DNA of 46,407 nucleotides from the NCBI GenBank assembly GCA_002719315.1, contig PBHD01000006.1, positions 1 to 46,407 on the forward strand. The letters are read 5' to 3'. This document shows positions 1-46,407 of this stretch, piece by piece. Below the pieces are notes generated by a model. It saw only the letters and a program-made list of their open reading frames with translations, had not been told where the DNA came from and searched no databases. Source of the DNA: Flavobacteriaceae bacterium (lineage in GTDB: Bacteria > Bacteroidota > Bacteroidia > Flavobacteriales > Flavobacteriaceae). Numbering within the stretch: the first letter of the stretch is position 1; each line of letters opens with the position of its first letter. The position numbers and the translations under genes are program-made.

Positions 1-3962
<3,962 letters not shown>

Positions 3963-4045
3963 ATATAATTATTTGATTTTTAAGAAATTAAACAAATTTA
4001 AATAACGAATCATTGACTATCAATGACCAGAACAAATTATTAAAT

Positions 4046-4426
4046 TTACTTGAGCTCAACTTCGGCTCCAGCCTCTTCAAGTGATTTTTTTAATCCTTCT
4101 GCCTCATCTTTCGAGACACCTTCTTTAATAGTACTTGGTACATTGTCTACAAGATCTTTTGCTTCTTTAAGACCTTGCCCCGTTAATTCCTTAACTAATT
4201 TTACAACCGCAAGCTTAGAACCGCCTGAGGCAGTAATAACAACTGAGAATTCTGATTTTTCCTCTGAGCCTTCTCCTTCAGCAGGAGCTGAAGCCCCTCC
4301 TGAAACAGCTACAGCTGCAGCTGCAGGTTCAATACCATACTCATCTTTTAAGATATCTGCTAATTCATTGACTTCTTTAACGGTCAAATTTACCAGCTGT
4401 TCTGCGAATTTTTTTAGATCTGCCAT
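4046..4426 (-). CDS. rplL: 50S ribosomal protein L7/L12
   Basis: Typical L7/L12 C-terminus ([27 protein letters not shown]) and Ala-rich hinge; position between rplJ and rpoB. Confidence 0.98.
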
Positions 4427-4466
4427 TTTTTAGAATTTTTGAAAATTTATTATTGTTTTTTGATTA

Positions 4467-4985
4467 TTATTTTTTATTTGATAACGTCTTTAATATTCCT
4501 GATAATTTTCCATCACCTGATTTCAATGAGGAAATTATTTTATTAATTGGAGATTGCAAAAGACCAATTATTTCTCCAATCACCTCTCCTTTTGATTTTA
4601 AAGAAACAAGAGCAGAAATCTGATTATCTCCGATATAAATTGATTCTTCTACAAAAGCACCTTTCAACAAAGGTTTTTCAGATTTTTTTCTAAAATCTTT
4701 AATTATTTTGGCGGGTACATTACCTACTTCAGAAAACATCAAAGAAGTGTTGCCCTTGAGAATAGATTTTAAATCACCAAAATCTCTTTCTGAAGCTTCC
4801 ATAGCCTTAGATAAAAGTGTGTTTTTGACAACAGAAAGTTTTACATTTGATTTAAAACAAAGTCTCCTTAAAGCAGAAGTTTCAGCAGAATTTAAACCTG
4901 CAATATCTGTCAAATACAGATTCTTAACTTCGCTTAATTCTGTTGTTAAATCTTGAATAACTTGTTTTTTTTCTTCTCTTGTCAT
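4467..4985 (-). CDS. rplJ: 50S ribosomal protein L10
   Basis: 172 aa ORF with L10 features, in conserved order. Confidence 0.97.
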   Translation of the reverse strand: MTREEKKQVIQDLTTELSEVKNLYLTDIAGLNSAETSALRRLCFKSNVKLSVVKNTLLSKAMEASERDFGDLKSILKGNTSLMFSEVGNVPAKIIKDFRKKSEKPLLKGAFVEESIYIGDNQISALVSLKSKGEVIGEIIGLLQSPINKIISSLKSGDGKLSGILKTLSNKK

Positions 4986-5006
4986 TTGTTTAAGTAATAT
5001 TTTAAA

Positions 5007-5696
5007 CTATAAATCTTTGACTTCAATTGGTATACTTGGGCTCATTGAGCTTGACATAAATACACTCTTAATATATTTCCCCTTTGCTGATGAAGGTTTA
5101 AGTTTAACAATTGCTTTTAAGAATTCATCTGCATTTTCATGAATTTTTTTAGCTTCAAATGAAACTTTACCAATTGCAACATGAACAATTCCCGTCTTAT
5201 CAACTTTAAAATCAATTTTACCAGCTTTTACATCAGTTACTGCTTTTTTAATGTCCATAGTAACAGTGCCTGTTTTAGGGTTAGGCATTAATCCCCTAGG
5301 TCCCAAAATTTTTCCCAAAGGGCCTAATTTTCCCATTACACTAGGCATTGTTACAATAACATCGACTTCTGTCCAACCCTCTTTAATTTTTTGAAGATAA
5401 TCATCAAGCCCTACATGATCAGCACCGGCTTCTTTTGCCTCCTTCTCTTTATCTTGCGTGACTAAAGCCAAAACTTTTAAATTTTTACCTGTACCATGTG
5501 GTAAAGAGACAACTCCCCTAACCATTTCATTCCCTTTTTTAGGGTCAATACCCAAGCGAACTGCAATATCAACTGAAGCATCAAACTTTGAAGTGGTTAT
5601 TTCCTTGACCAAGGATGAAGCATCCTTTAAATCATAAAGGGTTTCATAATTAATTTTTGCCTTTGCTTCTTTTTGTTTTTTAGATATTCTAGCCAT
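5007..5696 (-). CDS. rplA: 50S ribosomal protein L1
   Basis: 229 aa; [22 protein letters not shown] motif. Confidence 0.98.
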
Positions 5697-5704
5697 ATTA
5701 AATA

Positions 5705-6148
5705 TTATGAGTTAAATGGAGGATCTCCCTTAACAATAAAGCCCATAGATCTTGCAGTACCTGCAACCATTTTCATCGCAGATTCAACTGTAAAAGCATT
5801 TAAATCTTGCATTTTATCCTCAGCAATATTTTTTACTTGATCCCAAGACACAGTTCCAACTTTTTCTCTATTTGGTTCACCAGATCCTTTTTTTAATTTA
5901 GCTGCTTCCATTAATTGAACAGCAGCGGGAGCAGTTTTTATTACAAAATCAAATGATTTATCCTGATAAACTGAAATTACTACAGGTAAAACCTTGCCTG
6001 GCTTATCTTGAGTCCTAGAATTAAATTGCTTACAAAATTCCATTATATTGACTCCAGCAGCACCTAATGCAGGTCCAACTGGAGGGGATGGATTTGCAGC
6101 ACCTCCTCTAATTTGTAACTTTAAAACTTTACTTATCTGCTTTGCCAT
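5705..6148 (-). CDS. rplK: 50S ribosomal protein L11
   Basis: [34 protein letters not shown]; start set at the inner MAKQI rather than the ORF-track MRM. Confidence 0.97.
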
Positions 6149-6192
6149 TCTCAAATTTTGTTCTCTTAATAATTTAAATTCAAAAATATTAG

Positions 6193-6744
6193 TTAATTTT
6201 TTTCAACTTGCATATAGCTTAACTCCAATGGGGTCTTTCTCCCAAATATTTTTACCATTACCTCAAGTTTTCTCTTCTCTTCATTAATTTTTTCAATAGA
6301 TCCCGTAAATCCATTAAAAGGACCATCTATTACTTTGACACTTTCCCCAATGACAAAGGGAATAGATATTTGATCTACAGAAATGGAAAGCTCATCTACT
6401 TTACCCAACATTCTATTAACTTCTGCAGGTCTTAAGGGTATGGGATCACCTCCTTTGGTCTCTCCTAGAAATCCGATCACATTTGTAACAGAGCGAATAG
6501 CATGAGGTATTTCACCAGATAAATTTGCTTTAATCATTATGTAGCCAGGAAAATAAACACGCTCTTTACTTATTTTTTTACCATTACGAATTTGTATTAC
6601 TTTTTCTGTTGGAACTAAAATATCTTCAACTTCATTTTGGAATCCTAATCGAGTTATTTCTGCCATTATATGATCTTTAATTTTAGATTCCTGACCACTA
6701 ACAGCTCTAACAACGTACCAGTTTTTAGTCCCAATTTCTGCCAT
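6193..6744 (-). CDS. nusG: Transcription termination/antitermination protein NusG
   Basis: [12 protein letters not shown]-terminus, [11 protein letters not shown], and KOW region [24 protein letters not shown]. Confidence 0.98.
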
Positions 6745-6745
6745 A

Positions 6746-6943
6746 TTAATTACCTATAATTTGAAAATAAATCCCTACAATTTTAGAAAGCACTGTGTCA
6801 GCACCCCATATTGCCATTGAAAAAATTATTGAAAAGACAAAAACAACAGTTACTAATCGCTGTAATTCTGATCTTGGAGTCCATGATACATTTTCTCTTA
6901 ATTCTTTGAATGAGTTTTTGATATATGAAATAACAGTATTCAT
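6746..6943 (-). CDS. secE: Preprotein translocase subunit SecE
   Basis: MNTVISYIKNSFKELRENVSWTPRSELQRLVTVVFVFSIIF; the ORF-track N-terminal extension is read-through of tRNA-Trp, so start moved to 6943. Confidence 0.95.
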   Translation of the reverse strand: MNTVISYIKNSFKELRENVSWTPRSELQRLVTVVFVFSIIFSMAIWGADTVLSKIVGIYFQIIGN

Positions 6944-6961
6944 ACTTTCCTTCCTTTTACG

Positions 6962-7034
6962 CACGGGTTGAGAGACTCGAACTCCCGACACCTGGTTTTG
7001 GAGACCAGTGCTCTACCAACTGAGCTAAACCCGT
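6962..7034 (-). tRNA. tRNA-Trp (CCA)
   Basis: Reverse complement ACGGGTTTAGCTCAGTTGGTAGAGCACTGGTCTCCAAAACCAGGTGTCGGGAGTTCGAGTCTCTCAACCCGTG folds as a cloverleaf with anticodon CCA; between tuf and secE. Confidence 0.97.
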
Positions 7035-7106
7035 TTTTATCGTAACATAAGGTATTGAATAGTCAAGCTATCCAATACCTTATTAATTAGTTTAAAAACT
7101 TTTAAA

Positions 7107-8294
7107 TTAATCCAAAATTTCAGTAACCTGACCAGCGCCAACAGTTCTTCCTCCTTCACGAATTGCAAAGCGAAGTCCTTTATTTAATGCTATTGGCTGA
7201 ATCAAATCTACTGTAATAGTTAAATTGTCTCCCGGCATAACCATTTCAACTCCATCAGGGAGAACAATATTTCCCGTTACATCAGTTGTTCTTACGTAAA
7301 ACTGAGGCCTATAATTATTATGGAAGGGAGTATGTCTACCTCCTTCTTCTTTTTTTAAGATGTAAACTTCACCTTTGAATTTTGCATGAGGTTTAACTGA
7401 AGCGGGTTTACATATTACCATTCCTCTTGTTATGTCTGTTTTTTCAATACCTCTTAGAAGAATTCCCACATTATCTCCAGCTTCTCCACGATCTAGAATT
7501 TTTCTAAACATTTCAACACCAGTAACAGTTGACTTAAGTTTTTCAGCTCCCATTCCAATTATATCAACTTCATCTCCAGTATTTGCAACACCTGTCTCAA
7601 TTCTTCCAGTAGCGACTGTACCTCTCCCTGTAATTGAAAAAACATCTTCAACAGGCATAAGAAAATCTTTATCAACTTCTCTCTGAGGTAATTCTATCCA
7701 TTTATCAACTTCTTCCATAAGTTTGAGAATTGTATCTACCCATTTCTGCTCACCATTTAATGCTCCAAGCGCAGAACCTAGAATAACTGGAGTGTTGTCT
7801 CCATCATAGTCATAAAAAGATAATTGTTCCCTAACCTCCATCTCAACTAGCTCGAGAAGTTCTGGATCGTCCACCATATCAGCTTTGTTTAGAAAAACAA
7901 CAATTCTTGGAACCCCAACTTGACGACCTAATAATATATGCTCTCTAGTTTGAGGCATAGGCCCATCTGTAGCAGCCACAACAAGTATAGCGCCATCCAT
8001 TTGAGCAGCGCCAGTAACCATATTTTTTACATAATCGGCATGACCTGGGCAATCCACATGCGCATAATGACGATTTTGAGTTTGATATTCAACATGAGAA
8101 GTATTGATTGTAATACCTCTTTCTTTTTCTTCAGGGGCATTATCAATTTGATCAAAGCTTTTCGCTTCTGATAACCCAGCGTCTGCTAATACCTTTGTTA
8201 TTGCAGCCGTTAGCGTGGTTTTTCCATGATCCACGTGGCCAATTGTTCCAATATTTAAATGTGGTTTTGACCGATCGAAAGTTTCTTTAGCCAT
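7107..8294 (-). CDS. tuf: Elongation factor Tu
   Basis: [61 protein letters not shown]. Confidence 0.99.
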
Positions 8295-8513
8295 AATTTT
8301 TTCTGTCTTTATTAATTAAGAGGCAGCAAATTTATAAAATTTTTCAATAAATGCGGCTTATTTAAAAGATTTTTTCTTACTAAGAACAATTAAAAAATTT
8401 GATAAATAATAAAGAACTAAAAATCATCACCAATCTAAACGTTTTTGGACTTTAATAAAATTAATAATCCGTCTTAATTTTTTGTATTTTTGCGTATCTA
8501 AAATAAGTGATTT

Positions 8514-10787
8514 ATGGCTTTTGACATTCAGATGATAAAAAGGGTTTATGAAAACCTTGAGTCCCGTGTAAAATTAACTAAAAATATACTTAACAGACCT
8601 TTAACTTCAAGTGAAAAAATTTTGTATGCTCACTTATGGGAAATAAAATCAGCAAAAAAATATTCTAGAGGTATAGATTATGTTGATTTTGCACCTGATC
8701 GAATAGCTTGCCAAGACGCCACTGCCCAAATGGCGCTATTGCAATTTATGCAAGCTGGAAAACCAAAAGTTGCTGTTCCAACAACCGTCCATTGTGATCA
8801 CTTAATTTTAGCTAAAGAGGGTGCAGTTAATGATCTAAAAAATGCAAATAATGTAAGTGCTGAAGTATTTGATTTCCTAGAATCCGTTTCGAATAAATAT
8901 GGAATTGGATTTTGGAAGCCTGGTGCTGGGATTATACATCAAGTAGTTCTTGAAAATTATGCTTTCCCTGGCGGCATGATGATAGGAACAGATTCCCACA
9001 CTGTTAATGCTGGGGGTCTTGGAATGCTCGCAATAGGAGTCGGTGGTGCTGACGCAGTTGATGTAATGGCTGGAATGCCTTGGGAGCTCAAATTCCCCAA
9101 GTTAATAGGAGTTAAATTAACTGGAGAATTAAATGGATGGACTGCTCCAAAAGATGTTATATTAAAAGTTGCAGGTATTCTATCGGTCAAAGGCGGAACA
9201 GGTTCTATAATTGAATACTTTGGCCCTGGGGCAAAATCTATGTCCTGTACAGGTAAAGGAACAATTTGTAATATGGGGGCTGAAGTTGGTGCTACTACCT
9301 CAACATTTGGATATGATTTATCCATGGAAAGATATTTAAGGGCAACAGGAAGAGATGACGTTGCTGATGCTGCAAACAATGTAAAAGAACATTTAACGGC
9401 TGATCCTGAGGTTTATAAAGATCCTGAAAAATACTTTGATCAAGTAATTGAAATTGATTTAGATTCACTATCTCCTCATATAAATGGGCCCTTTACTCCT
9501 GATCTTGCCACTCCAGTAGCAGATATGAGTGAAAAAGCAAAAAAAGAAAAATGGCCATTAAAAGTTGAGTGGGGACTTATAGGATCTTGCACAAACTCTT
9601 CTTATGAAGATCTTTCAAGAGCTGCAAGTATTGCTAAACAAGCAGTTGATAAAAATTTGAAAACAAAAGCTGAATTTGGAATAAATCCTGGTTCTGAACA
9701 AGTTAGATATACTGCTGAAAGAGATGGTTTAATTGGTGTTTTTCAAAACTTGGAAGCTAAAATATTTACAAACGCCTGTGGCCCATGTATCGGCCAATGG
9801 GATCGGAAAGGTGCAGATAAAGAAGAAAAAAATTCCATAATTCATTCTTTTAATAGAAACTTTTCAAAACGAGCTGATGGAAATCCAAATACTCATGCAT
9901 TTGTTGCATCTCCAGAAATGGTTGCTGCAGTCGCAATATCAGGCAAGCTAGATTTCAACCCAATTACTGACACTCTTATAAATGAAGATGGTGAGGAGGT
10001 AAGACTAGATCCGCCAAAAGGATTAGAACTTCCTCCTAAAGGATTTGATTTTGAAGATAATGGTTTTGTACCGCCATCTGATAATGGTTTGGATATTGAA
10101 GTTGTTATCAAAAAAGATTCTCAAAGACTTCAGGTTCTTGAACCATTTGAATCATGGGATAAAAAGAACTTATTCAATGTAAAATTGTTAATTAAGGCAT
10201 ATGGTAAATGTACAACTGATCATATTTCAATGGCTGGTCCCTGGCTCAGATATAGAGGCCATCTAGACAATATTTCAAATAACTGTTTAATTGGTGCAGT
10301 CAACGCTTTTAATAAAAAAACTAACCTAGTTAAAAATCAAATCACTGGGGAATATGGAGGAGTACCTGAAGTTCAAAGAGAATATAAAAAAGCTGGTATA
10401 AAAACTATAGTTGTGGGAGATCAAAATTATGGAGAAGGATCTTCTCGAGAACATGCTGCTATGGAGCCTCGCCACCTTGGAGTAATGGTTGTTTTAGTTA
10501 AATCATTTGCGAGAATTCATGAAAGTAATCTCAAAAAACAAGGAATGTTAGCACTTACATTTAGCAATGAGGATGATTATGATTTGATTCAGGAAGATGA
10601 CACATTTAACTTTATAGATCTAAAAGAGTTTTCTCCTGAAAAACCTTTAAAGATTGAAATTATTCACTCAGATGGTTCTAAGGATAAAATTACAGCTAAT
10701 CATTCATACAACAAACAACAGATAGATTGGTTTAAAGAAGGTTCAGCACTTAATCTAATTAAAAAGGGTAATTCAAATAAAGGATAA
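8514..10787 (+). CDS. Aconitate hydratase (mitochondrial-type)
   Basis: 757 aa; [21 protein letters not shown] and [22 protein letters not shown] motifs. Confidence 0.95.
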
Positions 10788-10789
10788 AA

Positions 10790-11728
10790 TCAACTAAAAA
10801 CCGAAGAAATAATTTCAAATGATGACTCCGCCATTTGATTTCCCTTATTATCTAACAAAGGATTTATTTCACATATTTCAAGTGCTACGAGCTTACCTGT
10901 GTCTTTTACTCCTTTTATGATTGAAATTATTTCTTTAGTCACAAATCCCTTGGAAACAGGTGTCCCTGTTCCTCTTGAGAACAAATCACAATCCAAAGCA
11001 TCGACATCAAAACTAATATATATTAAATCTGTAGAGATTAGCTGTTGTATTGTTTGATCAATACATGATTTTAATCCAAGACCGCGAACCTCATTCACAG
11101 AAAAATTTTTAATCTTTTTAGATTGAATTATTTGATCTTCTTCTTTTTCTGTATCTCTAACTCCAAAATAGATTAGGTTTTCAGGTTTTATAAGGGGTGA
11201 TTTATCTCCCATGTTTTTCATTCTCAACCAATTTTTTTCAGTTGACTCAGAAACTTTATTTTTTGAAAACTCCCTGTTGTCAATGGAAAGTGCAGCCGCA
11301 ATCGGCATCCCATGCACATTGCCAGATGGCGTACTGTAGGGTGTATGAATATCTGCATGAGCATCTAGCCAGATGACTCCAATTTCCTTGTCAGGATATG
11401 CCATTTGAATTCCCGATAAACTTCCAAGTGCTGATGAATGATCACCTGATAGAATTAAAGGAAAAAATCCTTTTTTTAATTCTTTTTTTACTTCATCTCT
11501 TAATCTCTGACACTGTTCACAGACAAAATTTATTCTCTTTGCAAAGGTGTTTTTGTTTTTGTTATATATAGTCTCATTATGAGTTTTAACATCAGCATAT
11601 GGATGTACATTAAAAAAATCGTTCTTAACATTTATTGCAGCAATTTCAATCGCGTCAATTCCCATGTCAGAACCTCTAGTACCAGCTCCTATATCAGACC
11701 TGTTTTTAATAATTTTAATAGGATTCAT
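10790..11728 (-). CDS. Arginase-family ureohydrolase (probable arginase)
   Basis: LSGDHSSALGSL, WLDAHADIHTP, SGNVHGMPIAAAL, ISFDVDALDC metal-binding motifs. Confidence 0.88.
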   Translation of the reverse strand: MNPIKIIKNRSDIGAGTRGSDMGIDAIEIAAINVKNDFFNVHPYADVKTHNETIYNKNKNTFAKRINFVCEQCQRLRDEVKKELKKGFFPLILSGDHSSALGSLSGIQMAYPDKEIGVIWLDAHADIHTPYSTPSGNVHGMPIAAALSIDNREFSKNKVSESTEKNWLRMKNMGDKSPLIKPENLIYFGVRDTEKEEDQIIQSKKIKNFSVNEVRGLGLKSCIDQTIQQLISTDLIYISFDVDALDCDLFSRGTGTPVSKGFVTKEIISIIKGVKDTGKLVALEICEINPLLDNKGNQMAESSFEIISSVFS

Positions 11729-11733
11729 AAGTT

Positions 11734-12867
11734 CTATACAGACAGAAAATTTAAAAGTCTTTCTATATCCTTGTCATTAATATGTAGATGAGGTGCAATA
11801 CGTAAAGAAATCCCTCTTTGACTTATATAAATATTTTCACTTCTTAAATTTGAAACATAGTCTTTATTTTTTCCTTTTGGAATTCTAACTCCAAGAATAT
11901 GACTAACTCTTCTATCCTGAGGAATTATATCAAATCCATATTTGATTAATTCATTTGATATTTTATTATTTATAACTCCCAGAGTTCTAGAAATATTACC
12001 AATCCCCCATTTTTTAATCTGCTCTAAAGCCATTATTGATCCTGGTAATAAAGTAGGCATACCTATCTGACCCATATCAAACCTCCTAGCTCCAGGCATA
12101 TAATTATCACTATAATTTACAAGCTCAGAAAAATTTTTCGCATTATCTCTTGCCAGCCAAGTTTCCTCAAGTGGTCTTGAATCAAACCATCTATCAGAAA
12201 CATATAAGACTGCCAAGCCATAAGGACAAAGCATCCACTTATATGCAGCTGCTATCAAAAAATCAGGATCCATTTTCTTTATGGAATGTTCATTGACTCC
12301 AAGGCTCTGAGTAGCATCAATTATAAAAAAAGTCCCCTTTTCTTTACATTTTTGACCAATCAATTCCATATCTATATATTCACCATTTGTCCAATGGCAA
12401 CTTGAAATGGAGACCACCTTAACCTTAGAAGTAATATGATCAAGTATAACTGAAGTCCAATCACTATTTTCGTCTTTCGAAACAGTCAAGATAGATGATC
12501 CAACTTCATTGCATACCCTTCTCCATGCAAAAACATTACTTGGAAAATCTTCATCAATTAAAAGTATTTGATCTCCTTTCCTTAGCTTAGGTTCAATTGC
12601 TCTTGCAGCAGTATTCATTCCATAACTTACAGAAGGAACTAGAGCATAATTATCCGGATTTTCTCCAAAAAGATCAGAGCATAATACCCTAATATTTTCA
12701 ACATCATTAAAAAATTTTTCAGCGGTCCATTCCCATGGAGTACTTTTTAAATTAGCCCCTTGAATCAATGCTTTTTTAGAATCATTAAGTTGTGGAGATA
12801 AATAAGCACAATTAAAGTATGAAATTTCTTCAGGAACACTAAACAAATCTCTTTGGCAATCTATCAT
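11734..12867 (-). CDS. Class V aminotransferase-fold PLP-dependent enzyme
   Basis: IDATQSLGVNEHSI followed by AAAYKWMLCPYGLAVLYVSD (PLP-Lys region), overall cysteine-desulfurase-like layout. Confidence 0.82.
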   Translation of the reverse strand: MIDCQRDLFSVPEEISYFNCAYLSPQLNDSKKALIQGANLKSTPWEWTAEKFFNDVENIRVLCSDLFGENPDNYALVPSVSYGMNTAARAIEPKLRKGDQILLIDEDFPSNVFAWRRVCNEVGSSILTVSKDENSDWTSVILDHITSKVKVVSISSCHWTNGEYIDMELIGQKCKEKGTFFIIDATQSLGVNEHSIKKMDPDFLIAAAYKWMLCPYGLAVLYVSDRWFDSRPLEETWLARDNAKNFSELVNYSDNYMPGARRFDMGQIGMPTLLPGSIMALEQIKKWGIGNISRTLGVINNKISNELIKYGFDIIPQDRRVSHILGVRIPKGKNKDYVSNLRSENIYISQRGISLRIAPHLHINDKDIERLLNFLSV

Positions 12868-12884
12868 AAATTATTTTTTTTTGA

Positions 12885-13121
12885 CTACCCTGACTTTAAC
12901 TTGTCTTTGTCATCAATGGTGTCAATGTCAACTTCAACACTTGAATCTTGATCAAGCATCATCATTTGATTCTCTATCATTTTTCCTCCCATCTGTTTCA
13001 TTTTCATTTTACCCTCGTTTAATTGGAGGGTTATTTGTTGCTTCCCAAGTAAAAATCCTAATAATCCAAATACTACTGCCAGCAAAGTTATACCAAACCA
13101 ATTTTCGTTAAGCTGTTTCAT
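12885..13121 (-). CDS. Small membrane-anchored hypothetical protein
   Basis: 78 aa, one N-terminal hydrophobic helix, acidic C-terminus; in a minus-strand run with its neighbours. Confidence 0.5.
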   Translation of the reverse strand: MKQLNENWFGITLLAVVFGLLGFLLGKQQITLQLNEGKMKMKQMGGKMIENQMMMLDQDSSVEVDIDTIDDKDKLKSG

Positions 13122-13132
13122 CTTTGTAGTTT

Positions 13133-13369
13133 TTATTTTGTTATCAATGTATCTATTTTTTGATTTAATTTCTCAAGCAATTCAATCATCTCATCATATT
13201 TTTTATGATCATCTGAATGCTGTTTAAGATGCTCTGTCCTTATTGGATTTTCGTCTCCTGATTCAATAATTGCAGCTGTTAAACCAATTAAAACAAATAA
13301 AACACACCCACATATAAAGATGGTTGAATTAATAGCTATAACTTTTAACGGATCATTAAATATTTTCAT
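13133..13369 (-). CDS. Small membrane hypothetical protein
   Basis: 78 aa, one TM helix followed by a possible coiled coil. Confidence 0.5.
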   Translation of the reverse strand: MKIFNDPLKVIAINSTIFICGCVLFVLIGLTAAIIESGDENPIRTEHLKQHSDDHKKYDEMIELLEKLNQKIDTLITK

Positions 13370-13377
13370 TTAAAAAA

Positions 13378-13833
13378 TTAATTTGACTTTAGTCTTTTAA
13401 AAACATATCGAGTAATGAAAATAGCCTCAGGCTCTTTGTCAGCAGATTCAACTCCTGTTGCCATAAAAGCTAACTCCCATCCATCAGATGCTAAATCATT
13501 CATTTTTGCTGTAACCATGGCATCATTTGTGGCAATGTTATTAAATCTTATCCCTCCAACATTAAAAAAGTTTAAAAGCTTAGTTTCCTCAAAAGCTTTT
13601 GTTCTTATTTCATTTCTTTTTGCTTTAGACTTTTGCTTTTTTGTTTTGCCATCAACCTCTGTCCTAATAGTTGTTGCATATTTATAATCTACATTATCTG
13701 TTTCTGCTATCATACGAGATCTTCCTAATCCACTTTGGACTAGTGATTCAACAGTTGTGACGGTTTTATATTCATATGTCTGTGCATTAATACTTAATGA
13801 CCCTAACAAAAAAATTAATAAAATATTTTTCAT
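13378..13833 (-). CDS. Secreted hypothetical protein
   Basis: Signal peptide MKNILLIFLLGSLSINAQ; start moved to the second Met. Confidence 0.6.
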   Translation of the reverse strand: MKNILLIFLLGSLSINAQTYEYKTVTTVESLVQSGLGRSRMIAETDNVDYKYATTIRTEVDGKTKKQKSKAKRNEIRTKAFEETKLLNFFNVGGIRFNNIATNDAMVTAKMNDLASDGWELAFMATGVESADKEPEAIFITRYVFKRLKSN

Positions 13834-13952
13834 GATTTTTTTATAAACAATATACAAAAAGGATGATTCATTTTTAGATCATTATTACAACATTTAATTT
13901 TAAATTTATTAAATCACATAATATTTGTACATTTATTAAAAAACTTACTACT

Positions 13953-14306
13953 ATGAAAAAACTATTATTCATCTCAATTTTTATGACTTCTTTATTTTCT
14001 TATTCCCAAGATCTAACTGTTAATGATATCCCTATTTCGGAATTGGATGCACAATACATAAGAGTTAATGCTGAAGTTAAGTTACTTAGGCCTTTCCGTG
14101 CAAGTGTTTTCCTTGACTGGGGTCAAATTTCTAGAATTAAAGAAGTAAGTAAAGGTTGGGTTCTTGACGAGAATGGAAAGAAATTTGCATTTAATGGAAT
14201 TATGGGTGCAGTGAATCTTTTAATTGAAAATGGGTATACAATAGACCATGTTTACTATAACGGAAATAGCGAGTCTGTTAACTATATAATGAAAAAGATA
14301 GATTAG
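13953..14306 (+). CDS. Secreted hypothetical protein
   Basis: 117 aa, signal peptide MKKLLFISIFMTSLFSYSQ. Confidence 0.6.
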   Translation: MKKLLFISIFMTSLFSYSQDLTVNDIPISELDAQYIRVNAEVKLLRPFRASVFLDWGQISRIKEVSKGWVLDENGKKFAFNGIMGAVNLLIENGYTIDHVYYNGNSESVNYIMKKID

Positions 14307-14342
14307 TTTTATTCAAATCTATTTTTTTACAAAGTATAAACC

Positions 14343-15032
14343 ATGAAAAAATCATTAATTCTTGTCTTTTTCCTTTGCCCTTTTATAATGCTTTCTCAAG
14401 AAGCCGTGAAGGATTCGTATAGTTATGTTAAAGTTTATGAAGTAGAGGGAAAATCACAAGATCAAATTCACAGTACAATTCTGGAGTGGATTGGGAAAAA
14501 TTTTAAATCTCCACAAGAAGTAATTCAGTTCAACGATAAAAATAAAATTATTATTGATCGTAAATTTAAAATGAGTCCAAAACTTATTCAAACCTCTCAA
14601 AAAACGACTTCAAACTACAAAGTTTCAAGCACTATGGTCTTTCTTATTAAGGAAAATAAATTTAGACTTGAAATGCAATTAAAAGATTCATACGTTTTTG
14701 ATGGGAAAAAAAGAGATCCAAATACAACTTGGGAAATAGCAAGTAATCAGATTAATGAAAATTATGTTGGAAATCTTCTCATGACTGCATTTTTAAATGT
14801 AAAGCAGTATCGTACATTTAGCTTTGGTGGAGGGCTTAATAGACCTCCATCTGACTTGCAGGGTGATGCTAAAGAAAAAAGAGCTGTAAGATATGTCGAT
14901 AAAGAGATAAAAAAGGGGCTTTATGTTCAAAGAATTAAAAAAGTAGCTCAAAGTTTAAATGATGAGATTTTAAGTGTCTTTAATTCTATTGAGGAATTTT
15001 TTAAAGATTCTCCAAATAACGACGACTGGTAA
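14343..15032 (+). CDS. Secreted DUF4468-like (TBP-like fold) protein
   Basis: 229 aa, signal peptide, and VYEVEGKSQDQIHSTILEWIGKNF resembling the DUF4468 start. Confidence 0.55.
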   Translation: MKKSLILVFFLCPFIMLSQEAVKDSYSYVKVYEVEGKSQDQIHSTILEWIGKNFKSPQEVIQFNDKNKIIIDRKFKMSPKLIQTSQKTTSNYKVSSTMVFLIKENKFRLEMQLKDSYVFDGKKRDPNTTWEIASNQINENYVGNLLMTAFLNVKQYRTFSFGGGLNRPPSDLQGDAKEKRAVRYVDKEIKKGLYVQRIKKVAQSLNDEILSVFNSIEEFFKDSPNNDDW

Positions 15033-15041
15033 AATTTTATG

Positions 15042-15197
15042 CTAGCAGTTTCTTAGCAGTTGTTCTATGGCTTTATTAATCCTAATAAAATTAATATCTC
15101 TTGTAAGGACAGGGAAATTAGTGTCATAATTAAATAACTCGAAAATTCTATCTACATGTTGTTTGTATTCTTTACTATATTTATCATTTCCTTCCAT
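15042..15197 (-). CDS. Possible small ORF (51 aa), convergent to the DUF4468-like gene
   Basis: Reverse strand reads MEGNDKYSKEYKQHVDRIFELFNYDTNFPVLTRDINFIRINKAIEQLLRNC*; below the ORF-track cutoff. Confidence 0.35.
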   Translation of the reverse strand: MEGNDKYSKEYKQHVDRIFELFNYDTNFPVLTRDINFIRINKAIEQLLRNC

Positions 15198-15278
15198 AGT
15201 ATGATAAATTTAACAATTTTTTCATAATCCAAATGGTCATTTATCGAATTGTTGTTTTGTATCTTTCCTTTTTTTGGA

Positions 15279-16538
15279 ATGAAAAAAATTAATCGGGGTC
15301 CACTTTTTTACATAATTCTTTTAATACTTGCAGGCGAAGCAGTTTATATACTTCCATATGTTTTGGCTCGAGTATTTAGACCAACATTTTTAGATGTATT
15401 TGAATTAAGTAATTTTCAACTTGGAAGTTTGTTTTCAGTATATGGAATTGTTGCACTGATTTCATATGCTTATGGAGGAGTGATTGCAGATAAATTCTTG
15501 CCTAGAAAATTAATGGCATTATCTCTATTCTTAACTGCTCTAGGAGGGATAATAATGGCAACTTTCCCATCATACCTAGTTTTACAAATCTTATTTGGTT
15601 ACTGGGGCTTTACTACTGTTTTTTTGTTTTGGGGAGCAATGATAAAAGCTACTAGGCTGTGGGGTGGTTCCTTAAGTCAAGGAAAAGCATTTGGCTTTTT
15701 AGATGGAGGTAGAGGATTAGTTGCAGCATCAATAAGCAGTTTAGGTGTATTTATTTTCTCATTTATTTTAACAGCCGACATTGAATCTGCTACTTTTATT
15801 GAACGTCAACAAGCATTTAAGTATGTCATTTTATTTTCTTCATTAGTAATTTCTCTAATTGGATTCTCAGTACTTTTTTTTATGAAAATGGAAGGAGAAG
15901 AAGAGTTAAAAGGACTTGCTTCTTCAAACTCAATTAAAAACATTAAATCTGTTCTTAAGATACCTTCGGTTTGGCTATTAATGATCATTATAATGTCTGC
16001 ATATGTTGGTTATAAATTAACTGATATATATTCTTTATATGCTTCTGATGTTATGCTTTATGATCAAATTCAAGCTGCAGAAGTAGGATCACTCCAGCTT
16101 TATCTTCGCCCCATAGTTTGTTTAACAATTGGTTTTCTCTCTGATAGAAGTAGTGGTATATCATGGATTATAACCGGTTTTATTATTATGTTATTTGGAG
16201 CAGCAATTTTTTCCTTAGGAGTTATTAAATCAAGTATGGATCTTATTTTTTTCTTATCATTAATAATAGTTGCAGTAGGCACATATGCTGTTCGAGCTCT
16301 TTATTTTGCAGTTTTTCAAGAAGGAAAAATACCATTAGCAATTACTGGAACAGCAGTTGGAATAATTTCTATAGTTGGATATACACCAGATGTTTTTGCA
16401 AGTCCAATTATGGGCTATCTATTAGACAGTTTTCCAGGTGTTCTAGGTCACCAATATGTTTTTGGCATGTTAGTTATTTTTTCTATTTTGGGTTTGTTGG
16501 CTTCAATAAAATTTGCCAAAGTAGTAAGATCAGCTTGA
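15279..16538 (+). CDS. MFS transporter
   Basis: About 12 hydrophobic helices; YGGVIADKFLPRKLMALSL MFS loop motif; start at inner MKKINRG. Confidence 0.88.
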   Translation: MKKINRGPLFYIILLILAGEAVYILPYVLARVFRPTFLDVFELSNFQLGSLFSVYGIVALISYAYGGVIADKFLPRKLMALSLFLTALGGIIMATFPSYLVLQILFGYWGFTTVFLFWGAMIKATRLWGGSLSQGKAFGFLDGGRGLVAASISSLGVFIFSFILTADIESATFIERQQAFKYVILFSSLVISLIGFSVLFFMKMEGEEELKGLASSNSIKNIKSVLKIPSVWLLMIIIMSAYVGYKLTDIYSLYASDVMLYDQIQAAEVGSLQLYLRPIVCLTIGFLSDRSSGISWIITGFIIMLFGAAIFSLGVIKSSMDLIFFLSLIIVAVGTYAVRALYFAVFQEGKIPLAITGTAVGIISIVGYTPDVFASPIMGYLLDSFPGVLGHQYVFGMLVIFSILGLLASIKFAKVVRSA

Positions 16539-16558
16539 TCAGGTTTTAATTTAGCAAA

Positions 16559-17155
16559 TCAGAAGTTGTATCTAGCTCCTACACTAAGAATTAATCTAGA
16601 GAATTTGTTGTTCTGATTTAAATCAACAGTTACATCATTAATTTCAGATTCTTTAAATTTCCCTGTGAAAAGATCAACATTAAAAGAATACCTCCATCGC
16701 CTTGAAATATCACCCAACATAAATGCGTTGCCTAAAATTACTCCACTTCCCTTCCATCTTATATCATCATTAGTGGTTTCAGTATCTCTATTAACAGCAG
16801 CTTTTAGTCCTAGAGCTAGTTGTGGTTTAATATACCAAGAAAACTTTTCTCCTATATCCAATGTGTAGGTTGGTCCAATTCCCCAGTAACTCAATGTGAA
16901 AAATACATCCTCTTCATATTTCTCTGATATTTGGAGTGATGCAGAAAAATTTATCGCGGCTCCATATTTTTCCGAAAATCTATATCCAGCATCCATTAAT
17001 CCAAAATGAATACCTTGTTTTAGGTCTTGACTTGAAGAGAAATCACCTCCCGGATACGTATATCCCATGGAAGCACCAAAATAAACTTTTGAGTCCTGTG
17101 AATAAGAACTTGATATTATAAACATTGTTATTATCGATAGAGTAATTTTTTTCAT
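16559..17155 (-). CDS. Outer-membrane beta-barrel protein
   Basis: Signal peptide, alternating aromatic/beta pattern, C-terminal ...LSVGARYNF. Confidence 0.7.
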   Translation of the reverse strand: MKKITLSIITMFIISSSYSQDSKVYFGASMGYTYPGGDFSSSQDLKQGIHFGLMDAGYRFSEKYGAAINFSASLQISEKYEEDVFFTLSYWGIGPTYTLDIGEKFSWYIKPQLALGLKAAVNRDTETTNDDIRWKGSGVILGNAFMLGDISRRWRYSFNVDLFTGKFKESEINDVTVDLNQNNKFSRLILSVGARYNF

Positions 17156-17292
17156 AATCTTATTTTTAAAGATAGCCTAACAAATATGATACAAATAGAA
17201 TAGTTATTATTATAATCGAAAACCCGATAATCTTAATAAAAAGGTTATAACCTGTTACCATTTTTGACCACCACATAAGTATAAATTTAAAA

Positions 17293-17323
17293 AAAACCCT
17301 CAACTTAATTAGAAGAGGGTTTT
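17293..17323 (-). terminator. Intrinsic terminator downstream of the 17345..18028 gene
   Basis: AAAACCCTC (17293-17301) / GAGGGTTTT (17315-17323) inverted repeat, followed on the minus strand by a T-run. Confidence 0.75.
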
Positions 17324-17344
17324 ATTGTAGTCTTGAAATTTATT

Positions 17345-18028
17345 TTATTGATATCTTCTGAGAACTTCTACAATAAAGTCATGCGTCTGTTCAACCTCTC
17401 CGCGATTTTGAACATAAACTTTAAATGCCTTATTATCTTGTACCTCAGAGATAAATCCTAAATGATCATTAAGATTTTTTCCCGTTACCAGAGCCCAGTG
17501 TGAAGCTCCATTTGGCTTATTAACATCATATGTTCCAAAACCTACAACTCTGTCAGTAAATAATACTGAAGCGCTTTCGGTAAATTTCTTTTGAGCACTA
17601 GCAAAAGCTTTAGGATCTTTAGCTTTGATATCCCAAATATGAACCCATGGATTTTTCTTTGTATCTCCTTCCTTCCAATTCAGTATTCTGCCTGAACGAG
17701 CATCTCCCCATGATTCAACAAAATTAAATAATCCTCTCCAAAAAGCATCATTTTCAAAATCAGCAAGTTCTTCAGCAAATCCTCCATTATCTATTTCCCA
17801 CATCCAAACAATTCTATGAGTCCGTCCATCTTTCCTGCCATGTCTTAGGCGCTCTAGAACCATACCTCCAGAGTTAAACTTTTTTCCATCCATAAACTCA
17901 TCAAACAATTCAGCTATTTGATCTTGTGAGTTTGGTTCAACTGTGATTTCAATAAAATTAAATGCCATTTGCTGAGCACTTAAGATGCTAGCGAAAAATA
18001 AAACTGTAATAAATAATATTCTTTTCAT
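17345..18028 (-). CDS. Secreted hypothetical protein
   Basis: 227 aa, signal peptide MKRILFITVLFFASILSAQQ. Confidence 0.6.
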   Translation of the reverse strand: MKRILFITVLFFASILSAQQMAFNFIEITVEPNSQDQIAELFDEFMDGKKFNSGGMVLERLRHGRKDGRTHRIVWMWEIDNGGFAEELADFENDAFWRGLFNFVESWGDARSGRILNWKEGDTKKNPWVHIWDIKAKDPKAFASAQKKFTESASVLFTDRVVGFGTYDVNKPNGASHWALVTGKNLNDHLGFISEVQDNKAFKVYVQNRGEVEQTHDFIVEVLRRYQ

Positions 18029-18092
18029 TTTAAGTTAATTTATGATTAATGAATCTAATTTAAAAATAATCTATTCCATATTAAAGAAAGAT

Positions 18093-19418
18093 TTATATGA
18101 ATTTAGTCTTACCAGGTATAGGTATCTGGTAATTACCATTCTTATCTGGCTTAACAGGGGGAATACTATTCCATGTCATTTCTTCAGGAACTAATTTCAT
18201 TTTTGATTCTAGAGCCTGTTTGAAAGTAATTTTCTGCCCCGAATATGTTGCCATTCTACCTAAAATTGCAGTCAATGTACTTTTGGCTCCATTTTCTGTA
18301 TCTGAAATTAACCCACCATTTCTAATAGAAGCAAATAAACGATCATGTTCAACTTGATATGGGTTTGGATCTTCTCTCTTAGGATATTTATATAACATTT
18401 TTCCATCAAGATCAACAATTTCTCCCTTCCCAATTTCTATACTCCCTTTAGTGCCCTGAAAAGCTTCATCTACTCGACTCATACATCCTGGAATGTGACG
18501 GCACTGACTTGAAATAACGGCACCACTAGCATAGGTGAATTCAACAAAATGATGATCAAAAATCTCACCATTGTCTCTACCATTTCTTACCTCTCTCCCT
18601 CCCATTCCTTGTGCTGAAACAGGGTAATCTCCTATAAACCAGTTAGCTACATCAATGTTATGAATGTGCTGTTCTAAAATATGATCTCCACATAACCAAG
18701 TAAAATAATACCAATTTCGCATTTGATATTCTAATTCAGATTGGCCAGGTTGTCGCTTATTAGTCCATACTCCATCACTATTCCAATATACCTGTCCCCC
18801 TCTAATCTTTCCTATTAAACCATTATCAACCTTATTTTTAAAATCTAAATATTTAGATTCATAATGCCTTTGTAAACCAACAACTACATTTAATTTTTTT
18901 TCTTTTGCAATTTTTGCAACAGACAGAACTTTTCTAACACCTGCAGGATCAGTGGCCAATGGCTTTTCCATAAAAACATGTTTCTCCTGTGAAATAGCAT
19001 ATTCAAAATGATATGGTCTAAACCCTGGAGGAGTGGTAAGTATAACTACATCTGCTAAATCAATTGCTTTCTTGTAAGCGTCAAATCCTACAAATCTATT
19101 TTTTTCTTTGATTTTGATATTCCTGGCCCCTTCAAAATATTCATTAATATTCTTTAAACTACTTTCTAAACGATCCTTAAATGCATCTGCCATAGCAACT
19201 AACTCAACATTTTTATCTGCTTTAAGGGCTTGAATAGCTGCTCCTGAACCTCTTCCTCCACAACCTACTAAGGCTACTTTTAATTTTTTCTCAGCATGAA
19301 CATTTGACATTGCTTCAACAAATAAAGGAGATGCTACAATTGCGCCTGTAGCTATAGAGGTTTTTTTTATAAAAGAACGTCTTGATTTGTTTTTAAAAGA
19401 ATTTGATTTGTTTTTCAT
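18093..19418 (-). CDS. Gfo/Idh/MocA-family oxidoreductase with Tat-like signal
   Basis: SRRSFIKKTSIATGAIVASP Tat motif; VALVGCGGRGSGA Rossmann motif; HVFMEKPLATDP. ORF-track start moved to MKNKSN. Confidence 0.88.
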   Translation of the reverse strand: MKNKSNSFKNKSRRSFIKKTSIATGAIVASPLFVEAMSNVHAEKKLKVALVGCGGRGSGAAIQALKADKNVELVAMADAFKDRLESSLKNINEYFEGARNIKIKEKNRFVGFDAYKKAIDLADVVILTTPPGFRPYHFEYAISQEKHVFMEKPLATDPAGVRKVLSVAKIAKEKKLNVVVGLQRHYESKYLDFKNKVDNGLIGKIRGGQVYWNSDGVWTNKRQPGQSELEYQMRNWYYFTWLCGDHILEQHIHNIDVANWFIGDYPVSAQGMGGREVRNGRDNGEIFDHHFVEFTYASGAVISSQCRHIPGCMSRVDEAFQGTKGSIEIGKGEIVDLDGKMLYKYPKREDPNPYQVEHDRLFASIRNGGLISDTENGAKSTLTAILGRMATYSGQKITFKQALESKMKLVPEEMTWNSIPPVKPDKNGNYQIPIPGKTKFI

Positions 19419-19437
19419 TTGATTAAAATTTATTTGA

Positions 19438-20400
19438 TTAATAACTCCAATATTTTTTTTGAATCTCTTCTGATGGTATTTCAAGTGGTCGTACAATTCG
19501 AAATCCAAGAAACTGAGCATCAGTATGCCACCAAAGACTTTTAGGAATTTGTGGGTCTCTCCTTTTCCATCTTTTTGAAGAAGGTCTCCTTGAAGAGCTG
19601 CGAAGTCTCTCAGGCTTATCCATCCATGATCCGCCTCTCACTACTCTCGGATATGTTTTTGTTGGGGCTTCATAAGGATTAACTGCATTTTTCTTACGTT
19701 TTTTATATGCTGTTGGTATGTATTGATCTAAAGTCCATTCAGCTACATTACCATGCATATCATATAATCCCCAAGAATTTGGTTTTTTTTGTCCTACTTT
19801 TTGATATTTTTCATTGCTGTTATCAGAATACCATGCGTAATCTTTTAATTCACTCATATCTTCACCAAAAGAATAAGCTCCCTCTGATCCAGCTCTACAA
19901 GCATATTCCCATTCAGCTTCTGTTGGAAGTCGATAAAATTTTCCAGTCATTGCAGATAGCCACTCACAAAATTTAACTGCGGCCAATTGAGTCATACTTA
20001 TTGCTGGATATCCATCAGTTCCCATACCAAAACTCATTTCAACATAAGGCATAGTAGCTCCCGAAACAGCATCTACATCAATTGAAACCTCGCTTTCTAA
20101 ATCCTTTTTCATTTGGTGTTGATCAATTTCTCTGGATACAAAAAGATTATACAAGTCCCATGTTATTTCATATTGACCAATCCAAAAAGCATCTATCTGA
20201 ACTTCATGTTGAGGTCCCTCATCTGCAAAATGTCCAATCTCTGATTTTGGACTACCCATTTTAAAAGAACCTGAAGGGACAAAAATCATTGGTATATTCT
20301 CTTCTGTTTGAGGAACTTTTTGAACATAGTTGTTTTGAGCACTAATATTATATGACATTAAAATAATAAAAAATAAAAATATTTGATCTGAGTAACTCAT
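19438..20400 (-). CDS. Secreted formylglycine-generating-enzyme-like (SUMF1/FGE-sulfatase domain) protein
   Basis: IFVPSGSFKMGSP, LPTEAEWEYACRAGSE, YDMHGNVAEWTLD, VVRGGSW. Confidence 0.88.
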   Translation of the reverse strand: MSYSDQIFLFFIILMSYNISAQNNYVQKVPQTEENIPMIFVPSGSFKMGSPKSEIGHFADEGPQHEVQIDAFWIGQYEITWDLYNLFVSREIDQHQMKKDLESEVSIDVDAVSGATMPYVEMSFGMGTDGYPAISMTQLAAVKFCEWLSAMTGKFYRLPTEAEWEYACRAGSEGAYSFGEDMSELKDYAWYSDNSNEKYQKVGQKKPNSWGLYDMHGNVAEWTLDQYIPTAYKKRKKNAVNPYEAPTKTYPRVVRGGSWMDKPERLRSSSRRPSSKRWKRRDPQIPKSLWWHTDAQFLGFRIVRPLEIPSEEIQKKYWSY

Positions 20401-20439
20401 TTAATATAAATATGCCATAAATTTTTATTTTTTAATCTA

Positions 20440-23259
20440 TCATTTTTTTATAACCAAACTTGGGTTTATTGGATACCTTCCAAAAGATTTTCCGTAAATA
20501 GCAATTCCACCATCCCCTTCAGTTTCAATACGAATAGTCATATTACCTTCTTTTAAATAACTCTTCAATTCATCATTACTGATAGGTACTTTTATTAAGT
20601 AACCATATGAACCGGCCTCATTTAATTTTGGTTGATTTGACCAAAAATCATCATCAGTAGATTTATAAGGAGATATTATTTGATTATGCCATGATAAAAC
20701 CCCTCTATGGTCAGCAGGATCATCTAATAAAGTCATTCTTTTTTTAGGTTTGCCATTTACTGAAATTTTTATACGGGATTGAAATAATACTTCGTCAGTC
20801 ATTGGATAAGAGTTTGGGTTCTTACTTGGACTGACTATAGATCCTCTCATCCAATCCATTCCAGCATCAACATAATCTTCACCTATTTTATCTTTATCAA
20901 AGAGCTTTTTTGCTGAAGCTTCAATAATAAAATAAGCTTCTTTAAAACTTAAGGTTTTATATTTGGCGGGAATTTGAATTTCGTATTCAAAAAAACCGCT
21001 TCCAGCTCCATTAACTTTTTTCCCATTCAAAACATTCCATCTTTTTTTTGTCCAATCAGAGTTGGAAAATTCATTAGCTGGTAAACTAACTACTTCCACA
21101 TTCTTTAATTTTTCATTTGAATTAACTTCAAAGTGCATAAAGTTTCTGTGCAATATCTTATTATCCAAAGTTTTTAGTTTAAACGTTAGCTTAGAAAGGC
21201 CGCTATGATTTGGCATTGATAATTCAAGAGGTGTTATGGACTTTTGCATCCATGGATAATATTTTATCCTAAAATTGTCAGATTTAATTAATTTTTCTTC
21301 AGCAATATAATTTGTATGGGACAATTCATATTCGACAATAATTTCTTCTCCATAATTATCACTAGTAAAAGATGAAATAAATAACGGTACATCTATTTTT
21401 TCTCCACCGTTAACCGTTTGACATATTTCAACACCAGTAGATAAATAAACAGGAGCATGAAAATCATTGAGAGTCATTCCTTCTAGAATTTCATCCAACC
21501 CTGTTTTTTTTTCAGATCTATCAAATTTCCAATACCCGTTCCATTCGTTTATAACATCATGATGTTCTGTATATAGCCATCCTGCTACTTCTGGAAACTT
21601 TCTAAAACTATTTATCATTCTGTGATAATCATAACTCCAATCTATATCACCAGTACTTCCTTTATAGCCCCATACATTTCCACACTCAGAATTTACAAAG
21701 GGTTGATCCTGTTGTTTAAATCCATCATAATATAGATGAGAGCCCCCTTTGAAATTTTTTTCAGTTTGATCTTTCAAAAAATTTTCCCATTCATTTCCTG
21801 GCAGGTATACATGCCAAGAGTTTATATCTGTAGCTGTATGAAGTCCTCCACAACAAGTAGAATTATCCTCTATTAGTCTTGATTTATCCAATGATTTTGC
21901 CAGATAATACATCGAAGCCACCCAATTATATGTTTCAGGAAGAATTTCTCTTTCATTTTCTTTATTATCTTCAGGATCATTTTTAGTTGAAAGTCCCCAC
22001 TGTTCATTAAAAATGACCCATGAAAAAATAGAAGGGTGATTATAATCTCTTTTTATCATTTGTTTTAGAGTGTATTCAGATTCATTTCTCATAAATTGAT
22101 CTGGATCACCCCAAGAATTTGGTAAATCCTCAACAACTAAAAGGCCTAATTTATCAGCCCAGTATAATTTTCTTGGAACTTCAACTTTTATATGAACTCT
22201 AATTCCATTTAACCCAATGGATTTACTTCTTAGAATCTCTTCTTTAATAAAGTTATCATTAGGGAATGTATAAAATCCATCTGGATGATAGGATTGATCT
22301 AAAGCTAATTGAAGATATATTGGTTTATTGTTTAACGCAACATATGGATATTCTGTCCCGGGTAAATTAATGGTAGAAATTTTTCGCATTCCAAAATAAG
22401 ATTTAACAATGTCATCATCGAGTGTTATTTCAACATCATAGAGATAAGGATCTTCAAGGTCCCATAATCTCATTTCTGGTATTTTTATATCAAAGCTTCT
22501 TCTTAATTGTCCTGGCTTTACAGTTATATTATGTTTGATTAATCCTTTTTCAGTTTTAATGTTGATATTTAAAGGCAATTCTTTTGTGGCATAATTTTCT
22601 AAATAAGCCGTAACATTTACTTTCTTATTATCAATATCAGGTGTAAAATGAACAGCATCTAAAAAATTTTGCCCTCTTGCTTCTAAATAAATTGTTTGCC
22701 AAATACCTCTGGCATTCCCGTAACCTTGCTTTCCATATAAAGCATAACCTCTTTTAAACTTGTTTGGATCACCAGCATTATCATCTACTTTTAAAGTTAT
22801 GTTTTGATCTTTACCATATTTTATATATGAAGTAAGATCAAAAGAAAAAGGAACATATCCTCCTTGATGTTTGCCTATTAAAATTCCATCAATCCAAAGT
22901 GTTGTTTCCCAATCAGATGCTCCAATTATGATAAATGTCTTTTTTCCTTTCCAATCTTTTGAAACATTTATTTTTCGATTATACCAAGCAATATTAGCCT
23001 CATCTTTAACTCCTGATAATTTTGACCCCCATGGAAAGGGTACTGTGATTGTTTTATCAAACTTTACTCTTTGTTCTTGCCATTTTTCTTTTTCACCAAC
23101 ATTATTTGGGTCAAATTTAAAATCCCATTGACCGTTAAGATTTTCCCATATTTCTCTTTGAAAATCTGGTCTGGGATGCTCAGGCAATGGTATTTGTGAT
23201 TTTAAAATGAATGTTTGTAATAAAAATAATACACTAAAAAATTTAATAAATAGTTTCAT
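20440..23259 (-). CDS. Secreted glycoside hydrolase family 2-like protein (beta-galactosidase/glucuronidase-like)
   Basis: Signal peptide; EIWENLNGQWDFKFDP, VPFPWGSKLSG, RDYNHPSIFSWVIFNEQW (GH2 acid/base region), FVNSECGN (candidate nucleophile region). Confidence 0.85.
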   Translation of the reverse strand: MKLFIKFFSVLFLLQTFILKSQIPLPEHPRPDFQREIWENLNGQWDFKFDPNNVGEKEKWQEQRVKFDKTITVPFPWGSKLSGVKDEANIAWYNRKINVSKDWKGKKTFIIIGASDWETTLWIDGILIGKHQGGYVPFSFDLTSYIKYGKDQNITLKVDDNAGDPNKFKRGYALYGKQGYGNARGIWQTIYLEARGQNFLDAVHFTPDIDNKKVNVTAYLENYATKELPLNINIKTEKGLIKHNITVKPGQLRRSFDIKIPEMRLWDLEDPYLYDVEITLDDDIVKSYFGMRKISTINLPGTEYPYVALNNKPIYLQLALDQSYHPDGFYTFPNDNFIKEEILRSKSIGLNGIRVHIKVEVPRKLYWADKLGLLVVEDLPNSWGDPDQFMRNESEYTLKQMIKRDYNHPSIFSWVIFNEQWGLSTKNDPEDNKENEREILPETYNWVASMYYLAKSLDKSRLIEDNSTCCGGLHTATDINSWHVYLPGNEWENFLKDQTEKNFKGGSHLYYDGFKQQDQPFVNSECGNVWGYKGSTGDIDWSYDYHRMINSFRKFPEVAGWLYTEHHDVINEWNGYWKFDRSEKKTGLDEILEGMTLNDFHAPVYLSTGVEICQTVNGGEKIDVPLFISSFTSDNYGEEIIVEYELSHTNYIAEEKLIKSDNFRIKYYPWMQKSITPLELSMPNHSGLSKLTFKLKTLDNKILHRNFMHFEVNSNEKLKNVEVVSLPANEFSNSDWTKKRWNVLNGKKVNGAGSGFFEYEIQIPAKYKTLSFKEAYFIIEASAKKLFDKDKIGEDYVDAGMDWMRGSIVSPSKNPNSYPMTDEVLFQSRIKISVNGKPKKRMTLLDDPADHRGVLSWHNQIISPYKSTDDDFWSNQPKLNEAGSYGYLIKVPISNDELKSYLKEGNMTIRIETEGDGGIAIYGKSFGRYPINPSLVIKK

Positions 23260-23426
23260 GATTTTTCTTTTTTAGAACCGATTAGAAAAAAATCTATATA
23301 CTCTTTTCAAAATAAAATTTATTAATATAAATTTAACCATAAGTTTTAATAACCAAAAACAAACATTTACTCTTAAATAATACCGTTTAATATTATAAAA
23401 CCCTTATTATTATTTAAAGAATAAAT

Positions 23427-23963
23427 ATGAAAAAAATTGTTGCTTTTGGAGCCAGCTCCTCGATAAATTCTATTAACAAAACTTTAGCAAGATATACCTT
23501 GTCACAAGTTAATAATTCAATACATGTAATTTTAGATCTAAATGATTTTGAAATGCCTATCTATAGCGTTGATAGGGAAAAAAAAGAAGGAATTCCTAAG
23601 CTTGCATATAAATTCAAAAAAATTTTAAAAACAGCAGATGGTATTATTATTTCATTTGCTGAACATAATGGAGCATACACAGCAGCATTTAAAAATATTT
23701 TTGATTGGATTTCTAGAATTGAAAAAATTGTTTGGTTCAACAAGCCAATGTTTTTATTGGCTACTTCAAATGGTGATAGAGGAGCTAAGCAGGTTCTTGA
23801 AATTGCGCATTCAAGAATCTCTAGAGGAAATCCTTATCAAATTCCAACATTTTCACTTCCAAATTTTGAGAAAAACTTTACTGAAGAAGAGGGAATATTA
23901 AATAAGGATATAAAAAATGAATTTGAAAAAGCGTTAAGTTTATTCATCTCAAATGTTAATTAA
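23427..23963 (+). CDS. NADPH-dependent FMN reductase-family flavoprotein
   Basis: FGASSSINSINKTLARY N-terminus, PMFLLATSNGDRGAKQVLEIA. Confidence 0.85.
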   Translation: MKKIVAFGASSSINSINKTLARYTLSQVNNSIHVILDLNDFEMPIYSVDREKKEGIPKLAYKFKKILKTADGIIISFAEHNGAYTAAFKNIFDWISRIEKIVWFNKPMFLLATSNGDRGAKQVLEIAHSRISRGNPYQIPTFSLPNFEKNFTEEEGILNKDIKNEFEKALSLFISNVN

Positions 23964-24704
23964 ATGGGAATAACAATCTTTAAAAAGGAGGACCAAGCAA
24001 ATGGAAATTTCAATAATGGGGAAATTCTAGAAAAAAAACCCATTGGATTTTCACAAGATGGAGGAGAATTAAAGCCTTATTCCAACTTATTTTATTGGGC
24101 TCATGCCTGGACCTCATCAAAAAAGAGTATGATAGGGTTACATCCTCATAAAGGTTTTGAGATCTGTAGTTTTGTATTAAAGGGAAATATCAACCATTTT
24201 GATACGAAACAAAACAAATGGATCCCTCTATCTGAGGGAGATGTTCAAATAATTAGATCTGGTAATGGAATTTCTCATGCTGAAGAAATTGATAAAAATT
24301 CTGAAATTTTCCAAATTTGGTTTGATCCAGATCTGAAAAAATCCCTTCAAAAAGAGGCCTCTTATGATGATTATAAATCAGAAGTTTTTAAAGAAAAATC
24401 TTCTGAAAATAAAACTATTAAGTTTATAGCAGGAAATAATTCTCCAATGAGAATGGATACTGAAGGAATTTTAATAAATGAATACAAACTAAACAAAGGA
24501 AAACATACTTTGAAAATTTCCTCAGAATCAATTCATTCATTATTTTTATATGAAGGTTCTCTTAAATACAAAGAGAGCCTCTTAAAGAAAGGAGCGTTTT
24601 TAAAGGTTGAAAACACAAATAAGATAAGTTTTGAAGGAATAGAAAACAGCAGAATTTTTGAAATCATTTCACCTCAAATGCCCTCCTACAATACCTACTC
24701 ATAA
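23964..24704 (+). CDS. Pirin-family protein
   Basis: GLHPHKGFEICSFVLKGNINHFDT and GDVQIIRSGNGISHAEE. Confidence 0.88.
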   Translation: MGITIFKKEDQANGNFNNGEILEKKPIGFSQDGGELKPYSNLFYWAHAWTSSKKSMIGLHPHKGFEICSFVLKGNINHFDTKQNKWIPLSEGDVQIIRSGNGISHAEEIDKNSEIFQIWFDPDLKKSLQKEASYDDYKSEVFKEKSSENKTIKFIAGNNSPMRMDTEGILINEYKLNKGKHTLKISSESIHSLFLYEGSLKYKESLLKKGAFLKVENTNKISFEGIENSRIFEIISPQMPSYNTYS

Positions 24705-24720
24705 TTTAAAATAAATAAAG

Positions 24721-25137
24721 ATGAGAATATTGCCATACTTTTTATTTTTTGTTTTTTCATTTAATTCATTTGCCCAAGAAACTGAAATCAAAGAAAAAAT
24801 GAGCAAAACAGATGTTAAAAAAAGAAAAAAACTATCTTCATCAAGAGCAATTAATTTCGATGCAAATAATTTATGGGATGCCATAAAACCTGCTTTAGGT
24901 CCGGGCGTATATCAAGAAGATGGAAAAGTTTTATTTAATACAGGAGCTATTTTTTCTACTTCAAACAAATATGTGGAATGGGCTATTAATGGAACTCTAA
25001 TGGGTCAATCTATTCCTTTAAATATTGAAATTCAAGACATTTATGATGTAAAGGTTTTAAAATCTGCAATGGAAACTAGTAAGTATGGGTTAAGAGGTTC
25101 TGCCGGTGTGATCGAAATTATATTAAAAAAAGATTAA
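24721..25137 (+). CDS. Small secreted protein resembling an isolated TonB-dependent-receptor plug domain
   Basis: Signal peptide; C-terminal IQDIYDVKVLKSAMETSKYGLRGSAGVIEIILKKD matches the plug-end pattern. Confidence 0.6.
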   Translation: MRILPYFLFFVFSFNSFAQETEIKEKMSKTDVKKRKKLSSSRAINFDANNLWDAIKPALGPGVYQEDGKVLFNTGAIFSTSNKYVEWAINGTLMGQSIPLNIEIQDIYDVKVLKSAMETSKYGLRGSAGVIEIILKKD

Positions 25138-25213
25138 ACTAATTAATCGGAACCAAACCAATAAAATCAAATTTCCTAATAGGAATTGGGCCGAAAATTA
25201 AAAATTATTAAGA

Positions 25214-25732
25214 TTATTCGTTTTCTCCTTTTACTCGCTCATGAACATAAAACTCTTGAACTTTTCCATCTGAAATTAATGCATCAATAACTTGATATAA
25301 ATTTACTTCTTTTCCATCAACAGTAAGAGTCATATCATGTCCAGCTGTAACCCATTGTCTTAATTCTCCATCTTTTGTTCTAACATCATTAGCAATGGCA
25401 TATTTAATTTTCCATTTGGGAGAATTTTGATCAAACCATTGGCTTAGAAACTCAATATGAGTGTCAATTCCCTCTATAAACTGCCCTTGTGGACCTCTTG
25501 CTTTGAAGGTATCAGAATCTAATGATCTAATAAGATCAAAATCTCTCTCATTATGTGCTTTTATATAATTATCCCATAGTGTAATATTTTCAATTGATCC
25601 AGCCTCAAGATCTCTTTTTTCTCCCTCATCTGAAATATCATATCCAATTATTGATTGCTTTTTAACAGTAATGGTTTCAGTACATGATATCATAAATGAA
25701 ACTGAAACTAGTAGTAGTATAATATTTTTCAT
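25214..25732 (-). CDS. Lipoprotein with NTF2/SnoaL-like domain
   Basis: Lipobox (FMISC); TLWDNYIKAHNERDFDLIRSLDSDTFKARGPQGQFIEG. Confidence 0.65.
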   Translation of the reverse strand: MKNIILLLVSVSFMISCTETITVKKQSIIGYDISDEGEKRDLEAGSIENITLWDNYIKAHNERDFDLIRSLDSDTFKARGPQGQFIEGIDTHIEFLSQWFDQNSPKWKIKYAIANDVRTKDGELRQWVTAGHDMTLTVDGKEVNLYQVIDALISDGKVQEFYVHERVKGENE

Positions 25733-25795
25733 TTTATTTAATTTTTATTATTGAACAAATATATAGATAGTTTTGTTAGATTATAAAGATAACTG

Positions 25796-26362
25796 TCACT
25801 GATTTTTAGATTTAAAACTTATCGATCTCACTTCGACATTAATGCTCGAGTCAATAAATTTTACAACATATAAACTCTTATTATCAGATTCCAGCATATC
25901 TTCATATTTTTTCTCGTTAATTAATCTATTAACCATATCTGGGGTTGTATTGCTATGTCCTGAAATCAGGATATTTTTCCCATAATTAGTTTTAATAAAG
26001 TTCTGAATATTGATTTTATTCGGTGAATATATTTTTGGCTCGATGTTTTTTTTCCTAGAAACTGGAGCAATAGTCTGCATTGTCCTTTTATAAGAAGTTG
26101 TGTAAATGGAATTCAAGGGTATGCTGTCAAAATATTTTGCCCAATGATTGGCTCTGGCTAATCCTTTTGAAGTTAAGTTTGGGTTCTTCTCATTTGGATT
26201 ACTCCTATCTTTTTCAGCATGTCGTATTAAGTAAAATGTAGTAATACTATTTTCTTTGTCCAAAGTCATTTTTATCGCATATGTTGCTATCAAATAACCG
26301 ATAAAGAGTCCTATTGATAAGGATACAAATAGTATCAAGTAAAATTTAACTTTTTTATTCAT
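25796..26362 (-). CDS. Histidine phosphatase family protein (membrane-anchored)
   Basis: FYLIRHAEKDRSNPNEKNPNLTSKGLARA; GHSNTTPDMVN. Confidence 0.85.
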   Translation of the reverse strand: MNKKVKFYLILFVSLSIGLFIGYLIATYAIKMTLDKENSITTFYLIRHAEKDRSNPNEKNPNLTSKGLARANHWAKYFDSIPLNSIYTTSYKRTMQTIAPVSRKKNIEPKIYSPNKINIQNFIKTNYGKNILISGHSNTTPDMVNRLINEKKYEDMLESDNKSLYVVKFIDSSINVEVRSISFKSKNQ

Positions 26363-26368
26363 TCTTAA

Positions 26369-26611
26369 TTAATAGCAATATTGATCTCCTATTTCATGTG
26401 AATCATAGATTTCTTTTGATACTTTCCCAGAGGCCCAACGATCTTCTGAAAACCCATCTTCATTTGTTCCTCCTACTCCACTAATAGTACCTCTAAAATA
26501 AAAATAGTATTCTCCATTAATGTCTCTTTTTTCTTCAATTTCTATACAGTCATCATTCTTTTTACAATTGAAAAATAAACTAATTAAAAAAATTAATATA
26601 TACCTAGACAT
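26369..26611 (-). CDS. Small putative lipoprotein
   Basis: 80 aa, signal peptide ending ISLFFNC. Confidence 0.45.
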   Translation of the reverse strand: MSRYILIFLISLFFNCKKNDDCIEIEEKRDINGEYYFYFRGTISGVGGTNEDGFSEDRWASGKVSKEIYDSHEIGDQYCY

Positions 26612-26696
26612 CTATGGACAGTTAGACTTTTAATATAAAAAATTTGATCAAATTACTTCAACAACCAATTAAAAGTATTGAAAACAAAATTTTTCA

Positions 26697-27119
26697 TTAA
26701 TTCATTATAATTACTCCTTCAGCCAGAAATGACATTTTTATTTCCTCCTTATCAATTAATGATATCTCTTCCTTAGACTTCCCTGCATCTTCAGCATAAT
26801 GCTTTAATTGGGCTACGCTTAATGTATCAATAGAAAGTTTTCCATTAACAACAGCCAATTTTCCTTCTGCTCCTTCTTTAGGGACAAAAAAACTATAATC
26901 TTTGAATCTCACAAAAATAGTTTTCTCTTCAACATCCAATTCCATCCAACATCCCTTCATTTTACATGTAGACTTAATTTCCCCTTTAATTTGAATATTA
27001 TCCTGTAAATTTATTAAGTCTTTAGTTTCTGTAACTGTAAATTTTTCTCCAAAAAAGGACTGAATTTGTCCAAAAGAAATAACCGGAGCAAAAATTAAAA
27101 GTATTACTAGTTTTCTCAT
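26697..27119 (-). CDS. Secreted DUF4920-like protein
   Basis: KGEIKSTCKMKGCWMELDVEEKTIFVRFKDYSFFVPK is characteristic of the family. Confidence 0.75.
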   Translation of the reverse strand: MRKLVILLIFAPVISFGQIQSFFGEKFTVTETKDLINLQDNIQIKGEIKSTCKMKGCWMELDVEEKTIFVRFKDYSFFVPKEGAEGKLAVVNGKLSIDTLSVAQLKHYAEDAGKSKEEISLIDKEEIKMSFLAEGVIIMN

Positions 27120-27310
27120 GATTATTTATTTTAACCCAATTAAATATAATCAAATTAAAGGTAATCTGATACAGGCAGAATACCTATAGATTTTTTAACT
27201 GATTAAAGATGACTATATAATACAAAAAAGGTCATATAATATAAATTAATAAACATTTACTTCTTCTTTATGTGTACATTCGCATAATTAAAAATAAAAA
27301 TATAATAAAA

Positions 27311-27502
27311 ATGAGTAAAACAGGAACTGTAAAATTTTTTAATCGAGCAAAAGGGTTTGGATTTATTGAAGGTGAGGAAGGCAAAGATATTTTTGTTCAC
27401 GCAAATAACTTAACTGATCAAATTAGTGATGGAGATAAGGTTACTTATGATGTTGAAGACACTCCTAAAGGACCTAGTGCAATAAATGTTAAAATTCAAT
27501 AA
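27311..27502 (+). CDS. Cold-shock (CspA-family) protein
   Basis: MSKTGTVKFFNRAKGFGFIEGEEGKDIFVHANNL; start moved to the inner ATG. Confidence 0.95.
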   Translation: MSKTGTVKFFNRAKGFGFIEGEEGKDIFVHANNLTDQISDGDKVTYDVEDTPKGPSAINVKIQ

Positions 27503-27529
27503 TTTTTTTAAAAATTTTAAATTTATGAT

Positions 27530-27557
27530 AAACCCTCTTCAAAATTAAGAGGGTTTT
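27530..27557 (+). terminator. Intrinsic terminator of the cold-shock gene
   Basis: AAACCCTCTT (27530-27539) / AAGAGGGTTT (27547-27556) hairpin with a short T-run. Confidence 0.75.
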
Positions 27558-27574
27558 ATACATTTATAATACTT

Positions 27575-27721
27575 ATGAAAAAGCTAATACTTATTTTATC
27601 AGAAATCTTTAGTTTTTTTGGCCCAATAGCAGGCAGATATTATAGATTTAAGAATTCAGATGGAGATCCTATAAGCGGTGGATTAAAAACAGAAAAAAAA
27701 GATCTGAAAAGGGATTTATAG
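27575..27721 (+). CDS. Possible small ORF (48 aa)
   Basis: MKKLILILSEIFSFFGPIAGRYYRFKNSDGDPISGGLKTEKKDLKRDL*; hydrophobic N-terminus plus charged tail; below ORF-track cutoff. Confidence 0.35.
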   Translation: MKKLILILSEIFSFFGPIAGRYYRFKNSDGDPISGGLKTEKKDLKRDL

Positions 27722-27756
27722 CACTTATGAAATTACCTTACTAACGGTGAAACTTT

Positions 27757-28608
27757 TTAGTCTCTTGGGCTTCTTCCCATTCCATCTGGAATTCCTTTGT
27801 AATGTCTAAATTGCTCAACAGATACTCCATTAACTATCTTTATTCTATCTCTTATTTTTTTATAAACATTTTCTTTGTCTGGATAATTATTAATGTCTGA
27901 CCCCAAATAGTTAAACCATCCACTCGACCATTGACTTAAATATTTAGCTCCAGCAGCCACTCTTTGATTAACATATTTGTCAATATTTACTGTTGTATTT
28001 TTGTCTTTTATATTACCTCCATAAAAAAGAAATTCAGGAACAAGGTGGGCATCCAAATTGTTATGAATAATATCTCCCTCATACATTAAGGGCCACTCTG
28101 CTGCCCTAACAGCATCAGCTGTTAAATAAGCTGCTGCTCGATGATCACTCTTATGCCATACCTGATAATTAAATCCTGGATCAAATGACATCAGTACATC
28201 AGGTTTAAATTTGCGAATATAATGTACTAGTTTGCCTATTGTTTCTTCCTTATCAGCAAATTCTAGACGCCCATCATCATAACCTAGATTAACATAATTT
28301 TCTTCTGAAAGACCAATCTCTTTCATAGCATCAATTTGTTCTTGCCTTCTTATTTTAGACAAATCTGTTTTGCTCATATTAGGATCTTTAGTACCTACAT
28401 TTCCAGTAGTTAAAGTCACTATGTAGATGTTGTTTCCATTTGCTTTTAACATTGCTAATGTTCCATGTGATAGATGGTCATCATCTGGATGTGCACCTAT
28501 AAGCAATATAGTTTTTCCTACCCATTCACTTATTGGTGTCTTTGGTTGTGAAAAACATAACGGAATATTAATAATAAAGAGGAGAATGAATTTATTAATT
28601 GTTTTCAT
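27757..28608 (-). CDS. Secreted PIG-L (LmbE-like) deacetylase family protein
   Basis: LLIGAHPDDDHLSHGTLAMLKANGN and KSDHRAA motifs. Confidence 0.88.
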   Translation of the reverse strand: MKTINKFILLFIINIPLCFSQPKTPISEWVGKTILLIGAHPDDDHLSHGTLAMLKANGNNIYIVTLTTGNVGTKDPNMSKTDLSKIRRQEQIDAMKEIGLSEENYVNLGYDDGRLEFADKEETIGKLVHYIRKFKPDVLMSFDPGFNYQVWHKSDHRAAAYLTADAVRAAEWPLMYEGDIIHNNLDAHLVPEFLFYGGNIKDKNTTVNIDKYVNQRVAAGAKYLSQWSSGWFNYLGSDINNYPDKENVYKKIRDRIKIVNGVSVEQFRHYKGIPDGMGRSPRD

Positions 28609-28736
28609 TGTCTTGATTTTTAGTTACTTAAATATAATAAAATTTTAGACAAGATTTTTCACCATGTAAGGCGAATACGCACCCTGAAAGCGGAACAAAG
28701 AATATGATTCTTTAATATTTATTGTAATTTAGATTC

Positions 28737-29012
28737 GTGAAGTTTTTAAAATTTGCTACTTTATCAAGTGTCTTTTGTTTAATTCTTTGCTTTTTATTAA
28801 GATTTTTGGTGAATTCACCAGAAGATTCTTTGGATCATGATATTAAAACTGACATTGTTGGTGCGGTCTTTACTTTTTTCATCACAAATATTCCTTGCGT
28901 GATCTACCTACTTATTATTGAAGCAACTCAAAAAAGGAGAAATAAAATTGTTTTTTTTATAACACAGAATTTAGCTGTGATCATTAGTTTTGTTCTCGGC
29001 ATAATAAAATAA
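28737..29012 (+). CDS. Small membrane hypothetical protein (GTG start)
   Basis: 91 aa with three hydrophobic segments. Confidence 0.5.
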   Translation: MKFLKFATLSSVFCLILCFLLRFLVNSPEDSLDHDIKTDIVGAVFTFFITNIPCVIYLLIIEATQKRRNKIVFFITQNLAVIISFVLGIIK

Positions 29013-29111
29013 ATATATTTTCTCCCTGATAAAAAGGCCAGAAATTAGAAACTATCCAATACAAACCCAATACCTATAGATTCTTTAAGTGATTTATTGT
29101 AAATTAGGGTT

Positions 29112-29567
29112 ATGAAAAAGCAATTATTTACCCTACTTTTTATTACCATCTTTTTCTCTTGTCAAAATCATCAAAAGATTTCTGATATAGCAGTTAAAGA
29201 TGCATTTTATAATCTTTTTGATGTTTTAGATAATGATCCAAAAAACTTTGGAGAAGTCGTAACCGATGATTTTTTAATTTTTGAAAACAGCAAAAGATAT
29301 AATCTTGATGAATTTATTGAATTTGTTATGGGTTTTGATATAATTGAGAGTGAAAGAAAATTCAAAAACCTGTCTATAGATACTGATTCTAATTCTGCTC
29401 ATATTACTTTAGATCATCACGGTGAGTTTTTAATAAATACGCCTAATGGTAAACAGAGATTAATTTTTGATTGGCTTGAAAGTGCTTATTTAATCAAGGA
29501 TGGAAAATCTCTAAAATTTAAATTTTATTTTTCTGAAGCAATAAAAGACACTATTATATCACTATAA
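29112..29567 (+). CDS. Putative lipoprotein, NTF2-like
   Basis: Lipobox TIFFSC; 151 aa NTF2-like size and pattern. Confidence 0.55.
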   Translation: MKKQLFTLLFITIFFSCQNHQKISDIAVKDAFYNLFDVLDNDPKNFGEVVTDDFLIFENSKRYNLDEFIEFVMGFDIIESERKFKNLSIDTDSNSAHITLDHHGEFLINTPNGKQRLIFDWLESAYLIKDGKSLKFKFYFSEAIKDTIISL

Positions 29568-29838
29568 CCAAATACTATAGATTCTTTAAGTGATTAGGGT
29601 TTAGTTATTTGAATATATTTTCGAAAGAGAGTTTTTGTTTTGAAGTGAAGTTTTTGACAATTTTGAGTCACCATGGATGTAAAGTTCGTCTGAATTGAAA
29701 TAACTTATTCTCCCTGCCTGAAGATTTCGAAAAAATCTAGTAGCCATAATTACTAATTCGTCTATTGATTTTGGTTGATTATATGGATGCATTTAACATC
29801 AAACATGGTCTCAGGCCTTATTTCGTTTTCAGTTACTT

Positions 29839-30480
29839 TCATAAATCTATCATTTGCAGTTGAGTGTCTTTAAAATCGTTAATCACGTTTGTTCCTAAGG
29901 GGAAAGAAGTATGAAAACTTCTTACGCCGACAAAACGTACATTTTCATGCAGGGCTGCATCATAATCTGTAAGTGTATCACCAAAAAAGATCATTTCATT
30001 TGTAGTTATGCTGTAGTCAACAACGATTTTCTGAATGATCTCTTTTTTTGTTTGAGGAGAACCGTATATATTGGTAAAATAATCAGTTAGTTTTCTTTTA
30101 TCAAGAATTTTCTTGATCTCCTTTTCAGGTGTCCCAGTGCAAATGAACTGCATATAGTTATTCACCATACGACTGACAAACAGGTCTGCGCCAGGTATAA
30201 AAGGTGAGTCAATCACTTTTTGCAAAACAAGTGACGAAAAATAACCTCCCATGTCTTTAACTTGTTTGTCATCAAGTTCTTTTCCAAGAAAAGTTTTGTG
30301 ATAGTACTTAAATTTTTCAAAACGCGAAATTCCCCCGTGGGACAGATGATAATCAATTACCTTTTTTTGTATTTCTTTTCCATATTGTGCATACATTTCT
30401 CCGAATGCTTCTGTCTTTACATTCACAGAATCGCATATCACGCCATCGAAATCATATATAATTGCTTTTATTTTATTCAT
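29839..30480 (-). CDS. HAD-superfamily hydrolase
   Basis: [36 protein letters not shown]. Confidence 0.88.
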
Positions 30481-30685
30481 ATTCTGCAATAATCGTTACT
30501 GGACATCCATCAGAAGCTAATTTATCAATATTTGGAGTTTTGATTTCATCGCTGTCCATAAAACCAAAGTCAGAATAGCCAGCGTCATCAGCTAAAATTA
30601 TCAAAATATTTGGTTTTGAATCAGCACAAGAAAACGTAACGATTAAAAAGGGGATTATTAAAATACTTTTTATAAAAATTTTCAT
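30473..30685 (-). pseudogene. Sulfatase N-terminal remnant
   Basis: Lipoprotein signal plus [37 protein letters not shown] (sulfatase start), then [10 protein letters not shown]-stop; no catalytic C/S-x-P-x-R and no remaining domain. Confidence 0.8.
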
Positions 30686-32047
30686 TTATTTCATTTTAAT
30701 TTCCCAACCAGATTCATAATTCCTTGACCAAAATAAATTAGCTTTTTTATTAGTTGTTTTTCCACTTATCTCATCAATATCGAAAGCTGTATTAGCTCTG
30801 TAGGCAATGTTAGCATAATGAACCATGCTTTGACTAATCACTGCATCTTCAATTGGTGAATTTAATTGGGTGTTATTTCTAATTGCATCAATAAAATTTT
30901 GCATATGTCTGGTGGTCATATCTCCTCCTCCACCTAGAGAAATTCCAGATTCAACATCATTTGATTTAACATTTTCAACAATATTTCCTTCCAAATCATA
31001 AACAGTATACTCTTTCCTGTTAACAAAGACGGACCCCTTAGTTCCATAAATAACAGTTCCTCTTCCACCTAACCTACTCTTTCCAAATGCATTTCTACTT
31101 CTTCCGATCCAGTTTATAGATTTATTTTCTGAAAATCTAAATTTTGCCTCCATGTTATCATACATGGTCCAGCCGTCATCTATAAAATGGTTTTTTTGGG
31201 CAAAAACACTCACATTATTTGGATAGTTAACATTCAATGCCCAACGAGCAATATCTAACTCATGAGTTGCATTGTTTCCAGCCTCCCCCGTTCCATATTC
31301 CCATCCATACCATCTCCAATTATAATCCCAAGTATCATGAGTATATTTTCTTCTTGGAGCAGGACCTTGAAACAAGTTCCAATTTAAACCCTCAGGCGCT
31401 TCCATTTCAACTTGATTTGGAACCATTCCTCTATTATTATTATAAAACGCAACAGCATTATAAGCTTCACCTATCAAGCCATCATGGATTTTTTTAATAA
31501 TGTTATTAGTATGATTAGAAGATCTTTGTTGATTACCCATTTGCACAACTTTATTGAAGAATCTCATATGATTTACAATTTGGTCACTTTCTTGCATATT
31601 GTGACTACAGGGCTTTTCTAAATAAACATGCTTTCCCGACTCCATGGCTTTACATGCACCATAGGCATGCCAATGGTCTGGTGTTACCATTATTACGGCA
31701 TCAACATTTTTATCATCTAGAATCTTATGGATATCAACTTCTGTTTTAGCGGAAAGCCCAGTTAAATCATTGAATTGTTTATTAGCTATTGTCATTTGCT
31801 TTTCCATCACATCACAGAAATACAAAATATCAACATTATTTAATTTGACAGATGATTTTAATAATCCTGGTAATCTTCTACCTAACCCTTGAAAAGCTAT
31901 ATTAATTCTATCATTTGCCCCAATAACTTTAGAATAACTTTTTGCTGAGAGTTTATTTGGTGACCCGTACAAGGTTTCATTAACAGTCAATAAACCAATG
32001 GATGCTAAGGAAACTTTTTTTAAAAATTTTCTTCTTTTATTTTTCAT
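30686..32047 (-). CDS. Gfo/Idh/MocA-family oxidoreductase with Tat-like signal
   Basis: KRRKFLKKVSLASIGLL; VDAVIMVTPDHWHAYGACKAMESGKHVYLEKPCSHN. Confidence 0.9.
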   Translation of the reverse strand: MKNKRRKFLKKVSLASIGLLTVNETLYGSPNKLSAKSYSKVIGANDRINIAFQGLGRRLPGLLKSSVKLNNVDILYFCDVMEKQMTIANKQFNDLTGLSAKTEVDIHKILDDKNVDAVIMVTPDHWHAYGACKAMESGKHVYLEKPCSHNMQESDQIVNHMRFFNKVVQMGNQQRSSNHTNNIIKKIHDGLIGEAYNAVAFYNNNRGMVPNQVEMEAPEGLNWNLFQGPAPRRKYTHDTWDYNWRWYGWEYGTGEAGNNATHELDIARWALNVNYPNNVSVFAQKNHFIDDGWTMYDNMEAKFRFSENKSINWIGRSRNAFGKSRLGGRGTVIYGTKGSVFVNRKEYTVYDLEGNIVENVKSNDVESGISLGGGGDMTTRHMQNFIDAIRNNTQLNSPIEDAVISQSMVHYANIAYRANTAFDIDEISGKTTNKKANLFWSRNYESGWEIKMK

Positions 32048-32098
32048 TTTTATAATTTAAATACTAATTAAACTTAAATTAAACGGTACTAAAAAAAA

Positions 32099-33493
32099 TT
32101 AAAATTCTCTTACTTTAATGTTTTTAAAATATACTTCGTAACCATGATCTTGTAAAAGAATATGACCAGCATCTAAAAGTCCAAAACCAGCCCATTTTTG
32201 ATATTTACTGTAATTTACAAGTGACTTAAAAACTTGGGAATACCTATCATATTCCAGCATTTTTATATTATCCAACCAGTGTTCAACGTGACCTCCATCT
32301 ACAAATATTCTTGCTCTATGCCAAGTGTTGGGTTTAACATTTCTTTTTCCTCTTGATTCTTGTAAATTTTCGGCTGTTATTAAATCATACAAAGAAGCTA
32401 CTGTTCTATTTCCTAAAACACCTTTCTTTGCATCAGGGTGATTTTCATCATCTAAAATTTGAAATTCAAGTCCAATTGAAGACCCTTTGCCTTGATTCAT
32501 TTCAGTATCAACAAAATATTTAATCCCACTATTAGCTCCCTTTGTAATCATAAAATCTAACTCTAATTCAAAATTGCTAAACTTTTTTTTAGTAACTATA
32601 TCACCACCAAACTCTGATTCTTTACCACCACTATCTATAACTTTTAATAAACCATCCTTAATTATCCATCCATTTTTAGGAAAAGTATTTAATTTTGCTC
32701 CTCTCCAACCATTTGTTGTTTCACCATCCCAAAGAAATCTCCAACCTTTAGATCTTTGGTCATCTGAGAGATAATTATCGATATAATTTATTTCAGTAGC
32801 GTAACTTTCAACAGGCCACCTGTTTTTTTCAATATCTGTTGTTGAAATTCTTAAATTTTTCCATCGCACAACCTTTCCTTCGTTCTCAACTGTATTTATA
32901 GAATGTATTTGCAATGCAATAAAACCTCTTTTGGAAGTGTCATCTAATAAATTTGAACATTGAATTCCATTAACCCATGTTCTTATAGATGTTCCCACTG
33001 CCTCAATCCTGACTTTATTCCAAACACCATTTTTAAAAGCGTTTTTTCCCTTTTCATTTCTTGTTAAAGGATACAAAAAAAGACCTCTTCTTGATTGATC
33101 ATAAATCCCACCAGTCCATGATCTAAACTCATCCGTATCTAGTTCACACTGATAACCAAAAACATCTCCTTTTTTTGAGATAAGACTTCTAAATTGAACA
33201 CCAGAATTTAAACCAGGAGATGCGAAAATTTCATATTCAAAAATAAAATCATCATAATGATTAATAGTCCCCATGTAGGTGCTTGGAGAGTTTAATATTG
33301 ATGTTGCTTGAATTACACCGTCATTTAAAATTTCAAAGTCTGCCTGACCTTGCTTTATTTCCCAACCATCAAAATTCTTTCCATTAAAAAGTTGTGTCCA
33401 GTTTGTTTGTGACAATCCTATCAATGGAAATAACAGTAGCAAAAGAGTGTAAATTTTAATCCATTTTATTTTTATCATAATTATTGTTTTCAT
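32099..33493 (-). CDS. Secreted protein with two DUF1080 (3-keto-disaccharide hydrolase-like) domains
   Basis: LFNGKNFDGWEIKQG...NSGVQFRS and LWDGETTNGWRGAKL...NSGIKYFVD mark two copies of the domain. Confidence 0.85.
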   Translation of the reverse strand: MKTIIMIKIKWIKIYTLLLLLFPLIGLSQTNWTQLFNGKNFDGWEIKQGQADFEILNDGVIQATSILNSPSTYMGTINHYDDFIFEYEIFASPGLNSGVQFRSLISKKGDVFGYQCELDTDEFRSWTGGIYDQSRRGLFLYPLTRNEKGKNAFKNGVWNKVRIEAVGTSIRTWVNGIQCSNLLDDTSKRGFIALQIHSINTVENEGKVVRWKNLRISTTDIEKNRWPVESYATEINYIDNYLSDDQRSKGWRFLWDGETTNGWRGAKLNTFPKNGWIIKDGLLKVIDSGGKESEFGGDIVTKKKFSNFELELDFMITKGANSGIKYFVDTEMNQGKGSSIGLEFQILDDENHPDAKKGVLGNRTVASLYDLITAENLQESRGKRNVKPNTWHRARIFVDGGHVEHWLDNIKMLEYDRYSQVFKSLVNYSKYQKWAGFGLLDAGHILLQDHGYEVYFKNIKVREF

Positions 33494-33496
33494 TAA

Positions 33497-34312
33497 TTAA
33501 ACCCCACTGAAAGCATTAAAACCTCCATCAATTGGCAAAACTACACCAGTTATAAAACTTGAAGCATCGCTACATAAAAAATGTATAGCCCCGTTTAATT
33601 CTTCGGCTTTACCAAAGCGTTTCATTGGAGTATTATTAATAATAGTATTTCCTCTCTGGGTGTAAGACCCATCTTTATTTAATAAAAGATCTTTGTTTTG
33701 ATTTCCTATAAAAAATCCAGGTGCTATAGCATTTACTCTAATTTTTCCGTTAAACTTCAAAGCCATTTCTACAGACATCCACTTTGTAAAATTTTCAATA
33801 GCTGCTTTTGAAGCTGAATACCCTACAACCCGTGATATAACTCTATCAGCTGACATGGATGAATAGTTTATAATAACTCCTGATTTTTGTTTAGCCATTA
33901 TTTTTCCGAAAATTAAGGACGGAATTACAGATCCATTTAAGTTTAGCTCTGTAACTTTTGAAAAATCTTCTAAAGATAAATCGAAAATATTTTGATTTTC
34001 GCCAATAGTTGCGCCAGGCATATTTCCACCAGCAGCATTTAATAAAATATCAATTTTACCAAATGTTTTTAAAACTTTTAAACTTACATCCTCTACAGAT
34101 TGTTTTGATATCACATTACATTCGAAACCTACTGCTTCACCACCACTTTTGAGTAACTGATTTACAATTTGATCAATTTTATCTTTATGTCTTCCTAGAA
34201 CAACAACCTTAACACCAGATTTACAAAAACTCATAGCAATTGAACTTCCTAAAACTCCAGTTCCTCCAGTGATAATTGCTACTTTATTTTCTAAACTAAA
34301 TTTTGAACTCAT
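33497..34312 (-). CDS. SDR-family oxidoreductase, probable D-mannonate oxidoreductase
   Basis: ITGGTGVLGSSIA, NAAGGNMPGATIG, YSASKAA; location in a uronate operon. Confidence 0.75.
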   Translation of the reverse strand: MSSKFSLENKVAIITGGTGVLGSSIAMSFCKSGVKVVVLGRHKDKIDQIVNQLLKSGGEAVGFECNVISKQSVEDVSLKVLKTFGKIDILLNAAGGNMPGATIGENQNIFDLSLEDFSKVTELNLNGSVIPSLIFGKIMAKQKSGVIINYSSMSADRVISRVVGYSASKAAIENFTKWMSVEMALKFNGKIRVNAIAPGFFIGNQNKDLLLNKDGSYTQRGNTIINNTPMKRFGKAEELNGAIHFLCSDASSFITGVVLPIDGGFNAFSGV

Positions 34313-34420
34313 TTTAAAATTGTTTGTATTAAATTATTAAATTTTACTTAACTATAACAAGTTAAATCATTCATTTTTATGTAGATAACAAACTTAGTTC
34401 AACGAAAAAATTTGTTTCAA

Positions 34421-35716
34421 TTAATAATCAAATAAATTGGGAAGAAATAATGTGATAGAGGGAATATAGGTAGTTAGAAAAAGTGAAATTATCATCACAA
34501 TAAAAAATGGAATTAAAGGTTTAATTACATTAACAATACTAGTTTTAGCCACACCAACACCAACAAATAATATAGATCCAACTGGTGGGGTACACAATCC
34601 AATACATAAATTTAAAACTAATATGATTCCAAAATGAACTGGATCAATCCCTAGCGTGGTAACAACAGGCAAAAAAATAGGTGTAAAAATTAAAACAGCT
34701 GGGGTAATATCCATAAATATTCCAACAATTAATAAAATTAAGTTAATTATTAGTAGAATAATCATTTTATTATCACTAAATCCAAGTAAAAAAGAACTGA
34801 TTTCTTGAGGAATATTTTCAAAAGAAAGAACCCAAGACATGCACATCGAAGCACTAATTAACAACATTACTATTGCTGTTGTTTCCACAGATTTTAGAAA
34901 AATTTTAGGAAGTTTTTTTATGGATAATTCTTTATAAATAAAACCCAATATAATAGAATATAATACAGCAATAGCTGAAGCTTCAGTTGCCGTGAAAATA
35001 CCAGAGATGATTCCACCGATAATTATAATTAATAAAAAAAGACTAGGAATCGCATAAAAAAATGATGCCATTATTTCTTTTAAAGTAGATCTATTACCTA
35101 CTTTATATTTATTTTTTTTAGACCAAAACAAAGCTACTAGCATCAATAAAAGACCAGTCAAAATTCCAGGGATGTAACCCGCTAAAAATAATGCCCCAAC
35201 AGAAACACCTCCACTAGCTAATGAGTAAACAATTAAAACATTACTAGGGGGAATAATCAGTCCTGTGGTTGCCGAGGTTATATTGACTGCTACACCAAAA
35301 TCTTTAGAATACCCTTCTTTTTCCATCTCAGGCCCTAAAACACTACCCATTGCAGAAGCAGAGGCCATTGCCGAACCTGAAATTGAGCCCATTAACATTG
35401 CGGAAATAATATTTATCAAAGCTAAACCGCCAGGTAAAAAACCTACCAATGTTTTGGCAAATTGAATTAATCTTCCAGCAATCCCTCCACTATTCATTAT
35501 TTGGCCTGAAAGAATAAACAATGGAACAGCCAATAAAGCAAAACTATCAAGTCCTGTAGCCATTCTTTGAGAAACTGTTGTGAATGATGATAATAGTGGA
35601 ATGCTAACTAAAATTGTGAGTAAAGAGGAAATTGAAATAGACCAAGCCACTGGAACAGATATTGATATTAAAACAATAAAGGAAAAAATCAATACTAAAA
35701 TTGGTATATACTCCAT
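34421..35716 (-). CDS. TRAP transporter large permease (DctM family)
   Basis: 431 aa polytopic; GSISGSAMASASAMGSVLGPEM, TPPVGSILFVG. Confidence 0.93.
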   Translation of the reverse strand: MEYIPILVLIFSFIVLISISVPVAWSISISSLLTILVSIPLLSSFTTVSQRMATGLDSFALLAVPLFILSGQIMNSGGIAGRLIQFAKTLVGFLPGGLALINIISAMLMGSISGSAMASASAMGSVLGPEMEKEGYSKDFGVAVNITSATTGLIIPPSNVLIVYSLASGGVSVGALFLAGYIPGILTGLLLMLVALFWSKKNKYKVGNRSTLKEIMASFFYAIPSLFLLIIIIGGIISGIFTATEASAIAVLYSIILGFIYKELSIKKLPKIFLKSVETTAIVMLLISASMCMSWVLSFENIPQEISSFLLGFSDNKMIILLIINLILLIVGIFMDITPAVLIFTPIFLPVVTTLGIDPVHFGIILVLNLCIGLCTPPVGSILFVGVGVAKTSIVNVIKPLIPFFIVMIISLFLTTYIPSITLFLPNLFDY

Positions 35717-36186
35717 TATTTACAATAATTTATTAAATCCGATACTTTATAAAAAATAATTAATAATCCACTAACAGGAACTACAAAATATACAAGTGAA
35801 AGAGGGATTTGAAGAGCAGGTGAAAACTGACCTAACAAATAAGTAATATACACTAAGCGTAAACCCCCCAAAATAAAAGCGCAAAAAACAAAAAAAATAA
35901 TGATATATATTATTATTTTTTTTATCATTAGTTGTGTGTTATCTGAGCTTTTATTAATAAAATAATCAATAGAGATGTGGCTATTTTGACCAGAAACATA
36001 AGCAGCTCCTAAAACACCAACCCAAATCATTAAATATCTTGCTAATTCCTCAGTGTAAGAACTTGGATTTTCTAATACATATCTAGTGAATACTTGCCAA
36101 AGAACAGTGAGAACCATTAAAAACATAATGATTATTAAAATCCAGCTTACTAAATTATCTAATCTTTTCCTTAAATTATTTATCAT
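35716..36186 (-). CDS. TRAP transporter small permease (DctQ family)
   Basis: RYVLENPSSYTEELARYLMIWVGVLGAAY; overlaps its neighbours. Confidence 0.9.
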   Translation of the reverse strand: MINNLRKRLDNLVSWILIIIMFLMVLTVLWQVFTRYVLENPSSYTEELARYLMIWVGVLGAAYVSGQNSHISIDYFINKSSDNTQLMIKKIIIYIIIFFVFCAFILGGLRLVYITYLLGQFSPALQIPLSLVYFVVPVSGLLIIFYKVSDLINYCK

Positions 36187-37151
36187 TTACTTTCCTTAAT
36201 TCTTTCAATAAAATTATAAAGTTCAGAATTACTCTTGTAGGACTCAAAAATATTTTTTGATTGTTCTACAAAGAGTTTTTTGTCTGGAATAATAATTTCA
36301 ACTCCAGCTTCTTTAAGAGCTTCTAATGATTCTTTTTCAGATTTTGCCCATAATTTTCTTTGTTCAATTACCGATAACTTAACACTATTGTTAACCCATT
36401 CTTTTTGTTGCTTATTTAAACTGTTCCAAGTGTGAGTACTCATTAAAAGGACATCAGGCAAAATAGTATGTTCATCTAAAGTGTAGAACTTACAAACTTC
36501 ATAGTGTTTAGACAAATAAAAACTAGGCGGATTGTTTTCAGCTCCATCAACTACACCTTGCTGAAGTGAGGTGTATAATTCGCCATAAGAAATTGGTGTT
36601 GGTGATCCACCAAGAATCTTTACCATATCAAAAGCTGTTTTACTTTCCATAACTCTAATCTTTAATCCATTTAAATCATTTGGGTTATAAATTTTTTTTT
36701 CTCTTGTATAAAAACTTCTTGCACCAGCATCATAATAGGCTAGCCCCTTTAACCAATACTTTTCTGTTCCAGAAAGTAAATCGGATCCAATATCGCTATC
36801 AAGAACAGAGTATGAATGTTCTCTGTCTCTGAATAAAAAAGGTAATCCAAAAACTTTAATATTTGGTGAAAAGTTCTCTAGTGATCCTGCCGATACTTTT
36901 GTCATGTCCAGACTACCTATTTGCAAAAGTTCCAAACATTGTCTTTCAGTACCTAATTGTTCACTAGGGTAAATTTGAATTCTCATTTTACCTTTTGATT
37001 GTAGTTTAATAACCGAATCCATAAAAACCATAGCTTTATGAACAGAGTGAGTAGTACTCAGACCGTGTCCAAGTCTTATAATTTTTACATCTCTGTCATT
37101 AGTACAGGAAATGAAAAAAACAAAAATTAAAAGTTTTAATAAAAACTTCAT
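36183..37151 (-). CDS. TRAP transporter substrate-binding protein (DctP family), putative lipoprotein
   Basis: IYPSEQLGTERQCLELLQIGSLDM, LKIRVMESKTAFDMVKILGGSPTPISYGELYTSLQQGVVDGAENNP; lipobox FFISC; start at the inner MKFLLK. Confidence 0.92.
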   Translation of the reverse strand: MKFLLKLLIFVFFISCTNDRDVKIIRLGHGLSTTHSVHKAMVFMDSVIKLQSKGKMRIQIYPSEQLGTERQCLELLQIGSLDMTKVSAGSLENFSPNIKVFGLPFLFRDREHSYSVLDSDIGSDLLSGTEKYWLKGLAYYDAGARSFYTREKKIYNPNDLNGLKIRVMESKTAFDMVKILGGSPTPISYGELYTSLQQGVVDGAENNPPSFYLSKHYEVCKFYTLDEHTILPDVLLMSTHTWNSLNKQQKEWVNNSVKLSVIEQRKLWAKSEKESLEALKEAGVEIIIPDKKLFVEQSKNIFESYKSNSELYNFIERIKESK

Positions 37152-37155
37152 TAAA

Positions 37156-37473
37156 CTAAAGTTTAAAAAAATTTTTAGCATTATAATAACAAATATTTTG
37201 GACTATTTTTCCAAAAAATTTAATATCACTAGGCAACAAACCTTCATCAATTCCTAAAGACCTCATAACTCTCCATTTATAATGATCTCCGTCAAGCGAT
37301 GCCGCATTAATATTTTTGAATGTTATGTCTTTTAATAAAATATCAGGTGATAAATGGTTATGGTAATCGATAATGGGCATTTTGGCAGCGAACTCGTGAT
37401 ACAATAATTTTGATGTTTTATTTTGTAATAAAAAATCTTCATTCAAAAATGTTTTAGTTGAATTAAATTCCAT
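37156..37473 (-). pseudogene. uxaC: Uronate isomerase, internally deleted (N- and C-terminal parts joined in frame)
   Basis: N-part FLNEDFLLQNKTSKLLYHEFAAKMPIIDYHNHLSPD...GDHYKWRVMRSLGIDE matches the UxaC start; C-part GLLPSDIKFFGKIVQNICYYNAKNFFKL matches the UxaC C-terminus; total 105 aa versus about 470 expected. Confidence 0.82.
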
Positions 37474-37475
37474 AA

Positions 37476-38654
37476 TTACATGCTTTTTAAAATTCCCAAC
37501 TCCAAACCTCTAAGTTCTGCTAATCCTCTTAATCTACCAATTGCTGAGTAACCTGGATTCTTGTTACTCTTATTTAAATCGTCCAACATTTGATGTCCAT
37601 GATCTGGTCTCATTGGAATTTTAAAATCTAATCGCTTTTGTAAGTACCGTTTTTTTTGTTCTTTAAGAATTTGTAAAACAATTTCATACATGTCAACATC
37701 TCCCTCTAAATGGTTTTCTTCATAAAAATTACCTTTTGAATCTCTTTTTGTATTTCTTAAATGAATAAAATGAACTCTTGAAGCAAATTTATTGAAAATC
37801 TTTGCTAAGTTATTTTCTTTAATAACTCCTAAAGATCCAGTACAAAAGGTAATTCCATTATTTATATATGGTACCCTTTTAAATATAAATTCAAAATCTT
37901 CTTCATTACTAACAATTCTTGGTAAACCAAATAAAGAAATTGGCGGATCGTCAGGATGAATACACATTAAAATTCCTAATGACTTTGCGTGTACTATTAT
38001 ATCCTTTAAAAAATAGATTAGGTTATTCCTTAAATCATCATGACCAATTCCATTATAGTATTTTAATAAGTTTTTGAACGATTTTAAAGAATAACCTTGC
38101 TTACTTCCAGGAAGACCTTTTAAAATATTATTTTCAATTTCAATTATTTCAGGTTTTGACAATGAGTTAAAATAATCAGTTGCCTCTTTAATCTCATTTG
38201 GCATATAGTCGAGATTAGCGTTTTTTCTTTTTAAAATAAAAAGATCAAATGCACGAATTGCACTTAGGTTAAATTCCAAAGCTTTTGAGCCGTCTTTACA
38301 CTTCTTATCTAATTTAGTTCGAGTCCAGTCAAGAATAGGCATAAAATTGTAACAAATAATTTTCACGCCACACATTGACAAATTTGACATGCTTTTTTTA
38401 TAATTATCAATTAATTCAAGAAAATTTCCTCTTCTTGTTTTAATATTTTCGTGAACTGGAAGTGATTCGACAACATCCCATGTCAAAGCTGAACTTTCAA
38501 TAATTTTTTTTCTTTTTAATATTTCAGAAACTTCCCATACTTCTCCACAATCAATATGATGAAGGGCATTAACAATTCCAGTAGCTCCGGCTTGTTTTAC
38601 ATGATCTAGTGAAACAGGATCATTTGGACCATACCATCTCCAAGTTTGTTTCAT
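37476..38654 (-). CDS. uxuA: Mannonate dehydratase
   Basis: MKQTWRWYGPNDPVSLDHVKQAGATGIVNALHHI; CIHPDDPP; RPDHGHQMLDD. Confidence 0.96.
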   Translation of the reverse strand: MKQTWRWYGPNDPVSLDHVKQAGATGIVNALHHIDCGEVWEVSEILKRKKIIESSALTWDVVESLPVHENIKTRRGNFLELIDNYKKSMSNLSMCGVKIICYNFMPILDWTRTKLDKKCKDGSKALEFNLSAIRAFDLFILKRKNANLDYMPNEIKEATDYFNSLSKPEIIEIENNILKGLPGSKQGYSLKSFKNLLKYYNGIGHDDLRNNLIYFLKDIIVHAKSLGILMCIHPDDPPISLFGLPRIVSNEEDFEFIFKRVPYINNGITFCTGSLGVIKENNLAKIFNKFASRVHFIHLRNTKRDSKGNFYEENHLEGDVDMYEIVLQILKEQKKRYLQKRLDFKIPMRPDHGHQMLDDLNKSNKNPGYSAIGRLRGLAELRGLELGILKSM

Positions 38655-38859
38655 TAGTGTTTTTTATTAATATCTAAATATAAAAATTTATCACCGCATA
38701 ACACAAACCCAGACCCCCCTCATTTTGCAAATAACAATAAGAAACGCCTAAAGAAATATTAGTGAATAAACCTGTTGAAAAGTTGTTTGGTGTTCACTCT
38801 GGTGTTCAAAAAGAAAATAGTGATATTCTAATATTGACGTAAAACCTTATAAACAGTAG

Positions 38860-38931
38860 AGCCAGTGAGCAGAATTGAACTGCCGACCTCTTCCTTACCA
38901 AGGAAACGCTCTACCACTGAGCTACACCGGC
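38860..38931 (-). tRNA. tRNA-Thr (GGT)
   Basis: Reverse complement GCCGGTGTAGCTCAGTGGTAGAGCGTTTCCTTGGTAAGGAAGAGGTCGGCAGTTCAATTCTGCTCACTGGC; anticodon GGT. Confidence 0.95.
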
Positions 38932-38939
38932 AAAAAAAG

Positions 38940-39012
38940 AGCGGGAGACCGGGCTCGAACCGGCGACATTCAGCTTGGAAGGCTGATGCTCTACCAACTG
39001 AGCTACTCCCGC
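38940..39012 (-). tRNA. tRNA-Gly (TCC)
   Basis: Reverse complement GCGGGAGTAGCTCAGTTGGTAGAGCATCAGCCTTCCAAGCTGAATGTCGCCGGTTCGAGCCCGGTCTCCCGCT; anticodon TCC. Confidence 0.96.
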
Positions 39013-39070
39013 AGTATTATTTTACTAAAGTCAGCAAATAATTTGAATTATTCAAATTATCTATTTGGTG

Positions 39071-39153
39071 TGGGGGGAGCAGGATTCGAACCTGCGAAGG
39101 TATAAACCAACAGATTTACAGTCTGTCCTCGTTGGCCGCTTGAGTATCCCCCC
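39071..39153 (-). tRNA. tRNA-Tyr (GTA)
   Basis: Reverse complement GGGGGGATACTCAAGCGGCCAACGAGGACAGACTGTAAATCTGTTGG...; long variable arm; anticodon GTA. Confidence 0.96.
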
Positions 39154-39168
39154 AAGCTTTAAATTAAG

Positions 39169-39242
39169 AGCCGATGGAGGGACTCGAACCCACGACCTGC
39201 TGATTACAAATCAGCTGCTCTAGCCAGCTGAGCTACATCGGC
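39169..39242 (-). tRNA. tRNA-Thr (TGT)
   Basis: Reverse complement GCCGATGTAGCTCAGCTGGCTAGAGCAGCTGATTTGTAATCAGCAGGTCGTGGGTTCGAGTCCCTCCATCGGCT; anticodon TGT. Confidence 0.96.
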
Positions 39243-39249
39243 TTAATTA

Positions 39250-39275
39250 AAAAAAAAAAGCCCGTAAAAACGGAC
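39250..39275 (-). terminator. Intrinsic terminator downstream of the xerC/D-like gene
   Basis: Minus strand GTCCG-TTTTTA-CGGGC hairpin followed by a long T-run (plus-strand A-run 39247-39259). Confidence 0.7.
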
Positions 39276-39369
39276 TGCAAATTAAATATTAATTTTTTTC
39301 TATTCAAAGCAATTATATAAAATAAACAGATTACTGTTAAATCTTATTTTTTGCGTATTATATTTTAAA

Positions 39370-40263
39370 TTATTTTTTTCTTCCCCTGGGATGCGAATTG
39401 GAATAGATTTTTTTTATCTGTTCCATGCTAGTGTGCGTATATACCTGGGTTGCAGCAATGCTCTCATGTCCAAGTAATTCCTTTACAGCATTTAAATCAG
39501 CTCCATTGTCAAGTAAATGTGTAGCAAAACTATGACGAAGCATGTGAGGGCTTCGTTTAACCTTTGTTGAAACTTTACTGAAATAATTATTCACTGTTTT
39601 ATATACAAATGTATCTTTTAATTTCCTGCCAATTTCAGAGAGAAAAAGGAATTTATCATCTATTATTTTATTAAGTCCTTTTCTATATTCAAGATACGTT
39701 TTCATGCAGTTAATCGCTTCAGGAAGTAAGGGAATAAGTCGCTCTTTGTTTCTTTTACCAAGCACCTTAATTTTATGTGTATTCAAATCTAGATTAGTTA
39801 GCTTTAAAGTAATTAATTCCATCCGTCTTATTCCGGTATAATAAAGCAATGTTATTATTGATCGCTCTAAATGACCATTGTAATCTGCACCAAAATAGTT
39901 TCCGTCTAAAACGTCAGAAACTTCTTTAACAGTGAATGGAACATTAATTTTTTTTGATTCTTTTAAAGGCTTATGCTTCTTTAGTGGAGAGATCTTAATT
40001 ATTCCTGTTTTTAATAAAAATTTATAATAAGATCTTAGTACAGATATTTTCCTATTTACCGTTCTGTTAGTATTTCCAGATTCAATCAAAAAAACAATCC
40101 ATGATCTTATGATAGTATATTCTATCTTTTCAATGCTTTGTATATTAAATTTTTCAATACAAAATTTATGAAATTCATCCAGATTTCCCTGGTAGGCTAT
40201 TCTTGTGTTTTCAGAATATTTTTTTTCTAAACTTATATAGGATATAAAGCTTTTAACTGACAT
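39370..40263 (-). CDS. Tyrosine recombinase XerC/XerD
   Basis: SPHMLRHSFATHLLDNGADLNAVKELLGHESIAATQVYTHTS catalytic region. Confidence 0.93.
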   Translation of the reverse strand: MSVKSFISYISLEKKYSENTRIAYQGNLDEFHKFCIEKFNIQSIEKIEYTIIRSWIVFLIESGNTNRTVNRKISVLRSYYKFLLKTGIIKISPLKKHKPLKESKKINVPFTVKEVSDVLDGNYFGADYNGHLERSIITLLYYTGIRRMELITLKLTNLDLNTHKIKVLGKRNKERLIPLLPEAINCMKTYLEYRKGLNKIIDDKFLFLSEIGRKLKDTFVYKTVNNYFSKVSTKVKRSPHMLRHSFATHLLDNGADLNAVKELLGHESIAATQVYTHTSMEQIKKIYSNSHPRGRKK

Positions 40264-40326
40264 AAAAAAACGGTATAATCAAAGTTAAAAACTTATTTAT
40301 AAGGAATTCAAATCAAATGGGAATAA

Positions 40327-40521
40327 TTATTGATTTTCCTCGTCTTTGATTCGTTGTATGTATTGAGCTTTTTGAACTTTAGATCTGTACTTTACAGAAG
40401 GTTTGATAAATTGCTTTCTTTCCCTTACTTGCCTCATAGCACCAGTTTTTTCAAACTTTCGTTTGAAACGTTTTAGCGCTCGATCAATATTTTCACCTTC
40501 TTTAACAGGTATAATTAACAT
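40327..40521 (-). CDS. rpsU: 30S ribosomal protein S21
   Basis: IIPVKEGENIDRALKRFKRKFEKTGAMRQVRERKQFIKPSVKYRSK. Confidence 0.96.
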   Translation of the reverse strand: MLIIPVKEGENIDRALKRFKRKFEKTGAMRQVRERKQFIKPSVKYRSKVQKAQYIQRIKDEENQ

Positions 40522-40597
40522 ATTATTTAGCTCGTTTTAATTAAACTTGGGCAAATATATAAACTTAATTGGAAATTACTGATGTTCACTTTTGAAA

Positions 40598-42205
40598 TTA
40601 TTTAGAAGAACTACCAACTCCTATTGCAGACAAATAATTTGATAGTTCATCTCTTACCTTGGGAAATAATAAAAGAAGTCCAATCATATTAGGAAAAACT
40701 AGAGCAAGAATCATAGCATCTGAAAATGCCCAAACAGAGGACATATCTCCGGCAGCACCTATGACTATAAAAATTAAAAATAAAATCTTATAAGACAGAT
40801 CTGAAATCTTACTTTTCCCAAAAACGAACATCCAAGATTGAAGACCATAGTAAGACCAAGATATCATAGTAGAAATAGCAAATAAAACTACGGCCATTGT
40901 CAAGAAAGGTCCTGAAAAAGAAATATATTCTGAAAATGCTGCTGCAGTAATTCCTGCACCTTCAACTTGCATCCCATCTATTAAGACCTTACCATCCAAA
41001 CCTCCATAATTAAAAACAGTATTATCCCCATTAAAAATTATTATCACTAATGCCGTCATTGTACAAATAACAACCGTGTCAATAAACGGTTCTAATAATG
41101 CAACTAATCCCTCAGATGCAGGATATTTTGTTTTAACAGCTGAATGAGCTATTGAAGCAGATCCCGCTCCAGCTTCATTTGAGAAGGCTGCTCTTCTAAA
41201 ACCAGTTATTAGGACTCCTAAAACACCTCCAAGTCCAGCCTGTGGATTAAATGCTTGTTGGAAAATCATGGCAAACGCATCATCAACAAAAGTTATATTG
41301 CCTAGAATTATATATAGACATGCAGCAACATACATAAGAGCCATAAATGGAACTATTTTTTCAGTTACAGATGCAATTCTTTTAATTCCACCAATTATAA
41401 TAATCCCAACAAAAATCATCATTATGATTCCAATTATGGTTCTTGCACTTCCTCCTGTTAATCCAAAAGAATTTACTAGTTGCATAGCAGCTTGATTTGA
41501 CTGAGCAGCATTACCTCCTCCAAAAGAAGCTCCAATACATAGCAATGCAAAAATTACAGCTAAAATCTTTCCTATTTTTACGAATCCTTTTTCTTTAAAT
41601 CCTTTTGCTAAATAGTACATGGGGCCCCCATAAACAATCCCATCATCTGAAACATCTCTATATTTTACACCTAATGTACACTCAACAAATTTTGTAGACA
41701 TTCCCAAAAGACCGCAAAGAATCATCCAAAAAGTTGCTCCTGGTCCACCAACAGCAATTGCAAGAGCAACTCCAGCAATATTGCCATTACCTACAGTTCC
41801 TGAAACCGCCGTTGCCAATGCCTGAAAATGGCTAACTTCTCCCTGTTTTGAATTCTTTTTAGACTCATCTTTTACATCTTTTGATTGATTCTCATCAAGA
41901 GAATCATATTTCCCCATTACTATCTTAACTGATGTAGAAAATCTCCTAACATTAACAAATCCAAAGTATACTGTAAAAAATAAAGCGCCTCCAACTAAAA
42001 GTATAATTATTGTTGGAATAGACTGTCCAAATAAATACTCGGTTCCAGGGAATGAATGTAAAATCAGTGCTTCCCACCAATTTGCTATAGGAGTAAAGGC
42101 TTGATTTATTCGCTCGTCTAAATCAAGTTCTTGAAAATAACTTGATATTGTTGAAAGTATCATGTAAGAGTAAAGGGAAATAATTTTTGAAGTCAATGCT
42201 GCCAT
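40598..42205 (-). CDS. Sodium:alanine/amino acid symporter (AGCS family)
   Basis: ATAVSGTVGNGNIAGVALAIAVGGPGATFWMI and RRAAFSNEAGAGSASIAHSAVKT. Confidence 0.93.
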   Translation of the reverse strand: MAALTSKIISLYSYMILSTISSYFQELDLDERINQAFTPIANWWEALILHSFPGTEYLFGQSIPTIIILLVGGALFFTVYFGFVNVRRFSTSVKIVMGKYDSLDENQSKDVKDESKKNSKQGEVSHFQALATAVSGTVGNGNIAGVALAIAVGGPGATFWMILCGLLGMSTKFVECTLGVKYRDVSDDGIVYGGPMYYLAKGFKEKGFVKIGKILAVIFALLCIGASFGGGNAAQSNQAAMQLVNSFGLTGGSARTIIGIIMMIFVGIIIIGGIKRIASVTEKIVPFMALMYVAACLYIILGNITFVDDAFAMIFQQAFNPQAGLGGVLGVLITGFRRAAFSNEAGAGSASIAHSAVKTKYPASEGLVALLEPFIDTVVICTMTALVIIIFNGDNTVFNYGGLDGKVLIDGMQVEGAGITAAAFSEYISFSGPFLTMAVVLFAISTMISWSYYGLQSWMFVFGKSKISDLSYKILFLIFIVIGAAGDMSSVWAFSDAMILALVFPNMIGLLLLFPKVRDELSNYLSAIGVGSSSK

Positions 42206-42245
42206 TAAAAATGTATCTTAGGTTGCGCAATATCTAAAAAAGTGA

Positions 42246-42473
42246 CTACAAATCAAAAACAGAACTCCTTTTTGTATAAATCATATCCTTCATCTTTAGC
42301 CAAAATGCAATGATAAGATACAATACAGGCCCTCCAATAATAGTACTAAAAGAAGCGTATATAAAAAAAAGACGAACACTCTTCACTTTCATGCCAAGCG
42401 TTTCTGCTAAGCGAGTTGAAACAGCAAAACCATGTTTTTCAAAAAAATGACGAATCCTAATAAGTCGATTCAT
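42246..42473 (-). CDS. PspC-domain-like small membrane protein
   Basis: GFAVSTRLAETLGMKVKSVRLFFIYASFSTIIGGPVLYLIIAFWLK. Confidence 0.75.
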   Translation of the reverse strand: MNRLIRIRHFFEKHGFAVSTRLAETLGMKVKSVRLFFIYASFSTIIGGPVLYLIIAFWLKMKDMIYTKRSSVFDL

Positions 42474-42482
42474 GCGTAAAAA

Positions 42483-42791
42483 CTATTTAACTAAATCTCC
42501 CTCCCATTCTAAGACTCCCCCAACTAAATTATAAGTAGTTTTAATTCCAAGTTGCTGCATTAGATAACAAGCCTTAGAGCTTCTTTGGCCAGACCTGCAA
42601 TAAACGTAATATGAAGTTGATTTATCTAAAGAATTTAATTTTTCAATAAAAGTTTCTGTTTTTGTAATATCAATTAAAATAGAATTTTGAATATGCCCTT
42701 CAAGATATTCTTCTGATGTTCTCACATCAACAATAACAGAATTATTATCATTTTTATGGCTTGAGAGCCAATCTTTTTGAGTTAAATCCAT
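42483..42791 (-). CDS. Rhodanese-like domain protein
   Basis: VIVDVRTSEEYLEGHIQNSILIDI and YVYCRSGQRSSKACYLM; start at the inner MDLTQ. Confidence 0.9.
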   Translation of the reverse strand: MDLTQKDWLSSHKNDNNSVIVDVRTSEEYLEGHIQNSILIDITKTETFIEKLNSLDKSTSYYVYCRSGQRSSKACYLMQQLGIKTTYNLVGGVLEWEGDLVK

Positions 42792-42853
42792 ATATAGGCA
42801 AAAATAGCATTTATATGTTAATTTCAAAATTTGGTTAGTTTAATAAATATAAG

Positions 42854-42885
42854 TATATTTGTATAAACAATTGTTGTATAAACAA
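42854..42885 (+). promoter_or_regulatory. Promoter -7 element overlapped by tandem operator-like repeat TTGTATAAACAA (2 copies)
   Basis: TATATTTG 42854-42861 (TTTG at 42830-42833, N20); TTGTATAAACAA at 42859-42870 and 42874-42885. Confidence 0.65.
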
Positions 42886-42893
42886 TAAAATAA

Positions 42894-43316
42894 AATCTTA
42901 TCAAAAATACCGTTATAGGGATTCTTAAAGCTGCTAGTAAGGCTGAGTTTAAACTTGAAGAAGTTTTAAAGCCAAACAAACTTAGTCTTCAGCAATTTAA
43001 TGTGCTCCGGATTTTAAGGGATCGAAAAAATAAAACATCTAATTTAAATACTATACAAGTCAGAATGATATATAAAATGAGTAATACTTCAAGACTTATT
43101 GATAAATTAATTGATAAAAAACTTGTCAAAAGAAGCCCTTGCAAAGAGAATAGAAGAAAAGTTGAAATTATAATAACCGAAATGGGCCTCTCCCTTTTAT
43201 CTGATTTAGATGGTAAAATTGAAAGTGCAGAAAAAAAAATCCTTAATCCACTAGATAATGAAAGCCAAAAAAGACTAAGAAAACTATTAAATAAGATAAA
43301 TTTGATAAAACAATAA
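42894..43316 (+). CDS. MarR-family transcriptional regulator (5' boundary uncertain)
   Basis: Open frame from 42894: NLIKNTVIGILKAASKAEFKLEEVLKPNKLSLQQFNVLRILRDRKNKTSNLNTIQVRMIYKMSNTSRLIDKLIDKKLVKRSPCKENRRKVEIIITEMG. First ATG/GTG/TTG in frame is GTG at 43002. Confidence 0.8.
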   Translation, partial: NLIKNTVIGILKAASKAEFKLEEVLKPNKLSLQQFNVLRILRDRKNKTSNLNTIQVRMIYKMSNTSRLIDKLIDKKLVKRSPCKENRRKVEIIITEMGLSLLSDLDGKIESAEKKILNPLDNESQKRLRKLLNKINLIKQ

Positions 43317-43333
43317 TTTTTAAAACCTCAATT

Positions 43334-43915
43334 ATGGAAAAATATATTTATAAATCAATAATTATATCCCTTTTAATGCTAATGATTCCAACAAGCCTAA
43401 TCAGTCAAACATTAAAATCAATAGATGTAGAAAATTCTAAAATTAAATGGATAGGTGAAGAACTTAGCGGAAAAAATCATTACGGCTCCCTTAAATTTAA
43501 GAATGGAAGCCTACAACTAGACAACGGAAAAATTATTTCTGGTAATTTCACTGTTGACATGAACACTATTAATGTTGAAGATCTTCAAGGGGGGTCAAAA
43601 CAAAGATTAGAGGGACACCTACGCTCAGATGATTTTTTCTCTGTAGAAAAATTTTCAGAAGCTATATTTGAAATTAAATCATCCTCTGTTGTTAATGAAG
43701 ATGGATCCTCCCAAACTTTAAGTGGCAATCTTACAATAAAAGGAATCACGCATCCGGCTAAATTAGAAATTGATAATAATTGGGCTGCTAAATTGGTGTT
43801 TGACAGAAGCAAATATGATGTTCGCTTTAGGTCTGGTAATTTTTTTCAAAACCTTGGAGATAAGTTAATCTATGATGAAATAGTTATTAGCGCAAATATT
43901 GTTTTTGCAAATTGA
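43334..43915 (+). CDS. YceI-family protein
   Basis: VENSKIKWIGEELSGKNHYGSLKFKNGSLQL and LSGNLTIKGITHPAKLEI. Confidence 0.9.
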   Translation: MEKYIYKSIIISLLMLMIPTSLISQTLKSIDVENSKIKWIGEELSGKNHYGSLKFKNGSLQLDNGKIISGNFTVDMNTINVEDLQGGSKQRLEGHLRSDDFFSVEKFSEAIFEIKSSSVVNEDGSSQTLSGNLTIKGITHPAKLEIDNNWAAKLVFDRSKYDVRFRSGNFFQNLGDKLIYDEIVISANIVFAN

Positions 43916-43940
43916 ATTTAAAACAATTTTATTTTCAACA

Positions 43941-43971
43941 TTTGTAAGATTGAGATTATAATGTATATTTG
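43941..43971 (+). promoter_or_regulatory. trp operon promoter (Bacteroidota TTTG-N19-TAnnTTTG)
   Basis: TTTG 43941-43944, 19 nt, TATATTTG 43964-43971; exact consensus match. Confidence 0.75.
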
Positions 43972-43975
43972 AGCT

Positions 43976-44023
43976 GTGAAAATTTTAAAAAATACTTGGT
44001 GGTGGAATAAATCAACGAATTAG
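43976..44023 (+). CDS. trpL: trp leader peptide (15 aa, three consecutive Trp codons)
   Basis: GTG AAA ATT TTA AAA AAT ACT TGG TGG TGG AAT AAA TCA ACG AAT TAG = (M)KILKNTWWWNKSTN*, followed by hairpins and trpE. Confidence 0.85.
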   Translation: MKILKNTWWWNKSTN

Positions 44024-44052
44024 CTTCGTGAAGATCTGCTTTCAAAAAATTT

Positions 44053-44083
44053 AAGCTTGTCATCACGACAAGCTTTTTTTTTT
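44053..44083 (+). terminator. trp attenuator terminator
   Basis: AAGCTTGTC (44053-44061) - ATCAC - GACAAGCTT (44067-44075) followed by Ts to 44083, 8 nt before the trpE ATG. Confidence 0.92.
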
Positions 44084-44090
44084 AGAAAAA

Positions 44091-45494
44091 ATGGAAAAAT
44101 TTGTTTTAGATTCAAAACACAAAAAAATTTTATCAGATACATTTACCCCTGTAAGTGTATATCTTAAAATACGTGATGTTTACCCCAATAGCATCTTACT
44201 TGAAAGCAGTGATTATAATCATAATAATAAGGGGTTCTCATATATATGCTTTAACCCTATTGCCTATTTTAAAGTTGAACAAAATTTTATAACTAGAAAA
44301 TTTCCTGATAATAAAATTATTACTGAAAATATAAATGAAAAGACTAATATTCCAAACTGCATCGACTCATTCTCAAAACAGTTTAAAGTTAACAGCAATG
44401 GATTTAAATTTATAAACAGTGGCCTTTTTGGCTATATTTCACATGATGCAGTCCAATATTTTGAAAACATATCATTAGATAATAAAAAACAAGAGCTAAA
44501 CATACCAGACATATACTATGCTGTATACCAGAACATAATCGCAATAAGCTTGTTTAATCATGAAGCCCATATTTTTTCTCACAGTTTAAATAAGGAACAT
44601 AATCTTGGTGAAATTGAAGCTTTATTAGAAAACAAATCTACAAGTGTTTATAGTTTTAATAAATCAGGCGGCAAAACATCAAATCTTAATGATAATGATT
44701 TCATTGAATATGTAAAAAAAGCCAAAGCGCATTGTCATAGAGGAGATGTGTTTCAACTAGTTTTGTCAAGACGCTTTTCACAAGGGTTTAAAGGCGATGA
44801 GTTTAATGTTTACAGAAGTTTGCGTTCAATAAACCCTTCTCCTTATTTATTCTTTTTTGACTATGGAGATTATAAAATATTTGGCAGTTCACCAGAGGCT
44901 CAATTAATAATAAAAGATGGAAATGCAGAAATTCACCCTATTGCTGGTACTTTCCGAAGAACAGGAAATGATGAAAAAGACAGGGATTTGGCAATAAAAC
45001 TAAAAAAAGATCCAAAAGAAAATAGTGAACATGTAATGTTAATAGATTTAGCTCGAAATGATTTAAGTCGAAATGGGTCGAAGGTATCGGTAGAAAAAAA
45101 TAGAGAAATTCAACTATTTTCTCATGTAATTCATCTAGTCTCTAAAGTAAAATGTAAAATGAAAGCTAAAGCTAAAACTTTTCAAGTAGTGGCTGATACT
45201 TTTCCTGCTGGAACACTCAGCGGAGCACCAAAACACAAGGCTCTTCAACTAATTGATAAATATGAAAGTATAAAAAGAAATTTTTATGGAGGTGCCATTG
45301 GTTACATGGATTTTGAAGGGAATTTTAATCATGCTATCATAATAAGATCTTTTTTAAGTAAAAATCAAAAATTACATTATCAAGCTGGCGCAGGAATTGT
45401 TGCTGATTCAAATCCAGATAGTGAATTACAAGAAGTGTATAATAAATTAGGAGCTTTAGACAAAGCTCTAAAACTAGCAGAAGAATTATCATGA
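44091..45494 (+). CDS. trpE: Anthranilate synthase component I
   Basis: HPIAGTFRRTGNDEKDRDLA, HVMLIDLARNDLSR, FPAGTLSGAPKHKALQLIDKYE, GAIGYMDF. Confidence 0.95.
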   Translation: MEKFVLDSKHKKILSDTFTPVSVYLKIRDVYPNSILLESSDYNHNNKGFSYICFNPIAYFKVEQNFITRKFPDNKIITENINEKTNIPNCIDSFSKQFKVNSNGFKFINSGLFGYISHDAVQYFENISLDNKKQELNIPDIYYAVYQNIIAISLFNHEAHIFSHSLNKEHNLGEIEALLENKSTSVYSFNKSGGKTSNLNDNDFIEYVKKAKAHCHRGDVFQLVLSRRFSQGFKGDEFNVYRSLRSINPSPYLFFFDYGDYKIFGSSPEAQLIIKDGNAEIHPIAGTFRRTGNDEKDRDLAIKLKKDPKENSEHVMLIDLARNDLSRNGSKVSVEKNREIQLFSHVIHLVSKVKCKMKAKAKTFQVVADTFPAGTLSGAPKHKALQLIDKYESIKRNFYGGAIGYMDFEGNFNHAIIIRSFLSKNQKLHYQAGAGIVADSNPDSELQEVYNKLGALDKALKLAEELS

Positions 45495-46054
45495 AGGAGA
45501 TTTTTGTTATTGATAATTATGATTCATTCACATATAATTTAGTGCACTGCATTGAGGAATTAGGCTATAAAACCACAGTTAAAAGGAATGATAAATTTGA
45601 ACTCCATGAACTAGAGGGTTTTCAAAATATCCTACTCTCACCTGGGCCCGGTATTCCAGACGAATCAGGGTTATTAAAAAATGCTATTAAACATTATTCT
45701 TCTACAAAAAAAATATTAGGAATTTGCCTTGGTCAGCAGGCTATTGCTGAAGTTTTTGGAGGAAAACTGAGAAATTTAGATAAAGTGTATCATGGAGTGT
45801 CTACAAAAATCAATATTGTAAAAAAAGATTCTTTGTTTAAAGAACTCCCAAAAAGCTTTTTAGTAGGAAGATACCATTCATGGGTAGTTGAAACGCCTTT
45901 ACCTGATGAGCTAGAGGCCACTTCATTTGATGAAAAAGGCCAATTAATGTCACTAAGGCATAAGGTGTTTGATGTTAAAGCCCTACAGTACCATCCAGAA
46001 TCTATACTAACCCCGAATGGAAAAAAAATATTAAATAACTGGATTAATTCTTAA
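45491..46054 (+). CDS. trpG: Anthranilate synthase component II (glutamine amidotransferase)
   Basis: VIDNYDSFTYNLVH, LLSPGPGIPDESG, LGICLGQQAIAEVFGG, LQYHPESILTPNG. Confidence 0.95.
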   Translation: MKEIFVIDNYDSFTYNLVHCIEELGYKTTVKRNDKFELHELEGFQNILLSPGPGIPDESGLLKNAIKHYSSTKKILGICLGQQAIAEVFGGKLRNLDKVYHGVSTKINIVKKDSLFKELPKSFLVGRYHSWVVETPLPDELEATSFDEKGQLMSLRHKVFDVKALQYHPESILTPNGKKILNNWINS

Positions 46055-46407
46055 ATGATGAAAAAAATATTGACTAGGTTAATTCAATACCAACAACTTG
46101 GAAAAGAGGAAGCAAAACAAATAATTATTAAAATAGCTGATGGTGAATACAATGCAAGTCAAATAGCCTCTTTTTTAACTGTTTACATGATGAGAAATAT
46201 TAGTCTAAATGAGCTTGAAGGCTTTCGTGAAGCGCTGCAAGAATTATGTGTTAATGTTGATTTGAGTGAATTTAACACAATAGATCTATGTGGAACAGGT
46301 GGAGATGGAAAAAACACCTTTAATATTTCAACCCTTTCTTCTTTTGTAACTGCTGGAGCAGGAGTAAAAGTTACAAAACATGGGAATTATGGGGTTTCAT
46401 CTGGTTG
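46055..46407 (+). CDS. trpD: Anthranilate phosphoribosyltransferase (N-terminal part, runs off window)
   Basis: Translation MMKKILTRLIQYQQLGKEEAKQ...IDLCGTGGDGKNTFNISTLSSFVTAGAGVKVTKHGNYGVSSG. Confidence 0.95.
   Translation, partial: MMKKILTRLIQYQQLGKEEAKQIIIKIADGEYNASQIASFLTVYMMRNISLNELEGFREALQELCVNVDLSEFNTIDLCGTGGDGKNTFNISTLSSFVTAGAGVKVTKHGNYGVSSG

Follow-up and report, generated by a model that had tools for sequence, protein, structure and literature searches.

A uronate isomerase gene reduced to its two ends, probably by a recent in-frame deletion, in a flavobacterial hexuronate operon

Introduction

In enzymes of the amidohydrolase superfamily the HxH motif gives metal ligands and other catalytic residues sit in the barrel, most of which is lost in the gene described here. 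Uronate (glucuronate) isomerase, UxaC, belongs to this superfamily (PF02614), and structures of relatives have been solved (3IAC, 1J5S, and 2Q01). TRAP importers of hexuronates encoded beside uxuA, uxuB and uxaC are known, including homologues of Salmonella STM3169, and in these operons dctPQM adjoin the genes for a mannonate dehydratase, an oxidoreductase, and a uronate isomerase (PMC7660916).

The window, which is the whole stretch of 46,407 bases analysed here, contains an operon with the same neighbors, but its isomerase gene is gutted and its reductase is of the SDR type. Like the described UxaC proteins, the window copy has both protein ends, the N-terminal HxH and a position after uxuA, whereas a large internal part containing 56 near-invariant positions is missing. 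We regard the case as ordinary gene loss or decay or, less likely, an assembly error. If the loss is real, the locus would show a marine flavobacterium with a small genome soon after it lost one step of a sugar-acid pathway, in a way that spared the downstream genes. The locus is also an annotation trap, as its 113-bit Pfam match lies above the cut-off and would lead to uxaC being called present and glucuronate use being wrongly predicted.

Structure of the uxaC remnant

The 105-aa ORF at 37156-37473 on the minus strand consists of the two ends of uxaC, the uronate isomerase gene. PF02614 matches the ORF in two stretches of a single frame, profile positions 2-73 (E-value 3.8e-27) and 436-464 (E-value 7.8e-4), and the joint score is 110.8 bits versus a cut-off of 25; a separate Pfam scan agrees (113 bits). 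This two-part match is far beyond chance. The score against NF002794 is 100.4 bits versus a curated cut-off of 387. In a local BLAST against intact UxaC proteins (~470 aa), residues 1-77 match the beginning and residues ~75-105 the end. The parts of the gene are as follows.

37243..37473, minus strand: N-terminal part of UxaC, residues 1-77 (MEFN...LGIDE), with the HxH motif in DYHNHL (PF02614 2-73)
37231..37254, minus strand: deletion junction, GGA ATT GAT GAA / GGT TTG TTG CCT, located by comparing the two sites codon by codon with relatives
37156..37242, minus strand: C-terminal part of UxaC, residues 78-105 (GLLPSD...NFFKL), and the stop codon (PF02614 436-464)

A preliminary description of this DNA read the product as the first ~77 and last ~28 residues of UxaC, joined by an in-frame internal deletion that kept the frame and the stop, and named failure of the C-terminal segment to align to UxaC as one observation that would count against it. 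Pfam and BLAST agree with that reading, with both halves aligning to UxaC and both stretches in one frame. The internal loss had been put at ~370 residues; the loss stands and the measured figure is 1,083 nt, or 361 codons, relative to each of the five nearest intact relatives (L024-L028). The junction falls exactly in frame, for which the chance expectation is 1 in 3. Precise microhomology at the junction was considered and set aside, as it is weak (5-7 of 12 bases) and unusual only in the comparison with L025. Among 113 intact relatives the exact runs shared between the two deletion sites are mostly 5-6 nt and at most 10.

The N-terminal remnant is 71% identical to the UxaC of L025 and keeps 18 of 18 near-invariant residues, and the C-terminal remnant is 70% identical to the C-terminus of the same protein and keeps 4 of 4. 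These near-invariant columns, 78 in number, were defined across 113 intact UxaC sequences; the window lacks 56 of them, and the other 22, which fall in the retained ends, are all unchanged. A full-length barrel with the conserved core is not found in the 105-aa ORF. With 56 of the 78 near-invariant positions and most of the barrel missing, isomerase activity is not expected, and the product is very unlikely to work as an isomerase.

At the UxaC columns conserved at 90% or more, 1 of 33 departs in the window, and the intact close relatives mostly have 0-1 departures. The retained part of uxaC is 63-70% identical to its relatives and uxuA is 61-74% identical, hence no extra drift is seen, as would be expected of a recent deletion, and relative rates give no clear excess in the retained part. 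Because none of the 22 near-invariant residues left at the two ends has changed, the deletion appears to be either recent on this scale or an artefact, and the drift data fit both.

The operon and its relatives

The genes around the remnant are all on the minus strand and are listed below in the order of transcription.

37476..38654, minus strand: uxuA, mannonate dehydratase, intact, 392 aa (TIGR00695, 501 bits, full length)
36183..37151, minus strand: dctP, TRAP solute-binding protein, intact, 322 aa (TIGR00787, PF03480)
35716..36186, minus strand: dctQ, TRAP small permease, intact, 156 aa (PF04290)
34421..35716, minus strand: dctM, TRAP large permease, intact, 431 aa (TIGR00786, PF06808)
33497..34312, minus strand: SDR of the D-mannonate oxidoreductase type, intact, 271 aa (NF006132, 367 bits, cut-off 281)
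32099..33493, minus strand: 3-keto-disaccharide hydrolase (DUF1080) family protein, immediately downstream of the SDR (PF06439, synteny)
30686..32047, minus strand: Gfo/Idh/MocA oxidoreductase, the last gene collinear with L145 (PF01408, synteny)

The uxuA stop lies 2 nt before the uxaC start, and the dctP start, taken at 37151, lies 4 nt after the uxaC stop. UxuA, DctP, DctQ, DctM, and the SDR each have a length near that of their counterparts in relatives, and no other length defect was found. The dctM gene (34421-35716) has 23 changes on the window side versus 5 on the relative side in an outgroup-based count, more than uxuA or dctP, with branches that are unequal in length.

The window order is uxuA-(short uxaC)-dctPQM-SDR-DUF1080-Gfo/Idh. 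The three closest relatives (L024, L025, and L026) have uxuA-uxaC-dctP-dctQ-dctM in the same order with a full-length uxaC, and intact orthologues occupy the syntenic position in L024-L028 and L145. In L024, L025, L026, and L145 (G208) the gene order is shared and the flanking proteins have 57-82% identity to their counterparts in the window, but uxaC is full length in all four (466-471 aa). Past dctM, the order in L145 is SDR-kdgK-eda-DUF1080-Gfo/Idh.

A UxaC match is present in 75 of the 201 Flavobacteriaceae genomes sampled, including that of the window, and, among the matches listed, those to the N-terminus in other genomes lie in open frames of at least 458 aa. In 80 loci from the genome collection the short uxaC frames are either contig-edge cuts (L036, L066, L085, and L094) or a frameshift split (L032), and relatives whose uxaC is readable end to end are all full length except for that one split copy. 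Apparent frameshifts split three genes of L032 (FRAM18_bin214), namely uxaC, the DUF1080 gene, and the ORF that follows dctM, which suggests sequencing errors or decay in that bin. No two-ended UxaC other than that of the window was found in the 201 family genomes and the loci read, and no relative was found among viral contigs. Neither UxaC nor UxuA was found in the one congener examined, which is 66% complete, and therefore no second genome confirms the junction.

The rest of the glucuronate pathway

The source is a metagenome-type assembly of 2.1 Mb in 17 contigs with 89% completeness and 6.9% contamination. A complete Ashwell-type glucuronate pathway is not found: UxuA and the SDR are present, UxaC is gutted, and neither KdgK nor a PF01081 protein was found. 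The searches of the 89%-complete assembly returned no KDPG aldolase (PF01081) and no recognisable KDG kinase, and this absence is suggestive, although incompleteness could explain it. The PfkB proteins found are a ribokinase, IolC types, and two others without an assigned type, and KdgK of L145 used as a query gave only distant matches. The preliminary description had called the uronate operon otherwise intact, which holds for the flanking uxuA, TRAP, and SDR genes and fails for KDG kinase and KDPG aldolase. It had also stated that an isomerase encoded elsewhere is needed without UxaC. That need stands, but a search of the whole assembly for a second UxaC gave no further match, and the lower pathway is not seen either.

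Several candidates and readings were rejected. KduI was considered as a bypass isomerase, but NCBIfam places both PF04962 matches with IolB (one below its cut-off), and one of these IolB-type genes lies beside IolC and the other beside IolE/IolD in inositol clusters. There are two such myo-inositol catabolism clusters, one with iolC and iolB at G000:C12:156000-172000 (L190) and one with iolE, iolB, and iolD at C1:28000-40000 (L191). An extra DHDPS-like protein on C1 was a candidate KDG aldolase, but its gene adjoins an L-fuconolactonase-like gene, which makes a role in L-fucose breakdown more likely. The region concerned, G000:C1:188000-200000 (L192), contains the L-fuconolactonase-like gene, the DHDPS-like aldolase, SDRs, and an aldehyde dehydrogenase and probably encodes a non-phosphorylating L-fucose breakdown. 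Loss of kdgK-eda from the operon as a second event specific to the window's genome was likewise rejected, as L026, in which uxaC is intact, also lacks them there.

Origin of the short gene

The preliminary description left three options: a deletion, a collapsed assembly or strain variant, and a short protein retained for another reason. A recent deletion is the best supported of these because the flanks are collinear with those of intact relatives, the near-invariant residues that were retained are unchanged, the two sites share no long repeat in relatives, and the window has no ambiguous bases. We consider that uxaC is probably a pseudogene formed by a recent in-frame deletion, either fixed or segregating. 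Approximately 1,083 bp would have been lost inside the gene through slippage or illegitimate recombination, leaving the first 77 and last 28 residues as a presumably inactive remnant without most of the barrel. Because the operon has 2-4 nt spacing and the remnant preserves its start, reading frame, and stop, translation coming from uxuA may continue across it into dctP, dctQ, dctM, and the reductase gene. The cell could then take up glucuronate but would be unable to convert it to fructuronate unless the genome has an unrecognised isomerase.

The main rival is that the genome has a full-length uxaC from which ~1.1 kb was dropped in the merging of contigs or strain variants. This is rather unlikely, although the source is a contaminated 17-contig bin in which several contigs have the single Ns typical of merged variants, the deletion is known from one genome alone, and the unchanged conserved residues would suit a copy that is really intact. 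Against it, the adjoining genes have no other length defect, the junction is exactly in frame, and the missing piece is not found on any other contig. Collapse at an exact overlap in particular is unlikely because the runs shared from site to site are short (10 nt or less) and the window has zero N over its full length, unlike other contigs. As examples of the latter, G000 contig C1 (L143) has 484 scattered single Ns in 19 kb and C8 (L147) has 105 in 3.9 kb, which resemble merged strain variants. A sub-case of the preferred deletion is that it is real but segregating, with some strains keeping a full-length uxaC and the contig following the deletion variant; the strain-mixed look of other contigs and the recent look of the event speak for this, the window has no mixed sites, and we hold it only tentatively. 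That the 105-aa protein was retained for another role, such as a subunit or regulator built of two UxaC ends, is very improbable. In its favor, the two ends still have every near-invariant residue, and the start, frame, and stop are preserved, but a recent deletion accounts for the same facts and no other truncated form was seen among the genomes and loci examined except the contig-edge cuts and the frameshifted copy, which leaves this option of the preliminary description without support.

Two further readings concern the operon as a whole. The whole route from glucuronate to KDPG may be in the course of being lost in the lineage, with uxaC as one step, which is compatible with a recent deletion. 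The KDPG aldolase and KDG kinase that were not found and the kdgK-eda pair that L145 has between the SDR and DUF1080 genes, where the window has nothing, point to such a loss, but the assembly is just 89% complete, the uxuA, TRAP, and SDR genes are intact, and L026, which also lacks kdgK-eda at the operon, keeps a full-length uxaC and has an aldolase and a related kinase elsewhere in its genome; we therefore regard it as a possible but doubtful extension. It is highly unlikely that the operon, having lost UxaC, KDG kinase, and KDPG aldolase, has been repurposed so that its TRAP importer, mannonate dehydratase, and reductase now handle another acid (e.g., imported mannonate or fructuronate) whose product leaves via another route.

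The genome also has a second UxuA, ~50% identical to the operon copy and without an adjoining UxaC, at G000:C1:337614-338774 (L143:9606-10775, minus strand). It lies near genes that resemble a SusC-type gene and its neighbor in L144.
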